64,000 nt of DNA. Source: an uncultured Thermoguttaceae bacterium (GTDB lineage Bacteria > Planctomycetota > Planctomycetia > Pirellulales > Thermoguttaceae). The notes under the pieces were generated by a model that was not told the DNA's origin, searched no databases, and saw only the letters and a list, made by a program, of their open reading frames with translations. The DNA lies in assembly GCA_937951625.1 (NCBI GenBank), contig CALFBP010000006.1, positions 1-64,000 of the forward strand. The letters are read 5' to 3'. This document shows, one piece after another, positions 1-64,000 of the stretch. Positions within the stretch are counted from its first letter, which is position 1; every line of letters starts with the position of its first letter. A program made the translations under genes and the position numbers.

Positions 1-322
1 GGGGCGCGGCCGGATTTACCAGCAGCCTGGGCGATCCTCGTGCTTGCCGTCCAGATGCCGCAACCGGGGGGTCTTGTGCAGGATCGACATAACTTGTTTG
101 TTGGCTTTCACCTGCGGGTCCTTTTAGAAAGTCGTGTGAACCGGGAGAAACGCAGATCGAAGCTTCAAAAAAGTAGCGAATCCGTTCGTCTCCGACGGGC
201 TTGTATCTAAAATGCCGTTGGCAGCATCCAAACTTGGTAGCAAACGGAGTGCCATTTGAGAGGAGTTTTACCAACTCTCAAACAGGGTTACCTCTTTGGT
301 TACCAGTCAAGGAGTCGAAACT
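1..322. other. Left edge, no supported gene
   Basis: No gene could be supported here. The plus strand is open from the window edge to a TAA ending at base 210, but the translation shows no recognisable domain and no good start. A minus-strand frame of about 32 codons ending near the edge is equally unconvincing. The last 20 bases hold the ribosome-binding site of the next gene: AAGGAG at 309-314, eight bases before a GTG at 323. Confidence 0.4.
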
Positions 323-2386
323 GTGGATTGGGCTGGAAACAAGCCAATTTGGTTGCTTACGCTGATTTGCGTTTTGGGCGTTGGGCTTTGGGGGCACGAG
401 CCTTCGGCGGCTCAAAACAAACCGGGCCTCTTCCTCAATGAAAACACAACCCGAGGAATTGGGTTAGGGTCGCCTGCCGGGGGAGCGGCCAGTTCGATGA
501 GGGTCACGGCGGAGTTCACGGCGGACCCCAGCGGCCGGACGGGAAAACTCTATATCACCGCCAAATTCCAGCCCGGCTGGTACACCTATTCCATTACCCA
601 GGCCCCGGGCGGACCGAAACGAACGCGAATCCGTTTAGATCCCTCGAACGAGTACCGCGTGATCGGTGATTTCATTGCCAATCCACCGCCCAGTAAGCAT
701 ACCGAGCCCGAGGCCTTCAATGACTTGGTGATCGAGACGCATAAGACGGACGTCACGTGGTCCGCGCCGATCGAGTTTGCACCGGGGGTGGACCCTGGCA
801 CGTTGAAAATCACGGGTTCGGTGAACGCCCAGCCGTGCGACGCGAACAGTTGCTACCCGCCCCACGATTTCCCTTTCACCGCCACGTTGGGCCAAGGCCC
901 AGCAGAGGCCCCGGCCTCAACGGCATTCAATGCTGAGGAACTCCGGCGGAATATCGAACGACAGAAAGACGAGCGTTCGCTCGTGGCCAATCTGGCATTG
1001 GGTTTTCTTGGCGGTCTGATTTTGAATCTGATGCCTTGCGTGCTGCCGGTAATTGGTTTGAAGGTCTTTGCCTTCGTGCAACAGGCAGGCCAGGATCGGA
1101 GGATGGCCTTGTGGCTGAATGTGGCTTACGCCCTCGGGTTGATTTCGGTGTTTTGGGTGCTCGCAGCCTTAGCGGCTGCTCCAGCGTTGGCTTTGGCCGA
1201 TAGGGGCATGGGCTGGGGGCAACAGTTCCAAAGCCCGGGGTTCAACGTTTTCATCACGGGCTTGGTGTTTGTCATGGCCCTGAGTTTTTTAGGAATCTGG
1301 GAATTTCCGATCCCAGGGTTCGCCGGTGGCAAAGGGGCTGCACGACTCGCCGAGCAAGAGGGGTTCACCGGGGCGTTCTTCAAAGGCATCATCACGACCA
1401 TGTTGGCCACTCCCTGTACTGGTCCCTTTATGGGCGGGGCCCTGGCTTGGGCGTTCTACCAACCGCCCAGCGTGATCTTCGCCGTTTTCACCAGCGTCGG
1501 GCTGGGGATGGCTAGTCCCTATCTCCTGATCGGGGCCTTCCCGAAACTCATTCGCTTCCTGCCCAAGCCCGGCGAGTGGATGGATACCTTCAAACAAGTC
1601 ATGGGCTTCGTGCTTCTCGGCACGGTGGTCTATTTGTTCACTTTTCTAGAGACCTCCTATCTGGTGCCCACCTTGGCCCTGTTGTTCGTTTTGTGGGCAG
1701 CTTGTTGGTGGTTGGCTCGCACTCCAGAATACGCTGCTCCGGGAGCCAGGTTGCGGGCCTGGTTGGAGGCAGCGGCCGTGGTGGGCTTGGGCTGGCTTCT
1801 GCTCTTCCCGGGACTCGATTCCGTGCTCCCGGAAAACTTCCAGGCGCTACGCCTGCGGGGGTTGCAGGAGATCATGGCGGCGCGAATCGAACAACGGATC
1901 GCCAACGAGGCGGGCCGTCGTCTGGCCCAAGTGTCCGTCGATGCCCCGCGGACGAAGCAGGGGGGAGTTTCCGCCGCCAAGGGACGCGAACACGAACTGC
2001 CATGGCAACCTTTTACGACGCGGGCCGATTTAGAAAAGCTGCTCGCTGCTGGGAAGACAGTCCTGGTGGATTTCACCGCCGACTGGTGCCCGACCTGCAA
2101 AACGCTCGAAGCCCTGTACATGAACACGCGGGAAGTCCGCGAAATGGTCGAGGCCAACGGCGTCGTCCCGCTCAAGGCCGATTGGACGAACTACGACGCC
2201 GAGGTCACCGCCATGCTGGAACTGCTCGGCGCGAAACAAGTCCCGGTCATCGCGATCTTTCCCGCCGGAAACCCCAACCAACCGATCCGCTTTCTGAACG
2301 GCTACACGAAGAACGCGATCCTCGAGGCCCTACAAAAGGCGGGCCCGTCGAAGCCAGACCTGGCATCGGCGACCGCGGGCGGTTGA
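323..2386 (+). CDS. dsbD: DsbD-like thiol:disulfide interchange protein
   Basis: This protein should carry reducing power from cytoplasmic thioredoxin across the inner membrane to periplasmic thiols, for example for cytochrome c maturation. The 687-residue product has a signal-like N-terminus, an N-terminal DsbD-type domain with a Cys pair (CDANSC, about residues 172-177), a membrane block with the two CcdA-type motifs MPCVLP (Cys239) and ATPCTG (Cys365), and a C-terminal thioredoxin domain with DWCPTCK (Cys589, Cys592). I chose GTG at 323 because AAGGAG lies eight bases upstream; a TTG at 296 in the same frame lacks such a site. All three redox modules of DsbD are present, so the family call is firm. 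The physiological partner is inferred. Confidence 0.9.
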   Translation: MDWAGNKPIWLLTLICVLGVGLWGHEPSAAQNKPGLFLNENTTRGIGLGSPAGGAASSMRVTAEFTADPSGRTGKLYITAKFQPGWYTYSITQAPGGPKRTRIRLDPSNEYRVIGDFIANPPPSKHTEPEAFNDLVIETHKTDVTWSAPIEFAPGVDPGTLKITGSVNAQPCDANSCYPPHDFPFTATLGQGPAEAPASTAFNAEELRRNIERQKDERSLVANLALGFLGGLILNLMPCVLPVIGLKVFAFVQQAGQDRRMALWLNVAYALGLISVFWVLAALAAAPALALADRGMGWGQQFQSPGFNVFITGLVFVMALSFLGIWEFPIPGFAGGKGAARLAEQEGFTGAFFKGIITTMLATPCTGPFMGGALAWAFYQPPSVIFAVFTSVGLGMASPYLLIGAFPKLIRFLPKPGEWMDTFKQVMGFVLLGTVVYLFTFLETSYLVPTLALLFVLWAACWWLARTPEYAAPGARLRAWLEAAAVVGLGWLLLFPGLDSVLPENFQALRLRGLQEIMAARIEQRIANEAGRRLAQVSVDAPRTKQGGVSAAKGREHELPWQPFTTRADLEKLLAAGKTVLVDFTADWCPTCKTLEALYMNTREVREMVEANGVVPLKADWTNYDAEVTAMLELLGAKQVPVIAIFPAGNPNQPIRFLNGYTKNAILEALQKAGPSKPDLASATAGG

Positions 2387-2676
2387 CAAGACCTCGACAC
2401 GCTTGCCGCCGTTTCCAATCGTTCTTCTCGCCATCGGGCCAACGAGTGGACAACAGCTATCCCGAAGCCGTGTATCCCCCTGAGCGGGGTGGATTTGGCT
2501 TCGTGGTGGGTAGAGCGGCTTACCGGCTGGAACCGGAAAAATGGCGAGGACCCTAGCCGCCGTGCCCCTCATCCCTCTCCCGCGGAGTGGGAAATCTCAG
2601 GGTTTGGGCCACGCTGTCCATCGTTTGAGTTCCAGGCGGCCGTGGCGGTGTTATTGCCTACTCCCTAGCCAATTGT

Positions 2677-2690
2677 TTGATCCAGATCAA
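2677..2690 (+). promoter_or_regulatory. FNR/NnrR-type operator
   Basis: The sequence TTGAT-CCAG-ATCAA is a perfect inverted repeat matching the FNR/ANR/DNR/NnrR consensus of the CRP/FNR superfamily. It is followed by TAGAAT at 2713-2718. If transcription starts seven bases later (about 2725), the dyad centre lies 41.5 bases upstream, the standard position for a class II activator. Downstream genes are a YgbA-type protein and a ferredoxin. Binding by an oxygen- or NO-sensing regulator is inferred; no such regulator gene is in the window. Confidence 0.6.
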
Positions 2691-2712
2691 GGATCAGGTG
2701 ACTCGCTGGCCG

Positions 2713-2718
2713 TAGAAT
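2713..2718 (+). promoter_or_regulatory. -10 element of ygbA promoter
   Basis: TAGAAT matches five of six bases of the sigma-70 -10 consensus. There is no good -35 hexamer at the usual distance. This fits an activator-dependent promoter with the regulator sitting over the -35 position (dyad at 2677-2690). Confidence 0.45.
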
Positions 2719-2746
2719 CCCATGAAGAGATCGGTTTTTTTGCCGA

Positions 2747-3109
2747 ATGACCGCCATGGCCGAAAACGCAAATTCCACTCCGCGCATGGCCCGAGAGAGG
2801 CAGACCATCGCGTCGATGATCCGCATGTTTTGTGCTGCCCATCATGGGACGTCAGAGGGACTCTGTTCCGAGTGCGCGAGCTTGCAGGAGTATGCCTTCT
2901 GCCGTCTGGATCGCTGTCCGTTCGGGGCGGAAAAGCCGACTTGTGCCAAGTGTCCCATCCACTGTTACAAACCCGAAATGCGGGCCAAGGTCAAGGCCGT
3001 GATGCGCTTTGCCGGCCCGCGGATGTTGTTGCGGCATCCGATACTCGCCGTGCTTCATCAACTCGACTCGTTACGACGTGTCCCCCCTCGTCCTAGCCGA
3101 AAATCGTGA
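2747..3109 (+). CDS. ygbA: YgbA-family nitrous oxide-stimulated promoter protein
   Basis: This 120-residue cytoplasmic protein carries the marks of the YgbA/'nitrous oxide-stimulated promoter' family: an N-terminal MARERQTI segment, several conserved Cys and His (CxxxHHG, LCSEC, CPF, CAKCPIHCY) and the C-terminal KPEMRAKVKAVMRFAGPRML signature. The Cys/His pattern suggests metal or Fe-S binding, but the biochemical function is not known to me. ATG at 2756 is an alternative start; neither has a clear ribosome-binding site, and the leader predicted from the -10 element would be only about 22 bases. The gene overlaps the promoter-proximal bases of the ferredoxin gene's ribosome-binding site, so the two are probably cotranscribed. 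The FNR-type box upstream agrees with the NO link of the family. Confidence 0.85.
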   Translation: MTAMAENANSTPRMARERQTIASMIRMFCAAHHGTSEGLCSECASLQEYAFCRLDRCPFGAEKPTCAKCPIHCYKPEMRAKVKAVMRFAGPRMLLRHPILAVLHQLDSLRRVPPRPSRKS

Positions 3110-3117
3110 GGTCCGCC

Positions 3118-3900
3118 ATGCCCAAGCGAAAGATCGTGGAGATCGACGACAGGAAATGCAACGGTTGCGGTCTGTGCGTGCCCGCCTGCGCAGAGGGCGC
3201 CATTCAGATTATCGGCGGCAAGGCCCGGCTCGTGTCGGACATCTATTGCGATGGGTTGGGGGCCTGCCTGGGCGAGTGTCCGCAGGGGGCGATCACGATC
3301 ATCGAGCGTGAGGCAGCCGACTTCGACGAAACGGCCGCCCACCGCCACGTGGCGCAACTCCGTCAGGCCCGGCAGATCAGCGGACCACAGCCCGGCACGT
3401 GCCCGGGCACGCGGGTCGCGGCCTTTCAGCTCGAATTGGTTTCGCCGCCAACGCCAGTGTCACACGGCTCAGCGGATGCTAAAGGGCTTTCCGTGGCGGG
3501 CGGGCCAACCCCGACCTCCGCACTTGGACATTGGCCGATCCAACTGCATCTGGTGCCACCCAGCGCCCCGTTTCTTCGAGGGGCCGATCTGTTGCTCGCG
3601 GCTGATTGCGTCGCTTTTGCATTGGCCGATTTTCATGAACGCTACTTACGCGGAAGGCCGTTGGTCATCGCCTGTCCGAAACTGGACCACACGCAACCCT
3701 ACGTGGAGAAACTGGCGGCGATGTTCACGCAGGCGTCGTTAAGCAGCCTCACGGTGATCCACATGGAAGTGCCGTGCTGCATGGGCCTGGTGCGGATCGC
3801 CCAGGCGGCCCGGCAGGCCGCGGGTGTCGAAACGCCGCTCCATGAAGTGGTCATCTCCACGCGCGGCGTCGTGCTCCGCGAATCTGTCGTCGCGGTTTGA
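3118..3900 (+). CDS. 4Fe-4S ferredoxin-type protein
   Basis: The 260-residue product begins with a bacterial ferredoxin domain of about 70 residues: CNGCGLCVPAC (Cys14, 17, 20, 24) followed by YCDGLGACLGECP (Cys44, 50, 54). The remaining 190 residues include Cys pairs such as VPCCMG and no transmembrane segment, and may form a second domain. It is likely a cytoplasmic electron carrier or a redox sensor subunit; the substrate is unknown. I chose ATG 3118 over GTG 3106 because GTGAGG ends six bases before it, whereas 3106 overlaps the stop of the preceding gene. Position directly behind ygbA suggests shared control by the FNR-type operator. Confidence 0.8.
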   Translation: MPKRKIVEIDDRKCNGCGLCVPACAEGAIQIIGGKARLVSDIYCDGLGACLGECPQGAITIIEREAADFDETAAHRHVAQLRQARQISGPQPGTCPGTRVAAFQLELVSPPTPVSHGSADAKGLSVAGGPTPTSALGHWPIQLHLVPPSAPFLRGADLLLAADCVAFALADFHERYLRGRPLVIACPKLDHTQPYVEKLAAMFTQASLSSLTVIHMEVPCCMGLVRIAQAARQAAGVETPLHEVVISTRGVVLRESVVAV

Positions 3901-4539
3901 AACGCAGTCTCCGGGGCGGCCATCAGGCCCATGCCGCCTGAATTGGCGCCCCCGCGGTTGTGGATCACAAAACAGCGTAGGTTCTCCGTCGTGGCGAAGC
4001 AGTCGTGGCGAGGCAGCGGATGCCTCTTCCCGCGGAGATTTCCCCCAAGTCAGGGGAATTAAACGTAAAACGCCAACACCGCAGCGGTGAAGATCACGCA
4101 CCAGAACGTGTGGTCTGGCAGGGTGCGGTGTTGCTTACGCTCCGCCTCGGGTAGTTGCAGGCTTTCGTTTCGCGACCCTCGAATTAACTCGTTTACGACG
4201 TTCGGGTAAAGTGAACAAGCGGCCTCGTCAGCAACCCGTGCAACGCTGGCGGAAGTACCTACCCCAACTGGCATCCCAAATCAGCAAAGCTGAAACCTGC
4301 AACGGTGTTGTCTATCAGTTTCGCGGATTTTGAAGAGTGGTGAACACGGGGAAGCTGCGGTATACTTAGAGAGTTGCACGGTAAAGAACTTCATTGGGCT
4401 CGCGGTTCGCCATTCGCCCAAACCGCCTCCATGGTAAAGACGCACCACTCTCTGGGTGGGGTGACGGTGGTGACGGTTGAAGGACTGAGGCTTTTTTACC
4501 GCCTGAGTGGTTACTCTTTCCCAGTCAAAGGATGGGTCG
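3901..4539. other. Intergenic region, 640 bases
   Basis: No firm gene was found. A minus-strand frame at 4059-4274 (up to 71 residues) ends in a hydrophobic helix, TFWCVIFTAAVLAFYV, and could be a tiny membrane protein, but it lacks a convincing start. A TATACT -10-like element lies at 4361-4366 on the plus strand with no clear -35. AAAGGA at 4527-4532 is the ribosome-binding site for the next gene. Confidence 0.4.
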
Positions 4540-5724
4540 ATGGAAAAATCCCTGGATCGGAAGCTCGCCCGCATCCTTGCCGACTCGTCGTGTAAGGAGT
4601 TCATCCTTGCGGACGCCAAGGACGCGGACATGGCCTTTGGGTTGGCCGCCCCGGGGCGCAGCCCCGAGTACCACGGGGGCGAGGCCCGATTTCGGACTTT
4701 GGCCGAGTACCGGCAATTGATGCGGGAAATCGTGCGGCAGGGTTTTGTCGACATCATGTTGATGAGCGCAAGCACCAATGAAGTGCTCACGATCCAGGAA
4801 CGGCTCTTCGACGGCAGCCACGTCACGCCCGCGGTTCGTGCCAACGACACGACCGACATCTGGCTGGCGACGGGCACCGGCCGCTATGCCTCGCAGCCCT
4901 CGCTTCCGTTCCGCACGGCGACCATCGACCACATCATGTGCGGCAAGATGGAGTGCCAGCCGGAAGAGCGTAAGCTGGGCGCGGACCTGGGGCTTTATTC
5001 GGTGACCTTCAATAACGATGCGGCGCTGGATCGGGCGACGTTGGAGGCCTTCAAGGCCTTCCGCTTGGAGGCCGAAGCCAAGGGGTTTCGTTATTTTTTG
5101 GAGGTCTTCGACCCGAACGCCTGTGGCGATCACCCGCCGAAAGACGTGGGAAGGTTCGTCAACGATCACATTGTTCGGTCGTTGGCGGGCGTGACCCAGC
5201 GCGGCCGCCCGCTTTTCTTGAAAATCCCCTATCACGGCCCGGCGGCCATGGAAGCCTTGGCAAGCTACGATCCCACACTGGTCGTGGGCATTCTCGGGGG
5301 TTCGGCAGGCACGACGTTCGATGCCTTCCACATGCTCTGGGAGGCGAAGAAATACGGGGCTCGTGTCGCGCTGTATGGTAGGAAGATCAACAACGCCGAG
5401 CACCAGTTGACCTTCATCCGCTATCTCCGCGCGGTGGCCGACGATGAAATCGCCCCTGCCGAAGCGGTGCGGGCCTACCACGGCGACCTGGCCAAACTGG
5501 GCATCCGACCGCATCGGTCGCTCGAGGAAGACTTACAGCGGACCTCGACGGCATCGAGTTACAGTGGTGGCTCGCAAGTCGCGAAGAAGGGCTCTCCGGC
5601 CGCGTCCACCAGACCGGGCGCTGCGGCGGCCGCCTCAACCTCCAGTGAGCCTGACTTTAGCCGTATGACTCCCGCCGAAAAGGCCCGCTGGAACCTGGAG
5701 CGTTGGAAGCGAATCGTGGGCTGA
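4540..5724 (+). CDS. DeoC/LacD-type aldolase-like protein
   Basis: This 394-residue protein looks like a class I aldolase-type (beta/alpha)8 barrel. Supporting points are LFLKIPYHGP with a candidate Schiff-base Lys at 228, a preceding acidic strand FLEVFDPN, and a following glycine strand VVGILGGSAG that would bind phosphate. About 60 C-terminal residues are low-complexity Ser/Ala-rich, ending in a short conserved-looking tail (MTPAEKARWNLERWKRI). ATG 4540 was chosen because AAAGGA precedes it by seven bases; a further upstream start at 4507 has none. Substrate is unknown. The nearest neighbour, a Gfo/Idh/MocA enzyme on the opposite strand, suggests carbohydrate or polyol metabolism, but this is a weak argument. 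Confidence 0.6.
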   Translation: MEKSLDRKLARILADSSCKEFILADAKDADMAFGLAAPGRSPEYHGGEARFRTLAEYRQLMREIVRQGFVDIMLMSASTNEVLTIQERLFDGSHVTPAVRANDTTDIWLATGTGRYASQPSLPFRTATIDHIMCGKMECQPEERKLGADLGLYSVTFNNDAALDRATLEAFKAFRLEAEAKGFRYFLEVFDPNACGDHPPKDVGRFVNDHIVRSLAGVTQRGRPLFLKIPYHGPAAMEALASYDPTLVVGILGGSAGTTFDAFHMLWEAKKYGARVALYGRKINNAEHQLTFIRYLRAVADDEIAPAEAVRAYHGDLAKLGIRPHRSLEEDLQRTSTASSYSGGSQVAKKGSPAASTRPGAAAAASTSSEPDFSRMTPAEKARWNLERWKRIVG

Positions 5725-5781
5725 AGGTCACGCAGTGCGGCGGCATTTCGCCGCGCAGTTCCTCTTGACCACCGGACGCTG

Positions 5782-7014
5782 CTACATCATGGCCAGTGGA
5801 TCTTTGCGGTTGGCGAGAGGGAATTGAACCGGCTGGCCGAGTCGCTGCGACTCGAACACGGCAACGACCATTTCCAGGGCGGTTCGCGCGTCGGTGATAT
5901 CGGCCAACGGTTTCCCGTTGTTTTCCACGGCCTGGATGAGGTCCTTGACGGCGGCCACGTTCCCATGGTGCGGTGTGGTCTCGGTCATTGGCTCGGGCTT
6001 TCCCAGCCCGGCGGAAGTGATCTCGATCCAGTTTTTCTTGCCCCGCGGCACGGACCAGGAGGTGTGCGGCAGCAGAAAGGCGGGCGGGGTGTAGTTGGTG
6101 CCCATCTCGATCACCCCCTTGGAGCCGAAAATCCAGATTCCGAATCGCGGCCCACCGCCAGCCTCGCGGACCGAATCGAACGAAGCCATGGCCCCGCTGG
6201 CCAGGCGATAGGTCGCGTGGACTTCGTCGCCCGCCAGCAAGGCGATCCCCTCGGCGCCAGGCCGGACATCGCTCTTGGCGATCGGGCGTCCTTTTTCCAA
6301 AACACTGCCGAAGCACCACTGTGGCGGACCGGCCAGGTGCTGGATCAGGTCGAGCACATGGGGACCGAGCACCCAGAGGTCCTCGGCGCCGCCCCGGGAA
6401 TCTTCTTTGCCCCGGGCACGGATTTCCAAAAGCTTGCCGATTTTGCCCGAGGCGATCAACTCGCGGACGACTGGGAGCCTGGGGCTATAACGGGTCTGAT
6501 GGGCCACCGCCAGTTTGACGTTGTTTTTCTGGCAGGCGGCGACCATGGCGTCGGCCTCCTCCAAGGTGCGGCAGAGGGGTTTTTCCAGATAGATGCCCCG
6601 CACGCCGTTGGCTGCCGCCGCCAGGACCATATCGTGATGCTCGTCGATGAACCGCGGACAGATGCTCACCAGATCAGGCTTCATCTCTTCCAGCATCTTG
6701 CGGTAATCAGCGAAAGGCTTGGGGTTGCCGAGGCGGGTCGATGCCGCGGCGAGGCCCTGGGGATTCGCGTCCGCAACGGCCACGATCTGGCAACCAGGCA
6801 CATCGCGCCAGACCACGTCGAGCCCATGGCCATAGTCGCCCCGGCCAGTGTGGCCAATGACCCCCACTCGGTATCGCTTGGCCGACTCCCCGCCAAGGAT
6901 AAAGGCCGGACACATGGCCGCGGCAGCGGTCGCACAAGCCCCCGCCATGAATGCACGTCGCGAATACGAACCGTCTCCAGAACGCGACGAGTTATCCCAT
7001 GGCGGCGTCTTCAT
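5782..7014 (-). CDS. Tat-exported Gfo/Idh/MocA oxidoreductase
   Basis: The 410-residue product is an NAD(P)-dependent sugar/inositol-dehydrogenase-type oxidoreductase. It starts with a twin-arginine signal (SRRAFMAG followed by a hydrophobic Ala-rich stretch), then a Rossmann fold with YRVGVIGHTGRGDYGHG, and YLEKPLCRTLEEAD containing the EKP motif. ATG 7014 is preferred because AGAGGAG lies a short distance upstream; the frame stays open to 7212 but the added residues look non-coding. It is one of four paralogues in the window and the only one on the minus strand. The exported family is greatly expanded in planctomycetes; substrates are mostly unassigned. It converges on the aldolase-like gene with a 57-base gap. 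Confidence 0.85.
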   Translation of the reverse strand: MKTPPWDNSSRSGDGSYSRRAFMAGACATAAAAMCPAFILGGESAKRYRVGVIGHTGRGDYGHGLDVVWRDVPGCQIVAVADANPQGLAAASTRLGNPKPFADYRKMLEEMKPDLVSICPRFIDEHHDMVLAAAANGVRGIYLEKPLCRTLEEADAMVAACQKNNVKLAVAHQTRYSPRLPVVRELIASGKIGKLLEIRARGKEDSRGGAEDLWVLGPHVLDLIQHLAGPPQWCFGSVLEKGRPIAKSDVRPGAEGIALLAGDEVHATYRLASGAMASFDSVREAGGGPRFGIWIFGSKGVIEMGTNYTPPAFLLPHTSWSVPRGKKNWIEITSAGLGKPEPMTETTPHHGNVAAVKDLIQAVENNGKPLADITDARTALEMVVAVFESQRLGQPVQFPLANRKDPLAMM

Positions 7015-7485
7015 CAATGGTCTCCTCTTGGTGAGTTTTCTTAGCAGGCCGTCGTGAAAAGGGAGCCGCGGACCAAGGTACGAGTCATTCAACGCTTCCA
7101 AGCTCCCCCATGGACGGCGGCAAGGCCATGCCCCTAGCACTCGGCGGCGAGCCTGAGGTTCCCCAACATTGGCTGCGGCCTTTGGGCCTTTGGTCCCTCC
7201 TTTTGCGCACAACTTGCGATGGGATCATCTTAGTGCCGCGGGCAGTCCGAGAAAACCCTGCCGCGGCGTGAAAAGAGCATTAGGCCGCCGGATGTTTCTC
7301 CCTTGGGGTTAGGGCTTACCCCACAACCTCCCGTCTTCTGCGAGCGCCAGTGGGGTTGGGCCGTCGTCTGCAAGCGCTTGGGCCATCACCGCGACCCTCT
7401 CCCAGAGGGAGATGGGACTTTGGGAATGGGCTCTTGGTAAAACTTCGGTCCGGCGTGCAAAGCGCTGGCTGTTGGCCAACCTCGG
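7015..7485. other. Intergenic region with dispersed repeat
   Basis: This 470-base gap lies upstream of the Gfo/Idh/MocA gene and downstream of tadA. Its main content is a repeat copy at about 7314-7424 that matches 18018-18164. Open frames across it have no domain support. Confidence 0.5.
7314..7424 (+). repeat. Dispersed intergenic repeat, copy 1
   Basis: The segment shares blocks with 18018-18164 in the same order: CTTACCCCACAACCTCC against CTTATCTCACAACCTCC, CCGTCGTCTGCAA identical in both, then TTGGGCC-TCACC, an imperfect CCCTCTCCC/GGGAGA palindrome and GGGACTTT. It is intergenic, next to the 3' end of tadA. The palindromic core resembles REP-type elements. Confidence 0.6.
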
Positions 7486-7956
7486 CTACTTTTTGCCCAG
7501 CGCTCGCTGCTTCTGGAAGAACTGCGTGAGAATCTCCCCGCAGGGTTGCGCCAGCACGCCCGAGATGACTTCGGCCCGATGGTTCAAGCGGGCGTCGTTC
7601 AGCAAACGAAACAGCGAGTGAACGGCCCCGGCCTTGGGGTCGGCCGCGCCATAGACGACAAGCGGAATACGGGCCTGGAGGATCGCCCCGGCGCACATCG
7701 GACAAGGCTCCAAAGTCACGTACAAGGTGCAATCTTCCAACCGCCAAGAGCCAAGCGCCGCGGCGGCCTGCGTGATGGCGATCATTTCGGCGTGCGCCGT
7801 GGGATCGCGGAGTTGCTCACGCTGGTTATGGGCCCGAGCAATGATCCGGCCCCTATGCACCACGACCGCGCCGATCGGGGCTTCGTCTTCGTCCCCCGCA
7901 GCCCGGGCCTCGTCGAGCGCCGCTTGCATGAAATACTCGTGTTCAGTTTCCCTCAT
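7486..7956 (-). CDS. tadA: tRNA-specific adenosine deaminase
   Basis: TadA converts adenosine 34 to inosine in tRNA-Arg(ACG). The 156-residue protein has the full zinc deaminase signature: TAHAEM (His55 ligand, Glu57 proton shuttle) and PCPMCAGAI (Cys85, Cys88), followed by a typical [12 protein letters not shown] strand. Length fits the family. ATG 7956 gives the usual N-terminus for TadA; a TTG at 8019 in the same frame would add 21 residues without domain support. No strong ribosome-binding site was seen for either. It is followed by the intergenic repeat and preceded by yqgE, same strand, with about 90 bases between. Confidence 0.92.
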
Positions 7957-8047
7957 GGTGACGAGGCGGCCGCAGCCGGATCGGGCAACAACCCAAACGT
8001 TTGGTGTGACAGTCAACAAAAATTGGAACTGAACGGCCGAAAGAGAA

Positions 8048-8599
8048 TCAATTCAACGACGGGTCTGCCGGCAAGTAATCCAGTTTAAGCATCTCGGCCA
8101 GCAAGTTCCGCCCGATCTGGTGCGTCAATTTACGCCACATGTCTTCTTCGCTCGAAAAGACGAGTTCCGAACTGGCGGGCGCGGTAAACCAGGCGCCTTG
8201 TTTCAATTCGTTTTCCAGTTGCCCGCTGCCCCAACCGGAGTGGCCTACAAAAAAGCGGAACTCGTGGCCTTGCTTTTTGAGAAGCCCCTCGAGGTGGTCT
8301 CGCTGCGCGGCGAAGTACACGCCCGGCACGATTTCCATTTCAGCCAGCGAAGCGTCGGAATGGACCGCCATCAGGGGTCCGGAGACGGGACCGCCGAGAT
8401 GAACGCGACCCTCCACCTCGCATGGAGTTTCTCCCACTCTCTCCCAAAGCTCCTTAATGGTGTTGTCGGTGGGACGATTCAACACCACGCCAAAGGCCCC
8501 CTCCTCACTGTGATGGACCAACAACACCACGGTGCGGATGAAATTGGGATCCAGTAAGTGAGGCGAAGCGATCAGAAAATGACCTTTGAGCGACTCCAT
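8048..8599 (-). CDS. yqgE: YqgE/AlgH family protein
   Basis: The 183-residue product matches the YqgE/AlgH (DUF179) family: [16 protein letters not shown] at the N-terminus, [20 protein letters not shown], a VHLGGPVSG turn and [17 protein letters not shown] near the middle. Its molecular function is unknown; AlgH in pseudomonads was named for effects on alginate genes. It is probably cytoplasmic. ATG 8599 was chosen over the longer frame to 8650 because GGGGAGG sits seven bases upstream and the family begins with the sequence that follows. It lies upstream of tadA on the same strand and may be cotranscribed. Confidence 0.9.
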
Positions 8600-8906
8600 C
8601 GCGAGACCTCCCCTGAACGATTGTATCAGGCAGCGCAGAAGATTCGTCAATGCGTCTCGGTTGGGATGCAGTGCCCCCTTGGATGGACTGTTTTCAGCGC
8701 CTATCCGATACCACCCACTCGTCGATGGGGAAGAGGCGAGTGGTCCGTGGAACTTGAATCGTTGCCTTATCGATTTTCCCTAAGCATCTCGCCCCCCCGC
8801 CAGAATGGGTGGCGTAACTCCCGGCGACACTTTGCCTCAACTCTAACTGTTACCATCACCATAGGGCGGTGTTCCGACCCTTAACGAGACCCCTATTCGA
8901 GTCAGA
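8600..8906. other. Intergenic region, 307 bases
   Basis: No gene seen. One hairpin stands out: CCACTCG at 8715-8721 pairs with CGAGTGG at 8737-8743 around a 15-base loop. There is no T-run, so it is not a classical terminator. The gap should contain the yqgE promoter on the minus strand and the 3' end of the next gene. Confidence 0.35.
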
Positions 8907-10631
8907 CTAATTGGGTTCCATCAAGGCCCTTGCGAACGCCTCGATGTCGTTATAGCTCCCCTTCCAAGTGGTATACATGGCCCCAATCAGTCCCCCCGTC
9001 CGCCGGGCGTCCTCCAACCAAGGTACAATCGCGGCCACAGGTCCATCGTAATAACCAGCGAGTATTTGCCGGTGACCTCTTTCTGCGAAGTGGGCAAGAG
9101 ACTTAGCCCTTTTGGCTGGGTTTGAGTTCCAGTTCACGATCACGATTTCCCGATCCAAACCCTCCCATGAGCCAAACCACGGCCCCTGACCGCGAACCAG
9201 ATAGTAGTAACCTGATTGGCTCGCGTTGTGGTGTGGATCGAACATATCGGACCAGACATAGATGGGCTTGCCTGGGGCTTCGCGGCGAACGATTTCCGCG
9301 CATCGAGCGACGTTGTCGGCGAGGAGCTGCGCGCACGTCTTACCGCTCTGTTGGCAGCTCGCGTCCCAGCCTTGGACGCGAATCTCGTCGTGGCTGAGCA
9401 TGAAACCGTCGGGCTGGAGATTCTTTTGGACTTGCCCCACGTGCCAGCGGAGGATCTCATAAACCTTCGGTTCCGCCATACAGCACATGACCTGTCCGGA
9501 ATGGATGATGGCCGTGTGGTAATAACTCAGCAGCACGGTTTGGCCATCGTGGATCCGGCTTCCCGGGGGAATCTTCACCACGGGTGGGTCGTGCCAGACC
9601 GAGTATTCACCGGGCCAAGGATCGCGGCCCAACTTGGGGTCTTCGACCGTGGAAAAATCTTTGCCTTCGACGAACTCGGTCGAGCCATCTTCGCTGGTCG
9701 CCTTGATCGGGGCGCCGGCGCGGCGGACCACGTTCACCAGCCCACCAGGTTCCACGCGGCAATCGTCCCACCAAATCTTGCCTCGCTTGCCACCCCAAAC
9801 CCCGAAGTAGACGTTTACCTTTCGGGCCTCGAGACTGTTGAACGTGATGTGGATTCGCTTCCAGTCTTGGGTGCGTTCGATGCGGGGTTCGTAGTGGTTC
9901 AAGACAGCGCCGTCGGGCGTGATCACCGCGATCCGCACATTGCCGGCCGCCTCAAAATCCTGGGTCTTGACTGCGGCCGAGACATGGTAGTAGCGGAACG
10001 GCTCGACCGCGACCGGCTGCGATGCCCGACCGTTGCCGTGGGGAGCGTTGCCCACTCCCATGTCCTCCATGCGCAAGGAACACTTGCCGTCGTACACGAC
10101 GTCGGTATCGATGAAGCTGACCACCCCAGGTTGATCCACAAATCCCCAACCGCGCGGCATGTCGTTGCGGTGTTCCTCGAAGCTGCCATTGGCGAGCGAC
10201 GCTGAGCGGTCGGCGGGAACGAGGCGGCCGTCTCTCGCCTGGAAGGGGGCGTTGACCACGGGCAGGCCCTCGGCGAGGTTGGGGTCGCGACTGAGCAAGT
10301 CATTGCTGTAGCCCATCGGACACACGCAGGCGATCAAGTCCAGGTGCAGACGGCGGCAGGCCTCGCGCACCCGTCGTACGTTCTCCAGATAGCGTCCCGG
10401 CAAGAGGTCCCAACGCATGAACTTGCTGTCGGCGAGCATCACGCCGTTGTAGCCCGCCTTCGCCGCACGCTCGAAAAGCTTCAAATGACGCTCCACGTTC
10501 TCGTCCACCAGCAGATTGGTCTGCACGTAGATCCAGCGATGCGCAAGCTCCGAGGCCCTGGCGCCCGTCGCCAACTGGCTCGCCACGATCCCCACAGCCA
10601 CCATCCACGATCCGATCGCCGCGTTTGGCAT
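8907..10631 (-). CDS. Secreted glycosidase-like protein, unassigned
   Basis: I do not recognise a named family. The 574-residue product begins with a signal peptide-like segment (hydrophobic to about residue 26). The N- and C-terminal parts read like a split TIM barrel: strands RWIYVQTNLLVDEN, YNGVMLADSKF, LHLDLIACVCPMGYS, then after an insertion PDGFMLSHDEIRVQGW, GKPIYVWSDMFDPHHN, EIVIVNWN and QILAGYYDG. HDE is a plausible acidic catalytic pair, as in GH20-like barrels. Residues about 145-290 look like a beta-sandwich carbohydrate-binding insertion (NGSFEEH..., WWDDCRVEPGG). It is divergent from the ceramidase-type gene, with a 316-base control region between them. A glycan-directed role is inferred. 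Confidence 0.6.
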   Translation of the reverse strand: MPNAAIGSWMVAVGIVASQLATGARASELAHRWIYVQTNLLVDENVERHLKLFERAAKAGYNGVMLADSKFMRWDLLPGRYLENVRRVREACRRLHLDLIACVCPMGYSNDLLSRDPNLAEGLPVVNAPFQARDGRLVPADRSASLANGSFEEHRNDMPRGWGFVDQPGVVSFIDTDVVYDGKCSLRMEDMGVGNAPHGNGRASQPVAVEPFRYYHVSAAVKTQDFEAAGNVRIAVITPDGAVLNHYEPRIERTQDWKRIHITFNSLEARKVNVYFGVWGGKRGKIWWDDCRVEPGGLVNVVRRAGAPIKATSEDGSTEFVEGKDFSTVEDPKLGRDPWPGEYSVWHDPPVVKIPPGSRIHDGQTVLLSYYHTAIIHSGQVMCCMAEPKVYEILRWHVGQVQKNLQPDGFMLSHDEIRVQGWDASCQQSGKTCAQLLADNVARCAEIVRREAPGKPIYVWSDMFDPHHNASQSGYYYLVRGQGPWFGSWEGLDREIVIVNWNSNPAKRAKSLAHFAERGHRQILAGYYDGPVAAIVPWLEDARRTGGLIGAMYTTWKGSYNDIEAFARALMEPN

Positions 10632-10803
10632 GATCTGGAACTCCCTCGATTGGCAATCCCAACCCGCGTGCGCCCCACGCGCGGGGTGTAAACCGGTGAT
10701 TCAGTCTTCGGTCGCAGGCGCAGCCTCCGTCAAGGCTTGCTCCCCTGTGAAACCATTATGCCCCCGAGTCGGCCGGTTGGCGAGAACGACCGCAAGAAAC
10801 CAC

Positions 10804-10825
10804 CCGAGCGGCCGCGGCCGCTCGG
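10804..10825. promoter_or_regulatory. Perfect 22-bp palindrome, candidate operator
   Basis: The two 11-base arms (first arm CCGAGCGGCCG) are exact reverse complements with no spacer. It ends 14 bases before the -35 hexamer of the rightward promoter, placing its centre about 60 bases upstream of the predicted start. It could be an activator site or a cruciform. No regulator gene lies beside it. Confidence 0.4.
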
Positions 10826-10839
10826 TGAAAGAGGAGAGC

Positions 10840-10868
10840 GTGACATTCTCTCCGCCCAAGGCTACACT
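10840..10868 (+). promoter_or_regulatory. Sigma-70-type promoter of ceramidase gene
   Basis: GTGACA at 10840-10845 and TACACT at 10863-10868 are separated by exactly 17 bases. Predicted transcription start is about 10875, giving a 73-base leader to ATG 10948. Confidence 0.5.
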
Positions 10869-10947
10869 GGCGGCCATGAGTTGAACGAATCCACGATTTC
10901 GCGGCTCGAAAGCGCGGCAACAGGCCGCATGACGCGAGGAGGAAATC

Positions 10948-12363
10948 ATGATGGGAGACAGTCGAAGCTTGCGGCCGGGCGTGCTCTTCTTGGCGTTCGG
11001 GTTATGGGGGATTGCCTTTCTGGCCAGGGGCTGGGCCGCGGAAACCGACTCCACAACGCTGGTCGGCGTGGCGAAGCTCGACATTACGCCGAGCGTGCCC
11101 GTGCAAATGTACGGGTATGCGGCGCGGAAAACGGAGTCGGAGGGGATCGCCGGCCGGTTGAAGGCCGCCGCCTTGGTGATTGGTGGCGATAGCGGCGACG
11201 GGCCTGCCGTGTTGCTCACCGTCGATTGCGGCGCCGTGCCACCGTCGTTGCGCGACCAGGTCTTCAGCCGCATTCAGGCCAAAACCAAGGTGAAACAAGA
11301 ACGATTCATGCTCTGCAATTCGCATACGCACGCAGGTCCCAACCTGGCGGGCATGGCCTCGTTCACCGGCACCGAACGGCAGCATCTTGAAAGCTATGCC
11401 CAGGAATTGACCGACAAACTCGAACGGGTCGTGCTCTCGGCCCTGGAGGCGCGGCGGCCTAGTCGACTCGATTGGACCTCCGGCTCGGTCGGTTTCGCCG
11501 CCAATCGCCGGGTGTTGAAAGACGGGAAATGGACGGGTTTCGGCGCCATGCTTGGGGCACCCGTCGACCATAGCTTGCCTTTGCTCCGCGTGAGCGACAC
11601 GCAGGGCAAGCTCCTCGCCGTGGTCGTCAACTACGCCTGCCACAACACCACGCTCCGTGGCAACTTCAAGCAGATTCACGGCGATTGGGCAGGGGCGGCG
11701 CAAGAGGCGATTGAGTCGGATCACTCGGGCGTCACGGCCCTGGTGACCATCGGCTGCGGCGCCGACGCCGATCCCCATCCTCACGGTAGTGTCGAGTTGT
11801 GTCAGCAGCACGGTCGGGCCCTGGCCGACGAGGTCAAGCGACTCCTCTCCGGACCGTTCAAGCCGATAACGCCACGCCTCGCCGCCCGCAGTGCCGTGCT
11901 CCAGCTCCCCTATGCTCCCTTGCCGCCGGTGGACGAATTGAAGCGAAGGGCGGCCAATTCTTTCCCCATTCAGCGATTGCTCGGGCAACTCGAGCGGGGT
12001 GAAAAACTGCCAACGGCCCGAGATTATTACATCACCGTCTGGACGTTCGGCGACGACCTGGCCATGGTCTTCCTGTCCGACGAGGTGGTCGTGGATTACG
12101 CCTTGCGCATGAAGCGGGAGTTCGACGGTAGCCGCCTCTGGATCTCAGCGTATGCCAATCTGGTCTCGGGCTATGTGGTGTCGGAGCGGCTGATCGGCGA
12201 GGGCGGGTACGAGGTGAATAATTCGCTGAGCGCCTTGATTTCCTACGGGCGGCCGGAGTCGGTCCAGCCCAGCGTCGAGCAACGCATCATCGATTGCGTG
12301 CGCGCGCTACTGCCCGAGGAGTTCCACAAAGCCTCCCGTGAAGACGGTGCGGCGAAGCGTTGA
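10948..12363 (+). CDS. Neutral ceramidase N-terminal-domain hydrolase
   Basis: The 471-residue product has a signal peptide (to about residue 30) and the neutral/alkaline non-lysosomal ceramidase N-terminal fold: VGVAKLDITPSVPVQMYGYA, LLTVDCGAVP, CNSHTHAGPN (His near 124 and 126, likely zinc ligands), NYACHNTTLRGN and the SxG-type VTIGCGADADPHP. True ceramidases are longer and carry a C-terminal domain; this single-domain form is common in planctomycetes and its substrate is not known, so the term describes the fold only. ATG 10948 follows AGGAGG by five bases. It has its own promoter and is followed by a Gfo/Idh/MocA gene on the same strand 105 bases on. Confidence 0.8.
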   Translation: MMGDSRSLRPGVLFLAFGLWGIAFLARGWAAETDSTTLVGVAKLDITPSVPVQMYGYAARKTESEGIAGRLKAAALVIGGDSGDGPAVLLTVDCGAVPPSLRDQVFSRIQAKTKVKQERFMLCNSHTHAGPNLAGMASFTGTERQHLESYAQELTDKLERVVLSALEARRPSRLDWTSGSVGFAANRRVLKDGKWTGFGAMLGAPVDHSLPLLRVSDTQGKLLAVVVNYACHNTTLRGNFKQIHGDWAGAAQEAIESDHSGVTALVTIGCGADADPHPHGSVELCQQHGRALADEVKRLLSGPFKPITPRLAARSAVLQLPYAPLPPVDELKRRAANSFPIQRLLGQLERGEKLPTARDYYITVWTFGDDLAMVFLSDEVVVDYALRMKREFDGSRLWISAYANLVSGYVVSERLIGEGGYEVNNSLSALISYGRPESVQPSVEQRIIDCVRALLPEEFHKASREDGAAKR

Positions 12364-12468
12364 CAGCGCGGCGAATCGACGAGCGGGGCCTTGGGCCGAC
12401 AACGGCGGGAAGTTAGAATATCCGCTGAGCAAGCCTTTCTGGAATTGCGCCAACGCGGAGCACAAGAG

Positions 12469-13899
12469 ATGTCGAGCATGACGAAGAAAATCCATCGCCG
12501 TCGATTCCTTTCCACCACGGTCGCGGGAGCCGCGGGACTGAGTTGTTTTCCCGCGCCCGCCGTGCTGGCCCACGCCGCGCCGAACACGGTCTTGGGCGTA
12601 GCGGTGATCGGCTGCGCGAATCAGGGGACGGCGAGCGTCAACGAGATCGCCAAATCCGGGGAGCGTTTCGTGGCCTTCGCCGATGTGGATGACCGACAAT
12701 ACGCCAAGGCCCAAAAGACCCTTGCCGAATATCCCGAGGTCAATTTCGACGCCATCCAGAAGTTTGCCGACTATCGCAAGATGTTCGACAAGCTCCACAA
12801 GCAGATCGACGTGGTCTTCGTGTGCGCTCCGGATCATCACCATGCCACGGCGTCGATGATCGCCATGAAGCTGGGCAAAGGCGTGTACTGCGAGAAGCCG
12901 CTGGCCCATTCGATTCACGAGTGCCGGGTGATGGCTGAGGCCGCCAAGAAGTACAACGTGGTGACGCAATTGGGCAACCAGGGCCACAGCCGGGAGGGAA
13001 TCCGGCGGTTGTGCGAGTATCTTTGGGCCGGGGCCATTGGGAACGTGACCGAGGTCCATGCCTGGGCGCCGACGGGGCGGGGCGGCGTCGGAGGACGCTT
13101 GCCGACGAAGCCCGTCCCGCCCGGCTTGCACTGGGATGAGTGGATCGGTCCGGCCGAGTACCGCGACTATCACGACGAATTGCACCCGGCCTTGTGGCGA
13201 AGCTGGTGGGAATTTGGCGATGGGTCGCTGGGCGATTGGGGGTGCCACAACCTGGATGGCCCGTTCTGGGCCTTGCAGCTCGGCCAGCCCACCAGCGCCG
13301 AGGCCATCGAACAAGTCGGCGGCAGCCAGGAGCGGTTCCCGTTGGTGAATGTCGTCCGCTGGGATTTCCCCGCTCGCGACGGCGGAAAGCTCCCGCCCGT
13401 CAAGGTCTTCTGGTACGACGGCTACCGCGCCGCCAAAACCGCCAACCCTAAGAAGGAACTGGGCGATGAGATGGAAAAATCTCAAAACCGCCCACCGATC
13501 GTCGCCGAATTGGAAAAGAAATACAACCGCAAGTTCGGCGACGGTGGGACGGTGTTCGTGGGCGACAAAGGCATCCTCGTGGCCTCGAACTACTGCGACA
13601 GCCCGCGCATCGTGCCCGAGGAGCAGCACCGCCAAACACCCGTGCCCGACAAAAAACTCCCCCGCATCAAGGGCACGCACCAGGCCGATTTTCTCCGCTC
13701 CTTCAAGGAAGGCAAGAAAGCGAGTTCCGACTTCGAATACGGCGCCGCTCTGACCGAGATGATCTACGTGGGCTTGCTGGCGATCCGCGCGGGGGTGGGA
13801 CGCAAGGTCGAGTGGGACGCCGCCAATATGTGCTGCACGAATGTGCCCGAGGTCAACCAGATCGTCAAGCGGCAATACCGCAAGGGCTGGGAACTGTAA
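12469..13899 (+). CDS. Tat-exported Gfo/Idh/MocA oxidoreductase
   Basis: This 476-residue protein has a twin-arginine signal (HRRRFLSTT plus a hydrophobic stretch to about residue 35), the Rossmann start VLGVAVIGCANQG, YCEKPLAHSIHECR with EKP, and a C-terminal substrate half with GDWGCHNLDGPFWAL, typical of the planctomycete subfamily. It likely acts in the periplasm with bound NAD(P), although cofactor supply there is unresolved for the family. ATG 12469 follows GGAG by about eight bases; ATG 12478 and the longer frame to 12391 are alternatives. It lies behind the ceramidase-type gene and may share its transcript. A 522-codon open frame on the opposite strand is a shadow. Confidence 0.87.
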   Translation: MSSMTKKIHRRRFLSTTVAGAAGLSCFPAPAVLAHAAPNTVLGVAVIGCANQGTASVNEIAKSGERFVAFADVDDRQYAKAQKTLAEYPEVNFDAIQKFADYRKMFDKLHKQIDVVFVCAPDHHHATASMIAMKLGKGVYCEKPLAHSIHECRVMAEAAKKYNVVTQLGNQGHSREGIRRLCEYLWAGAIGNVTEVHAWAPTGRGGVGGRLPTKPVPPGLHWDEWIGPAEYRDYHDELHPALWRSWWEFGDGSLGDWGCHNLDGPFWALQLGQPTSAEAIEQVGGSQERFPLVNVVRWDFPARDGGKLPPVKVFWYDGYRAAKTANPKKELGDEMEKSQNRPPIVAELEKKYNRKFGDGGTVFVGDKGILVASNYCDSPRIVPEEQHRQTPVPDKKLPRIKGTHQADFLRSFKEGKKASSDFEYGAALTEMIYVGLLAIRAGVGRKVEWDAANMCCTNVPEVNQIVKRQYRKGWEL

Positions 13900-13997
13900 C
13901 GTAGAAAGTCACGCCAGGCCGTTGTTCGAGTTTGACGCGGTACGACTTTCGAGTTTTTCTCAAGCGACGGAGCGACGCGATTTGAGTCGCGCCCAAC

Positions 13998-14819
13998 TCA
14001 GCTCGCCACGTTGGGTTGCGATTTGCTCATTTCATAGAGGAAAATCCCAGCCGCCACGCCGAGGTTGAGCGAGTCGACGTCTGGGGCCATGGGGATGGTC
14101 CAGCGTCGGTCGCACAAGGAGAGAGTGTCTTTGCCCACGCCGTAGAACTCATTTCCGAAGACCACGCCCGCTCGGGTCGACCAGTGGGCTTCGGCCAGCG
14201 GCGGTGCGTCCTTGTCCAACACGGCTGCCGATAGCTCCACACCCCAATCGCTCTTGAGCGCTGAGAGATCGCGCCGCAGGTCCTCGGAACGGACAAAGGG
14301 CACCGTCAGCACCCCGCCCATCGACACACGCAAGGCCCGACGCGAAAGCGGATCGCACGATCGGGAACCAAGGACGATGGCGTGGACGCCGAAGGCGGCC
14401 GCCGCCCGAAAGGTCAGGCCCAAGTTCTCGGGTTTGGTGACCTCGGGCAGAATCACCAGGCGGAGCCGGTCCGAGCCCTGCCGCGATGCTTGGCCTTCGA
14501 GAACGTCGTCCAACTTGGGCGACGGCGGCCGCCTGCCGACTGCTAACGCCCCGCGATGGAAGGGAAAGCCCACGATCTTCAGGAGCAAATCCTTTCGGGC
14601 CACATAGACGGGAACGCGGTCGCCGGCAAGCTGCTCGAACTCTTGAGCAAAACCCTCTTCGACCAGGATCGACTCGGTTTCGTAAGGGCTCTCCAGCAAG
14701 CGGCGGGTGAGGATGAGTCCCTCGGCCACAAAAAGGCTCTCGCCGCGCAACGTGCGGTCGCGGAGGTTGCGATAAGCCGCGATCCGTGGGTCGTCCCACG
14801 ATGTGATCAGTTCCAACAT
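13998..14819 (-). CDS. SpoU/TrmH-family RNA 2'-O-methyltransferase
   Basis: This enzyme should transfer a methyl group from SAM to a ribose 2'-OH in tRNA or rRNA. In the 273-residue product the N-terminal part is an RNA-binding substrate domain (FVAEGLILTRRLLES), and the C-terminal half is a SPOUT domain with VTKPENLGLTFRAAAAFGV, VFGNEFYGVG and IPMAPDVDSLNLGVAAGIF, the three family motifs. The exact target nucleotide cannot be read from sequence. ATG 14819 is preceded by GAGGGA at five bases, better than the longer frame to 14837. It diverges from the asparagine synthetase gene with 88 bases between starts. Confidence 0.88.
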   Translation of the reverse strand: MLELITSWDDPRIAAYRNLRDRTLRGESLFVAEGLILTRRLLESPYETESILVEEGFAQEFEQLAGDRVPVYVARKDLLLKIVGFPFHRGALAVGRRPPSPKLDDVLEGQASRQGSDRLRLVILPEVTKPENLGLTFRAAAAFGVHAIVLGSRSCDPLSRRALRVSMGGVLTVPFVRSEDLRRDLSALKSDWGVELSAAVLDKDAPPLAEAHWSTRAGVVFGNEFYGVGKDTLSLCDRRWTIPMAPDVDSLNLGVAAGIFLYEMSKSQPNVAS

Positions 14820-14894
14820 GGCGATCCCTCGCGCCATCTCCTAGGGTCAAACCAGGCCTTCGTCGATCGCCTGGGAGCCGCGGAGTCGTTCCGA

Positions 14895-14900
14895 TAGAAT
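14895..14900 (+). promoter_or_regulatory. -10 element giving leaderless asnB mRNA
   Basis: TAGAAT lies seven bases before the asnB ATG (14908), so transcription would start at or within one base of the initiation codon. The bases between, AACGCCC, contain no ribosome-binding site, which supports a leaderless transcript. No strong -35 was seen. Confidence 0.45.
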
Positions 14901-14907
14901 AACGCCC

Positions 14908-16815
14908 ATGTGCGGCATCACAGGCTTTCTAGATAACAAACATGCGAGCCAAGAGGAACTCCGCGCAATCGTCCGCCGCATGGCAGCGACGTTGGTGCAT
15001 CGCGGGCCCGACGATGAGGGCGTTTGGGCCGACGCGAGCAGCGGCATTGCCTTGGGCCATCGCCGGCTCAAGGTTCTCGACTTGTCCGAGCACGCCCAAC
15101 AACCGATGCTTTCCGCCTGCGGGCAACTCTGTCTGGTTTACAATGGAGAAATCTACAACCATGTTGCCTTGCGACGCGAACTGGAGCAACTTGGCCATCG
15201 GTTTCGCGGCCATGGGGACACCGAGGTCTTGTTGGCAGCCCTCAGCCAATGGGGCGTTCAGGAAACGTTGCCGCGGCTGGTGGGCATGTTTGCCTTCGCC
15301 GTTTGGGACCGGAAAAACCGGGTGTTGACCCTCGCGCGCGACCGCGTGGGGATCAAACCCTTGTATTACGGCTGGCAGGAGGGGTGCCTCCTCTTTGGTT
15401 CGGAGCTGAAGTCCCTCAGGGCGCATCCCAGGTTCCGCGGAGAAATCGAGCATCGTGCCGTAGGGCTTTTCCTCCGTCACAATTACATTCCCTCTCCTTG
15501 GTCGATTTACAGGGGCATCTACAAACTTCCCCCCGGGACCATGCTGCGGGTTGCACCGGGTTCGGGACTGAGCGAAGCCAAACCTCAATCCTGGTGGAAC
15601 CTTCGCGATGTAATTGAACATGGTTCCCAACGGCCTCTTCAAGGGACACCTGAAGAGGCCATGGACGAGCTGGATCGGCTGCTCCGCGAGGCCGTGGCCA
15701 GCGAAATGGAGGCCGACGTGCCGCTGGGAAGTTTCCTGTCTGGCGGCATCGACTCTTCGACCGTCGTGGCCATGATGCAAACTCAGAGTTCCCGGCCCGT
15801 CAAGACCTTCACCGTGGCGTTCGAGGAGTCCGATTACAATGAGGCCGGTTGGGCGAAGCAAGTGGCAAACCATCTCGGCACGCAACACACCGAGTTGCGC
15901 GTGACCGCCCGAGAAACCCTCGAGCAAATCCCCTCGCTCTGCACGATCTACGATGAACCTTTCGCCGATTCCTCGCAAATTCCCACCCTCTCGTTGGCGA
16001 AAGTGACCAGGCAGCACGTGACCGTCTCGCTTTCTGGCGACGGCGGCGATGAATTGTTCTGCGGGTACGATCGGTATTTTTATTTGCGAAAGCTCTGGCG
16101 TCGCGTGGCTTGGTGTCCGGCAGGCTTGCGGCGAACGGCGGCACGCTTTGTGCGCCACCTGGCCGCCATGAAACCATCCTGCACGACGGCCCGGCGTCTA
16201 CGAACGCTCGCCGCATTTCTTTCTCCCGGCACGGCGGGGGCATTCTACGTGCATTTCAACACCCATTGGCGCGAGCCAGCGGAAATCCTTTTACGCACGG
16301 AGCCGGTGGAAACACCTGCCGCGGATCTACTGACCGAGTTGGATTGCCGCGACGCGCTCGAGACGATGATGGGCTGGGACACGCAAGTTTATTTGGCCGA
16401 CGATCTGTTGGTCAAACTGGATCGTGCCAGCATGGCGGTGGGACTGGAGGCCAGAGTACCTCTCTTGGACCATCGGATCGTCGAGTTTGCTTGGAGGCTT
16501 CCGCTGTCTTTGAAAGTGCGAAAGGGCCAAACCAAGTGGATTTTGCGCCGCGTGCTAGAGCGTTACATTCCCCGGCAGTGGATCGAGCGGCCGAAGATGG
16601 GGTTCGCAATACCCCTCGGCGCGTGGTTGCGCGGGCCGCTACGCGATTGGGCCGAAGACTTGCTCGACGAGCGACGACTCCGCCGCGAGGCCATCTTCCG
16701 ACCGGAGCCTGTCCGGCAAAAGTGGCGAGAACACCTCTCCGGTCGCATCAACTGGCAGTATCTCTTGTGGGATGTGCTGGTACTTCAAAGTTGGTTGGCT
16801 GCGCAACGCGGATGA
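14908..16815 (+). CDS. asnB: Asparagine synthase (glutamine-hydrolysing)
   Basis: AsnB makes asparagine, or amidates another carboxylate, using glutamine and ATP. The 635-residue protein begins MCGITGFLD, so Cys2 is the glutaminase nucleophile. The N-terminal Ntn domain runs to about 220 (HRGPDDEG, YNGEIYNH, GDTEVL). The synthetase domain has the PP-loop SFLSGGIDSSTV near residue 275 and SLSGDGGDELFCGYDRY. The length (635) and the long C-terminus fit the amidotransferase subgroup often found in polysaccharide or exosortase loci, so a substrate other than aspartate is possible. The start has no ribosome-binding site but sits seven bases behind a TAGAAT -10 element. It is followed by ruvB, convergent, 67 bases away. 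Confidence 0.9.
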   Translation: MCGITGFLDNKHASQEELRAIVRRMAATLVHRGPDDEGVWADASSGIALGHRRLKVLDLSEHAQQPMLSACGQLCLVYNGEIYNHVALRRELEQLGHRFRGHGDTEVLLAALSQWGVQETLPRLVGMFAFAVWDRKNRVLTLARDRVGIKPLYYGWQEGCLLFGSELKSLRAHPRFRGEIEHRAVGLFLRHNYIPSPWSIYRGIYKLPPGTMLRVAPGSGLSEAKPQSWWNLRDVIEHGSQRPLQGTPEEAMDELDRLLREAVASEMEADVPLGSFLSGGIDSSTVVAMMQTQSSRPVKTFTVAFEESDYNEAGWAKQVANHLGTQHTELRVTARETLEQIPSLCTIYDEPFADSSQIPTLSLAKVTRQHVTVSLSGDGGDELFCGYDRYFYLRKLWRRVAWCPAGLRRTAARFVRHLAAMKPSCTTARRLRTLAAFLSPGTAGAFYVHFNTHWREPAEILLRTEPVETPAADLLTELDCRDALETMMGWDTQVYLADDLLVKLDRASMAVGLEARVPLLDHRIVEFAWRLPLSLKVRKGQTKWILRRVLERYIPRQWIERPKMGFAIPLGAWLRGPLRDWAEDLLDERRLRREAIFRPEPVRQKWREHLSGRINWQYLLWDVLVLQSWLAAQRG

Positions 16816-16882
16816 GCAGAGAAACAGTCGAGCCTGATCCTATTTCAGGATGCCAGCGTTGCCGACGCCGCATCAAGAAGAT

Positions 16883-17911
16883 TTAGGAAAAGAGCATCCC
16901 TTGCGATCCCGGCGGCTCAGGCGACGGCCCCAGTCCGAGGTGCTCGAACCCAGCCGCCGTGAGCTTGCGGCCTCGCGGCGTGCGGACCACGAGTTCGGAG
17001 CGCAAAAGGAAGGGTTCCACTTCGTCGATCAGCGTGTCGGGAGCGACGTTGAGAGTGTGGGCAATGGCCTCCACGCCCACGGGCCCGCCGCCGAAGACCC
17101 TGGCGATGGTCGTGAGATACTTGCGGTCCAGACTATCCAGCCCGAGGGCGTCGATCTCCTGCATGGCGAGGGCATCGCGGGCCACGGATAGGGTGATCCG
17201 GCCGTCGGCGCGGCTGATGGCGTAATCGCGGACCCAGCGGAGCCGGTTGTTGGCCAACCGTGGAGTGCCTCGACTCCGCGAAGCGATCTCCCCAGCCGCG
17301 TCGTCGTCGATCGGCACGCGGAGCTTTACCGCGTTACGACGCACGATCTCGGCCAACTCGTCCACCGTGTAAAAGTCCAAGTGTTCCCGCATCTGGAAGC
17401 GGTCCCGCAATGGGGCCGACAATAGACCGGTTCGCGTCGTGGCGCCGATCAACGTGAACGGCCGCAGCGGCATGTTGATCGTTCGGGCGTTGATCCCCTC
17501 GCCCAACGTGAGGTCGATGCGAAAATCTTCCATGGCCGGGTAGAGGAATTCTTCCACGGCCTTCTGCATCCGGTGGATCTCGTCAATAAACAACACCGAC
17601 CTCTCCTCGGCATTGGTCAGATAGGGGACGAGATCCTTGGGGGCCTTGAGCGTAGCCCCGCTACCGATCTGCAAACTTACCCCCAATTCTCGTGGGATAC
17701 AGGTGGCAAACGTGGTCTTGCCGAGGCCGGGCGGGCCGTCGAAAAGAATGTGCCCTAATGGTTCTCCCCGCTTCTTCGCCGCGTCGATCGCGATCTGGAG
17801 ACGTGCATAGACCTCGCGCTGACCGACCATCTCGCCCAAATGCTGCGGACGCAAGTCACGGTCATCGTCGACTGAAGGGGTTGGTCGGGTTAAAAGCGGC
17901 TCGCGGGCCAT
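16883..17911 (-). CDS. ruvB: Holliday junction branch migration helicase RuvB
   Basis: RuvB is the AAA+ motor that drives branch migration with RuvA. The 342-residue length is standard. Walker A is GPPGLGKT (59-66), Walker B/sensor FIDEIHRM, the arginine-finger region TTRTGLLSAPLRDRF, and the C-terminal winged helix ends LGLDSLDRKYLTTI...RTPRGRKLT. RuvA and RuvC are not in the window. The start has no obvious ribosome-binding site; a TATACT -10-like sequence lies on the minus strand about 35 bases upstream. It converges with asnB. Confidence 0.96.
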   Translation of the reverse strand: MAREPLLTRPTPSVDDDRDLRPQHLGEMVGQREVYARLQIAIDAAKKRGEPLGHILFDGPPGLGKTTFATCIPRELGVSLQIGSGATLKAPKDLVPYLTNAEERSVLFIDEIHRMQKAVEEFLYPAMEDFRIDLTLGEGINARTINMPLRPFTLIGATTRTGLLSAPLRDRFQMREHLDFYTVDELAEIVRRNAVKLRVPIDDDAAGEIASRSRGTPRLANNRLRWVRDYAISRADGRITLSVARDALAMQEIDALGLDSLDRKYLTTIARVFGGGPVGVEAIAHTLNVAPDTLIDEVEPFLLRSELVVRTPRGRKLTAAGFEHLGLGPSPEPPGSQGMLFS

Positions 17912-18402
17912 AGAATCGGGGAGTTGATGAGGATCGTCTTCAGTATACTAAGTCTCGAACCCTTGCGCAAGTGCCGTCGTTTCCGCCTCTTTGGGGCAAC
18001 GGCATACCATCTTTAGAGCTTATCTCACAACCTCCGCTCTCCCGCTCGCGGGAGAGAGGTTAGGGGGGAGGGTAACTGCAAGGCAGGCGTTTTTCCCCGT
18101 CGTCTGCAAAGATCTTGGGCCCTCACCCTGACCCTCGCCCATGGGGGGAGGGGACTTTTGGGATAGACAGTTAGTATTTTTCAGGTTTGACTCAGTGAAA
18201 ACGAAGTCCCCCCGCGGGAGGTAAATGTCTGGAGCAAGTTAACGAGCACCAAGATAAACCCCAAGGCCCCGGCAGTAGGTACGATTTCGCGCGGCGAAAA
18301 CCCGAGGGTTCCGTGCGCCCAGCCAATTCACGGCATCGGGGATACAATTGCAATAACAGCTTCGGCCACTTCTGATAAAGCGTCAACAGATCAACTACCA
18401 AG
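17912..18402. other. Intergenic region with dispersed repeat
   Basis: This 490-base gap between divergent ruvB and the pyrophosphorylase gene carries the second copy of the dispersed repeat (18018-18164). The rest shows no coding signal. The last 60 bases lack a clear ribosome-binding site for the next gene. Confidence 0.5.
18018..18164 (+). repeat. Dispersed intergenic repeat, copy 2
   Basis: This copy matches 7314-7424 in block order and adds a clean hairpin, GCTCTCCCGCTCGCGGGAGAG (18036-18056), about 35 bases in. A second imperfect palindrome (CCCTCACCCTGACCCTCGCCC then GGGGGGAGGGG) ends the copy. It is the better-preserved of the two. Confidence 0.6.
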
Positions 18403-19803
18403 ATGGATGCCCTGAAGCAGCGTTTGCTAACGACCCTTGCCGCCTTTGGCCAGGAACACCTGCTGAGTTTTTGGGATGGGCTCAGCCCGGCGGAGCGCGA
18501 GGCGCTCGCGACCGAGATCCAAACAGTCGATTTTCGGCTCGTGGCCGATTTGTTCGCTCGAAGCGAGGATAAGACAGCGATCCGGGAATTGGTATCTCGG
18601 GCGACGGCCCCGAGGTCCTACCGTTGCGGCGATCCTGCCAGTGCCATCCCCCCCGATGTGGCTAGGAAACGGGGCGTGGAGGCCCTTCGCGCTGGGCACG
18701 TGGCAGCGATGCTCGTTGCCGGGGGACAAGGTACTCGCCTCGGTTTCCCCCATCCGAAGGGCATGTTCCCGATCGGCCCGGTGTCAGGCAAGACCTTGTT
18801 CCAGATTCACTTGGAAAAGGTCCTTGCCGCCTCACTCCGTTATGGCGTGCGGATCCCGTTGTACATCATGACCAGTCCGGACACGCATGACGAGACGGCG
18901 GCGTTCCTCACCGAACACGGTCGGTTCGGCATTCCCGCTGCTGATGTCGTACTGTTTTGTCAGGGAACGATGCCGGCCGTGGATGCCAAAACGGGCAAAG
19001 TGCTCCTCGCCGACCGGCATCGCTTGGCCCTAAGCCCGGACGGCCATGGCGGCATGGTGACGGCCTTTCATCGCAGCGGGGCCTTGGACGACGCCCTGCG
19101 GCGTGGCATCCGCCACTTGTTCTATTTCCAAGTCGACAACCCCTTGGTCCATGTCTGCGATCCCGAATTCCTTGGCTACCATCTCCTCGCCAACTCGGAA
19201 TTCACCACCCAAGTCGTGCGCAAGCGCGAACCCTTGGAAAGGCTTGGCAACGTGATTCAGGTGGATGGGCGGCTGTACGTCATCGAATACAGCGATTTGC
19301 CCGATGACCTGGCCGCACGGCGCGCCAGTGATGGGACCCTGGAGATTTGGGCTGGAAGCATTGCGGTCCACGTCATGGAGTTGCCGTTTCTCCAGCGGAT
19401 GGCAAAGGCAACGTCTGGGCTACCGTTCCATTGCGCCCACAAAAAAGTGCCCTATCTCGATGAACAAGGCAACCTCATCCGCCCGAGCGAACCCAATGCG
19501 ATCAAGTTCGAGCGTTTCATCTTCGACTTGATGCCGTTGGCCGAGCGGGCGATCGTGGTCGAGGTGGACCCGGAAAGGCATTTTGCACCGTTGAAGAACG
19601 CGTCCGGGCATCCCAGCGACACGCCCGAGAGCGTCCGTGCCCGCTTGTCAGCCGTGTATCGCGAATGGCTTCGCAAGACCGGTTTCGAAGTGGCCGATCA
19701 CGTGCCGGTCGAGATCAGCCCGCGGTTCGCCCTGGATGCCGAGGAACTACAGTCGAGGATGCTGACGCGCAGACCGATCGTCACACCGACCTATTTTGGT
19801 TAG
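18403..19803 (+). CDS. UDP-sugar/UDP-GlcNAc pyrophosphorylase family
   Basis: This 466-residue enzyme should join UTP and a sugar-1-phosphate into UDP-sugar. It belongs to the eukaryotic-like UDPGP (UAP1) family rather than the bacterial GalU or GlmU type. The uridine-binding loop is LVAGGQGTRLGFPHPKG (from about residue 104), followed by LYIMTSPDTHDET, VDAKTGKVLLADRHRLALSPDGHGG and FYFQVDNPLVHVCDPEFLG, all UAP1-type motifs; ENA-like AIKFERFIFDLMPLAE is near the C-terminus. GlcNAc-1-phosphate is the likeliest substrate, but glucose-1-phosphate cannot be excluded. It reads right and is monocistronic by spacing. Confidence 0.88.
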   Translation: MDALKQRLLTTLAAFGQEHLLSFWDGLSPAEREALATEIQTVDFRLVADLFARSEDKTAIRELVSRATAPRSYRCGDPASAIPPDVARKRGVEALRAGHVAAMLVAGGQGTRLGFPHPKGMFPIGPVSGKTLFQIHLEKVLAASLRYGVRIPLYIMTSPDTHDETAAFLTEHGRFGIPAADVVLFCQGTMPAVDAKTGKVLLADRHRLALSPDGHGGMVTAFHRSGALDDALRRGIRHLFYFQVDNPLVHVCDPEFLGYHLLANSEFTTQVVRKREPLERLGNVIQVDGRLYVIEYSDLPDDLAARRASDGTLEIWAGSIAVHVMELPFLQRMAKATSGLPFHCAHKKVPYLDEQGNLIRPSEPNAIKFERFIFDLMPLAERAIVVEVDPERHFAPLKNASGHPSDTPESVRARLSAVYREWLRKTGFEVADHVPVEISPRFALDAEELQSRMLTRRPIVTPTYFG

Positions 19804-20320
19804 CTGCCGAAACTTCGATTGATGAAAGCATTCACGCGAGGAAAGCGAGCCATGCTTCGGGTATCCAGAATGGGGGGTATATCCCATTTCGTGGATGGCT
19901 ACCTCGTGAAAATCGGCAATAGTATAACAGGTTGGGATCATTTCACCTTTAAGTGTAGTATGGGGCGACAAATCTTTACTGTTGTAAAGCCCCTAGACCA
20001 CGCAATCTTCGCAAGCCGTTGGAAAAGAGTTCGCGCACGATCCGTAACTCTAGGCTACGCTTGAGCATTAGGCAGAAAGGCGTTAAACACAAGGATAGAC
20101 AGGGGTCGAAGCAGAAACCAGGCATGGAGACCTTGTCGCACGTTGATCCGTGTGGGCGAGTGGGTTTGCCACCGGATTGGCGCGCGGGGCTTCAGAGGTG
20201 GGCGGCAAGCTCGGCCTTGCCTCTCCTCTCGGAGCCGAGAGCTATCGTTTAAGGGCGTTGGAGACGCAGCCTGGTTTTTTGCGGAAGGCGCCGTTACAGG
20301 TCCGGGAACTCCGTCCAGCC
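19804..20320. other. Intergenic region of lower GC
   Basis: This 517-base gap has noticeably lower GC than its flanks between about 19850 and 20100. An 81-codon plus frame (19819-20064) is open but has no domain and no ribosome-binding site. A short inverted repeat, GGGGTATATCCC, occurs near 19875. It likely contains the promoter of the three-gene locus that follows. Confidence 0.35.
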
Positions 20321-22612
20321 ATGACCAACATGAGCACCGAGCAACCCATCGATCCTGGCCTGATCGAACAAACCAAACAGCAGATCCGCGCCCTGTACGC
20401 GGAAATCGCTCAATTGGCTAGGAGCGACATCTCGCCCGAGGAGTTTTACGCCGAGATGTTGCCGCGGGTAATATCGGCGCTTGCGGCGGTCGGCGGGGTG
20501 GTTTGGGCCAAGCAGCCCCAGGGGCAGCTCGCCCTGCAATATCAGATCAATTTGCAGGAATCGCGACTCGGTGAAAAAAGCGAGGAAGAACAGGTCCGCC
20601 ATGGCCGGTTGCTTCAGAAGGTGATGAGTACGGGCGAGGGGTTGCTGGTGCCCCCGCGCTCCGGAGCGGGCGATTCCGACCAGGCCGCCAATCCCACAGA
20701 TTGGCTTCTAGTGCTTGGCCCGTTGAAGACCGAGTTGGAAGTGGTCGGCGTGGTGGAAATCTTCCAGCGAAGCGAAGCGGGGCCGGCCATCCAGCGCGGC
20801 TACCTGCGGTTCCTGCTGGAAGTCTGCGCCCTGGCCAGTGAATTCCTCAATAGCCGCCAGTTGCGGCATTTTTCCGACCGCCAAAGCCTGTGGACGCAAC
20901 TGGAGGAATTCACCCGCTTGGTTCATGCCAGCCTCAACCCTCGGGAAACGGCCTACACCATTGCCAACGAGGGCCGCCGCCTGATCGAGTGCGATCGGGT
21001 AAGCGTGGCGATCCGCAAGGGGGACCGCTGCTACATCGAGGCGGTCAGCGGCCAGGACATGGTCGACAAGCGATCGAACACGGTGCGGCTTCTGAGCCGG
21101 TTGGCGACCGTGGTGGCGGCCAGCGAGGAGCCAATGTGGTACAGCGGCGACACGACGGACATGGCCCCTCAAATCGAGGAAGCCGTGCAAGAGTACGTCG
21201 ACGAGTCGCACACGAAAATGATCGCTGTGCTGCCGCTGAAGCGGCCGGTGCTGATCGAGAAGGAAAAAGAACGGCCGGACGAACCGGACGATGCCCCGAA
21301 GCCAATTGCCGCGCTGATCGTCGAACAGATTGAAGACAGTCGCATTTCGCAAAAGATGCTTTCTCGCGTGGACGTGGTCGCCCAACACAGCGCGGCGGCG
21401 CTGGCCAACGCCTTGGAACACGAAAATGTGTTCCTCATGCCGTTATGGCGAGCGTTGGGAAAAAGCCGGGTGATCGTAGAAGCACGGAATCTGCCCAAGA
21501 CCGTGTTGGCCGCAGTGGCGGTTGTCGCGTTGGTGGTGGCCATGGCGGTCGTTCCCGCTGACTTCCGCCTCCACGCCAAGGGCACGCTGGAACCGGTCCT
21601 GCGAAGGGATGTGTTCGCCGGCATCGACGGGGACCGGGTGACCGAGGTGCTCGTCGAACACGGGGATGTCGTGAAGCGGGACCAGGTCCTTGCCCGAATG
21701 GTCAACTATAAACTCAGCGAAGAGATCACCACGGTTCGGGGCAATGTGGCCACGACCACGGACCAGATGGAACGGTTGCAGCGGCAATTGACCTTGACCC
21801 GCCAGTTGGCCCCGGAGGAGCAGACACGGCTGGCGGGCGAGATCATGGAGAAGCGTGCGGCGCTGGAGGCCTTGCGGAGCAGCCTCCGCATCTATCAGAG
21901 CATGGAGAAGGAACTCGAGGTCCGCAGCCCCGACGATGGCGTCGTCATCACTTGGGACGTGCGCAATCGCCTCTACATGCGGCCCGTGCAGCGAGGTCAG
22001 GTGCTGATGCGGATTGCCCAGCCGGACGGCCCCTGGCAACTGGAACTTCAAATGTCGGAAGATCGGATGGGGCACATCACCGCGGCCCAAAATGCCCTGC
22101 GGGCCCAGGTCCGGCAGCGGCTCCGCGAGGCGCTGCGGCGCGACGAGGGGTTCCGCAACGCGGTCCGCGACAAGCTCCGCCGAGAGTCGGCGGCCTCTGC
22201 TTCGTCCAACGCGGAAGCTTCCGACGACGCAAGCTTCGAATCGCGTTTGGAGCAGGAAATCGAGGCTACGATCGCCCAGACTCCCGCCAACCAATGGGCC
22301 AAGAAGCTCCGCGAGGTGTCGGGCGAAACCATAGAGGATCGGCTCCGCGTTTCCTACATCCTAGCCACGGATCCGGCGACGACGCGGTACGGATATATCG
22401 AGGACATGCACTTGACGGCTGAAGTCCGCGGCGAGGAAGGCAACACGGTGTTGATCAAGGTGGCGATCGACAAGGACGAGTTGCGGCCAGAGCACATTCG
22501 ACCCGGGGCGGGCGTGACCGCCAAGGTGGAATGCGGTCGCCGAGCGATTGGTTATGTTTGGTTCCATGACCTGCTGGCCTGGTTCCGCAAAATGTGGTTC
22601 CGCTGGTTCTAG
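20321..22612 (+). CDS. GAF-GAF-TM-HlyD fusion protein
   Basis: The 763-residue product joins a cytoplasmic sensor half to a periplasmic adaptor half. Residues about 20-190 and 195-375 look like two GAF domains. One membrane helix follows (about 396-414, VLAAVAVVALVVAMAVVP), then a lipoyl/biotinyl-like half-motif (FAGIDGDRVTEVLVEHGDVV), a coiled-coil hairpin, the second half-motif (LEVRSPDDGVVI), a helical insert rich in Arg/Glu and a beta-barrel end. HlyD proteins normally lack N-terminal sensor domains. ATG 20321 is chosen because the frame upstream to 20150 reads as non-coding; no strong ribosome-binding site is visible. It heads a locus with an HlyD gene and a PqqD-M50-HlyD gene and probably forms one complex with them. 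Confidence 0.75.
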   Translation: MTNMSTEQPIDPGLIEQTKQQIRALYAEIAQLARSDISPEEFYAEMLPRVISALAAVGGVVWAKQPQGQLALQYQINLQESRLGEKSEEEQVRHGRLLQKVMSTGEGLLVPPRSGAGDSDQAANPTDWLLVLGPLKTELEVVGVVEIFQRSEAGPAIQRGYLRFLLEVCALASEFLNSRQLRHFSDRQSLWTQLEEFTRLVHASLNPRETAYTIANEGRRLIECDRVSVAIRKGDRCYIEAVSGQDMVDKRSNTVRLLSRLATVVAASEEPMWYSGDTTDMAPQIEEAVQEYVDESHTKMIAVLPLKRPVLIEKEKERPDEPDDAPKPIAALIVEQIEDSRISQKMLSRVDVVAQHSAAALANALEHENVFLMPLWRALGKSRVIVEARNLPKTVLAAVAVVALVVAMAVVPADFRLHAKGTLEPVLRRDVFAGIDGDRVTEVLVEHGDVVKRDQVLARMVNYKLSEEITTVRGNVATTTDQMERLQRQLTLTRQLAPEEQTRLAGEIMEKRAALEALRSSLRIYQSMEKELEVRSPDDGVVITWDVRNRLYMRPVQRGQVLMRIAQPDGPWQLELQMSEDRMGHITAAQNALRAQVRQRLREALRRDEGFRNAVRDKLRRESAASASSNAEASDDASFESRLEQEIEATIAQTPANQWAKKLREVSGETIEDRLRVSYILATDPATTRYGYIEDMHLTAEVRGEEGNTVLIKVAIDKDELRPEHIRPGAGVTAKVECGRRAIGYVWFHDLLAWFRKMWFRWF

Positions 22613-22752
22613 TTGCCCCCTGGTTGCTGGGGAGGCGAGATGCCCAACGGGAGAACAAACAGGACTTGGCTCGCCGGAACAGAAATTCTTAGGGGGCTGG
22701 CAGCCCGAGGTTGGGAAACGATCGGGCAGAATAGAGTAGAGGTTTCGCAACG

Positions 22753-23694
22753 ATGCGCGTGTTGACCATGAGCTGGGCCGCGGTGGCGGCGGCGATCGCG
22801 GCAGGGGCAATGGGGTTGTTGGCCTCGGGGGCAACTGCGAGCGGACAGGATCCCCCCGGCGTTTCAGATGCCAACGACCCGAGCGTCATCCACGACTGCT
22901 TGATCACGCCCATCAAGCTCATCCCGGTTCCCGCGGAGGAGATGGGCAGGCTTGTCGAGATCAAGGTTCGGGAAAACCAGTACGTAAAAAAAGGCGAAGT
23001 GCTCGCCCAGATCGACGACCGCAAGGCCCAGGCGGCTTTGAACGTCGCGCAGCACAAGTTGGCGGCCGCGGAAAAAGAGGCCGGTAACAAGATCAGTGTG
23101 GATTATGCCAAGGCCAAGAACCTGGTGGCGCGCGCCGCCTACGACAAAGGCACCGAGGCCAACGATCGCGTGCCGGGCACGACGCCCGCCATCGAATTGT
23201 TGAAACTCAAGCTCGAGGTCGTGGCCTCGAAACTGGAGACGGACCACGCCGAGTACCAGTTGGAGATCGCCGCCACGAACGTGGGCGTGCGCCGGGCCGA
23301 ACTCGAGGCGGCCAAGCTGGACGTGGAGCGGCTGAAGATCGTCGCGCCCTGGGATGGGCAGATCGTCAAGCAGGAGCGGGAAGAAGGCGAGTGGGTCAAG
23401 CCCGGTGATGCCGTCTTCCAACTGGTGCAGATGGATCAGTTGCGCATCGAGGCCTTCGTGGATGGTTCCCGACTTTCTCCAGCCGATGTGGACAAGCGAC
23501 CCGTGAGCGTCAAGGTGACGCCCGCCCCCGGCCAGGAGGCCACGGTCCAAGGGCAGATCACCTACGTCAGCCCCTTGGTCGAGGCGGGAAATCGGTTTCT
23601 CGTGAAGGTCGATGTGGCCAACCGCCGCCAGGGCGAGCATTGGCTGCTTCGACCGGGGATGAAGGCGGAAATGACGATCCACTTGAGAAGGTAG
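22753..23694 (+). CDS. HlyD-family periplasmic adaptor
   Basis: The 313-residue protein is a membrane-fusion-type adaptor: a signal peptide to about residue 30, the first lipoyl half (AEEMGRLVEIKVRENQYVKKGEVLAQID), a long alpha-hairpin (about 80-190), the second half (LKIVAPWDGQIVKQEREEGEWVKPGD) and a beta-barrel with the conserved LLRPGMKAEMTIHL end. It acts in the periplasm. GAGG lies about ten bases before ATG 22753. It sits between two other HlyD-domain genes, 140 bases after the first and 177 before the third, same strand. No outer-membrane channel or ABC/RND pump is present nearby. Confidence 0.83.
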   Translation: MRVLTMSWAAVAAAIAAGAMGLLASGATASGQDPPGVSDANDPSVIHDCLITPIKLIPVPAEEMGRLVEIKVRENQYVKKGEVLAQIDDRKAQAALNVAQHKLAAAEKEAGNKISVDYAKAKNLVARAAYDKGTEANDRVPGTTPAIELLKLKLEVVASKLETDHAEYQLEIAATNVGVRRAELEAAKLDVERLKIVAPWDGQIVKQEREEGEWVKPGDAVFQLVQMDQLRIEAFVDGSRLSPADVDKRPVSVKVTPAPGQEATVQGQITYVSPLVEAGNRFLVKVDVANRRQGEHWLLRPGMKAEMTIHLRR

Positions 23695-23871
23695 TATGCC
23701 AGAGCCGTGCCTTGACCTGAAAACCGCACCTCGTCCTCCGCGAGCCAGGTCGGCTTTCCACCTCACCGAACCGGCTGTTGTGAGTCGTGCGGTTGGTCGG
23801 AGCTTGGCGGCCGGGGCTTTTGGCCCCGTGGAGGCCAAGTTCTTTGTGACGCTTTCCCTTGGTTTGCCGCC

Positions 23872-26115
23872 ATGGTGACTCTAGCCGACAGCCTGCTCTC
23901 CAGTTCCGCCCGCAAGCTGCGGATCCGCGTCCGTCCCGACCTCACGGCGCGCAAGCAGATTTACCAGGGAAAGACCTATTGGGTGGTCAAAGACCCGGTG
24001 GGCTTGCATTACTTCCGTTTCCAGGAAGAGGAGTACGCCATCCTCAACATGCTCGATGGCGAGATCAGCCTCGACGAAATCAAGGAACGGTTCGAGGCCG
24101 AGTTTCCCCCGCAAAAGATCACCCTGGACGAAATTCAACAATTCCTGGGCATGTTGCACCGCAGCGGACTGATTCTGGCGGGGGTCCAGGGACAGGGAAG
24201 CCAGTTGCTCAAACGCCGCAGCGAACGGCGCCGCCGCGAATGGCTCAACCTGGTAACCAACATCCTTTGCATCCGATTCAAGGGAATCGATCCGGAGCGG
24301 TTCCTCAACTGGCTTTATCCCAAGGTACGCTGGTTTTTCACGCCAGTCGCCGTAGGGATTGTGCTTTGCATGATGCTGGCGGCGCTGTTGCTGGTGGCCA
24401 CCCAATTCGACACCTTCCGCGCCAAGCTGCCCACGTTCCACCAATTCTTCACGCCGTCGAACTGGCTGCTCTTGGCGGCGACCTTGGCCTTTACCAAAGT
24501 GTTGCATGAATTCGGCCACGGTCTTTCGTGCAAGCATTTCGGCGGCGAGTGCCATGAAATGGGCGTGATGCTTTTGGTGCTGACCCCCTGCCTATACTGC
24601 AATGTCTCCGACTCGTGGATGCTGCCGAGCAAATGGCAGCGGGCGGCCATCGGCGCGGCGGGCATGTACGTCGAAGCGGTGCTGGCCTCGGTGGCCACGT
24701 TTCTCTGGTGGTTTAGCGAGCCGGGGCTGTTGAACAGCCTTTGCTTGAACATCATGTTCATTTGCAGCGTCAGCACGATCGTGTTCAACGGCAATCCGCT
24801 GTTGCGTTACGACGGCTACTACATCCTGGCCGATCTGGTCGAGATCCCCAACCTGCGCCAAAAGGCGACCAAGATCCTGGGCCAGAAAATGGGGCAATGG
24901 TTTTTGGGCCTGGAGCCGACCGAGGACCCCTTCCTGCCCAAACGCAACCAGATATTCTTCGCGCTCTATTCCGTCGCCGCCGCCTGCTATCGCTGGCTGG
25001 TGGTCTTCTCGATCCTGCTGTTCCTCTACAAGCTGGGCAAGCCGTATCGGCTGGAAATCGTCGGCCAAATGTTTGCGGCATTTGCCTTGGGCGGGATGAT
25101 CTTTCAGCCCATTTATCAGGTCTCCAAGTTCCTTTCCGTGCCCGGGAGACTCGACAAAGTGAAAAAACCACGAATGTATGCCACTGCGGCGGGAATCCTG
25201 CTGTTGCTGGCCGGCGTGTTCCTGATTCCCTTGCCTTACCACGTGATGGCCACGTTTGAGATCGAGCCGCACAAGGCCGCGTCGATTTATGTCGAGGTGC
25301 CTGGCAAGCTCAAACAAGTCAAAGTCGAACCCGGCCAACGCGTGGCCAAGGACGAAGTCCTCGCCGTCTTGGAAAACCCGGACCTGGATATCCGGCTGGT
25401 TGACGTGCGGGGCACGCGGGACCAGTTGAAGGCCCAGCTCGAAACCCTCCAGCGGCAACGCTTCAAGCAGTCGCAGGCCGCCGCGGCCATTCCCGAAATC
25501 CTCGACGCCATCCGCGCCAAGGAAGAACAGATTCAACAGAAGGAAGAGGAACGCAAGCAACTCGTCCTCCGCGCCCCGCGCGACGGAGTGGTTTTCCCTC
25601 CCCCTTGGCAACAGCGCAATGAAGACCCGGAGGAAGTGCTGCCGACTTGGTCGGGCATCCCTTTGGATCCGAAAAACGAAGGCGCTTTACTGCAAGATGG
25701 CACGCTGTTGTGTAAGGTGGGCGATCCCGGCCTCTTGGAAGCCATCTTGGTGATCGACCAGGCGGACGTTGGGCTGGTGCGGGTGGGACAGAAAGTGGAC
25801 CTCAAGTTCGACCAGCTCCCCCACGACGTGTTTCATGGGATAATCGACGAAGTTTCCCAGCAGAACTTGCGTGTGGCCTCCAAGCGGCTGTCGAACAAGG
25901 GTGGCGGCGAGGTCGCCACGAAGACGGACCCGTCGGGCGTGGAGCGGCCTGTGACACCCTCCTACCAGGCCCGGGTCCCTCTCCAAGATCCCGATGGCAT
26001 TCTGCGTTTGGGACTCCGCGGCCAAGCCAAGATTCACATGGACCGGGCAAACTGGCAAACGATCGCGGCGCGGGTGTGGAGATTGATTACGCAGACATTC
26101 CACTTCCGGCTCTAA
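23872..26115 (+). CDS. PqqD/RRE-like, M50 protease and HlyD fusion
   Basis: This 747-residue protein has three parts. Residues about 15-105 resemble PqqD, the fold also used as the RiPP recognition element (WWVKDPVG-type strand, EYAILNMLDGEISLDEI). Next is a multi-pass membrane M50 (site-2-protease-like) unit with the zinc motif HEFGH at 212-216 and the second conserved segment NPLLRYDGYY near 308. The C-terminal part from about 455 is an HlyD-type adaptor with both lipoyl half-motifs (IYVEVPGKLKQVKVEPGQRV, LVLRAPRDGVVF). Related proteins export or mature peptides, as in YydH-like systems. It is the third gene of the locus; a peptide substrate is expected but none is obvious nearby. The catalytic residues appear intact. 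Confidence 0.82.
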   Translation: MVTLADSLLSSSARKLRIRVRPDLTARKQIYQGKTYWVVKDPVGLHYFRFQEEEYAILNMLDGEISLDEIKERFEAEFPPQKITLDEIQQFLGMLHRSGLILAGVQGQGSQLLKRRSERRRREWLNLVTNILCIRFKGIDPERFLNWLYPKVRWFFTPVAVGIVLCMMLAALLLVATQFDTFRAKLPTFHQFFTPSNWLLLAATLAFTKVLHEFGHGLSCKHFGGECHEMGVMLLVLTPCLYCNVSDSWMLPSKWQRAAIGAAGMYVEAVLASVATFLWWFSEPGLLNSLCLNIMFICSVSTIVFNGNPLLRYDGYYILADLVEIPNLRQKATKILGQKMGQWFLGLEPTEDPFLPKRNQIFFALYSVAAACYRWLVVFSILLFLYKLGKPYRLEIVGQMFAAFALGGMIFQPIYQVSKFLSVPGRLDKVKKPRMYATAAGILLLLAGVFLIPLPYHVMATFEIEPHKAASIYVEVPGKLKQVKVEPGQRVAKDEVLAVLENPDLDIRLVDVRGTRDQLKAQLETLQRQRFKQSQAAAAIPEILDAIRAKEEQIQQKEEERKQLVLRAPRDGVVFPPPWQQRNEDPEEVLPTWSGIPLDPKNEGALLQDGTLLCKVGDPGLLEAILVIDQADVGLVRVGQKVDLKFDQLPHDVFHGIIDEVSQQNLRVASKRLSNKGGGEVATKTDPSGVERPVTPSYQARVPLQDPDGILRLGLRGQAKIHMDRANWQTIAARVWRLITQTFHFRL

Positions 26116-26170
26116 AGCCCTGCCCAGGCCGGCGGTCCCTCGGCCCGGGCGAGGGCCACTCCTGGTCAGC

Positions 26171-26452
26171 TCAGATCTGTTCCAATTGTCGGCGGTAATC
26201 GTCGCGCTCGCGGCGGGTAGCCTCAAGATCGAAAACGAGATACTTCATGTCGAGCCGAAGCTGGCTCAAGGCGTCCTGGACCATCGCGAGGATGTGGCGG
26301 CGACGCCGGGTGCTCTCCACAACCCGATTTAACGCCGGAGCAATCAACTCCTGATGTTCCCTCGGCAGGAGGCGAATCTTTTCCACCAGTTCGCTCAACT
26401 CGGCTGGCAATTCTTCCGTCTCGTGGTGCGGCGTTCGAAGGTGCTCTCTCAT
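26171..26452 (-). CDS. Small helical protein, unknown
   Basis: I do not recognise this 93-residue protein. It is nearly all helical and strongly charged, with two predicted heptad-like segments: LPAELSELVEKIRLLPREHQ and MVQDALSQLRLDMKYLVFDLEATRRERDD. No membrane segment or signal is seen. It may bind DNA or another protein as a coiled coil. ATG 26450-26452 is preceded by GAGG. It faces the export locus tail-to-tail with a 55-base gap, so it is not part of that transcript, although the coiled coil could be an accessory. The frame is genuine-looking from composition and its ribosome-binding site. Confidence 0.6.
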   Translation of the reverse strand: MREHLRTPHHETEELPAELSELVEKIRLLPREHQELIAPALNRVVESTRRRRHILAMVQDALSQLRLDMKYLVFDLEATRRERDDYRRQLEQI

Positions 26453-26710
26453 AAGGGGCCTCGTCGGAGATGGGGTTGTTGAGATTGATGGGTAGCATCG
26501 GACGTGCCAAAAGATTTCGAACCGACTCGATATTAACGCAACTACTTAATGCATAATGACTTGTGATGCTTCGATTTCCCCCGTTCGGTCGCCAGGTGTG
26601 CCAGCGTACCTCCAAGTTTCGTCTGGAAAAAAAACGCAACTGCTGATATAAGGCCAAGTTAGGTTGATTTTCCATGGATCCCGACCCAACGTTGCAATGG
26701 GGCCACGCCG

Positions 26711-29467
26711 ATGTGCTTTTTCGCATCGTTGTTGATTTGCGTCATCACCGATGCTGAGCCGGGCTCGCTCATTGGTGGTTTGCAGCCCGGGCCGTGGTAC
26801 GAGGGATTCGAAGGGCCTGAGGTCAGTTGGCGGAGCGTGGGCGGCAACGCGCAATTCACGATCGAGATTCATCAGCGGGTCCGTGACGAGGCCCACACGG
26901 GCAGAGGCTGTGAGAGGGTGCGTTTGCTGGCAGGCAACGGCAGCGAGGTTTTTCTCGCCCATCACGTCGGACGAGCCAAGGTCATCTCCGACTTGCTGCC
27001 CACGGTTTGGATCAAAGCCGACCGGCCCGGGATTCAGTTTTCCGCCCGCGTCGTCCTCCCCAAGAGCCTGCACCCGCAAACCCGACAATCGCTTTCAGTC
27101 GTCGTCTCGGGCACGAGCTACTCGACCGTGGGGCGGTGGCAACAGCTCCGCATCGAAGACATACCGCGACTGTTGGCGCGAGAAGTTCGCGTGCTTCGGG
27201 CCCAATATGGACCGGACGTGGATCCTCGCGACGCCTATCTCGACCAAGTGTTGCTGAATATCTATGGCGGGCCAGGGACCACCAACGTTTGGATCGACGA
27301 TCTCGATCTGGCTGGCTATGTGCCTTGCCCCCAGCCCGAGGCCCTCGTCGCTGAATCTGCCCGCGGCAAAAGTGCCTGGGTCTCGGTCGCGCCGATCGAA
27401 GCGGGTTCGCGGGCGGGAGAGACGAACGCCGCGATGGAAGATCGGCCAACCCGCGGCCGAGTCAAACTTTCTGGCTCCGTGCTGTTGATCGACGACCGGC
27501 CCATTCTGCCACGCATCCTTGAATACCGGGGGGAACCGCTGGCCCTGGTGCGACAGTTGCGATTCAACGGCGTTTGGTTGTCCGAAGCCCCAGCACCAGC
27601 GATTCAGGAGGAGGCCAAACGCCTGGGACTTTGGTTGATTATGCCGCCACCTCGGGGGCCGCAGTCCGACACTCCCGACGGATTGCAAGCCCCACGCGCT
27701 GTGATCGGCGCCGAGTACGACAGCGTGCTCGCATGGGACCTTGGCCGTAACTTGGGAGCAAGCGAGACCGCCGCGACCCGGCAGTGGGCCGAACAGGTCC
27801 GCATGGCCGATCGGCGTCATCCGGGTCGGCCGGTGGTTTGTGGCCCGGTGAGCGAGCTAAAAGCGTATGGCCGTGCTGCCGACATCCTCTTGGCCAGCCG
27901 CGCCCCGCTGGCCAGCAGCCTGGAATTGAACGACTACGGTACGTGGCTCCGCGAACAGCTCCAGTTGACGCGACCGGGCGTGCCCTTTTGGACCACAATT
28001 CAAACACAGCCGTCGCAGACCCTCTGCGAGCAGTGGGAAGGCCTGGGGAAAGGCCCTTTCCCCACGACTTTTTCCGGCGATCAGATTCAACTGGTTGTGT
28101 TCACCGCCCTTTGGGCTGGAGCGCGCGGGTTGGTATTCGAGTCGTTCTCGCCGCTGAGCCGAACCGACGCCGACACGCGAGCCCGCGCCACCGCCCTGGA
28201 GCTCGTTAACCTGCAATTGGAAATCGCCGAACCCTGGATGGCGATCGGCTCCCTCATGGCCACGGTCCCCGCCATTGAACCAGCGAAGGGAATCACCGCC
28301 GCCGTGTATCAGGCGGAGCACGGACGCCTGCTCGTGCCGCTTTGGTCCGCGCCGCTTGCGCAGTATGTGACGGGCCAGCCGGGCGGGAAGAGCGTGACGT
28401 TCGTGGTGCCCGGCGTTCCGGAATCGTACAACGCCTACCAACTGGGGCCGGGCGGACTCCGCCCGTTGCGTCACAAACGGCAGACGGGCGGGGTGCGGAT
28501 CGTGATCGACGAGATCGATCTCGCATCGATGGTCCTCCTCACCGAAAACCCGCTGCTCGTCACCGCCATGACGCGCCGCGTGAATCAGGCGAGCCGGCGC
28601 TGGGCGGAATTGCAACGGGAAATGGCCGCGACGAAATCTCACACGGTGACACATATCTTGAGTCAATTGCCCCAACCAACGCGTGTGGCCAACGAAACCG
28701 AACTGCTCGCCGCGGCGCAGAAAGCCTTGGCCCAGTGCGACGCGCTGCTCGCATCGCGGGACGATGCTGGGGCCTACGTCGAGGCGTTGCGGGCATTGCG
28801 AGGGCTTCGCCTTGTGGAGCGTGCCCGATGGGAGGCTGCCCTGCCCCCGATCCAATCACCTGTTTCCAGTCCCGGCGCGGTCGCCTTCCCCACGCTTCCC
28901 TTACACGTGGGCCTCATGCAGCGCGCCACGACGTTTGCCTCGGGAGTCAATTTGCTCGCCGGGGGCGACTTCGAGGACTTCGACGCCATGTCGCAGGCCG
29001 GCTGGCGACACTTCCAACATCCGCAAACTGCCGTGACCTGTTCCGCGGAGCTATCGCCGACCGCGGCGCGGGGAGGCCAACGCGGCTTGCGACTGGCCGC
29101 GCAGCCAATCGATCCTCAGGCCCCGCCCCTATGGCTCGAATCCCCGCCCGTGTGGATCACTACTCCGCCACTGGCCGTGCCCGCCGGCCAGAACCTTTTG
29201 ATCCATGGCTGGGTCCACGTTCCCCAGCCTATCGCGGCCAGCGTCGATGGATTGCTCGTCGTCGATTCGCTTGGCGGCGAGGCGCTGGCCCATCGGGTCC
29301 GCGGCACGTCCGGCTGGCAGGAATTCGGGCTCTACCGCGTTGCTCCGCGGTCCGGTACGCTGACGGTGACCTTTGCCCTCACCGGCTTGGGCGAGGCATG
29401 GATCGACGACGTTACCATCCAGCCTCTCGGCCCCTCGCCACCTCCGAGCCAATCGGCGTCTCCGTAA
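26711..29467 (+). CDS. Large secreted protein with CBM-like ends
   Basis: The 918-residue product is not assigned to a named family. It starts with a short hydrophobic signal-like stretch (MCFFASLLICVITDAEPG). Residues about 25-200 are beta-rich and end IWVD-type (TTNVWIDDLDLAGYV), typical of a carbohydrate-binding sandwich. The middle (about 260-600) has barrel-like strands (VDDRPILPRILEYRGEPLAL, LRFNGVWLSEAP, IMPPPRGP, FTALWAGARGLVFESF) recalling glycoside-hydrolase-like folds. A helical stretch and a second sandwich follow (NLLAGGDFEDFD... EAWIDDVTIQPL). Catalytic residues could not be assigned. A TATAAG element lies at 26645-26650. A short overlapping frame starting at 26673 could be an upstream ORF. 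It precedes truB by 72 bases. Confidence 0.65.
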   Translation: MCFFASLLICVITDAEPGSLIGGLQPGPWYEGFEGPEVSWRSVGGNAQFTIEIHQRVRDEAHTGRGCERVRLLAGNGSEVFLAHHVGRAKVISDLLPTVWIKADRPGIQFSARVVLPKSLHPQTRQSLSVVVSGTSYSTVGRWQQLRIEDIPRLLAREVRVLRAQYGPDVDPRDAYLDQVLLNIYGGPGTTNVWIDDLDLAGYVPCPQPEALVAESARGKSAWVSVAPIEAGSRAGETNAAMEDRPTRGRVKLSGSVLLIDDRPILPRILEYRGEPLALVRQLRFNGVWLSEAPAPAIQEEAKRLGLWLIMPPPRGPQSDTPDGLQAPRAVIGAEYDSVLAWDLGRNLGASETAATRQWAEQVRMADRRHPGRPVVCGPVSELKAYGRAADILLASRAPLASSLELNDYGTWLREQLQLTRPGVPFWTTIQTQPSQTLCEQWEGLGKGPFPTTFSGDQIQLVVFTALWAGARGLVFESFSPLSRTDADTRARATALELVNLQLEIAEPWMAIGSLMATVPAIEPAKGITAAVYQAEHGRLLVPLWSAPLAQYVTGQPGGKSVTFVVPGVPESYNAYQLGPGGLRPLRHKRQTGGVRIVIDEIDLASMVLLTENPLLVTAMTRRVNQASRRWAELQREMAATKSHTVTHILSQLPQPTRVANETELLAAAQKALAQCDALLASRDDAGAYVEALRALRGLRLVERARWEAALPPIQSPVSSPGAVAFPTLPLHVGLMQRATTFASGVNLLAGGDFEDFDAMSQAGWRHFQHPQTAVTCSAELSPTAARGGQRGLRLAAQPIDPQAPPLWLESPPVWITTPPLAVPAGQNLLIHGWVHVPQPIAASVDGLLVVDSLGGEALAHRVRGTSGWQEFGLYRVAPRSGTLTVTFALTGLGEAWIDDVTIQPLGPSPPPSQSASP

Positions 29468-29539
29468 GTCGCGTGGAGGAAGCGCGCTTGTTTGATCTTG
29501 CCTTTGATGGCCATTCGCCGTTTGCACACTCGCCTCACG

Positions 29540-30436
29540 ATGACTCCTTGTGGATTTCTGAACATCGACAAACCCCGCGGGATGACTTCCCGCGACGTGG
29601 TGAACCGCGTGCAGCGACTGGGCCGGCGGTTGAAGGCCGGGCACGCCGGCACACTCGATCCGTTGGCGACGGGCGTGTTGGTCGTGTGCCTGGGCCCGGC
29701 GACGCGACTGGCCCCCTATGTCCAGGCCATGCGCAAAGAGTACCACGCGACGTTTCTCCTCGGCCGCGAGAGCCCGACCGAAGACGTGGAGGGCCCGGTC
29801 ACGCTCCAAGCCCAGGCACCCGTGCCTTCGCTGGAGCAGCTCCGCGCGGCGGCTGCCGCGCTGACTGGCGAAATCCAGCAGCGGCCTCCGGCCTTCTCGG
29901 CGCTCAAGGTCCAAGGCCGTCGGGCGTACGACTTGGCGAGGGCAGGCAAGACGGTCGATTTGCCACCCCGCCCCGTGACCATCTACCGCCTGGAAATCCA
30001 ACGCTACGAGTACCCGGAATTGGAGCTGCGGATCGAGTGCAGCGCAGGCACCTATGTGCGTTCCCTCGGCCGTGATCTAGCCGCTTCGTTGGGGACGGTG
30101 GCGGTCATGTCGCGGTTGACGCGAACCGCCGTCGGATCGTTTCGGGTCGAAGACGCGATCGTGCTCGATCGGCTGGACTCCCACGATTGGTTTGAGTGCC
30201 TCGTGCCGCCCTTACGCGCTGTGGAGGCCTTGCCCCGCGTCATGCTGCGACACGAAGAACTGCTTCGTCTCCAGCGGGGACAAACGATCGTTGGGGATTT
30301 TCTCGCCGGCGCCGGGGAGGAAGTCGCGGCTCTCGGCCCGGATGGTCAACTCGCCGCGATCCTTTCGCGGCGCGGTCGGCGACGGTGGAAGGCAGTGTGG
30401 AAGGCCGGTCAACCGCCCTCGGCCACGAACCGGTAA
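29540..30436 (+). CDS. truB: tRNA pseudouridine-55 synthase
   Basis: TruB makes pseudouridine at position 55 of the T-arm in all tRNAs. The 298-residue protein has the family signature HAGTLDPLATGVLVVCLG (catalytic Asp40), QRPPAFSALKVQGRRAYDLAR and a C-terminal RNA-contact segment. ATG 29540 gives the usual start, TPCGFLNIDKPRGMTS; the frame extends to 29492 but the added residues are not typical. The 3' end overlaps the convergent response-regulator gene by 28 bases, so the two transcripts run into each other. No ribosome-binding site of note. Confidence 0.93.
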   Translation: MTPCGFLNIDKPRGMTSRDVVNRVQRLGRRLKAGHAGTLDPLATGVLVVCLGPATRLAPYVQAMRKEYHATFLLGRESPTEDVEGPVTLQAQAPVPSLEQLRAAAAALTGEIQQRPPAFSALKVQGRRAYDLARAGKTVDLPPRPVTIYRLEIQRYEYPELELRIECSAGTYVRSLGRDLAASLGTVAVMSRLTRTAVGSFRVEDAIVLDRLDSHDWFECLVPPLRAVEALPRVMLRHEELLRLQRGQTIVGDFLAGAGEEVAALGPDGQLAAILSRRGRRRWKAVWKAGQPPSATNR

Positions 30437-31125
30437 CCCGCGTCGCGAAGGGTCAGCAAGTGGCGGGGGCGAGCGGGGTCCGGCTCGATGGCCTTGCGCA
30501 AGCGACGAATGATTTGATCGGGGGCCCGCGTGAGAAGGTTCCCCGGCAGGTCCCAGACGTTCTCCAAGAGTTCCCGCCGCGAGATAATCCGCCCTTCGTT
30601 CTCCACGAAATAGCGCAGCAGCTTCAATTCGAGTTGGGTCATCCGCACCGGCTTGCCGCCTACCGTGACTTCGTGGCGTTCGAAATCGATGTGAACGTTC
30701 GCAAACGAGTACGAGGAGATCGCCGTCGCCGTCAATGGCTTGCGATGGACCCGCCGATCGTAAAGGGCCAATAGACTCTTGACACGGCTGAGGAATTCCT
30801 CGAGGTCGAAGGGCTTGGTAAGGTACTGGTCGGCGCCCACGTCGAAGCCCCGCGTGCGGTCCTCGGCAAGCGTCCGGGCACTGAGGATCAAGACGGGCAT
30901 GATTTGATCGGCCGCGCGGAGGGCTTCGCAGACCGCGTAACCGCTCATTCCCGGGAGCATGATGTCCAACACCACCAGGTCCACGCGCCCGGCGTTCTGT
31001 TCGATGAAACGGATGGCGCTTGGACCGTCGCCTACGATCGATACCTGATATCCTTCGGCTTCCAAATTGTATCGGATTCCGTTGGCCAAATGGGCCTCGT
31101 CCTCGACCAGCAGAATGTGCTTCAT
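30409..31125 (-). CDS. OmpR/PhoB-family response regulator
   Basis: The 238-residue protein is a DNA-binding response regulator. The receiver domain (1-120) has the acidic pair near the N-terminus (VEDEAH), the phosphoacceptor Asp54 (VVLDIMLPG) and the conserved Lys in LTKPFDLEE. The C-terminal winged helix (about 135-235) has the OmpR-type LTQLELKLLRYFVENEGRIISR segment. It lies 11 bases after the histidine kinase gene and is almost certainly cotranscribed with it. Targets are unknown; the neighbours are an exported methyltransferase-like gene and truB. It overlaps truB tail-to-tail by 28 bases. Confidence 0.9.
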   Translation of the reverse strand: MKHILLVEDEAHLANGIRYNLEAEGYQVSIVGDGPSAIRFIEQNAGRVDLVVLDIMLPGMSGYAVCEALRAADQIMPVLILSARTLAEDRTRGFDVGADQYLTKPFDLEEFLSRVKSLLALYDRRVHRKPLTATAISSYSFANVHIDFERHEVTVGGKPVRMTQLELKLLRYFVENEGRIISRRELLENVWDLPGNLLTRAPDQIIRRLRKAIEPDPARPRHLLTLRDAGYRFVAEGG

Positions 31126-31136
31126 GGGTCACACCC

Positions 31137-32102
31137 TCACGATGGACGTTGCTGCGTCGCCGCGTCGCGTGATGTGGGGTCCGCGTAGGGGAGGCCGCCG
31201 GGCAAGCGGACTTCGAAGACCGTACCGGGCCCGTCCGGTCGATCGGACACGCTGATCGAGCCTCGCAGGTTTCGGACCAGCGTGCGTACGATATAAAGCC
31301 CCAGACCGGTTCCCGGCCGGTTGCGCTCCAACTCGGTGCCCAAGCGGACGAACCGACCGAAGATCTTGCGGCGGAGGTTGGCCGGAATGCCTGCCCCGTT
31401 GTCGCTGACCCGGACGACAACCCATCCCCGCGGTTCAAGACGGATCGACACGCCCACCCAAGGGTCGGCCCCCGCGTACTTGACGGCGTTGTCGATCAAA
31501 TTCCGGAAAATCATGTCCAAATCCACTCGCCGGGCGCGGATCGCGCATGGCTGGCCCTCGATGACCACGGTCTCCGGCTTCACCCGATAGCGGAGGCAAA
31601 CCATCTCCGCACATTCCCGGACCAACGGAACCAGGGGAACTTCGGCCAGTTCGCCGTCCGTCAGGCCGGCGTCAAGCCGTCCCGCGTCCAGCACTTGATT
31701 GATCAGACGATCCAGCCGTTCCACGTCTTCGAGCATCGCCCGATGGAAAGCCTCCTGTTGCTCGGGCGGCAGCGCGCGGCGGTGAAGCGTTTGCAAATAA
31801 AGCTTCAACGAGGCGATGGGGGTCTTCAGCTCATGGGTCACGCTATCGACGAAGTTCGATTGCCTCCGATTGAGGTTGATGGCCTTGATCGAAAGGGCCA
31901 GATACATCAGCACGCCGACGACCAACATCAGATAGAAGATCGAGCCCACGGAAAGCAAGGTCCAATACAAGCCCGCGAAGCGGGAGTCGGCCAAGGCATT
32001 GACCACCAAAAGCAAGACCCAGCCGATGGTCAACAGGATCAGCAGGACGATCATCACGATCGCCAAGGTAATCGGCAGACTGAGAGATCGCCGCGGAGAC
32101 AT
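31137..32102 (-). CDS. Sensor histidine kinase
   Basis: This membrane kinase pairs with the response regulator. The 321-residue product has two N-terminal membrane helices (about 8-35 and 52-75) with almost no periplasmic loop, so it probably senses membrane or cytoplasmic signals. The dimerisation domain contains VTHELKTPIASLK with His90. The ATPase domain has NLIDNAVKYAG (N box), SDNGAGIPANLRRKIFGRFVR (G1/F) and GTGLGLYIVRTL (G2). ATG 32102 is used; GTG 32132 in the same frame adds ten residues, and neither start has a clear ribosome-binding site. The ligand is unknown. Confidence 0.88.
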   Translation of the reverse strand: MSPRRSLSLPITLAIVMIVLLILLTIGWVLLLVVNALADSRFAGLYWTLLSVGSIFYLMLVVGVLMYLALSIKAINLNRRQSNFVDSVTHELKTPIASLKLYLQTLHRRALPPEQQEAFHRAMLEDVERLDRLINQVLDAGRLDAGLTDGELAEVPLVPLVRECAEMVCLRYRVKPETVVIEGQPCAIRARRVDLDMIFRNLIDNAVKYAGADPWVGVSIRLEPRGWVVVRVSDNGAGIPANLRRKIFGRFVRLGTELERNRPGTGLGLYIVRTLVRNLRGSISVSDRPDGPGTVFEVRLPGGLPYADPTSRDAATQQRPS

Positions 32103-32304
32103 GGTGTACCGTCTGTTCAACCGCGTGGGCACCGCCTCGGGCCACGGACGGTGCGGCTTGAACGTCTATCCCGCAATGTGACGCTGCCCGCCCTCCCTGA
32201 GGCGTCACAACAAGCTTAAGGGATCGCGGTATTCCTCAGGAGGGGCCGACCGCCAGGAATCGAATCCGATGGCGAGTACGGTAGTCCCAAGTTGCGTTGT
32301 GCCC

Positions 32305-32895
32305 TCATTCGTTTTCTTTGTTCAGCGGCACGGTCCAGAGGTAGATCGTGTGTTCCACGTTGTCTTCGGCGGAAATCATCTCCACGACCTTGTCGGGCTT
32401 GACGCCCTCCATATCGAAGTCGTGCGAGACGATCCGCGAACCTGGCTTGAGCTTTTCCAACTGCGGGATCAATTTGACGTTGAGGCTCGGCAAGAGGTAC
32501 AACGTCACGACGCTAGCGGGGCTCAAATCGAGTTCGAATACGTTTTTCTCGTGGATCTCGGCCAGGTGTTCCACCTGGTTCTTCTTCACATTGTCTCGCG
32601 ATTCCTTGACCCGCTCCGGATCGATGTCGAACCCCTTCGCCTTGCAGCCATACTTCTTGGCCGCCATGACCACGATCCGGCCGTCGCCGCAGCCAAGGTC
32701 GTAGAGGACGTCCTTCTTCGTCACACCGGCGAGCTGGAGCATTTTTTCGACCACATCGTGGGGCGTCGGCACATAGACCACGTCCGGACCGGTGGCTTTG
32801 GATTCCTCCTTCTTTTCCTGGGCAGCCAGCGGCGAATCGAGTAGCACGCATGACACGAGTTGCAAGAGAACCACCCACAAAACCGTGCGTCGCAT
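32305..32895 (-). CDS. Exported SAM-methyltransferase-like protein
   Basis: The 196-residue protein has a class I methyltransferase core: LYDLGCGDGRIVVMAAKK (SAM-binding motif I, about residues 54-71), KGFDIDPERV (acidic loop) and VVTLYLLPSLNVKLIPQLEK. Unusually, the N-terminus is a classical signal peptide (MRRTVLWVVLLQLVSCVLL... AQEKK), so the enzyme would sit outside the cytoplasm, where SAM is not normally available. ATG 32895 follows AAGGAGA by seven bases, which makes the signal-peptide start firm. The substrate is unknown. A few planctomycete relatives show the same arrangement as far as I recall. It lies between the two-component pair and an LRR gene on the same strand. Confidence 0.8.
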   Translation of the reverse strand: MRRTVLWVVLLQLVSCVLLDSPLAAQEKKEESKATGPDVVYVPTPHDVVEKMLQLAGVTKKDVLYDLGCGDGRIVVMAAKKYGCKAKGFDIDPERVKESRDNVKKNQVEHLAEIHEKNVFELDLSPASVVTLYLLPSLNVKLIPQLEKLKPGSRIVSHDFDMEGVKPDKVVEMISAEDNVEHTIYLWTVPLNKENE

Positions 32896-32980
32896 CAGCC
32901 AATCTCCTTGGAATCTTGAACGGGAAATCATGGAAAGCCCAATCCTTCAACCACTCGCCGCCGTGGCTTTGCCGGGGATG

Positions 32981-33769
32981 TCAACGGTAGATCGATAGGC
33001 CAGAAATCGCGTCGGAAAGTTCGTCTTCGCCGGCGTCGGTTACTTGCGAATTTTTGAGATACAGCATCCGCAGCTCGGTCAAGCCCTGGAGATGGACGAG
33101 GTCCGAGTCGGCCACGCGGCAGCCGTTGAGGTTCAAGACGCGAAGCTTGGGGAGACGTTTCAAATAGATCAGGCCCGCCCCCGTGACCTTCGTATCTTGC
33201 AAACCAAGCGTGTTCAAATGGGGAAGACGTTGTAAATGGACCAACGAGGCATTGGGAATGGGGCTGTTCGTCAAGTTCAACACGCCAAGCTGCTTCATCC
33301 CGGCGAGCCGGTCGAACGCCTTGCCTGTGACTTCCGTGTTGGAAAGCACTAACACCTCGAGGCGAGTCAACGGCTGGAGGTGTTCGAGGCAGGCGTCGGT
33401 GATGGGAAGATCACGGAGGTAGAGCCGCTTTAATGCGGTCAGGGGGCGGAGTTGGGCAAGACCGGCGTCGCTCACCCGGCCGCCAACGATCTCCAACGAC
33501 TCGAGCTCGGGCAACGCGGCCAACAGGGCAAGGTCCTCATCGCCAATCTTGGTATTCACCGCGGAAACACTTTGTGCGGCTCCCCATTCGCCGACTTCCA
33601 CCCGAGCGCCCAGTCGCCGCAGGGCGGCTATCGCTGCCTGCCGGTCCGCGGTGACGCGCGGTGCCGGCCGGGCCTCAGCGGGTTGCGCCGCGGCAGGCGC
33701 GATGGCAAGAGCGGCATACAGCGCAAACACCATCGCCCCGAGTGGCGAGAAACTTCCAACCATTTTCAT
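32981..33769 (-). CDS. Secreted leucine-rich-repeat protein
   Basis: The 262-residue product has a signal peptide (MKMVGSFSPLGAMVFALYAA...AAAQ) and about seven tandem leucine-rich repeats of 24 residues from about residue 70, with the consensus LxxLxxLxxLxLxxTxVTDAG (for example LEVLVLSNTEVTGKAFDRLAG). These build a curved solenoid for protein binding. The repeats run to the C-terminus. ATG 33769 was chosen because the frame reaches 34288 without a signal-like start upstream. A GATTAT/TATACG -10-like sequence ends about seven to ten bases before the start, suggesting a short or absent leader. Function is unknown; LRR proteins are common in planctomycetes. Confidence 0.8.
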   Translation of the reverse strand: MKMVGSFSPLGAMVFALYAALAIAPAAAQPAEARPAPRVTADRQAAIAALRRLGARVEVGEWGAAQSVSAVNTKIGDEDLALLAALPELESLEIVGGRVSDAGLAQLRPLTALKRLYLRDLPITDACLEHLQPLTRLEVLVLSNTEVTGKAFDRLAGMKQLGVLNLTNSPIPNASLVHLQRLPHLNTLGLQDTKVTGAGLIYLKRLPKLRVLNLNGCRVADSDLVHLQGLTELRMLYLKNSQVTDAGEDELSDAISGLSIYR

Positions 33770-34056
33770 GAGCTTGCGTATAATCGTCTCAATCCACACC
33801 GTTGTGGGCGGGGATCGGAAGCGCTGCCAACCGGGGAACGATCGAACCATCCTTGACCGGTCTTCATGCCACGAAGAGCACACTCCCCCCCGCCAAACAC
33901 GTCGCACATTGTCAGCAACGTTGTGGAAACTGGACTCCAGCATATCCCTTTCCATCGCCGCGGTAAAGGCACAGCGCAAAAGAGAAGGTTTCTCGAAACG
34001 GAGGGCATCGAGACGTTGGCGGCGGAGCGAGCCAAGGCTTCCGACTCGCCGAGCAA
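33770..34056. other. Gap at end of respiratory operon
   Basis: This 287-base stretch separates the LRR gene from the last gene of the respiratory operon. No gene was seen. The reverse strand has a -10-like GATTATACG just before the LRR start. Confidence 0.35.
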
Positions 34057-34449
34057 TCACGGAGATGTTTTGGGCAGCCCCGGGGAAGTGGCCTCGCGGA
34101 ACTGTTGGATCGCGGGCTCCGTATCCACGGTGTCTTGCAGCGTGGGAACCAAAAACAACGCCAAGAACACTAGCGCCGCGACAAACAGCAAACCATGGAA
34201 AGGATGATCGTAGCGGAGGTGCATGAAATACAGCGCCACCAGCGCTGCCTTGACCGTGGCGATGGCCATGGCCACCACCAGGTTCCACGGCCCTAAATCC
34301 ACCCAGGTCGCAGCCAGCGTGATTCCGGTCAACACGATCAACGCCGCAAACACGGCCACGAGGACGATAGCCGGGACAACGTGGCTCACAAGACCATGAT
34401 CGTCCGAAGGCGAGCTGTTCATCTCATGTTGCGCGGGCGGCTCGTTCAT
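34057..34449 (-). CDS. ctaF: Cytochrome c oxidase subunit IV
   Basis: The 130-residue membrane protein matches the CyoD/COX4 family of bacterial heme-copper oxidases: three hydrophobic helices (about 22-48, 52-76, 83-105), with KAALVALYFMHLRYDHPFHG in the second. It stabilises the oxidase assembly and carries no cofactor. A 20-residue N-terminal tail faces the cytoplasm. It is the last gene of the 13.4-kb operon and is separated from coxC by 82 bases. The short size and position fit the caa3-type order. Confidence 0.87.
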   Translation of the reverse strand: MNEPPAQHEMNSSPSDDHGLVSHVVPAIVLVAVFAALIVLTGITLAATWVDLGPWNLVVAMAIATVKAALVALYFMHLRYDHPFHGLLFVAALVFLALFLVPTLQDTVDTEPAIQQFREATSPGLPKTSP

Positions 34450-34531
34450 GATGTTCCTTGTGCGAAGCGAATCGTTTGCGGTTTCGTGGGCTTACGACGC
34501 ACGGTCGTCAAGGCGTTCCGTCGGCAACCAA

Positions 34532-35263
34532 TCAATGGATCAGATAAAGCAAGGGAAAGAGGTAAATCCAAATCATATCGACCAGGTGCCAATAGAGCGC
34601 CGTATAATCCACCGGATTATAGTACTGACTGGAAAATCGCCCTTTGACTGCTAGCACCAAAACCCAGGCGATCACGCCCATGCCCGCCACGACGTGAATC
34701 CCGTGCAGACCGGTCATGGTGAAATAGACGCTAAAGAAAATACCAACGTCGCGGGGAGCGCTCTCAGGATTCCCGGCGTGGTGGGCCTCCGGAGCGGCAT
34801 GGTTGGCGGTTTCCGCAGACTCAGCCGCCTGGTAACGCCCCGCCCACAACAGCCCGTGCTCCCACTTCTGCTTGTACTCCACGTACTTGACGCCCAAAAA
34901 AACGGCTGCCAACGCCAAGGTAATCGCCAGGCAGGCGACCAAGGCCCGCTGCTGATCGAGCTGGGCGCAGCGCACGGCCCAAGCGATCGACAGGCTACTC
35001 GCCAGCAGCACGACCGTATTCAACGCGCCAAGATTTTTGTCCAGAAACTGGTGGGCGTAGATGAAGACCTCGGGATGGGTGGCGCGGTAGACGGCATAGG
35101 CACAGAACAGCCCGCCGAAAAACAACACTTCGGTCACCAGGAAGATCCACATCCCGAGTTTGCCGGCGTCGAACTGCTGCTTCGGCGTCTCATAGTGGTG
35201 CGCCAGAAACGGCGGATGGTCGTGACCGGACGAATCGTGGGACGAGGTTGCGGCTTGGGTCAT
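34532..35263 (-). CDS. ctaE: Cytochrome c oxidase subunit III
   Basis: The 243-residue protein is oxidase subunit III, a membrane subunit that keeps the oxygen and proton pathway of subunit I stable. Six to seven helices are seen, with FDAGKLGMWIFLVTEVLFFGGLF in the first and GLHGIHVVAGMGV near the end (the His-rich region conserved in the family), then YWHLVDMIWIYLFPLLYLI. ATG 35263 was chosen; the TTG 35269 start lies six bases upstream in the same frame. It follows coxA by 97 bases and precedes ctaF on the same strand. Confidence 0.93.
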   Translation of the reverse strand: MTQAATSSHDSSGHDHPPFLAHHYETPKQQFDAGKLGMWIFLVTEVLFFGGLFCAYAVYRATHPEVFIYAHQFLDKNLGALNTVVLLASSLSIAWAVRCAQLDQQRALVACLAITLALAAVFLGVKYVEYKQKWEHGLLWAGRYQAAESAETANHAAPEAHHAGNPESAPRDVGIFFSVYFTMTGLHGIHVVAGMGVIAWVLVLAVKGRFSSQYYNPVDYTALYWHLVDMIWIYLFPLLYLIH

Positions 35264-35360
35264 GGTCAATTAGGTGCGAACGATGCCAAACGGAGGCAAG
35301 CAAACCAAGGCGTCTCGGCCTTCCACATCCAGTGATTGCTCCAAAGCCGGCCTGGGGTCA

Positions 35361-37085
35361 TCAGGTTTGCGGTACGAACCCGCGGTCCGGGCCGACGTAA
35401 GCCAAATAAGAAAAATCGTAGGGGTCGCGCACAGGGGGCGTCTTGGGGAAGTTGTCGTGCGGTGGAGGCGAGGGGCATTGCCATTCCATCGAGCCCCCGC
35501 CCCAAGGATTCGCCGGCGCCGGCCGACCCCGCCACAACGAATGCAGCAAACAAATCGCCGCCGCTACCAAACCGACGGCTGTGGTGTAGGCCCCGATGGT
35601 CGAAAGCAGGTTGAGCAAGGCGAACTCGGGATGGCTGTCCAAGAGTCCCGAGTAATCGTAATACCGGCGGGGCATTCCTCGGGTGCCTAAAAGGAATTGG
35701 GGAAAGAACGTCAGGTTGAATCCCACGAAAATGATGAAACACGCCCAACGCCCCGCCACGTCGCTGAACATCCGCCCGGTCATCTTGGGCCACCAGTAGT
35801 GAAGCCCTGCCAAAAAGGCTATCAGGGTCCCGCCAAACATCACATAGTGGAAATGGGCGACCACGAAGTAGGTGTCGGTCAGATGGACGTCGACCGAGAG
35901 CGTGCCCAGAAACAATCCCGTCAGTCCCCCGATGCCGAACAAAAAGATGAACGCCAAGGCGTAGCACATCGGCGTGGCCAGGCCGATCGACCCCTTGTAC
36001 ATCGTGGCCAGCCAGTTGAACACCTTGATCGCCGAGGGGATCGAGACGCTGAACGTCAAGGCGCTGAACACCATGGCCGCCAAGGGCGTCATGCCGCTGA
36101 CGAACATGTGGTGGCCCCACACCAAGAAGCCCAACAAGGCGATCGCCACACTGCTGAAGGCGATGAACTGGTAGCCGAAGATGTGCTTGCGGCTGAAAAC
36201 GGAGACCACCTCGCTGATGATGCCCATGCCGGGCAGGATCATGATGTAGACGGCCGGGTGGGAGTAGAACCAGAAGAAATGCTGAAACAAGATGGGATTG
36301 CCGCCATACTTGGGGTCGAAAAACCCTAGGCCCATCAGACGTTCCGCCGCCAACAGCAACAAGGTGATTCCCAGCACCGGCGTCGCCAGGACCTGTATGA
36401 TGGCCGTCGCGTAAAGGCTCCATACAAATAAGGGCATTTTGAACCAAGTCATCCCGGCCGGGCGGAGCTTGTGGACGGTAACGATGAAGTTGATGCCCGT
36501 GAAGATCGAGCTGAACCCCAGGATGAACGCCCCGAGGACCGCAGTGACGACCGCTGAATTGGTGCTGGTGCTATAAGGCGTGTAGAAGGTCCAGCCCGTG
36601 TCCAACCCGCCGGTGTGCAACGTGACCACGAAAAATATCGCCCCGAAAAGCCAAAGGTAGAAGCTGGCCAGATTGAGCCGGGGAAAGGCCACGTCCTTGG
36701 CCCCCAGCATCAGCGGCAAGACGAAGTTGCCGAGCACGGCGGGGATGCCGGGGATGATGACCAAAAAGATCATCACCGCCCCGTGCAGCGTGAACATGTG
36801 GTTATACAGGTCGCGCCCCGTGGTGCTGGAAGGCGCGATGGCGACCATGTTCTCCGCCGCTTGCTCGGCCGGTGAGGCCTCGCTGGCAGCGTCGGGGAAG
36901 CCCATGATGGTCGGGCCGGGCGTGGCCAATTCGGTCCGCACGATCAAGGCGAAGATCCCGCCTAGCAAAAAAGACCCCAAAATCCCCACCATGTACATGA
37001 TCCCGATCCGCTTGTGATCCAGAGTCAAGGCCCAGGACCAGAAGCCGCGGGTGTGGGTCAGATAGCTATCGGAGGCGCCAGACAT
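35361..37085 (-). CDS. ctaD: Cytochrome c oxidase subunit I (A2 type)
   Basis: Subunit I holds heme a, heme a3 and CuB and reduces oxygen to water while pumping protons. The 574-residue protein has twelve membrane helices; haem and copper ligands appear in HTGGLDT... (helix), [26 protein letters not shown] and [12 protein letters not shown]. The YSHPAVY sequence lacks the Glu of the A1 D-channel (HPEVY) and instead has the Tyr-Ser of the A2 subfamily. ATG 37085 was preferred to GTG 37094. It follows coxB by 124 bases. The operon context makes it the terminal oxidase partner of alternative complex III. Confidence 0.96.
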
Positions 37086-37209
37086 CAACTTCACTCAGTG
37101 TTTATCAAATGTTCCTCAAGACGTTTCCCAGCCGCAACCGTGCTGTCGGCGGCCGTCGCCGGGCGCATGGGCACGGAATGCCGTTGCGCGAGCGGTTCGT
37201 TTTGGCCCT

Positions 37210-38214
37210 TTACTTGAGCGTCTTGATATATTCGATCAAAGCCGTGATCTGCTCGTCGGAGAGTTGGCCTTTGTACACAGTCATCTGGTCCGGATACCCC
37301 TTACGGATCTTGGCCGAGGGATTGAGGATCGACTCGCGGATGTAATTGTCGTCGACCAAGGTGGGTGGGGCGTTCTCGAACTCATGAATCTGACCATAAA
37401 TCCCTTTGAAACTCGGTCCGACTTTGCGCGTGCCATCGATCGAATGACACACGGCACAACCGCCCGGGGCGTAGAGGTACAACTCGCGGCCCAATTCCAC
37501 GGGCGAAAGGTTTTGACGCCGTTTTTGGGCCTCTTGAAGCCAAGCCTCGAACTCGCCCGGCCGGTGGACGATCACTTTAGCCAACATCTCCGAGTGACTC
37601 GTGCCGCAGTATTCGGCACAAAGCAAATCATATTCGCCCGGCCGCGTAGCCGTGAACCACATAGTGGTGTAGCGGTCGGGCAGCAGGTCTTGCTTGATGC
37701 GGAAGGCGGGAATAAACAGGCTGTGGATCACGTCCTTCGACGACATGGTCAATTTGACGGGGACGTCGATCGGCACATGGAGGTTCGTATCCACGTAGCC
37801 GTTGGGGTATTGAAAGCTCCAGTTCCACTTCTGGCCGGATACCCGAATTTCATAAGCTCCTCGTGGGGGTGTCCGCATGTCGATGTAACCGGCAAACCCC
37901 AGCCCGAACATCGCGATCACCAACAACAGCGGAATGCCGCTCCAAGTGAGCTCCAAAGCAAGGTGATGGTGAGGCGACCGCTGTGGCCCCAGGCCCTCGC
38001 GCCGTCGATAGCGAATGACGAAAAACGTCATCAACGTCACGATGAGCAGGAAGAAAAAGGTCGAGACATACAAAATGAAATAGAACGCCCGGTCCACCCA
38101 AATCGCCGAGGTCGCGCTGGGCGGCGGCATCCAGAACGAGCCCCCCGACTGACCAAAAATCAGCCCAGCCGCGGTTCGGGTTCCTAGTGAAAGATTCCAA
38201 GGCAGAAATGTCAT
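37210..38214 (-). CDS. ctaC: Cytochrome c oxidase subunit II with cytochrome c
   Basis: Subunit II receives electrons at its CuA site and passes them to heme a. The 334-residue protein has two N-terminal helices (about 40-67 and 90-110), a cupredoxin domain with CuA ligands His164, Cys199, Glu201, Cys203, His207 and Met210 (CAEYCGTSHSEM), and a C-terminal cytochrome c domain with CAVCH at 253-257. This fusion defines a caa3-type oxidase. Met29 is an alternative, more typical start, since the preceding residues are not family-like. It lies 36 bases downstream of the SCO gene on the same strand. Confidence 0.95.
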   Translation of the reverse strand: MTFLPWNLSLGTRTAAGLIFGQSGGSFWMPPPSATSAIWVDRAFYFILYVSTFFFLLIVTLMTFFVIRYRRREGLGPQRSPHHHLALELTWSGIPLLLVIAMFGLGFAGYIDMRTPPRGAYEIRVSGQKWNWSFQYPNGYVDTNLHVPIDVPVKLTMSSKDVIHSLFIPAFRIKQDLLPDRYTTMWFTATRPGEYDLLCAEYCGTSHSEMLAKVIVHRPGEFEAWLQEAQKRRQNLSPVELGRELYLYAPGGCAVCHSIDGTRKVGPSFKGIYGQIHEFENAPPTLVDDNYIRESILNPSAKIRKGYPDQMTVYKGQLSDEQITALIEYIKTLK

Positions 38215-38250
38215 AAGACGTCAGCCTCCGGCAAGATGCCGGCGATCGAA

Positions 38251-39168
38251 TCAGGGTTCCGCAGGGCTGGGCTCTGAGGCAGGCGACACCGCGTTCTCGT
38301 CGGAACTGCCGCCGGCGTGCTTCGTTTTCCGCCACTCGCGTCGCCAGAACACCGCTAGCACGCTGCCTAGCACCACCAAGGTGACCACGCCGCCCAACCG
38401 AACGATCTTCACCGCCGCAGGCCCGTAGCGGCCCGCCTCGGCATCGTAATAGTAGCAGTTCAACAGCAGCCGTTCGACGGTCGTGCCGATCTTGCCCTGC
38501 GAGGCCTCGAGCAGCGCGAACCGCAAGGTCTGCGGATTGTACTCGATGCCATAGAGATATCGGGAAACGCGGCCTGTTGGCGTAAGGATCATGGTGACCG
38601 CGGTGTGGGCGAACTGTTTCGTTTCAGGCACATACACGTAGCCGAATCCCACGGCCGCGGCAAGCCGTTGGATGTCTGGCTCTTTGCCCACCAGGCAATG
38701 CCAGCCTTCCTCCGCTTTGGGCCGGTTGTAAACGGCCAGATACTTCTCCTTCGTGGCTTGGGCCCGCTGGGGCGATTCCTCCGGGTCGATGCTGACGGTG
38801 ATCATCTGGAACTTGTCGCCGATGTCCCAATCCAGTCGCTGCAACGCCTCGAACACGCCGTTGAGCTGAAGGCTGCACAACCGTGCACAGTTCGAGTAGT
38901 TCAACGTGAGGATCACCGGCCGCTTGCCGTCGAAATACTGCGCTAGAGTCACCGGCGTGCCGGAAGATTCGACAAAGGGAATGTCCAACGGCACCTGTTC
39001 GTCCAACCGTTCGGTCACGCCAACCTTTTCCAGGTCCTTGGGCTTGGGTTCGATGCGGTCGATCGCCCAAACCGAGGAACTGCTGGCCAAGAGGACGCAG
39101 CACACCACGAACGCGCCCGCCGAACGCAGCCTCTTCCGTTGCCCGCCGCTGGATTCAGCGCTTCGCAT
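38251..39168 (-). CDS. SCO1/SenC copper chaperone
   Basis: SCO proteins deliver copper to CuA in subunit II. The 305-residue protein has a signal or anchor at residues 15-35, a thioredoxin fold with the copper pair Cys94 and Cys98 (NCARLC) and the third ligand His188 (QFAHTAVTMIL). A second hydrophobic helix near the C-terminus (about 260-285, GGVVTLVVLGSVLAVFW) would anchor it to the inner membrane, which is unusual for SCO proteins with a single N-terminal anchor. The start overlaps the small membrane-protein gene by 14 bases, so translation is coupled. Confidence 0.92.
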   Translation of the reverse strand: MRSAESSGGQRKRLRSAGAFVVCCVLLASSSSVWAIDRIEPKPKDLEKVGVTERLDEQVPLDIPFVESSGTPVTLAQYFDGKRPVILTLNYSNCARLCSLQLNGVFEALQRLDWDIGDKFQMITVSIDPEESPQRAQATKEKYLAVYNRPKAEEGWHCLVGKEPDIQRLAAAVGFGYVYVPETKQFAHTAVTMILTPTGRVSRYLYGIEYNPQTLRFALLEASQGKIGTTVERLLLNCYYYDAEAGRYGPAAVKIVRLGGVVTLVVLGSVLAVFWRREWRKTKHAGGSSDENAVSPASEPSPAEP

Positions 39169-39457
39169 GAGCCTTCCCTCCTTCGCGCACCACGAGTTCC
39201 ATGGCGATGTCGATGGGGATCGACACCACGCCCTTTTCGCGGTCGATCCATTGACATTGCAGGAGCTTGTCTTGCTGCCGGCTCATCGCCGCTTGCGTTT
39301 CGATCAGCGGGGGATTCACTTCTTTTTCGACAAATTGCGCGGCGACGGCATGATAATAAACGACTTGCAGGGCGAGGACGATGACCAACACGGAGATTGC
39401 GCCCACCGCGCCCGCCAAGGCGATTTTCCAGGTCTTGATGTCGTCGCTCTGGACCAT
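39155..39457 (-). CDS. Small membrane protein of Act-Cox operon
   Basis: This 100-residue protein has one membrane helix near the N-terminus (about 10-35, KIALAGAVGAISVLVIVLAL) and a periplasmic tail with a conserved-looking QWIDREKGVVSIPIDIAMELVV segment. I have no family name for it. Proteins of this size between actF and sco or cox genes are recalled from related clusters, suggesting an assembly or structural role, which is inference. AGGGAGG lies six bases before ATG 39457, so the gene is real. Its 3' end overlaps sco by 14 bases. Confidence 0.75.
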   Translation of the reverse strand: MVQSDDIKTWKIALAGAVGAISVLVIVLALQVVYYHAVAAQFVEKEVNPPLIETQAAMSRQQDKLLQCQWIDREKGVVSIPIDIAMELVVREGGKAHAKR

Positions 39458-39590
39458 CGTTTGCCTCCCTAGGAGGTAGCCAACGCTACGCCCGCCCGGC
39501 GGCGTCCCAAACGCCCGATCGTGACGAACGCGAAGGTCTTCCTACCCACCAGTGCTACGTTCCTCCGTCCGCTATCGAACTTCTCCGACC

Positions 39591-40817
39591 TTAAAAATTC
39601 TCGAAGGCCAAGGATTCCGCCAGTCGCGGGTCACGCAGGGGCACGAGGGGACGCTCCACGGCGCGTCGCAGGACGCTGGCCAGATAGAAACACACCAGCG
39701 AAACGGTCAGGCAAAGGTCGATCGGGCCCCAGGGCGATCCTTCCCGCTTTAAGCCGGGCATGGCCAACCAGGATACGTCGATCCAATGGAATACCAGCAG
39801 CCATGCGGCCCAAAAACCGAGGATTGCCTTGTTCCGCTTTGCTTCCCGCGATAGCAAGCCGAAAAACGGCAACACCAGATGTCCCACTACGAGAGCCAAA
39901 GACACGTAGAGCCAAGCCCCCGTCTGCCGATCGCGATACCAGGTGGTTTCCTCGGGAATGTTCGCGTACCAGATCAACAGGTATTGCGAGAAGGCGATGT
40001 AGGCCCAAAACACCACGGCGGCGAACAGCAGCTTGCCGAGATCGTGGTAATGCTCCACGGTGATCACTTCCTTCAACCGGCCGGACGCTTGGAGGCCCAT
40101 CGCCAACAAAATCCACAGGGCAACTGCGCCGACAAAGGCCCCAGAATAATAATAGACCCCGTAGATGGTGCTGGTCCAGCGGGCGTCGAGCGACATCAGC
40201 CAGTCGAAGGACGCGAACGTGACAGTCAAGCCGAGCAGCAAGATCGCCGGCCCACTGGCACGCTCCATGCGATTCGTCAAGCGAGGGTCGCCGGTGGAAT
40301 CTTGTTCCGCCGAAGTTTCCAGGAAGAATCGGGCCACCAGCCACCAAACCAGAAAGTACCCCGCGGCGCGAATGGTGAAGAATACCGGATTCAAATAAGG
40401 TGCCTTGTGACGCAAGAGTTCGTCATGCTCGACGGCATGCCGATCTGCCCATTCATAAAGACTCGAACTGCCCCAGAGGAGCGGCAGCACGATCGGCAGG
40501 AACAGAATGACCATCAAGGGAACATGGCCGGCCAATACTTCGGCAAGCCGGCGGACCACCACGCCCCAACCCGCCCGGGAAACGTGGAGCAAGAGCACCA
40601 ACAAAAGGGAGCCGAGTACCATGCCCAGGACATAACAGAAGCTCGTCAGGTAGGCACGAAAGAACAGTGGGATCCCATCCGGCCAGGCGACGCCTAACGC
40701 ACAGCCAATGACCAAGGCAGCGGCCCCAACGATCCGCAGACCGGCCAGGATCCGCGGGGAGATACCCTCGAGCGTGATTTGCTGGGGAGCGAGTTCGACG
40801 GAAGGCTGGGAGGTCAT
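39591..40817 (-). CDS. actF: Alternative complex III, ActF
   Basis: ActF is an integral NrfD-like subunit of alternative complex III, the quinol:cytochrome c oxidoreductase that replaces bc1. The 408-residue protein has about ten membrane helices, beginning ILAGLRIVGAAALVIGC. ATG 40817 was chosen because its bases ATGA overlap the stop codon of actDE by four bases; an upstream frame to 40925 has no family support. It is the last complex III gene in the operon and precedes the small membrane protein by 133 bases. Confidence 0.92.
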   Translation of the reverse strand: MTSQPSVELAPQQITLEGISPRILAGLRIVGAAALVIGCALGVAWPDGIPLFFRAYLTSFCYVLGMVLGSLLLVLLLHVSRAGWGVVVRRLAEVLAGHVPLMVILFLPIVLPLLWGSSSLYEWADRHAVEHDELLRHKAPYLNPVFFTIRAAGYFLVWWLVARFFLETSAEQDSTGDPRLTNRMERASGPAILLLGLTVTFASFDWLMSLDARWTSTIYGVYYYSGAFVGAVALWILLAMGLQASGRLKEVITVEHYHDLGKLLFAAVVFWAYIAFSQYLLIWYANIPEETTWYRDRQTGAWLYVSLALVVGHLVLPFFGLLSREAKRNKAILGFWAAWLLVFHWIDVSWLAMPGLKREGSPWGPIDLCLTVSLVCFYLASVLRRAVERPLVPLRDPRLAESLAFENF

Positions 40818-42064
40818 GGCTTGGTCGGTTCCTGAAGAAGGGCGGGCCGCAGCGCCGTGGGAACGTCGTCCAACACCGCGTTCTGGCTTCGCTGGAGGGC
40901 CCGAACGTAGAGCACGATGGCCCAACGATCCGCTACGGGGATCTGCGCCGCGTACCCGGACATGGTGTTCAGGCCGTGAGTGATCGTGTGGAACAACCGG
41001 CCCACCGGCTGCTCACGCACGTTGGACACGTGGAGCGATCGCGGCTGGACCCAACCGGGCTCTCGTCGGGCCACGGCTCGCTGGTGGGTCATTCCATCGC
41101 CCTCACCGGCAAGTCCGTGACATGGAGCGCAATAGATGTTGTACCGTTCGCGCCCCCGTTCCATCGTTTCCCGGTCTACAGGGATCGGGAACGTCGTGGC
41201 CCATTGACCGTCGATTTGGCCCTGGTAGAAATGGGCATCGAGCTGGCGTCCGCCCACGGCCATGCTATGAGGCACAGGCGGCCGCGTGGCTCGTCGATCG
41301 GCGAAAAATCGCCCTACCCCTTGGGCCTGATACCGCGGCTGAAAATCCATGTCTTGAATGATGTGCAGTCGTGGCACATCCGACGGGATCTGGCGTTGCC
41401 GGGCGATCCAGAGCGGGGGGATCAAAGCCAGCAAAGCCGCCACCACCAACCCCCACTTCAAAACCCCCGGCAGCCGTGGGGCCTCTGCTGGGGCGTAACA
41501 CACGTCCACCGCCACCGCGCCCGCCGATTCCAGCAGCGCTCGCGTCGCGCTGAGATCGAATTTCGGATCGCTCGCGGCGATCGAAATGAAGAAGCCATCC
41601 GACGTGACCCGCGCGAATCGCTTCACCGAAAACGCTGGATGCCGATACTCCGGAAGCAGATTCAGCACCAGGACCCCGCCAAATGCCGCAAAGGCGCTCA
41701 AAAGCACCATCAGCTCGAAGATGATGGGGATGTTGGCCGGCAGGCTGAAAAATGGTTTGCCGCTGACCAGGAAAGGATAGTCGATGGTATTGGTCCACCA
41801 CTGCAACAGCAAGGCCGCCGCGGCGCCCGTCAAGCCTGCACAAAATACCAGCCAAGGCAGGATCGTCGGCCGGATGCCCATGGCCCGCTCCATCCCGTGA
41901 ATCGGAAACGGGCTGTGTGCATCCCAAAGGCGATACCCAGCGTCGCGGACCTTGGTCGCGGCGGCCTTCAGCGCGTCGGGCGTACGGAACTCGGCCACCA
42001 ATCCGGCGATGACGGTGGCGGGTTCTTCCAAGCCATTTGTACTCGAGGTGGACGGTTCGATCAT
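40814..42064 (-). CDS. actDE: Alternative complex III, fused ActD-ActE
   Basis: This 416-residue protein fuses two subunits usually encoded separately. The N-terminal half (about 15-190) is ActD (DUF3341), with two membrane helices and TVIAGLVAEFRTPDAL. The C-terminal half (about 240-400) is ActE, a cytochrome c domain with CAPCHG at 312-316, a Met ligand candidate in the GYAAQIPVADRW region and a helix (about 205-222) linking the two. The fusion would place the heme beside the membrane module. It overlaps actF by four bases (ATGA). It follows actC by about 80 bases. Confidence 0.93.
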   Translation of the reverse strand: MIEPSTSSTNGLEEPATVIAGLVAEFRTPDALKAAATKVRDAGYRLWDAHSPFPIHGMERAMGIRPTILPWLVFCAGLTGAAAALLLQWWTNTIDYPFLVSGKPFFSLPANIPIIFELMVLLSAFAAFGGVLVLNLLPEYRHPAFSVKRFARVTSDGFFISIAASDPKFDLSATRALLESAGAVAVDVCYAPAEAPRLPGVLKWGLVVAALLALIPPLWIARQRQIPSDVPRLHIIQDMDFQPRYQAQGVGRFFADRRATRPPVPHSMAVGGRQLDAHFYQGQIDGQWATTFPIPVDRETMERGRERYNIYCAPCHGLAGEGDGMTHQRAVARREPGWVQPRSLHVSNVREQPVGRLFHTITHGLNTMSGYAAQIPVADRWAIVLYVRALQRSQNAVLDDVPTALRPALLQEPTKP

Positions 42065-42143
42065 CGGTTAACAACTCTCGCCATTCGCCAAGCGACGTTT
42101 TGCGCCACCCCGGGCAATCGCCGCGGAGATCCTGCATTCTTTC

Positions 42144-43544
42144 CTAATGTCGATGTCCGCTCCCGTGGGCCGCTGGCAGCACGGCCTTGACCTCGGCCAT
42201 GGCGACCATCGGCAAATAACGGCAAAACAGGAGGAACAAGGTAAAGAACAACCCGAAGCTCCCGGCCAACATGCCCAAGTCGACCCAGGTGGGCTTGTAG
42301 ATTTCCCAACTCGAAGGCAAAAAGTCTCGACTCAGCGACACGACGATGATCACGAAGCGTTCCATCCACATGCCGACATTGACCAGCACAGCCACGAGCA
42401 CCATCCGCCACGGTGAAGTCCGCCACGACTTGAACCAGAACAACTGCGGGACCACCACATTGCAAAAGACCATGGTCCAATAACACCACGCATACGGCCC
42501 CACGGCCCGGTTCACCATCGCGAACCACTCATACTGGTTCCCGCTGTACCAGCTTGCGAAGACTTCCAAGGCGTAGGCATAGCCCACCATGCAGCCGGTG
42601 GCCAGGATGAACTTGTTCATGTTCTCCAGATGGCGGATAGTGATCAGGTCCTTCAGCCCGAAAAAAGCCCGGGCAGGCACCATCAGCGTGACCACCATGG
42701 CGAAGCCGCTGAAGATCGCCCCGGCCACGAAGTAGGGCGGGAAGAGGGTGACGTGCCAACCCGGCAACTGGGCCACGGCGAAATCGGTGCTCACCACCGA
42801 GTGGACCGAAAGGACCAACGGTGTGGAGAGCGCGGCCAAAAGCAAGTAGGCCCGTTCATAACGATGCCATTGCCGGGCGGAGCCGCGCCAGCCCAAGGCA
42901 AACAGGCCGTAGAGCAGCTTGCGGACTGTTCCCGTGGCCCGATCTCGCAGCGTCGCCAAATCTGGAATCATCCCTAGATACCAAAACAATAGCGACACCG
43001 TCCCGTAGGTGCTTACCGCCACTACGTCCCAAACCAAGGGGCTGCGAAAATTGGGCCACATCCCCATTTGGTTGGGATAGGGAAAGAGCCAGTATTCCAC
43101 CCACACCCGGCCCACGTGAAGGGCTGGGAACAGCCCAGCGCAGATCACCGCGAAAATCGTCATCGCCTCCGCGGCCCGATTGATGCTCGTTCGCCACTTC
43201 TGACGGAACAAGAACAAGATGGCCGAGATCAACGTGCCGGCGTGACCGATCCCGATCCAAAACACGAAGTTCACGATGTCGAAGGCCCAAGCCACGGGGA
43301 CATTATTGCCCCACACGCCAATGCCCGTGGACACCAAATAAACCACCAGCAAAAAGAACACGCCTGTCCAAGCCACGGCGATGGCGAAGGCGATGTACCA
43401 TCCCAACGGCGGACGAGGTCGCTCCACCACGCGACAGACCGTTTCCGTGATCGTCTGGAAGTTCTGACCAGGCGTGGTCAAGGGCGCCCGAACGGTCGGG
43501 TCGTCGCTCGTGTTGTCAAAGGCTGGGAAGGCAACAGAACTCAT
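42144..43544 (-). CDS. actC: Alternative complex III, ActC
   Basis: ActC is the second NrfD-type membrane subunit and is the likely quinol-binding partner of the Fe-S subunit ActB. The 466-residue protein has about ten membrane helices with the NrfD segments [18 protein letters not shown] and [23 protein letters not shown] 43544 follows GGAAG by six bases; the TTG at 43550 is unlikely. It is 81 bases behind actB and 79 bases before actDE. Confidence 0.93.
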
Positions 43545-43625
43545 GCTCAACTTCCAGCTCCAACTCGGATTTCGGCGGTTCTTCCGCTTTCACGCGAAGG
43601 GAGGGAACGTTCCCGCTTCTTGCGT

Positions 43626-46600
43626 TTAGGTGAACTTAAGGGCAAGGCTCTCCACGTCCGGGTTCGGGTTTCGGATCACGGCCAGATAGCTCGTTCGTGG
43701 CTTCACGTTCAGCTCGGCGAGGATTTCGTAAGCCCGATCGGCCTGGCGAAGCTGGGCCACTCGGCTGGGCCGTCCTTGATCGTCCTTATAATTCAAGTCC
43801 CCGAAAACGATCGCTTGCGTGGGGCAAACCTGTTGGCAAGCGGTCTGAATCGCGCCGTCCGGGATCGACACACGGCGGTTTTTGGCGTCGATCTTGGCTG
43901 CCTGGATCCGCTGCACGCAGAACGTGCATTTTTCCATCACCCCTCGGCTCCGCACCGTGACCTCGGGATTGAGGACCATCTTGCGAACTTCGTTCTCGGG
44001 ATCTTCGAGGTCCTTGCGGTAATTGAAGAAATTGAACCGGCGGACCTTGTAGGGGCAGTTGTTCGAACAGTACCGCGTCCCCACGCAGCGGTTATAGACC
44101 ATATCGTTGAGCCCCTCGCGGGAATGCACGGTGGCGGCCACGGGGCAGACCTGTTCGCAAGGGGCATTTTCGCACTGCTGACAGAGGATCACTTGATGGG
44201 CGGCCCGAGGATTCGCCGCGTCGCCGCGGTAATAACGATCCACCCGCAGCCAGTGCATCTCGCGGCCGCGAAGCACCCGATCCTTGCCAACGACCGGAAT
44301 GTTGTTCTCGGCCTGGCAAGCCACCACGCAGGCGCTGCATCCGATGCACTTCGACAAGTCGATCGTCATCCCCCATCGGCGGCCATCGTAGGAAAATTCC
44401 TGCCAAAGCGACTCTAGAGGCGGCAAGTGTTGCACATGCCGCGCGAAATGGGGATCGGCTTTGGATTTTTCACGATATTCGTCCAGCGTGAACTCTCGGA
44501 TCAAATCGCCGACGCGTTGGCCCCGGGCCCGCATCCCCACCACGTCGATGATCGAATGGTCCTGCGTGGTTGCCAGCGGATACGTGTCGCCAGTAGGAGT
44601 AAGCGATGCGCCGCGGGCGAATCCCATCGCCTGACTGGTTCGGAGGGGATATACATTGAAGCCCACGATGGGGGTTCCGCCTTCGAGGTCGCCGCCTACC
44701 TTGCCCGCCGCTGTCCGGCCGTAACCCAAAGCGACCACCAGCGTCCCCGAGGCCACGCCCGGCGTGACAAAAATGGGCAGCGATGCCTCGCGTCCCCCAA
44801 GGCTGAGCCTTACCACCGCGCCGTGCTCAACGCCCAGACTCGCCGCCGACGCCGGGCTGAGCAGCAAGGCATTGTCCCAAGTCAACTTCGTGATGGGATC
44901 GGGCATTTCCTGAAGCCAACCGTTGTTGGCGAAGCGGCCATCATACACCGAGGCGTCGGGAGCGAACACAACCTCCCAAGCCCCATTCCCTCGCTCCGGT
45001 GGGGAACCAAGAATTGAGGGAGCCGGCTTTCGCGCAAGCTGGGGCGTTGTCGGCGGCCAGGCCGAATCGGCCAAAAGCCCGCTTTCCAGGGCTGCCTCCC
45101 ATCGGGATTCCCAACCCTCGCCGACGATCTGTTGAAACCGTTCCCGGACCAAAGCCCGCGGGTCCACTTCCGCCTGGCCATCGAGCATCGCTAACAATTC
45201 GATCGCCGAGCGGGTGTCATACAGGGGCGCAATCAGCGGCTGAACCACGCTATACGTCCCGTCCCAGGCCCGCGCGTCGCCCCATGATTCCAAATAGTGG
45301 CTCCGCGGCAGCAGCCAAGTACAGCGGCGCGACGTCTCGTTGTCGTACAAACTCAAGTGAATTCGTGCCGGGACCTTGCCGATCGCCTCGGCGAAGCCGA
45401 CGTCGGCGGGGGCATCGTAGACCGGATTGCCGCCGAGGATCACCAGCATTTGCACCTTGCCCGCCGACATGGCCTCGCATAAAACCTTCATGGCCTCCAC
45501 GTGCGGCAAGCGATCCGGGTCGGGATCCGCGGTATACCAAACCACTGTGCCAACGTTTCCCAAAGTGGCGTTGATTTCATGGACCAGGGCGTGGACCTCG
45601 GGCGGCTGACGCGGACCGGCCACTACCGCTGTGTTCGGGCCATTCGCCTTGAGATCTCTGGCCATGGCCTGCACGAATGACAACATGAGCGCAACGTCTG
45701 CCGTGGCCGTAGCAGCCGAGGATTCCTGCGCTTCCTGAGTCGAGGAATCGGCCCGGGCGGTTGGCTCTCCGGTGGTTGCATTCTCGCCCGCCTGCCCCAC
45801 CACGGCAGCGTGCAAGGCCTTAGCGAACCAAGCGATCTCGCTACAGCGCAGCGGCACACGGTGATCAGCGACGCTGCCGGTGATCGTAAAGCTTGGTTCC
45901 ACCACGTAAAGTCGATTCATGGGGCCGGCGGCGGGATCGCGGCCCTTGCTGAAATCCCGAGCGTAACGCACCGCAGCAGGATGGACTCCCAAAACGTCCG
46001 CGTCCAAGCACACGATGACCCGGGCCTTGTCCAACGCCAACTGCGTGCGAACTACCTGACCGAAGGCCAAACGCGATCCCAAACGCTCGTTATCCCGCGA
46101 GATCGGCTCGTACTCGAACCAGGCGGCCTGCGGAAATCGTTTCAGAAGTCGATCGCGGAGACCAATCAAGGTAGGCGAACTCGATGCCTCGCTGAGAATC
46201 GCCAGGCCCGCACCTTGTGCCTTTTCCAGCTCGGCGAGTTGGGGGCGAAGCCACTCCGCGAATCGGCCCCAAGTCTGCGCGATTTCCTCTTGGCCGGTCC
46301 GGTCAACGATCCATTGCGCACGATCCGGATCATAGAGTTCGAGGATCGATGCCTGACTCCAAGCGTCGGTGGCGCCGAGGCTGGCCGGATGCTTCGGATT
46401 GCCTTCGATCTTGATTGGCCTTCCATCCACCGAGGTGACCCAGAGCCCAATTGCCGCGCCGGCCATCTCGCGGGCAGTGGCGAAGCGTTGGAACTGACCA
46501 GGCAATCGGTCGGGGGGTTGCGTGGTCAAGGGAAGAATCTCATCCTTCTTCCAACGGCAACCGTTGACCCCGGCCAACACCAACGAGGCGCCCATCAATT

Positions 46601-46832
46601 GCAGCCAACGGCGTCGCGAGAGTCCACTCGGGTCTTCGGCGGCGGGAAACTCGGCTTCGGCCAAGGCGCGAAACTCCTGGGAGTTGGCCAGTTCCGCCAA
46701 ACTCCGCCAATACGTGGCGTGGGCCAGCCCGGCCCCGTCGTTTGGTCCCCCCTCCTCTGATCCAACAAACTCCGACGGTCGAACGTCGTGCGGCAACATG
46801 GGCTTCGCGTGTCGGCGGTCTAACGATGACAT
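43626..46832 (-). CDS. actB: Alternative complex III, ActB
   Basis: ActB is the iron-sulfur subunit that takes electrons from quinol through ActC. The 1068-residue protein fuses a molybdopterin-oxidoreductase-like part (no cofactor in known ActB) with a ferredoxin-like part. The N-terminal leader has TYWRSLAELANSQEFRALAE, the conserved Tat pre-sequence segment, then SRRRW (72-76) and a hydrophobic stretch ending NGC at Cys92. C-terminal Cys motifs include CIGCSACVVAC, CQQCENAPCEQVCP, CVGTRYCSNNCP and CTFC...CQQVCP, enough for four clusters. ATG 46832 overlaps actA by 13 bases. The longer frame to 47051 is unlikely. Confidence 0.94.
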   Translation of the reverse strand: MSSLDRRHAKPMLPHDVRPSEFVGSEEGGPNDGAGLAHATYWRSLAELANSQEFRALAEAEFPAAEDPSGLSRRRWLQLMGASLVLAGVNGCRWKKDEILPLTTQPPDRLPGQFQRFATAREMAGAAIGLWVTSVDGRPIKIEGNPKHPASLGATDAWSQASILELYDPDRAQWIVDRTGQEEIAQTWGRFAEWLRPQLAELEKAQGAGLAILSEASSSPTLIGLRDRLLKRFPQAAWFEYEPISRDNERLGSRLAFGQVVRTQLALDKARVIVCLDADVLGVHPAAVRYARDFSKGRDPAAGPMNRLYVVEPSFTITGSVADHRVPLRCSEIAWFAKALHAAVVGQAGENATTGEPTARADSSTQEAQESSAATATADVALMLSFVQAMARDLKANGPNTAVVAGPRQPPEVHALVHEINATLGNVGTVVWYTADPDPDRLPHVEAMKVLCEAMSAGKVQMLVILGGNPVYDAPADVGFAEAIGKVPARIHLSLYDNETSRRCTWLLPRSHYLESWGDARAWDGTYSVVQPLIAPLYDTRSAIELLAMLDGQAEVDPRALVRERFQQIVGEGWESRWEAALESGLLADSAWPPTTPQLARKPAPSILGSPPERGNGAWEVVFAPDASVYDGRFANNGWLQEMPDPITKLTWDNALLLSPASAASLGVEHGAVVRLSLGGREASLPIFVTPGVASGTLVVALGYGRTAAGKVGGDLEGGTPIVGFNVYPLRTSQAMGFARGASLTPTGDTYPLATTQDHSIIDVVGMRARGQRVGDLIREFTLDEYREKSKADPHFARHVQHLPPLESLWQEFSYDGRRWGMTIDLSKCIGCSACVVACQAENNIPVVGKDRVLRGREMHWLRVDRYYRGDAANPRAAHQVILCQQCENAPCEQVCPVAATVHSREGLNDMVYNRCVGTRYCSNNCPYKVRRFNFFNYRKDLEDPENEVRKMVLNPEVTVRSRGVMEKCTFCVQRIQAAKIDAKNRRVSIPDGAIQTACQQVCPTQAIVFGDLNYKDDQGRPSRVAQLRQADRAYEILAELNVKPRTSYLAVIRNPNPDVESLALKFT

Positions 46833-47470
46833 GTGCTGCAATCGGTCGAAGGATTGATGTTGTTCTGCTTGCGAATCTTGGCCCCGATCGAAGTATCGGC
46901 GCCGGGCGTCCAATCCATTCGTGTGATAAAAGCTTGCGGACGCAGATGCGGCTCCGGGTTGCGATGACATTCCAGACACCACCCCATGCTGAGCCGCTCT
47001 ACTTGCTGCACACGCTCCATTCGGTCCACGCGCCCATGACAGGACACGCAACCCACGCCCCGGGAAACGTGGGCGCTGTGATCAAAATAGACGTAGTCGG
47101 GCAGGTCATGAACGCGGACCCAGCGAATCGGTTGCCCGCTCGCGGCACTTTCCTTTATCGGCAGGATCTTAGGGCTATCGGCCGCGATCTGATTGTGACA
47201 ATTCAGACACGTTTGCGTGGGCGGGACGAGAGCGTGCGCCGAGGTCTCGACGTTCGTGTGGCAATAGCGACAATCAATCCCCAGCACGCCCGCGTGAACT
47301 GCGTGGCTATAAGGGATGGGCTGCACCGGTTCATAGCCGACGTCCGTCGTCCGCGGCGAACCGCCGTAGTACAAGAGAGCAATCAGATAGACCGGCACCA
47401 CCGCTAAAACAGCGCCAGCCAGCGGCCGGGCCCGGTCGATCCATGGCGGGAATGGATAGGAATCCTTCAT
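46820..47470 (-). CDS. actA: Alternative complex III, ActA pentaheme cytochrome
   Basis: ActA is the membrane-anchored multiheme cytochrome c that delivers electrons to the soluble or fused cytochrome. The 216-residue protein has one N-terminal anchor helix (about 15-35) and five CxxCH sites: CRYCH (67), CLNCH (88), CVSCH (141), CLECH (165) and CSTCH (211), as in ActA of other ACIII operons. ATG 47470 gives the family start MKDSYPFPPWIDRARPL, although no ribosome-binding site is visible; a 69-base longer frame (ATG 47539) is less likely. It opens the operon, with the promoter about 150 bases upstream. Confidence 0.93.
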   Translation of the reverse strand: MKDSYPFPPWIDRARPLAGAVLAVVPVYLIALLYYGGSPRTTDVGYEPVQPIPYSHAVHAGVLGIDCRYCHTNVETSAHALVPPTQTCLNCHNQIAADSPKILPIKESAASGQPIRWVRVHDLPDYVYFDHSAHVSRGVGCVSCHGRVDRMERVQQVERLSMGWCLECHRNPEPHLRPQAFITRMDWTPGADTSIGAKIRKQNNINPSTDCSTCHR

Positions 47471-48102
47471 CGACGAGGGCGTACCAATCTTTAATCGGTT
47501 ACTCGGAATCTCCCGATCGCAGCAGTCGAACGGGCTCATCCAGGCATGGCGGCTCTCCAGCTCGCCCCGCGATTCCTCTTCGCCCCCACCGCGTTGGCCA
47601 AGCCGCGGAAACCTCGATCGCTTATTCTAACATAGCAAAGATGCAATGGAAGTAGTTTGCTCACCATGGATCGAAGAAACTCAAATCAATAGTCGCTGGA
47701 ACCGGGAAAAAACCAGCACATTCTGGAGGCTAAAGTCATTACGTCTTTCTGGCACACTCGTTAGCCGCGCTGAGTGGCAAACACACCACGCGAGTCAATT
47801 TTTGTAAAATCTCCTTCTTAAAATTGGCCACGGCCTCCTTCAAGGTAACAGGCAGCGCGGCCCTCCGCCGGAATCGGAAAATTCACGGCCGATCAGCGGT
47901 GCTGTTCTGAAGACGTCCAACGGCGTGCGATCACGTCAACGCCAGTGGGGGTGGGCTGGATGGCGGCCGATGAGGGAATGGGGCGCGGGACCGAAGTCTT
48001 AGAAATGAAATGTTGTGAAGTTGCAAGTACGTCCACGTGGGATGCAGAGGTGTTCTTCAACCCTGGCGAGGGCGTGTTGGTCTCCAGTCCGTCTGTTCCT
48101 CT
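47471..48102. other. Promoter region of respiratory operon
   Basis: This 632-base gap separates the actA start from the 3' end of the next gene. It contains the promoter at 47624-47651 and an A/T-rich patch between about 47640 and 47830 (for example CAATTTTTGTAAAATCTCC), which stands out in a high-GC neighbourhood. No gene was seen. Confidence 0.5.
47624..47651 (-). promoter_or_regulatory. Candidate promoter for actA-ctaF operon
   Basis: On the minus strand, TTCCAT (47651-47646) and TAGAAT (47629-47624) are separated by 16 bases. Predicted transcription starts near 47617, giving a leader of about 147 bases before actA. A long leader leaves room for regulation, but no riboswitch fold was recognised. 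Confidence 0.4.
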
Positions 48103-49488
48103 TCACTTCCCCGACGTTACGCGACGAGGTACTCGGTTCTGTTTCTCCGATTTTTCGGGAGTCTTGGCGGCGCGTTCGATTTCGAGTTTCGCTTCCCGAA
48201 CCTTTTGCAAGAGGGAAACGCTCTTGGTCCGCTGGGCGGTCGCCAAGGCGATGGCCGCCAGGCGCTCCGCCTCGTCGAGGCGGCGGGCGCGAAAGGCTTC
48301 CTCGGCGACCTTCAACGCGCATTCGGCGGTTTCCTTGCTGCCGGTCGCTGTGCGGGCGGCCTTGGCCGATTGTTCCAAGGCCTCGATCTTCCACTCCAGT
48401 ACGTCCACCGAGAAATGCTCGGCCACGCGGTCGATCACCTCGCACGCGGCGGCGGGTTTGCCAGCGGCCAAGGCGTAGTCGCGGGCCTCACGAAGCATGA
48501 CGAAACGGACCGCCGCCGGAAGCTCAGCCTCTTCGGCCGCAGTGGCCAGTTTCTCTGCCAATTTCAGCTTGCCGGAAGCGCTGGACGCCAGGTTGCGATC
48601 GAGCTCGAATCGCTCGCGGACCAGTTGCTCGGCCTTGCGCAATTCGGCCGGGTCGGAGGGGAGTTCGGCGCCTGCCACAGGAGATTTTTCCGGGAGGTCT
48701 GGTTTTTCGCTAGGACTGGGCGAACCCGGTCGGGTGACCTGACCGACCAGAGGGACATCGAGTTCGGGCAAAAGGTCGCTCACGTCTTTTCCCTGGGCAA
48801 TCAATTCTTGCCAAAGCTTGCGGGCGGCCTGGCGATCGCCTTGGGCGTCCATGGTCAAGTACGTGGCAAAAAGGATTTTGGTGTCGGCGTTGTCGGTGAA
48901 ACCGCCGAGAACCAAGGCCTCGATCACCGGCAGCGGCAAATCTCGAAGGGCATAAGTCCGGTTCCGACCTTCGGAGCGGAAGGTGACGTGCGTGGGACTC
49001 GTCTCGACCACGATCAAGGGCGTGCTGCCCACGTTAAACTCTTGGGCAGGCATCAACCCCCCGAGCACTCGGCCCATGGTCTTCCAGAATTCCTCGAGAT
49101 ACTGGGCCAGGGCGTCCAATCGCGCCGCTTCGGCGTGCTCCTCGGGGGTTTGAGCGAGCTTCAGCGCCGCCTTGGCATGCCGCTTGCCGCCGGCGGGGTC
49201 GCGACGGCTCATTGCCAAGCGGGCCGCCGTCACCGTCTTGCGAAACTGTTGCTGTTGCTGCTCGTCGATCGGCCGCGGAGGGTCTTCCGCACCCTCATCT
49301 GCCGCGATCGTGGCCTCTCCTGACACCCAAAGAATCGCCGCCGGTAGGAGAATGAACTTTACCACTTGATAGAACAACCGCCTTCGCGGCGTCCGATAAC
49401 GTGGATCTTCGGTAATGAGGTGTGGCTCCGAACCCCTCGCAATACCGCGAGAATCGTTCTGTCCCATATTGGCGTCAACCGAGCGCAC
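48103..49488 (-). CDS. Secreted helical repeat protein, unknown
   Basis: The function is unknown. The 461-residue product has a hydrophobic segment at about 37-58 (RLFYQVVKFILLPAAILWV) followed by a long, helical, Ala/Glu-rich protein. Two halves look alike: an N-terminal TPR-like helical part with RKTVTAARLAMSRRDPAGGKRHAKAAL and a C-terminal one with AECALKVAEEAFRARRLDEAERLAAIAL. Between them lies a short beta-rich domain (NVGSTPLIVVETSPTHVTFRSE) that recalls small planctomycete domains, and a proline-rich linker. GTG 49488 was chosen because AAGGAG lies eight bases upstream; ATG 49467 has no such site. It is divergent from the alpha-2-macroglobulin gene. Confidence 0.7.
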   Translation of the reverse strand: MRSVDANMGQNDSRGIARGSEPHLITEDPRYRTPRRRLFYQVVKFILLPAAILWVSGEATIAADEGAEDPPRPIDEQQQQQFRKTVTAARLAMSRRDPAGGKRHAKAALKLAQTPEEHAEAARLDALAQYLEEFWKTMGRVLGGLMPAQEFNVGSTPLIVVETSPTHVTFRSEGRNRTYALRDLPLPVIEALVLGGFTDNADTKILFATYLTMDAQGDRQAARKLWQELIAQGKDVSDLLPELDVPLVGQVTRPGSPSPSEKPDLPEKSPVAGAELPSDPAELRKAEQLVRERFELDRNLASSASGKLKLAEKLATAAEEAELPAAVRFVMLREARDYALAAGKPAAACEVIDRVAEHFSVDVLEWKIEALEQSAKAARTATGSKETAECALKVAEEAFRARRLDEAERLAAIALATAQRTKSVSLLQKVREAKLEIERAAKTPEKSEKQNRVPRRVTSGK

Positions 49489-49790
49489 TGGAAGGGCTCC
49501 TTGCAGCGAAAAGTCTAAGGTCCGGCAGAATCCAGCGCCGCTACTCGTTTTCTATCTTGCCGTGAGAGGAAGGGCAAGGTCTTGGCGCGCCAGCCCTTCT
49601 AGGGAGGGGGTCGTCAGGAAAGCTTGGTTCCCCTATGCTTGAAGCCGGAACTTGCCGGGAGGGCGGAGCGTCTAAGGGATGTACTTGGGTCGGCAACGAG
49701 CTTCGGCCGGCCAAGATTGCGGTCGCCGGTTCAGGGCGAGGCTTTACCTTCCCGTGTTCTGCTTCTCAGAAAGTCAAGGAGTTGGCTGCC
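49489..49790. other. Divergent promoter region
   Basis: This 302-base gap between two divergent genes has no gene. The plus-strand frame of the next gene remains open back to 49635, but the residues before Met 49791 are not protein-like. AAGGAG near 49775-49780 serves the start at 49791. Confidence 0.4.
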
Positions 49791-52700
49791 ATGAATAGGG
49801 CCCGATTGGTGGCGTGTCTGATGCTAGCAGGAGTGGTTCTGATGGGAATTTCCGGCTCGGGTCCAGCGGCGCCTAAGTCCGAAAGCGAAACGCGGGAGCG
49901 GCTCCGAAAGACATTTCAGGACGGTAATTTCAAGGACGCCTACGAGGGCCTCCGCGAGCTGGCTTTGAATCCCAATGCCGACCCACGTCAGGTGGGCGAC
50001 GACTTGCAACTCGCCATCCAGGCCCTCCAGCGGCTCAATCGGGTGAACGAGATCGACGCCTTCCGCGAGGCCGTCATCGCGGCGCACCCAACTAATTGGC
50101 GGCTCCTCTGGACCGCGGCCCAAACCTACTTAGAGGTGCAGCATCAGGGATTCATCATTGCCGGGAAGTTCGAGCGCGGCCATCACCGCGGTGGCGGCCA
50201 AGTGGCCAATGCTATGGAGCGGGATCGGGTGCGGGCCTTGCAGCTCATGGTTCAAGCCTTACCCTTGGCCCAAAAAGACGACGACCGCGCCGCGGCTGCC
50301 GATTTCATGCTGGCCTTGGCGGGAATGTGGCTCGACAGCCGTGGCGCCCGGGAAGCGTGGCGTTTGCAATACCTTACCGACCTGACGGTCCTGCCCGACT
50401 ACGAACCCGGCTGGGGATATTACCCGCAGACCCGCGGGGCCCCGGTCGATGACAACGGCAATCCCATCTTCCACGCCGTCCCGAAGCGGTTCGAAGACGC
50501 CAAGTCCGACGGCGAGCGGTGGCGGTGGTGCTTGGCGCAGGCCGCAGAGATCAATCCCAAGCTGGCCGACGCGGTGCGGATGCAGTTCGCGGATTTCCTC
50601 CGCGGCCAGTTCGGCGTGGAGACCATGGCCGAGTACGGCTGGTTCTTCGGCCGCGGTGCGATCGACGATTCGCAGGAGAATCAGAGCGGGACCTACGCCC
50701 TGCACACGCTGGGCGAAGACGAAACCATCGCTAGGCTGGCAACCGGCATCAAGCGGTTCAAACTGCCTGAGGAGTTCAACTTCATCAAGATTTACCAACA
50801 GGTGGCGGAAACGCCCGAGGGTGGGCTGCGGCTTCGCGCCTTGGAACAACTGGCCGAGATTTTTGAGAATCGGCGGCAATACCCCCGGGCGGCAGAGTAC
50901 TGGAAGAAGTGCGTCGAGCTAGCCAGTTCCGGCGAACGCCCCCTTCCCATGCTCAAGCGGTTCGCTAGACGCCAATTCGGCCCGCGTCCACCGGTAGCCG
51001 GGGCCGACACGGTGGCGAACTACCGCGAACGGCTGCGGCAGATCGAGGGTAATTGGGGCCGGTTTGAGCCGGTCATGACCCAGCCGGCAGGTAAAGGGGC
51101 GACCGTCGAATATCGTTTTCGCAACGGCAAGTCGGTGGAGTTCGTAGCCCATGAAATCTTGGCCGATAAGCTTCTGGAGGACGTGAAAAGCTATATCAAG
51201 TCCCGGCCCAGGCAGCTCAATTGGGAGAACATCAACGTCGGCGATCTCGGCTTCCGATTGGTCGAAAAGGACCAGCGACGCTATCTCGGCCCGCAGGTCG
51301 CCGCGTGGACCATGCAATTAGAGCCACGCGAGAAGCACTTCGACAAGCGGGTGACAGTCGCCACGCCGCTTCAGAAGCCGGGGGCCTATTTGCTTACCGC
51401 CAAGATGCGCGACGGCAACACGAGCTACATCGTGCTTTGGGTCGCCGACACGGCCATCGCCAAGAAGCCGCTCGACGGCAAATCGTGGTATTTCGTGGCC
51501 GACGCCATCACTGGCAAGCCGATCGCCAAGGCCAACGTCGAGTTCTTCGGCTATCGTGTCGAACATCGCGACAACCGGCAATTCCAGATTCAGGTCAAGC
51601 AATTTGCCGAACATAGCGACGCCGACGGCCAGGTGCTCCTCGATCCGAAAGACCAGCCGCAAGATTTCCATTGGATCGTGACGGCGCGCACGCCGGAGGG
51701 CCGATTCGCGTATCTGGGCTTCACCGGCGTGTGGTACGGCCGCGTCCACGACGCCGAATATCACCAAGTCAAGGTCTTCACGATCACGGACCGGCCGGTC
51801 TACCGGCCCGGCCAGAAGGTGCATTTCAAGTTCTGGGTCCGCCAAGCCAAATACGACCAGGAGGACACCTCCGATTTCGCCCTCCGGTCGTTCGCCGTAG
51901 AAATCCACAATCCTAAGGGCGAAAAGGTGTTTGAAAAGCAGTTCACTTCCGATGCTTACGGCGGCATCGAGGGCGAGTTCGACCTGCCGGCCGACGCCAC
52001 GCTCGGCCAATATGGCCTGTCGATCGTCAATCACGGCGGCAGTAGCTTCCGTGTCGAGGAGTACAAAAAGCCCGAGTTCGAGGTCGCCGTCGACGCTCCC
52101 AAAGAGCCAGTCATGCTCGGCGAGAAGATCACGGCCACAATCACGGCTAAATACTACTTCGGCTCGCCGGTGACCAAGGCCAAGGTCAAATACAAAGTGA
52201 CGCGGACCGCGCACAGCGAGCGATGGTACCCGGTGGCCCCCTGGGATTGGCTCTACGAGCCTGGCTATTGGTGGTTCGCCTACGATTACGATTGGTATCC
52301 CGGCTGGCGCGTCTGGGGCTGCCCGCGACCTTGGCCGTTCTGGTGGCCCCGGGCCTCGCAGCCGCCCGAGCTCGTGGCCGACCGTGAGGTGGAGATCGGT
52401 CCGGACGGCACGGTCAAGGTCGAGATCGACACCGCGGTGGCCAAGGCCCTGCATCCCGACCAAGACCATCAGTATTCCATCACGGCGGAAGTGGTCGATC
52501 AGTCGCGGCGGACCATCGTTGGCTCGGGCAGCGTGCTCGTGGCCCGCAAACCGTTCACGGTCTACGCCTGGGTCGACCGCGGCTATTATCGGTCGGGCGA
52601 TACGATCCAGGCCCACTTTTCTGCGCGGACGCTCGATGGCAAGCCGGTCCAAGGGCCTGGCAAGCTCACCTTGCTGGCCATTTCCTATCAGGACGGCAAG

Positions 52701-55700
52701 CCGGTGGAAAAGGCCGTCCATACACAGGAACTCGCCACGAACGAAGAAGGCTTGGCCCACGCCCAACTCGTGGCCGCCAAGCCGGGGCAGTACCGCATTT
52801 CCTATAAGCTGACCGACGCCAACGAGCACGTCATCGAAGGCGGTTACGTTCTGACGGTCATCGGCACGGCCTTCGACGGCTCCGATTACCGCTTTAACGC
52901 CGTGGAACTCATTCCCGACAAACGCGAGTACCAACCCGGCGACAAGGTGAAGCTGATGATCAACACGAACCGTACCGGTGGGACGGTACTGTTGTTCGCG
53001 AGGCCCTCCAACGGCGTGTACCTGCCGCCGAAGGTCGTGCGACTGGAGGGTAAAAGCACGGTCGAAGAAATCGCCGTCGTCAAGAGGGACATGCCCAATT
53101 TCTTCGTCGAGGCCCTCTCCATCGCCGACGGCAAGGTCCACACCGAAACCAAGGAAATCGTGGTGCCGCCGGAGAAACGGGTTTTGTCGGTCGAGATCGC
53201 GCCTTCGTCGCCGACCTACCGGCCGGGCCAGAAGGCCGAGGTGAAACTCAAGCTCACTGATTTCTACGGCAACCCCTTTGTGGGCTCGACCGTGGTGGCC
53301 ATTTACGACAAGTCGGTCGAGTACATCTCTGGCGGCACGAACGTGCCTGAGATTAAGGCCTTCTTCTGGAAATGGCGTCGCCACCACCACCCGCAGACCG
53401 AAGCGAGCCTCGACCGCGGCTCGGGGAACCTGATTCCACCGAATACGATCGGCATGAACGACATCGGGCTGTTCGGGGCCACGGCCGTGGATGAAGTGGC
53501 CACCAACGGAGCGAAGGCATTGGCTTTGAGCGGCCACGCCGGAGGCATGGGCGGGTTCGGCGCTCGCGACCGGGTGCGCGCCGGGATGATGATGGAGCGG
53601 AGGTCAGCCGGAAGAGCCATCGAGGCCGACGCAATGCTCGCTCCTGCGGCGCCGATGGGGGCCGCTGCCCCCGGCATGATGGAAACCGCCGAACTGGCCA
53701 AAGCGGATGCGGCTGGCGAGCAAGAGAAAGGGCCCGCACTCGTCCAGCCCACCGTGCGCAAGGAATTCGCCGACACCGCCCTCTGGGTCGGCGCCTTGGA
53801 AACCGCTCCCGACGGCACCGCCCAGGTCTCGCTCAACATGCCCGAAAACCTGACCACCTGGCGGATCAAGGTTTGGGGCCTTGGCCACGGCACCAAGGTG
53901 GGCGAAGGACAGACCGACGTGGTCACGCGCAAAGACCTCATCGTCCGCCTCCAGGCCCCGCGGTTTTTCGTGCAGAAGGACGAAGTCGTCCTTTCGGCCA
54001 ACGTCCATAACTACCTGAAGACTGCCAAGCGCGTGCAGGTTGCTTTGGAACTAGAAGGCAAGACGCTGGAGGCGATGGACCAGACGCTCCGCACGGTGGA
54101 GATCGCCCCCAACGGCGAGGCCCGCGTCGATTGGCGCGTCAAGGTCCTCGACGAGGGCGAGGCCGTCGTGCGCATGAAGGCCCTCACCGATGAAGAATCC
54201 GACGCCATGGAACAGAGGTTCCCCTGCTACGTCCACGGGATGTTGAAGATGGAGGCCCGGTCCGGCGTCATCCGGCCGAACCAGCCCGGCGGAAAGATGG
54301 AATTCACTGTTCCGGCCGAGCGGCGGCCCAAGCAAACCCGCTTGGAGATTCGCTACTCGCCTACGCTCGCCGGGGCCATGGTCGATGCCTTGCCCTATCT
54401 GGTCGACTATCCCTATGGCTGCACCGAGCAGACCCTCAGCCGCTTCCTGCCCACGGTGATCACGCAAAAGATCCTTCTCGACATGGGTCTGGACCTCGAT
54501 GAGATTCAGAAGAAACGCACCAACCTCAACGCCCAGGAGATCGGCGACGACGCCCAACGGGCCAAGCAGTGGAAACGCCTGGATCGCAACCCGGTGTTCG
54601 ATCGGAAAGAAGTCGATCGTATGGTCAAAGAGGGCGTCAAGCGGCTCACCGAGATGCAGCTCTCGGACGGCGGTTGGGGTTGGTTCTCTGGCTACGGCGA
54701 GTACTCGTCGCCGCACACCACGGCCTATGTGGTCCACGGCCTCCAGATCGCCCAGCACAACGATGTCGCACTGGTTCCCGGGATGCTCGAACGGGGCGTC
54801 GAATGGCTCAAACGCTACCAAGAGGCTGAAGTGCAAAAGATCAAGAACGGCCTCAAGCAGCCCAAGGTCCGACCGTGGAAGGACCAGGCCGACAACCTGG
54901 ATGCCTTCGTCTACATGGTCCTTGTCGATGCTGGCGTGCGAAACGCCGAGATGCACGAATTCCTCTTCCGCGACCGCACGAAACTGTCGGTGTACGGCAT
55001 GGCGCTATTTGGTCTTGCTGCCGAGAAATTGGGCGACAAGGACAAGCTGGCCATGATCCTCCAAAATATCGGACAGTACGTGGTTCAAGACGATGAGAAC
55101 CAGACTGCTTGGCTGAACCTGCCCGAAGGCAATTTTTGGTGGTTCTGGTATGGCAGCGAGATCGAGGCCGAGGCCTATTACCTCAAGCTGCTGGCGCGGA
55201 CCGATCCCAAGGGCGAATTGGCCCCGCGTTTGGTCAAGTATCTCTTGAACAACCGCAAGCACGCCACCTATTGGAACTCGACGCGCGACACGGCCCTGGT
55301 GATCGAGGCCCTTGCCGACTTCCTCCGCGCCAGCGGCGAGGACAAGCCCGAGATGACCGTCGAGGTCTGGTTCGACGGCCAATTGCAGAAAGCGGTCGAG
55401 GTCACGCCCGCCACGCTGTTTACTTTCGACAACAAGTTAGTTCTCGAGGGCGAGCAGGTCCAAGCCGGCCCGCACACGATCGAACTCCGCCGCAAGGGCC
55501 GCGGTCCGCTGTATTTCAACGGGTATCTGACTAACTTCACGCTTGAAGACATGATCACCAGGGCCGGCCTGGAGATCAAGGTCGAGCGCAAGTACTACCG
55601 CCTCAAAAAGCTCGATAAGACGACCAAGGTCGCCGGTTCGCGAGGCCAAGTCGTCGATCAGCGGGTGGAGAAGTATGAACGTGAGGAGTTGGCGAATCTC

Positions 55701-56042
55701 GCGGAACTGAAAAGCGGCGAGTTGGTGGAGATCGAATTAGAGATCGCCAGCAAGAACGACTACGAGTACCTGGTCTTCGAGGACATGAAGCCAGCCGGTT
55801 TCGAGCCGGTGGACTTGCAAAGCGGCTACAACGGCAACGCCCTGGGGGCGTACATGGAATTCCGCGACAATCGCGTGGTGTTCTTCGTCACGCGACTGGC
55901 CCGGGGCAAACACAGCGTGGCCTACCGCATGAGGGCCGAAACGCCTGGCAAGTTCAGCGCCCTGCCGACCAAGGCCTGGGCGATGTATGCCCCGGAATTG
56001 AAGGCCAACTCGGACGAGATCAAGCTGCGGGTAACGGATTGA
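49791..56042 (+). CDS. Alpha-2-macroglobulin family protein
   Basis: This 2083-residue secreted protein is a bacterial alpha-2-macroglobulin, a protease trap. A signal peptide (MNRARLVACLMLAGVVLMGI) leads a helical N-terminal part, a set of MG domains, an A2M core domain beginning near residue 1320 (FADTALWVGALET... ENLTTWRIKVWGLG), and the thioester YPYGCTEQTLSRF with Cys1544 and Gln1547, so the covalent trap is intact. The following helical thioester domain and a receptor-like end are present. Two oddities: an 11-Trp insert at about 812-862, and a Gly/Met/Ala-rich stretch at about 1244-1320, where the bait region should be. No pbpC gene is next to it. ATG 49791 follows AAGGAG by about nine bases. 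Confidence 0.92.
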   Translation: MNRARLVACLMLAGVVLMGISGSGPAAPKSESETRERLRKTFQDGNFKDAYEGLRELALNPNADPRQVGDDLQLAIQALQRLNRVNEIDAFREAVIAAHPTNWRLLWTAAQTYLEVQHQGFIIAGKFERGHHRGGGQVANAMERDRVRALQLMVQALPLAQKDDDRAAAADFMLALAGMWLDSRGAREAWRLQYLTDLTVLPDYEPGWGYYPQTRGAPVDDNGNPIFHAVPKRFEDAKSDGERWRWCLAQAAEINPKLADAVRMQFADFLRGQFGVETMAEYGWFFGRGAIDDSQENQSGTYALHTLGEDETIARLATGIKRFKLPEEFNFIKIYQQVAETPEGGLRLRALEQLAEIFENRRQYPRAAEYWKKCVELASSGERPLPMLKRFARRQFGPRPPVAGADTVANYRERLRQIEGNWGRFEPVMTQPAGKGATVEYRFRNGKSVEFVAHEILADKLLEDVKSYIKSRPRQLNWENINVGDLGFRLVEKDQRRYLGPQVAAWTMQLEPREKHFDKRVTVATPLQKPGAYLLTAKMRDGNTSYIVLWVADTAIAKKPLDGKSWYFVADAITGKPIAKANVEFFGYRVEHRDNRQFQIQVKQFAEHSDADGQVLLDPKDQPQDFHWIVTARTPEGRFAYLGFTGVWYGRVHDAEYHQVKVFTITDRPVYRPGQKVHFKFWVRQAKYDQEDTSDFALRSFAVEIHNPKGEKVFEKQFTSDAYGGIEGEFDLPADATLGQYGLSIVNHGGSSFRVEEYKKPEFEVAVDAPKEPVMLGEKITATITAKYYFGSPVTKAKVKYKVTRTAHSERWYPVAPWDWLYEPGYWWFAYDYDWYPGWRVWGCPRPWPFWWPRASQPPELVADREVEIGPDGTVKVEIDTAVAKALHPDQDHQYSITAEVVDQSRRTIVGSGSVLVARKPFTVYAWVDRGYYRSGDTIQAHFSARTLDGKPVQGPGKLTLLAISYQDGKPVEKAVHTQELATNEEGLAHAQLVAAKPGQYRISYKLTDANEHVIEGGYVLTVIGTAFDGSDYRFNAVELIPDKREYQPGDKVKLMINTNRTGGTVLLFARPSNGVYLPPKVVRLEGKSTVEEIAVVKRDMPNFFVEALSIADGKVHTETKEIVVPPEKRVLSVEIAPSSPTYRPGQKAEVKLKLTDFYGNPFVGSTVVAIYDKSVEYISGGTNVPEIKAFFWKWRRHHHPQTEASLDRGSGNLIPPNTIGMNDIGLFGATAVDEVATNGAKALALSGHAGGMGGFGARDRVRAGMMMERRSAGRAIEADAMLAPAAPMGAAAPGMMETAELAKADAAGEQEKGPALVQPTVRKEFADTALWVGALETAPDGTAQVSLNMPENLTTWRIKVWGLGHGTKVGEGQTDVVTRKDLIVRLQAPRFFVQKDEVVLSANVHNYLKTAKRVQVALELEGKTLEAMDQTLRTVEIAPNGEARVDWRVKVLDEGEAVVRMKALTDEESDAMEQRFPCYVHGMLKMEARSGVIRPNQPGGKMEFTVPAERRPKQTRLEIRYSPTLAGAMVDALPYLVDYPYGCTEQTLSRFLPTVITQKILLDMGLDLDEIQKKRTNLNAQEIGDDAQRAKQWKRLDRNPVFDRKEVDRMVKEGVKRLTEMQLSDGGWGWFSGYGEYSSPHTTAYVVHGLQIAQHNDVALVPGMLERGVEWLKRYQEAEVQKIKNGLKQPKVRPWKDQADNLDAFVYMVLVDAGVRNAEMHEFLFRDRTKLSVYGMALFGLAAEKLGDKDKLAMILQNIGQYVVQDDENQTAWLNLPEGNFWWFWYGSEIEAEAYYLKLLARTDPKGELAPRLVKYLLNNRKHATYWNSTRDTALVIEALADFLRASGEDKPEMTVEVWFDGQLQKAVEVTPATLFTFDNKLVLEGEQVQAGPHTIELRRKGRGPLYFNGYLTNFTLEDMITRAGLEIKVERKYYRLKKLDKTTKVAGSRGQVVDQRVEKYEREELANLAELKSGELVEIELEIASKNDYEYLVFEDMKPAGFEPVDLQSGYNGNALGAYMEFRDNRVVFFVTRLARGKHSVAYRMRAETPGKFSALPTKAWAMYAPELKANSDEIKLRVTD

Positions 56043-56194
56043 CGGAAATCGCAGGCGTGAGGGAAATCGCAGGCGACGCATGTTGGCCGCGGTTCTCGCG
56101 GAGCATTCCAACGGACTTGTGCATCGGCTCGGGAAGAGGCAAGACGTAAGCCGACCCAACATGGCCGCGCATGCAGCCACGATCCCGAGTTTCC
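56043..56194. other. Short gap with no gene
   Basis: This stretch between the alpha-2-macroglobulin stop and the small coiled-coil gene (convergent) shows no gene or clear terminator. Confidence 0.3.
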
Positions 56195-56371
56195 CTAGGC
56201 GCCGTCGGTCTTTAGCCTCGCGAGTTCGGCTTCCGCCTCGGCGATTTGCCGAGCCAAGGCGGCGGCTTCCCCGCGGTCGTCGCGCTGTCGCTTCGCACCG
56301 GCCAACTGCTGACGCAACCGCTGAATCCGTTGGTTCAACGCATCGAGCTTCTTTTTGTGCCTTTTGTCCAT
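56195..56371 (-). CDS. Small Lys-rich coiled-coil protein
   Basis: This 58-residue gene is easy to miss because of its size. It starts MDKRHKKKLDALNQRI, continues as one long heptad helix (QRLRQQLAGAKRQRDDRGEA) and ends AEAELARLKTDGA. A strongly basic N-terminus and an amphipathic helix suggest RNA- or protein-binding through a coiled coil. The start pattern KxxLDxLNxRIQxLRQQLA is, as far as I recall, seen in small planctomycete proteins. Function is unknown. A purine-rich GGAAAG lies five bases before ATG 56371. It is convergent with the alpha-2-macroglobulin gene. Confidence 0.7.
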   Translation of the reverse strand: MDKRHKKKLDALNQRIQRLRQQLAGAKRQRDDRGEAAALARQIAEAEAELARLKTDGA

Positions 56372-56521
56372 AAAAACTTTCCCCAGTCGTGACCACGAGC
56401 GAAGGCCACCTCGGGCAGCAGTGCGGCGCCGGGATCAAACGATTGGCACACGTACATCGTACCACAAACCAGCCTTAGCCAACACATTGCTGGCCGGCGC
56501 CGAAAGACCAGCAGACGCGAA

Positions 56522-56544
56522 GCCGGGCAGGCAGCGTGCCCGGC
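56522..56544. repeat. Strong stem-loop
   Basis: GCCGGGCA (56522-56529) pairs perfectly with TGCCCGGC (56537-56544) around a 7-base loop. No T-run follows, so it is not a standard terminator. It could protect an mRNA end or bind a protein. Confidence 0.4.
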
Positions 56545-56685
56545 CTGACGTGCTCCGTGGTCCCCCGCGGCTTGGGCTGGCGTTTTCTGCTTCGCACCCC
56601 AGGGGGTTGCTGAGCGGAGAGCTTTCGGCGTTCGATCGCCACGAGCGTCGCCCGCCTGATGCCATGCACGAAGTTTTTGTGCGAC

Positions 56686-56714
56686 TTGACTTCCACACGC
56701 CTTGGTCATAGATT
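56686..56714 (+). promoter_or_regulatory. Sigma-70-type promoter of Gfo/Idh/MocA gene
   Basis: TTGACT (56686-56691) and TAGATT (56709-56714) are separated by exactly 17 bases. Transcription should start near 56721, giving a leader of about 122 bases before ATG 56843. Confidence 0.55.
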
Positions 56715-56842
56715 CGCCGCCAGTGGCAACTTGCGACTCGACGCTGAGGCCGCCGGGTTGTGCTTTGCGCCGGTACCCCTTTGCTGAAGTGACATGTGCT
56801 CTTGGCTGGGCCTGCTGAGTCCATTCTGTGGAGATTCTGACA

Positions 56843-58222
56843 ATGGAGACTTCGAAGCGTCCTTCACGACGCGAGTTCTTGACGGCGACCTCGCTGGGCT
56901 TGGCTGCCGCTTCGTCCGGCAAGCCGTTGGCTTTTGCCGCTGATGGCAAGTCCAACGCGAAAGCAGACAAGCCTCGCCCAGCCGAGCTGAGCCAGCACGC
57001 CAAAGGCCCCTGGAAGATCGCGGCGATCGGCGTGGGAGGACGTGGTGCGAAAATCGGCCATGTCGCGGCGCAATTCGGCCAGATGCTGGCCTGTTGCGAC
57101 GTGGATCGAACACATGCCGAGGCCTTCGCCGCACATTATGACGGCAAGTGCCAAATTTTCGAGGACTATCGGAAGCTCCTCGATCGCAAGGACATCGACG
57201 TCGTGACCATCGGCACGCCTGACCATTGGCACGCCTTGATCGCCATCGCCGCGCTCCGCGCAGGGAAAGATGTATTCTGCGAGAAACCGTTGACCCTTAC
57301 CATCGACGAGGGAAAGGAAATTTGCCGAGCGGTTCGGGAGACGGGCCGAGTGTTCCAGGTCGGGACCCAACAGCGGACGGAATTTAAGCAAATGTTCCTG
57401 AAGGCCGTGGCCCTGGCCCGCGCCGGCCGACTGGGCAAAAAACTCACAATCACCTGCTCGATCGGCGGGATGAAGGCCGCAGGACCGTTTCCAGTTCGCG
57501 AGGCGCCCCCACATCTCAACTGGGACCTCTGGCTCGGACCAGCGCCGAAGGTCCCTTATTGCCCCGAACGTTGCCATAGCACGTTCCGTTGGTGGCTTGA
57601 ATACTCGGGCGGGAAACTGACCGACTGGGGGGCCCACCACGTGGACATCGCCCACTGGGCTGCCGGCTGCGAGGACACCGGCCCCGTGGAAATCGAAGGC
57701 CGGGGAACGTTTCCCACTCTCCCGCCTGATTTCAAGCCCGTCGATTTCTTCGCCGGCAAAATCACTTTGCCCAACAGCTACAACACGGCTACGGAGTTCA
57801 ACGTCCGGCTCCGCTACGCCAACGGCTGCGAGATTATCGTGCGCGACGGACCCGGCAACGGAATTTGGATCTCAGGCGAGAACGGAGAAATTTTCGTCAA
57901 CCGGGAAAAATTGACCGGCCAGCCCATCGAAAATCTCACCCATGCCGAACGAGTCTGGCTCGACGACGAAGTCCGGAAGCTTTATCGCGGCAAGGAGCCG
58001 ACCAGCCACATGGCGAACTTCTTTGCCAGCGTGCAGGACCGCTCGCTGCCCATCTCCGACGTGTTCACCCACCATCGCAGCGTGAGCGCCTGCCACCTGT
58101 GCAATATCGCCCTGTTGTTGAAACGCAAACTCCGTTGGGACCCGTCCCAGGAACGATTCGTGGGGGACGAAGAGGCCGACGCCTTGCTGAGTCGTCCCCG
58201 GCGGGCTCCCTATGTGTCGTAG
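56843..58222 (+). CDS. Tat-exported Gfo/Idh/MocA oxidoreductase
   Basis: The 459-residue product has a twin-arginine leader (SRREFLTAT), the nucleotide-binding start WKIAAIGVGGRGAKIG and an intact FCEKPLTLTIDEG. The second half shows a conserved TDWGAHHVDIAHWA segment, also present in a similar form in the 12469-13899 protein, and a C-terminal end with HRSVSACHLCNIAL. It is therefore an exported sugar-type dehydrogenase; substrate unknown. ATG 56843 is used; ATG 56828 is an alternative with GGAG between. The promoter at 56686-56714 serves this gene and probably the thioesterase, whose start lies 10 bases behind its stop. Confidence 0.87.
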   Translation: METSKRPSRREFLTATSLGLAAASSGKPLAFAADGKSNAKADKPRPAELSQHAKGPWKIAAIGVGGRGAKIGHVAAQFGQMLACCDVDRTHAEAFAAHYDGKCQIFEDYRKLLDRKDIDVVTIGTPDHWHALIAIAALRAGKDVFCEKPLTLTIDEGKEICRAVRETGRVFQVGTQQRTEFKQMFLKAVALARAGRLGKKLTITCSIGGMKAAGPFPVREAPPHLNWDLWLGPAPKVPYCPERCHSTFRWWLEYSGGKLTDWGAHHVDIAHWAAGCEDTGPVEIEGRGTFPTLPPDFKPVDFFAGKITLPNSYNTATEFNVRLRYANGCEIIVRDGPGNGIWISGENGEIFVNREKLTGQPIENLTHAERVWLDDEVRKLYRGKEPTSHMANFFASVQDRSLPISDVFTHHRSVSACHLCNIALLLKRKLRWDPSQERFVGDEEADALLSRPRRAPYVS

Positions 58223-58232
58223 GTTCTCCTTG

Positions 58233-58646
58233 ATGCCTCAGAACTTGGAAGCTCTGCGTCGCCACTTCGAGAACGATCGTTTCGCGGCGGCCAACGGGAT
58301 GCGTCTGGTCGAGCTGCGTCCAGGTTACGCGAAGACGACCCTTCAAGTCGAGGATCGCCACTTGAACAACCTCGGCATAGTCCAAGGCGGCGTGGTCTTC
58401 ACCTTGGCCGACTTCGCCTTTGGGGTGGCGGCGAAGACCGGGGGCAAAGCCGCCGTGGCGGTGAACGCCGCGATCTCGTTTCTCCGACCGACCCGAACCG
58501 GCTCGCTCACCGCGGAGGCCACCGAGGTCTCGCGGAGCCGCCGCCTATCGGTCTGTACGGTCCGCGTCACCAACGAGTCGGGCCAATTGGTGGCTTTGGT
58601 GCAAGGCACGGCTTATATCAAGGAGGAGCCATTTCCGCTGGAGTAG
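58233..58646 (+). CDS. PaaI-type hotdog thioesterase
   Basis: This 137-residue protein has a hotdog fold of the PaaI/acyl-CoA thioesterase type. Signatures are NNLGIVQGGVVFTLADFAFG, with a substrate-pocket Asp and the helix facing it, and AVNAAISFLRPTRTGSLTAEA. It probably hydrolyses a CoA or ACP thioester in the cytoplasm as a homotetramer. ATG 58233 was chosen because the upstream ATG 58212 would overlap the preceding gene; the ribosome-binding site is weak. Its tight position behind a Gfo/Idh/MocA gene suggests one transcript, although a shared pathway is not evident. Confidence 0.85.
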   Translation: MPQNLEALRRHFENDRFAAANGMRLVELRPGYAKTTLQVEDRHLNNLGIVQGGVVFTLADFAFGVAAKTGGKAAVAVNAAISFLRPTRTGSLTAEATEVSRSRRLSVCTVRVTNESGQLVALVQGTAYIKEEPFPLE

Positions 58647-58767
58647 TTTTGCATCCGCCGACCGAACGGCCGCGGTTTGGAAATTTGGCATCGAACCCGT
58701 CGCGCTTTCGGCCTGGCTCGGTCGCGCGGCTTGGTGATTCGCAAATTACCTCACGGGAGCTGAACTC

Positions 58768-60075
58768 ATGGACCTGGCCCAACAAATCCCATGTTCCCGA
58801 CGCGATTTCCTTAAGCACTCCACGTTAGCCGCTCCCGGGGCTGTCGCCGGCGCGCTTGCGGTGGCCCGGGGCGCCCACGCCGCGGGAAGCGACGTGCTCA
58901 AGATCGGGTTGATCGGCTGCGGACCGCGGGGCACCGGCGCCGCGGTCAACGCCTTGAACGCCGATCGGAATGCCAAACTCTGGGCCATGGCCGATCTCGT
59001 CGCCGACAATATCGCCGCCAGCCGAAGGAACATCCAGAATGAAAAAGCCGGCCAGGTCGAGGTGAGTGACGACCGCTGCTTCATCGGGTTCGATGCTTAC
59101 AAGCACGTCTTGGAAAGCGGCGTGGATGTGGTGCTGTTGGCCCTTCCCACCTTCTTCCATCCGCACTATCTGAAAGCCTGCGTCGAGGCGGGAAAACACG
59201 TGTTCTGCGAGAAAATCCATGCCGTCGATGCCCCCGGGGTCCGCATGGTTGCGGCGGCCTGCGAGGAGGCCAAGCGAAAAGGCCTGAGCATTGTGTCAGG
59301 ACTGGCCTGGCGTTACGACACGGGCGTGGTGGAGACGATGAAGCGCGTCCACGACGGGGCCATCGGCGAGATCGTGGCCATCCAAGAGATGTGCAACACC
59401 GGCGGACTCCGTTGCCGGGCTCGACAGCCCGGCTGGACCGAAATGCAGTATCAAATCCAGGACTGGTTCAATTTCTTCTGGCTCTCGGCGGATTTGCCCG
59501 GCTTGAACCTGGTCCATAATCTCGATAAAGCCGCCTGGGCCATGCACGATGAGCCGCCGCTCCGTTGCTGGGGCACGGGCGGACGGCAGACCCGCGTCGG
59601 GCCACAGTTCGGTGATGTTTGGGATCACCACGCCGTGGTGTTCGAGTACGCCAACGGCACACGAATGTACGCCTACTGCCGCCAACAGGACGGCTGTGCC
59701 ACGGAGATTTCTGATCGGTTCTTCGGCACCAAGGGTCGCTGCGACCTATTGGCCAACCGCATCGAGGGCGAACGGCCGTGGCGTTATTCGGGTCCTCCCT
59801 GTAACCGCTTCGATCTGGAACACGTGGCCCTGTTTTCCGCGATTCGTAACGGAAAGCCGATCAACAATGGGGTATACATGGCCCGCAGTTCGCTTTTGGC
59901 CATTATGGCGACTTGGGCATGTTACACCGGCGAGGTGATCACTTGGGAACAAGCGATGAAGTCGAATCACGTGATCGCCCCGAAGGTCTTAGCCTTCGAC
60001 GCGGACCCACCTACCAAACCCGACGCCCAAGGAAACTACCCCCTGCCGGTCCCGGGAATAACCAAATTTTCCTAA
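58768..60075 (+). CDS. Tat-exported Gfo/Idh/MocA, EKI variant
   Basis: The 435-residue protein has a twin-arginine leader (SRRDFLKHS) and a nucleotide-binding start, LKIGLIGCGPRGTGAAVNAL. Its active-site segment reads HVFCEKIHAVDAPG, so the usual EKP is EKI; the catalytic Lys is kept. It lacks the DWG-type segment of the other paralogues, and carries instead GLAWRYDTGVVETMKRV and WDHHAVVFEYANGTRMYAYCRQ. This places it in a different subfamily from its three paralogues. The substrate is unknown. It is the last gene before the accessory DNA and may be cotranscribed with the two upstream. Confidence 0.85.
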   Translation: MDLAQQIPCSRRDFLKHSTLAAPGAVAGALAVARGAHAAGSDVLKIGLIGCGPRGTGAAVNALNADRNAKLWAMADLVADNIAASRRNIQNEKAGQVEVSDDRCFIGFDAYKHVLESGVDVVLLALPTFFHPHYLKACVEAGKHVFCEKIHAVDAPGVRMVAAACEEAKRKGLSIVSGLAWRYDTGVVETMKRVHDGAIGEIVAIQEMCNTGGLRCRARQPGWTEMQYQIQDWFNFFWLSADLPGLNLVHNLDKAAWAMHDEPPLRCWGTGGRQTRVGPQFGDVWDHHAVVFEYANGTRMYAYCRQQDGCATEISDRFFGTKGRCDLLANRIEGERPWRYSGPPCNRFDLEHVALFSAIRNGKPINNGVYMARSSLLAIMATWACYTGEVITWEQAMKSNHVIAPKVLAFDADPPTKPDAQGNYPLPVPGITKFS

Positions 60076-60711
60076 CCCAACTTCGTTACGCATCTTTTGG
60101 GCTGCGCTTAGCATTACCGCGCATGATTGACGAACTGGCTTTGCCTGTTTTTCGGGTCTTCGGCAGAATTGGTGGGTGTAAGAACGGCGTTGGTTTGCGG
60201 TTCCGGCGCGCGTTTTTTGAGGCGTAGCAGGGCAAATGAACGACGGGTAGAGAAAGGGCCCCGGCGACAGGAGCCGCCAGGGCCCGCGGGTCATTCACCC
60301 GCCCTGATCTGGCTATCCCTCGTCGGGTTGCTCGCCAGCATAGCCCGACTCCGTCTCGCCAGACAGGGATAGTAAAGCGGAAAGAGGAGGCTGAAAAACA
60401 GGTGCATCCTGCGGCGTTTACGAGCCGGTTGCGTTGCAGGCGGAGGAAGCCAGGGGGAGGCAAAGGGGTAGGAGTTGCGCAGCACGGATAGATGCAGCTT
60501 TTCTCCAGCCGTCGCACGTAAGACGACCCTCGTCGTGCCTCCAGAGCCAGGCACGTCTCCAGAACTGCCCCTCGCCTCGCCTGCGGCCGCAGCCAACGGC
60601 CTCGGGCCGCTTTCTGTCGCTTGTCTTGTCTTGCGGCCCTCGCCGCCCCACGCTATCCCGCTCGTCAGCCCAGCCACCGCCGGGACGACGTGGTTTTCTC
60701 CACGGTGGCGT
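60076..60711. other. Accessory gap with stem structure
   Basis: This 636-base stretch lies between the last Gfo/Idh/MocA gene and the transposase. Several overlapping frames on both strands have no domain support. A nested stem (60312-60372) is the only clear structure. Part of it may belong to the insertion element, whose ends were not found. Confidence 0.35.
60312..60372. repeat. Nested inverted repeat, possible structured RNA
   Basis: CTATCCCT near the left end pairs with AGGGATAG near the right end. Inside, TCGGGTTGCT-CGCC-AGCATAGCCCGA folds into a second hairpin with a short bulge. No promoter was identified. It could be an element end, a terminator or an RNA. Confidence 0.3.
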
Positions 60712-62240
60712 TCAGCCTACCCACCGCAGACGAAGCTGTTTGTCTCGCCTCCTCAGCCGTTGCTTCCTCCGGGGACGCGGGACCTTGGCTTTCACCCGTC
60801 CATACAAGGCCTGGGCGATGGGCGTGAGTTTCGTCTGCCCCAAGGTGCCTTCCCATCGCGGGGCCATGGCCAGCAAGGTGGCAAACGCCGCGTGCACCAC
60901 CAGGATCACGCCCAGCAGGGCAAAAAACCGGCGGCTGCCCGTCAGGTTCCCGTCGTCGGCCCCCCAGAAAATCTTCAGCCGTCCGATCACCCGTTCCACC
61001 GCCGTGCGGCCCTTGTACAACCGCTCGAACTTCTTCGTCGCCCGCGGCACCGCCGGGAAGCGACGCAGGTCGATCTCCCGCGGCACGCGCACCGTCAGCC
61101 CATACCGCTTCCCCGCGTTGCACACGGCCGACATCGGGCATTCCCAGCCCTCGTGCTTCGCTGGGCAGCGATACTTGATCGTCTCCCGCGACGGCTCGTA
61201 GCCGATGTACGCCATCCGGTGTCGCACCATCGGCTGGCTGACGCGGTCGTAACAATGCACCGTCCCCGCTTCGTCGTACACGATATTCGAGTTGCCGTCG
61301 TGCCCGGGAAGCATCGCTTCCTGCTGGTCCTTCCACAACGAGCGGTTCTGGATCACCGCTTTGATGTGGTGTCGGGAAAGCAACGCATGCACGTCGTGGG
61401 TGTCGGCCGCCTTGTCGTAGGCCAAGCTCTCGATCCGGCCCGGCGGCAGGTTGCCCTGCGCCTCGCCGAGCAACGCCGGCAGCGTCTCGCCGTCGCCCGT
61501 CTTGGTGTCGGTGATCTGGTAGGCCAACGACACCTCGTGCCGCACGTCGACCAACAGGTGCAGCTTAAAGCCGAACCACTCCACCACACGCGTCACCTGC
61601 CCCGCCTCGTCGGTGTACTCCTTCCGCCCGCCGCTGGCTTGAGGAAGCCCCTCGCGCTGTTCCGCCTCCGCCTGGCTGCTCGGCTTGCGACGGGCATTCA
61701 GGCTCGTCGCATCGCCCGCCGTGTGGCGGCCCAGGTCCGGCACGGCCATCCCCAGCCGCTGGATCATCGTGTCAAACATCCCGTGCAAACGCGAAAGGTG
61801 CGGCTCTTGCCCCAGGCGGTCCAGAAACCGCGAGAGGTTCCACTTCCGTGGCACGGCCTCCTCCGATGCGATGCCGAGCAACTTCCGCAACGACTCGTTG
61901 CGTCGCAGTTCGCCCAGGCAGGCCTCGATCGAGGGATGCCGCAAGGCCACGCTCAGCACCAGCACCCCCCAGGCCACACGCACGGGAACGTCGTCGCGTC
62001 CTCTGCCCCGAGCCGCCTGGAGCCCGTCCAACAAATCCCCGTCAGGAATGACCTCCAGGAGTTGTTTCATCGTCTTGAGGGTGGGGCTGTCTTCTAGGTC
62101 ATCCCAGGCGAACAGCGGCTTGGTGACTTGGATTCGCATCGGTGGGGCCTTGGTGCGGGCAAGTGGGAGTCCGAGCAAACACTAGGGACTAGGATAACAC
62201 CGCAACTGATCCCCGTCAAGTCCCTGAAGTGGTCGAAAAA
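60700..62240 (-). mobile_element. Insertion sequence around transposase
   Basis: The transposase gene implies an element of about 1.5 kb. I could not identify terminal inverted repeats or a target duplication by eye, so the ends given are approximate. Confidence 0.4.
60712..62139 (-). CDS. DDE transposase (IS4/IS1182-like)
   Basis: This intact 475-residue transposase catalyses insertion-element transposition. The N-terminal part has a helical DUF772-like region (ESLRKLLGI). The DDE core shows AGDATSLNARR (Asp143), LAYDKAADTHDV (Asp242) and TAVERVIGRLK (Glu382). A Cys-rich insertion (CPAKHEGWECPMSAVC) precedes the Glu. ATG 62139 was preferred to the longer frame to 62178. The family name is by motif only; IS1182 and ISNCY-type elements are alternatives. 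The reading frame is complete, so the element may be active. Confidence 0.82.
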   Translation of the reverse strand: MRIQVTKPLFAWDDLEDSPTLKTMKQLLEVIPDGDLLDGLQAARGRGRDDVPVRVAWGVLVLSVALRHPSIEACLGELRRNESLRKLLGIASEEAVPRKWNLSRFLDRLGQEPHLSRLHGMFDTMIQRLGMAVPDLGRHTAGDATSLNARRKPSSQAEAEQREGLPQASGGRKEYTDEAGQVTRVVEWFGFKLHLLVDVRHEVSLAYQITDTKTGDGETLPALLGEAQGNLPPGRIESLAYDKAADTHDVHALLSRHHIKAVIQNRSLWKDQQEAMLPGHDGNSNIVYDEAGTVHCYDRVSQPMVRHRMAYIGYEPSRETIKYRCPAKHEGWECPMSAVCNAGKRYGLTVRVPREIDLRRFPAVPRATKKFERLYKGRTAVERVIGRLKIFWGADDGNLTGSRRFFALLGVILVVHAAFATLLAMAPRWEGTLGQTKLTPIAQALYGRVKAKVPRPRRKQRLRRRDKQLRLRWVG

Positions 62241-62261
62241 TCGGGAAATTTGGATTCTTTT

Positions 62262-62345
62262 GGGGGGTGGGCTGCGTCAAACGCGGGAAATTTTGAGGTG
62301 GCTGCGGGGAAACCGTTTTTCCGCTCCCGCGCAACCCACCCCCTC
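62262..62345. repeat. Imperfect inverted repeat beside transposase
   Basis: A GGGGTGGGCTGCG arm near 62265 and a CGCAACCCACCCC arm near 62331 are inverted copies with one mismatch. Between them a GCGGG...CCCGC pair nests inside. It might be one end of an element or a stem. No coding signal was seen. Confidence 0.3.
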
Positions 62346-62371
62346 CCAACGACTTCCGCACAACGCAACCG

Positions 62372-62491
62372 GCTCGACGTAAACGGGATCCGATTGACGC
62401 GCTCACGAGGCGTGACTACAAGCGCACGTTGGTGAGCCTGGAACTTTCCGACCGCGAAATCGAACTTAACTGCCCACTACCGAGCACCTGA
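62372..62491 (+). pseudogene. Possible gene remnant
   Basis: An open frame without a start reads RRKRDPIDALTRRDYKRTL and continues VSLELSDREIELNCP before a TGA at 62489-62491. Its composition is protein-like, unlike the neighbouring frames, and it begins near the insertion element. It may be the 3' end of an interrupted gene. No family recognised. Confidence 0.25.
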
Positions 62492-62525
62492 CCATACTAT
62501 CACCGCAACCAAAATAGCCCGCGCG

Positions 62526-62714
62526 ATGGGGTACAAGAATCACAACGCCGCAAACCTTCGATATGGGACGCTGGCTGGGAAGATCGCCCTTGCGCTGAAT
62601 CAGTGTCCGGCTATCAAACTCCACGTGCTGGTAACAGACAACCGCCAGGGACAGTGGCACCTGAAGCTGCGTCCCCATGTCGCAAAGGCATTGGAAGATC
62701 TCGGCTGGGTCTGA
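62526..62714 (+). CDS. Small ORF, unknown (remnant?)
   Basis: This 62-codon frame starts MGYKNHNAANLRYGTLAGKI and ends with LRPHVAKALEDLGWV. The composition is reasonably protein-like but there is no ribosome-binding site and no domain. It may be a small gene or the remnant of a larger one damaged near the insertion element. Confidence 0.25.
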   Translation: MGYKNHNAANLRYGTLAGKIALALNQCPAIKLHVLVTDNRQGQWHLKLRPHVAKALEDLGWV

Positions 62715-62961
62715 CGATTGCCAAATAACCAACGGGTGGACCGGGGCGGCGGTAACGGTCCCGGATGATGGTTGGGTGCTTGGCTGCCGCCCGGTCACCC
62801 GTGCCGTTGGCGGCATCGTGCTTCCTGCTTGGCCCCAAGCGACGAGTCTCAGCGGCGAAACGGAATGGCTCATCCTGATTGTGATCGCCATCGTCATCGC
62901 GGCGCTCTTGGAAAAGCCACCCTCAGCGGGAAACGATCCGGTAGGTTACAATAGTTATTAG
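62677..62961 (+). CDS. Small ORF with C-terminal helix, unknown
   Basis: A 94-codon frame (GTG start) ends in a hydrophobic helix, ETEWLILIVIAIVIAALLEK, and a short hydrophilic tail. The helix suggests a small membrane protein, but the N-terminal part is not typical and there is no ribosome-binding site. It overlaps the preceding ORF by 38 bases. Either could be spurious. Confidence 0.25.
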   Translation: MSQRHWKISAGSDDCQITNGWTGAAVTVPDDGWVLGCRPVTRAVGGIVLPAWPQATSLSGETEWLILIVIAIVIAALLEKPPSAGNDPVGYNSY

Positions 62962-63080
62962 GGCTGTATGATGGTCCTGGGCATCCGGTTCCTGGTCGGG
63001 ATTGTGTTCGCAGCGATTCGACGGTGCCATTGAGGCCCGACAAGATGCCTGAGAAAAGCGTTTGAAGCTTCGGAGGGTAT

Positions 63081-63302
63081 ATGAGCAAGCGATTGACGGC
63101 CGTGATTCACCGCGAAGGAGATGGCTTCGTCGCCCTGTGTCCTGAGCTGGACATCGCGAGTCAAGGAGACAGCATCGAGGCAGCCCGGGACAATCTCCGG
63201 GAGGCGCTTGAATTGTTCTTTGAATATGCCTCCCCCGGGGAGGTCCAAGAGCGCCTAGGCGAGGAGGTTTTTGTCACCCAGGTCGAGGTGGCTTGTGGGT
63301 AA
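63081..63302 (+). CDS. hicB: HicB-family antitoxin
   Basis: The 73-residue protein is the HicB-type antitoxin. It has the family fold: SKRLTAVIHREGDGFVALCPELDIASQGDSIEEAR-type start (with VALCPELDIASQGDS), followed by an amphipathic helix RDNLREALELFF. There is no C-terminal DNA-binding tail beyond 73 residues, so it is the short HicB form. GGAGG lies about four bases before the ATG. It precedes hicA with an eight-base overlap, the order hicB-hicA being the reverse of the common one. Confidence 0.87.
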   Translation: MSKRLTAVIHREGDGFVALCPELDIASQGDSIEAARDNLREALELFFEYASPGEVQERLGEEVFVTQVEVACG

Positions 63303-63516
63303 GCTTCGGGTGCTGTCGGGCCAGGAAGTGTGTGCGATCTTGGAGCGGCACGGGTTTACTCGGGTCCGCCAACGAGGCAGCCACATCGTCATGCAGCGCG
63401 CGACCCCTGGCGGGACGACCACCATTCCAGTGCCTGACCAGAAGGAACTGCGCATCGGAACGCTGCGCTCGATCATCCGCCAGTCCGGGTTGCCGCGGAG
63501 TGAGTTTGAGGTGTAA
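63295..63516 (+). CDS. hicA: HicA-family mRNA interferase toxin
   Basis: This 73-residue protein is a HicA/YcfA-type toxin that cuts mRNA. It has GQEVCAILERHGFTRVRQRGSHIVMQ with the catalytic His in GSHIVM, and PVPDQKELRIGTLRSIIRQSGL at the C-terminus. GTG 63295 was chosen because GAGG precedes it by about six bases and the family starts just there; it overlaps the hicB stop by eight bases, so translation is coupled. The pair is complete and may be active. Confidence 0.88.
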   Translation: MGKLRVLSGQEVCAILERHGFTRVRQRGSHIVMQRATPGGTTTIPVPDQKELRIGTLRSIIRQSGLPRSEFEV

Positions 63517-63600
63517 AGAGCGCCGAACTAGGTCGTTACGGCTACCGCACACTACCCGCTCCCACCCGAAGCGCACCCGCTCCGCACCGCTACCCATCCT

Positions 63601-64000
63601 GTCTTTCCGCGTGAGGACCGGATGTTCTTTCACCCAGTTGATCGCCTGCGGGAAGTACAGGCCGACGGCCTTCAAGACCGGTGGATAGTTGGCGCAGTTG
63701 GCGTAGCCGCCCCAGATGCAGAAGGCATGGCCGGGTAAGAGCACCCGGGACATCTGGCCGAACCAAGCGTGCAGGAGCCGGTGGAACTGTTCCTCCACCC
63801 CTCACCCTGCCCTGTCCCAGTGGGAGAGGGTTGGGGTGAGGGCGGCGGCCGGTCCTTGGCCCGCAGCTTGCGGTGCGTAGCCTGCGCCTTCTCGGGATGG
63901 CGGGCCACGTCCATCGCCTGGTGATGCCCACGCCGCTTGCGCCCGCCCTGGAGCTCTTCGGCCGAGGGATACGTGCTCAGCCCCGCGGCGATGGCGTTGT
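63601..64000 (-). pseudogene. DNA methylase gene, interrupted and truncated
   Basis: Two reading frames match one DNA N-methylase, like those fused to ParB-type domains. Upstream part (about 64000-63845): AEELQGGRKRRGHHQAMDV... ending KLRAKDRP. Downstream part (63798-63601, another frame): EEQFHRLLHAWFGQMSRVLL, then AFCIWGGYANCANYPPVLKA and WVKEHPVLTRKD. In intact relatives, as I recall, KLRAKDRP runs on through about ten residues to the EEQF-like helix. Here the gap is filled by a GC-rich palindrome (63798-63842) and the frame changes. After TRKD the homology stops (63601). The gene continues past the window edge at its 5' end. Confidence 0.65.
63798..63842. repeat. REP-like palindrome within methylase remnant
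   Basis: CCCTCACCC-TGCCCTGTCCCA is followed by GTGGGAGAGGG-TTGGGGTGAGG, an imperfect 45-base palindrome of the CCCTCACCC...GGGTGAGGG type. The same core words occur in the repeats near 7400 and 18120. Its position in a gene suggests mobility. Confidence 0.55.

Follow-up and report, generated by a model that had tools for sequence, protein, structure and literature searches.

Three adjoining genes on the forward strand of a planctomycete contig each encode a protein with an HlyD-type adaptor, which in one of them is fused behind an intramembrane protease, and the question raised by this locus is what such a set of proteins handles. The locus lies within the window, a stretch of 64,000 nucleotides (G000:C6:1-64000) from an uncultured Thermoguttaceae bacterium whose genome comprises 4.59 Mb in 105 contigs, and a search with the third gene returns named relatives from Pirellulales and other Planctomycetota. 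Kamneva, Poudel and Ward (2015; PMC4452313) described genes for GAF/HlyD, HlyD, and M50/HlyD proteins in the vicinity of secondary SecA_DEAD genes, the phyla concerned being Planctomycetes, Verrucomicrobia, Proteobacteria, and a few more; they proposed a type I-like role, called the broader role 'completely unknown', gave no cargo, and did not mention PqqD. The planctomycete surface motif, traced in PMC8567305 to Studholme (2004), is regarded there as a probable novel export signal and is present on 8 of the 10 longest Tuwongella immobilis proteins; HlyD, SecA, and M50 do not occur in that paper. Among open-licence PMC papers, the term LEPR-XLL appears in two, one of them PMC10868602, and none was found that links the motif with the module or assigns a machine to the motif. 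This analysis joins two orphan observations, a tag without a machine (PMC8567305) and a module without a cargo (PMC4452313), and reads the module, with a probability of roughly 0.78, as an export and leader-processing machine serving LEPR-tagged surface proteins, often giant ones. The module and the motif were each known before; what is new is the likely cargo of the module.

Gene order and domain content

The features of the locus are as follows.

20321..22612, forward strand: gene 1, 763 aa, with a cytosolic GAF pair, a membrane helix, and an HlyD adaptor, in this order
20432..20848, forward strand: first GAF domain of gene 1 (residues 38-176), a weak match to GAF_3 (25.7 bits, below the Pfam cut-off of 27)
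20939..21403, forward strand: second GAF domain of gene 1 (residues 207-361; GAF, 23.4 bits against a cut-off of 22.4)
21491..21556, forward strand: predicted membrane helix of gene 1 (about residues 391-412), a single hydrophobic run in the sequence
21557..22609, forward strand: HlyD/lipoyl adaptor of gene 1 (from about residue 413; HlyD_3 31.4 bits, Biotin_lipoyl_2 30.4 bits)
22753..23694, forward strand: gene 2, a short HlyD adaptor of 313 aa (HlyD_3 73 bits, HlyD_D23 59 bits)
23872..26115, forward strand: gene 3, 747 aa, a PqqD/RRE-like domain, M50 intramembrane protease, and HlyD adaptor, from Pfam profiles and a structural model
23914..24186, forward strand: PqqD/RRE-like domain of gene 3 (about residues 15-105), from an AlphaFold2 model compared with RRE domains
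24505..24519, forward strand: HEFGH zinc site of gene 3 (H212-H216), with H212, E213, and H216 invariant in 43 sequences
24811..24813, forward strand: D314 of gene 3, in LRYDGYY, invariant in 43 aligned sequences
25234..26112, forward strand: HlyD adaptor of gene 3 (about residues 455-747; HlyD_D23 40.8 bits)

An earlier sequence-only reading had described three consecutive genes that each carry an HlyD adaptor, the first with two GAF domains and one membrane helix, and this description holds: all three open reading frames lie at the coordinates it gave, an HlyD match is found in each, and gene 1 has one GAF match below and one above the respective cut-off ahead of one hydrophobic run. The start of gene 2 resembles a signal peptide (hydropathy 2.12), and its product is, to judge from the sequence, likely periplasmic.

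Gene 3 is the most elaborate of the three. Its Pfam match to PqqD (residues 38-101) scores 20.0 bits, below the cut-off of 23.4, and structure comparison strengthens the assignment. The AlphaFold2 model of residues 1-118 (pLDDT 85.6) gives as its best Foldseek rows TbiB1 with leader peptide, TigE, and PqqD at a probability of 1.00, with a best E value of only 1.3e-3 and none under 0.001. Among the matches listed by VIA-align, TbiB1 reaches a Z of 10.1 and PqqD 8.1; 5doo_A (Z 8.6) and 8hkr_B (Z 8.1), whose names suggest no relation, stand level with PqqD and lower than TbiB1. Lasso-peptide RRE domains whose structures were determined together with the leader are among the best rows. The N-terminal domain thus appears to have an RRE-type fold, at a modest level of match, so that the PqqD-like domain proposed from sequence, a proposal that was to fall if no fold match to PqqD existed, is borne out by structure despite its profile score.

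The protease part matches Peptidase_M50 at 27.6 bits (cut-off 27.2) and retains HEFGH; with H212, E213, H216, and D314 all invariant, the intact protease claimed from the letters is upheld. By analogy with the M50 family, we take D314 to be the probable third zinc ligand. The nearest curated family is daptide_HExxH (NF041824, 186.6 bits against a cut-off of 300), followed by epipeptide YydH/LiaK (NF058609, 48.6 bits against 225). Gene 3 resembles these in being a multi-pass M50 protease, but it falls far below both cut-offs, has no accompanying peptide gene, and carries an HlyD domain fused behind the protease. For this C-terminal part, the best Foldseek rows are MacA/MexA-type adaptors. The full-length model has a pTM of 0.53 with a poor stretch at residues 234-246. 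Four cysteines just after HEFGH (C220, C227, C240, and C243; window positions 24529-24600) are invariant in 43 orthologous sequences and may form a second metal site or a disulfide pair. Elsewhere, the window encodes a 2135-aa bacterial alpha-2-macroglobulin (49635-56042). The neighbouring gene at 26711-29467 (918 aa, with a signal-peptide-like start) was considered as a cargo and set aside, having no Pfam or NCBIfam match and no N-terminal motif.

Conservation of the module and its SecA and TolC partners

Among 80 related loci that were fetched, 48 extend at least 4.2 kb upstream, and the order gene 1-gene 2-gene 3 is kept in 46 of these, so the arrangement is not a chance one. The three genes therefore travel together, as the sequence-only reading had expected of related loci, and homologues of gene 3 are not usually found alone, which it had named as the outcome that would count against it. 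In a broader set of 40 regions, made up of the window and 39 more, gene 3 has a GAF/HlyD-like gene close by in 29, a class assigned from relative scores since the gene 1 and gene 3 profiles converged through their shared HlyD part. The host genome itself holds a sister copy of the module (C1:28099-33265) at 44% and 33% identity.

In this sister copy, a gene of the OEP/TolC type (72.9 bits) adjoins the GAF gene (L041 8097-15930, G000:C1), and OEP genes are found in 9 of the 40 module regions, sister copy included, one of the nine being weak. Among the flanking genes scanned, the window copy has no TolC-type channel, SecA, or tagged gene alongside, and a Pfam scan of 14 genes from the flanks and the window recognized no ABC exporter. 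The earlier statement that the locus lacks an outer-membrane channel is correct for the window copy and does not extend to all of its relatives, in view of the OEP genes in some of their regions.

The window genes are of the same three protein types as the module of Kamneva et al. (2015), and the genome likewise carries a secondary SecA. The window copy differs from the neighbourhoods described there in having no adjoining SecA, although the same paper also describes SecA genes elsewhere in the genome (PMC4452313). The second SecA_DEAD gene of the host lies on another contig (C11). It is short and retains the GEGKT and DEAD motifs; its Pfam domains are DEAD, preprotein cross-linking, and P-loop, beyond which there is only a weak helicase match. 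This gene is solitary, and by eye an SdrD-B-repeat-like open reading frame lies some 6 kb from it (L042 3-2243 and 7998-9929, G000:C11). SecA genes occur in 11 of the 40 module regions. Across 294 genomes of the phylum, at least two SecA_DEAD matches are found in 60 and a gene 3 relative (at an E value of 1e-10 or lower, with up to three candidates per genome scored) in 67, with both in 47 (Fisher p 1.2e-26; within families p 1.3e-4). The 20 of 67 gene 3 genomes that have no second SecA count against the pathway reading.

Co-occurrence with LEPR-tagged proteins

The profiles LEPR-XLL (NF012209) and Planc_extracel (PF07595) describe N-terminal motifs of surface proteins, which are here assigned as a cargo signal. 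With up to 28 candidates per genome scored, NF012209 matches in 31 of the 294 genomes. A gene 3 relative is present in 30 of these 31 genomes vs 37 of the 263 others (Fisher p 2.9e-21), and the association persists within 11 informative families (p 9.7e-6). In each of the 30 genomes, the motif was read near the first possible start of at least one protein. The one genome outside this pattern, G165, lacks a gene 3 relative, and its LEPR match, 387 codons into an internal, antisense-like frame, is spurious. As a control, the common short surface tag PEP-CTERM was compared, for which 31 of 109 genomes hold gene 3 (p 0.053). The older planctomycete profile PF07595 was rejected as the tag, its association being weak (gene 3 in 11 of 16 genomes, p 7e-5) and not significant within families.

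Counting against the cargo reading, 37 of the 67 gene 3 genomes have no NF012209 match. In two such genomes, G121 and G205, frames of more than 2400 aa that begin with a LEPR motif lie just downstream of the second module and were missed by the profile. Genome G220 holds 21 LEPR-XLL matches, one of them within a reading frame of 10,951 aa. Physical linkage is seen for a minority of tagged genes: of the 94 LEPR hits, eight have a gene 3 relative at a distance of 16 kb or less, against an expectation of 1.07, and among open reading frames of at least 400 aa in 39 wide loci, the motif is N-terminal in six and occurs in none of 1023 internal windows. No enrichment of tagged frames beside the modules is seen among the 80 loci closest to the window (3 vs 1.4 expected).

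The association recurs on plasmids, where 12 regions, chosen by the author from 79 matching records, were opened. In 10 of the 12, the operon of the gene 3 relative is immediately preceded by a giant gene in the same orientation. Nine of these genes are 38.8, 26.5, 31.8, 13.0, 12.1, 9.9, 13.4, 7.0, and 48.7 kb in length, and the tenth is an unannotated frame of at least 3974 aa (L163); of the remaining two regions, L208 has just a 1.5-kb neighbour and the other record is cut at its start. Three of the giants are annotated 'LEPR-XLL domain-containing protein'. The motif [LIM]E[PSA]R stands at 8 of the 9 N-termini read next to gene 3 relatives (LEPRFLL, IEPRILL, LEPRVLL, MEPRVLL, LEPRVVY, LEPRMLF, LESRQLF, and LEARYMF), a count that excludes the giants of L163 and L166, whose true starts lie beyond the sequence reached, and the motif is absent from the N-terminus of the 1.5-kb gene of L208. 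A search with the start of one giant identified two further records, from Sinorhizobium and Ensifer, each with a matching start, presumably of another giant, upstream of the gene 3 relative on the same strand and about 29 kb away. The 12 regions with their gene 3 relatives hold TolC in eight, SecA in four, and often a short HlyD gene too. Three of the four plasmid SecA genes are annotated under other names, the SecA_DEAD genes at L161 17029-19053, L162 16213-18129, and L164 16139-18124 being called prepilin peptidase or DEAD/DEAH helicase.

Other features of the plasmid regions deserve mention. A small DUF3467 gene lies between giant and module in three of them (L162 11735-12055, L164 11863-12144, and L167 11663-11959), and its product may be a cytosolic partner, such as a chaperone. 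The protease/adaptor is present at 99% identity or more in 27 plasmid records, including records from Escherichia and Citrobacter (L206; L210, a Citrobacter freundii plasmid), and in the one such region examined a 13.4-kb Ig-like gene with the start LESRQLF precedes it. The RSP proteins of IncHI plasmids were considered as relatives and set aside; passages in PMC6764697 and PMC8730810 deal with type IV export and do not mention TolC or HlyD.

A published case lends the link independent support. In Methylobacterium extorquens AM1, the module corresponds to META1p2399-2402, of which 2402 is the GAF gene (PMC4452313), and a strain-specific island of 62 kb, bordered by META1_2402 and META1_2415, is labelled by META1_2412, a 47.5-kb gene for a protein of 15,831 residues, in an earlier genome paper (PMC2680597). 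By the published borders, the GAF gene alone of the AM1 module falls inside the island.

The tagged proteins have no Sec-like hydrophobic stretch ahead of the motif. By hydropathy, which served here in place of a trained predictor of signal peptides, the highest mean over 15 residues before the motif in NF012209 proteins is 0.97, vs 2.12 at the start of gene 2. The host genome encodes at least five tagged proteins on other contigs (one NF012209 match over the cut-off, together with further motif starts), among them two subtilases, one with RTX and cadherin repeats, a C92 amidase, a CARDB protein, and a 1638-aa cyclophilin/SdrD-B/Ig protein. For the RTX subtilase, hydropathy before the motif reaches 1.82 if the first possible start codon is used, and some candidates therefore fit imperfectly. 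Two LESR-tagged proteins (L044 3922-7434 and L246 688-5601) carry a cyclophilin domain near the N-terminus, ahead of Ig/cadherin-like or SdrD-B repeats, seemingly an exported prolyl isomerase.

Proposed pathway and rival explanations

In the mechanism that we propose, the PqqD/RRE domain of gene 3 would capture a LEPR or LEDR leader in the cytosol, as the fold and the association suggest, and the secondary, shortened SecA would push the unfolded chain across the inner membrane at a complex of the gene 3 and gene 1 proteins. From there, the HlyD parts of these two proteins and the periplasmic gene 2 product would form the path to a TolC-type channel. Leader cleavage would fall to the M50 site, to judge from its intact residues and from its nearest families being leader proteases, and the GAF pair of gene 1 might gate the machine or report its state, which is a guess. 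Binding, cleavage, energy source, route, and gating are thus all inferred. The module would resemble type I secretion in its HlyD adaptors, the TolC of many relatives, and giant repeat-rich products, but differ from it in the N-terminal tag and in the fusion of protease and RRE to an adaptor. That the complete pathway exists as drawn, a separate Gram-negative secretion route running from LEPR leader through RRE, protease, adaptor, and short SecA to TolC, we judge to be slightly better than an even bet.

Several other explanations were weighed. The sequence-only reading had favoured a leader-peptide system, and in its strict form this would be a factory of the RiPP type, in which the module matures and exports a small ribosomal peptide in the manner of daptides or epipeptides, with the GAF domains as sensors. 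The nearest curated protease families (daptide_HExxH and YydH/LiaK) and the RRE-type fold of gene 3 favour such a factory, and the pairing of RRE with protease is indeed the part of that reading that stands, given the fold, the intact site, and the leader proteases nearest to it. The small-peptide cargo does not: among 30 small open reading frames strictly between the genes, just one was matched in related loci, by a single weak match, no modification enzyme was recognized among the flanking genes scanned, and the partner that does co-occur is a large LEPR surface protein, often giant. A small-peptide product thus has only a slim chance of being correct. Somewhat greater, although still small, is the chance that LEPR proteins cross the inner membrane by other means and that the module just cuts or anchors them. 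A protease and an RRE need no part in translocation, and SecA and OEP genes are found in just 11 and 9 of the 40 module regions, respectively; against this stand the three HlyD adaptors, the TolC and SecA genes in 8 and 4 of the 12 plasmid regions, and the want of a Sec-like hydrophobic stretch ahead of the motif.

The 2015 proposal taken alone, a type I-like exporter of untagged cargo in which SecA is the ATPase and the M50 protein the pore (PMC4452313), gains from the SecA co-occurrence reproduced in 294 genomes and from the GEGKT and DEAD motifs retained by the second SecA of the host. It leaves unexplained both the LEPR association and the PqqD-like domain, which that paper does not mention, and we consider it very improbable in this form. 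It would also be conceivable that LEPR proteins and the module co-occur without any functional connection, for instance because genomes are large or because the two were transferred jointly, both being patchy and clade-bound and tagged genes not being enriched beside the module in the window's own order. The within-family association (p 9.7e-6), the PEP-CTERM control (p 0.053), and the recurrence of the giant-gene neighbourhood on plasmids of another phylum speak against a shared history of this kind, to which we give hardly any credence.

If the module does serve LEPR-tagged proteins, the surface motif of planctomycetes recognized in 2004 would gain its missing export route, and the module described in 2015 would gain a cargo. 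Proteins of these loci whose current annotation is efflux adaptor, site-2 protease, or (wrongly) prepilin peptidase would share a common function, and the export of proteins of about 2,300 to 16,000 residues without a Sec-like signal would become testable by the deletion of one gene. The result would be a pathway built for some of the largest proteins that bacteria make.
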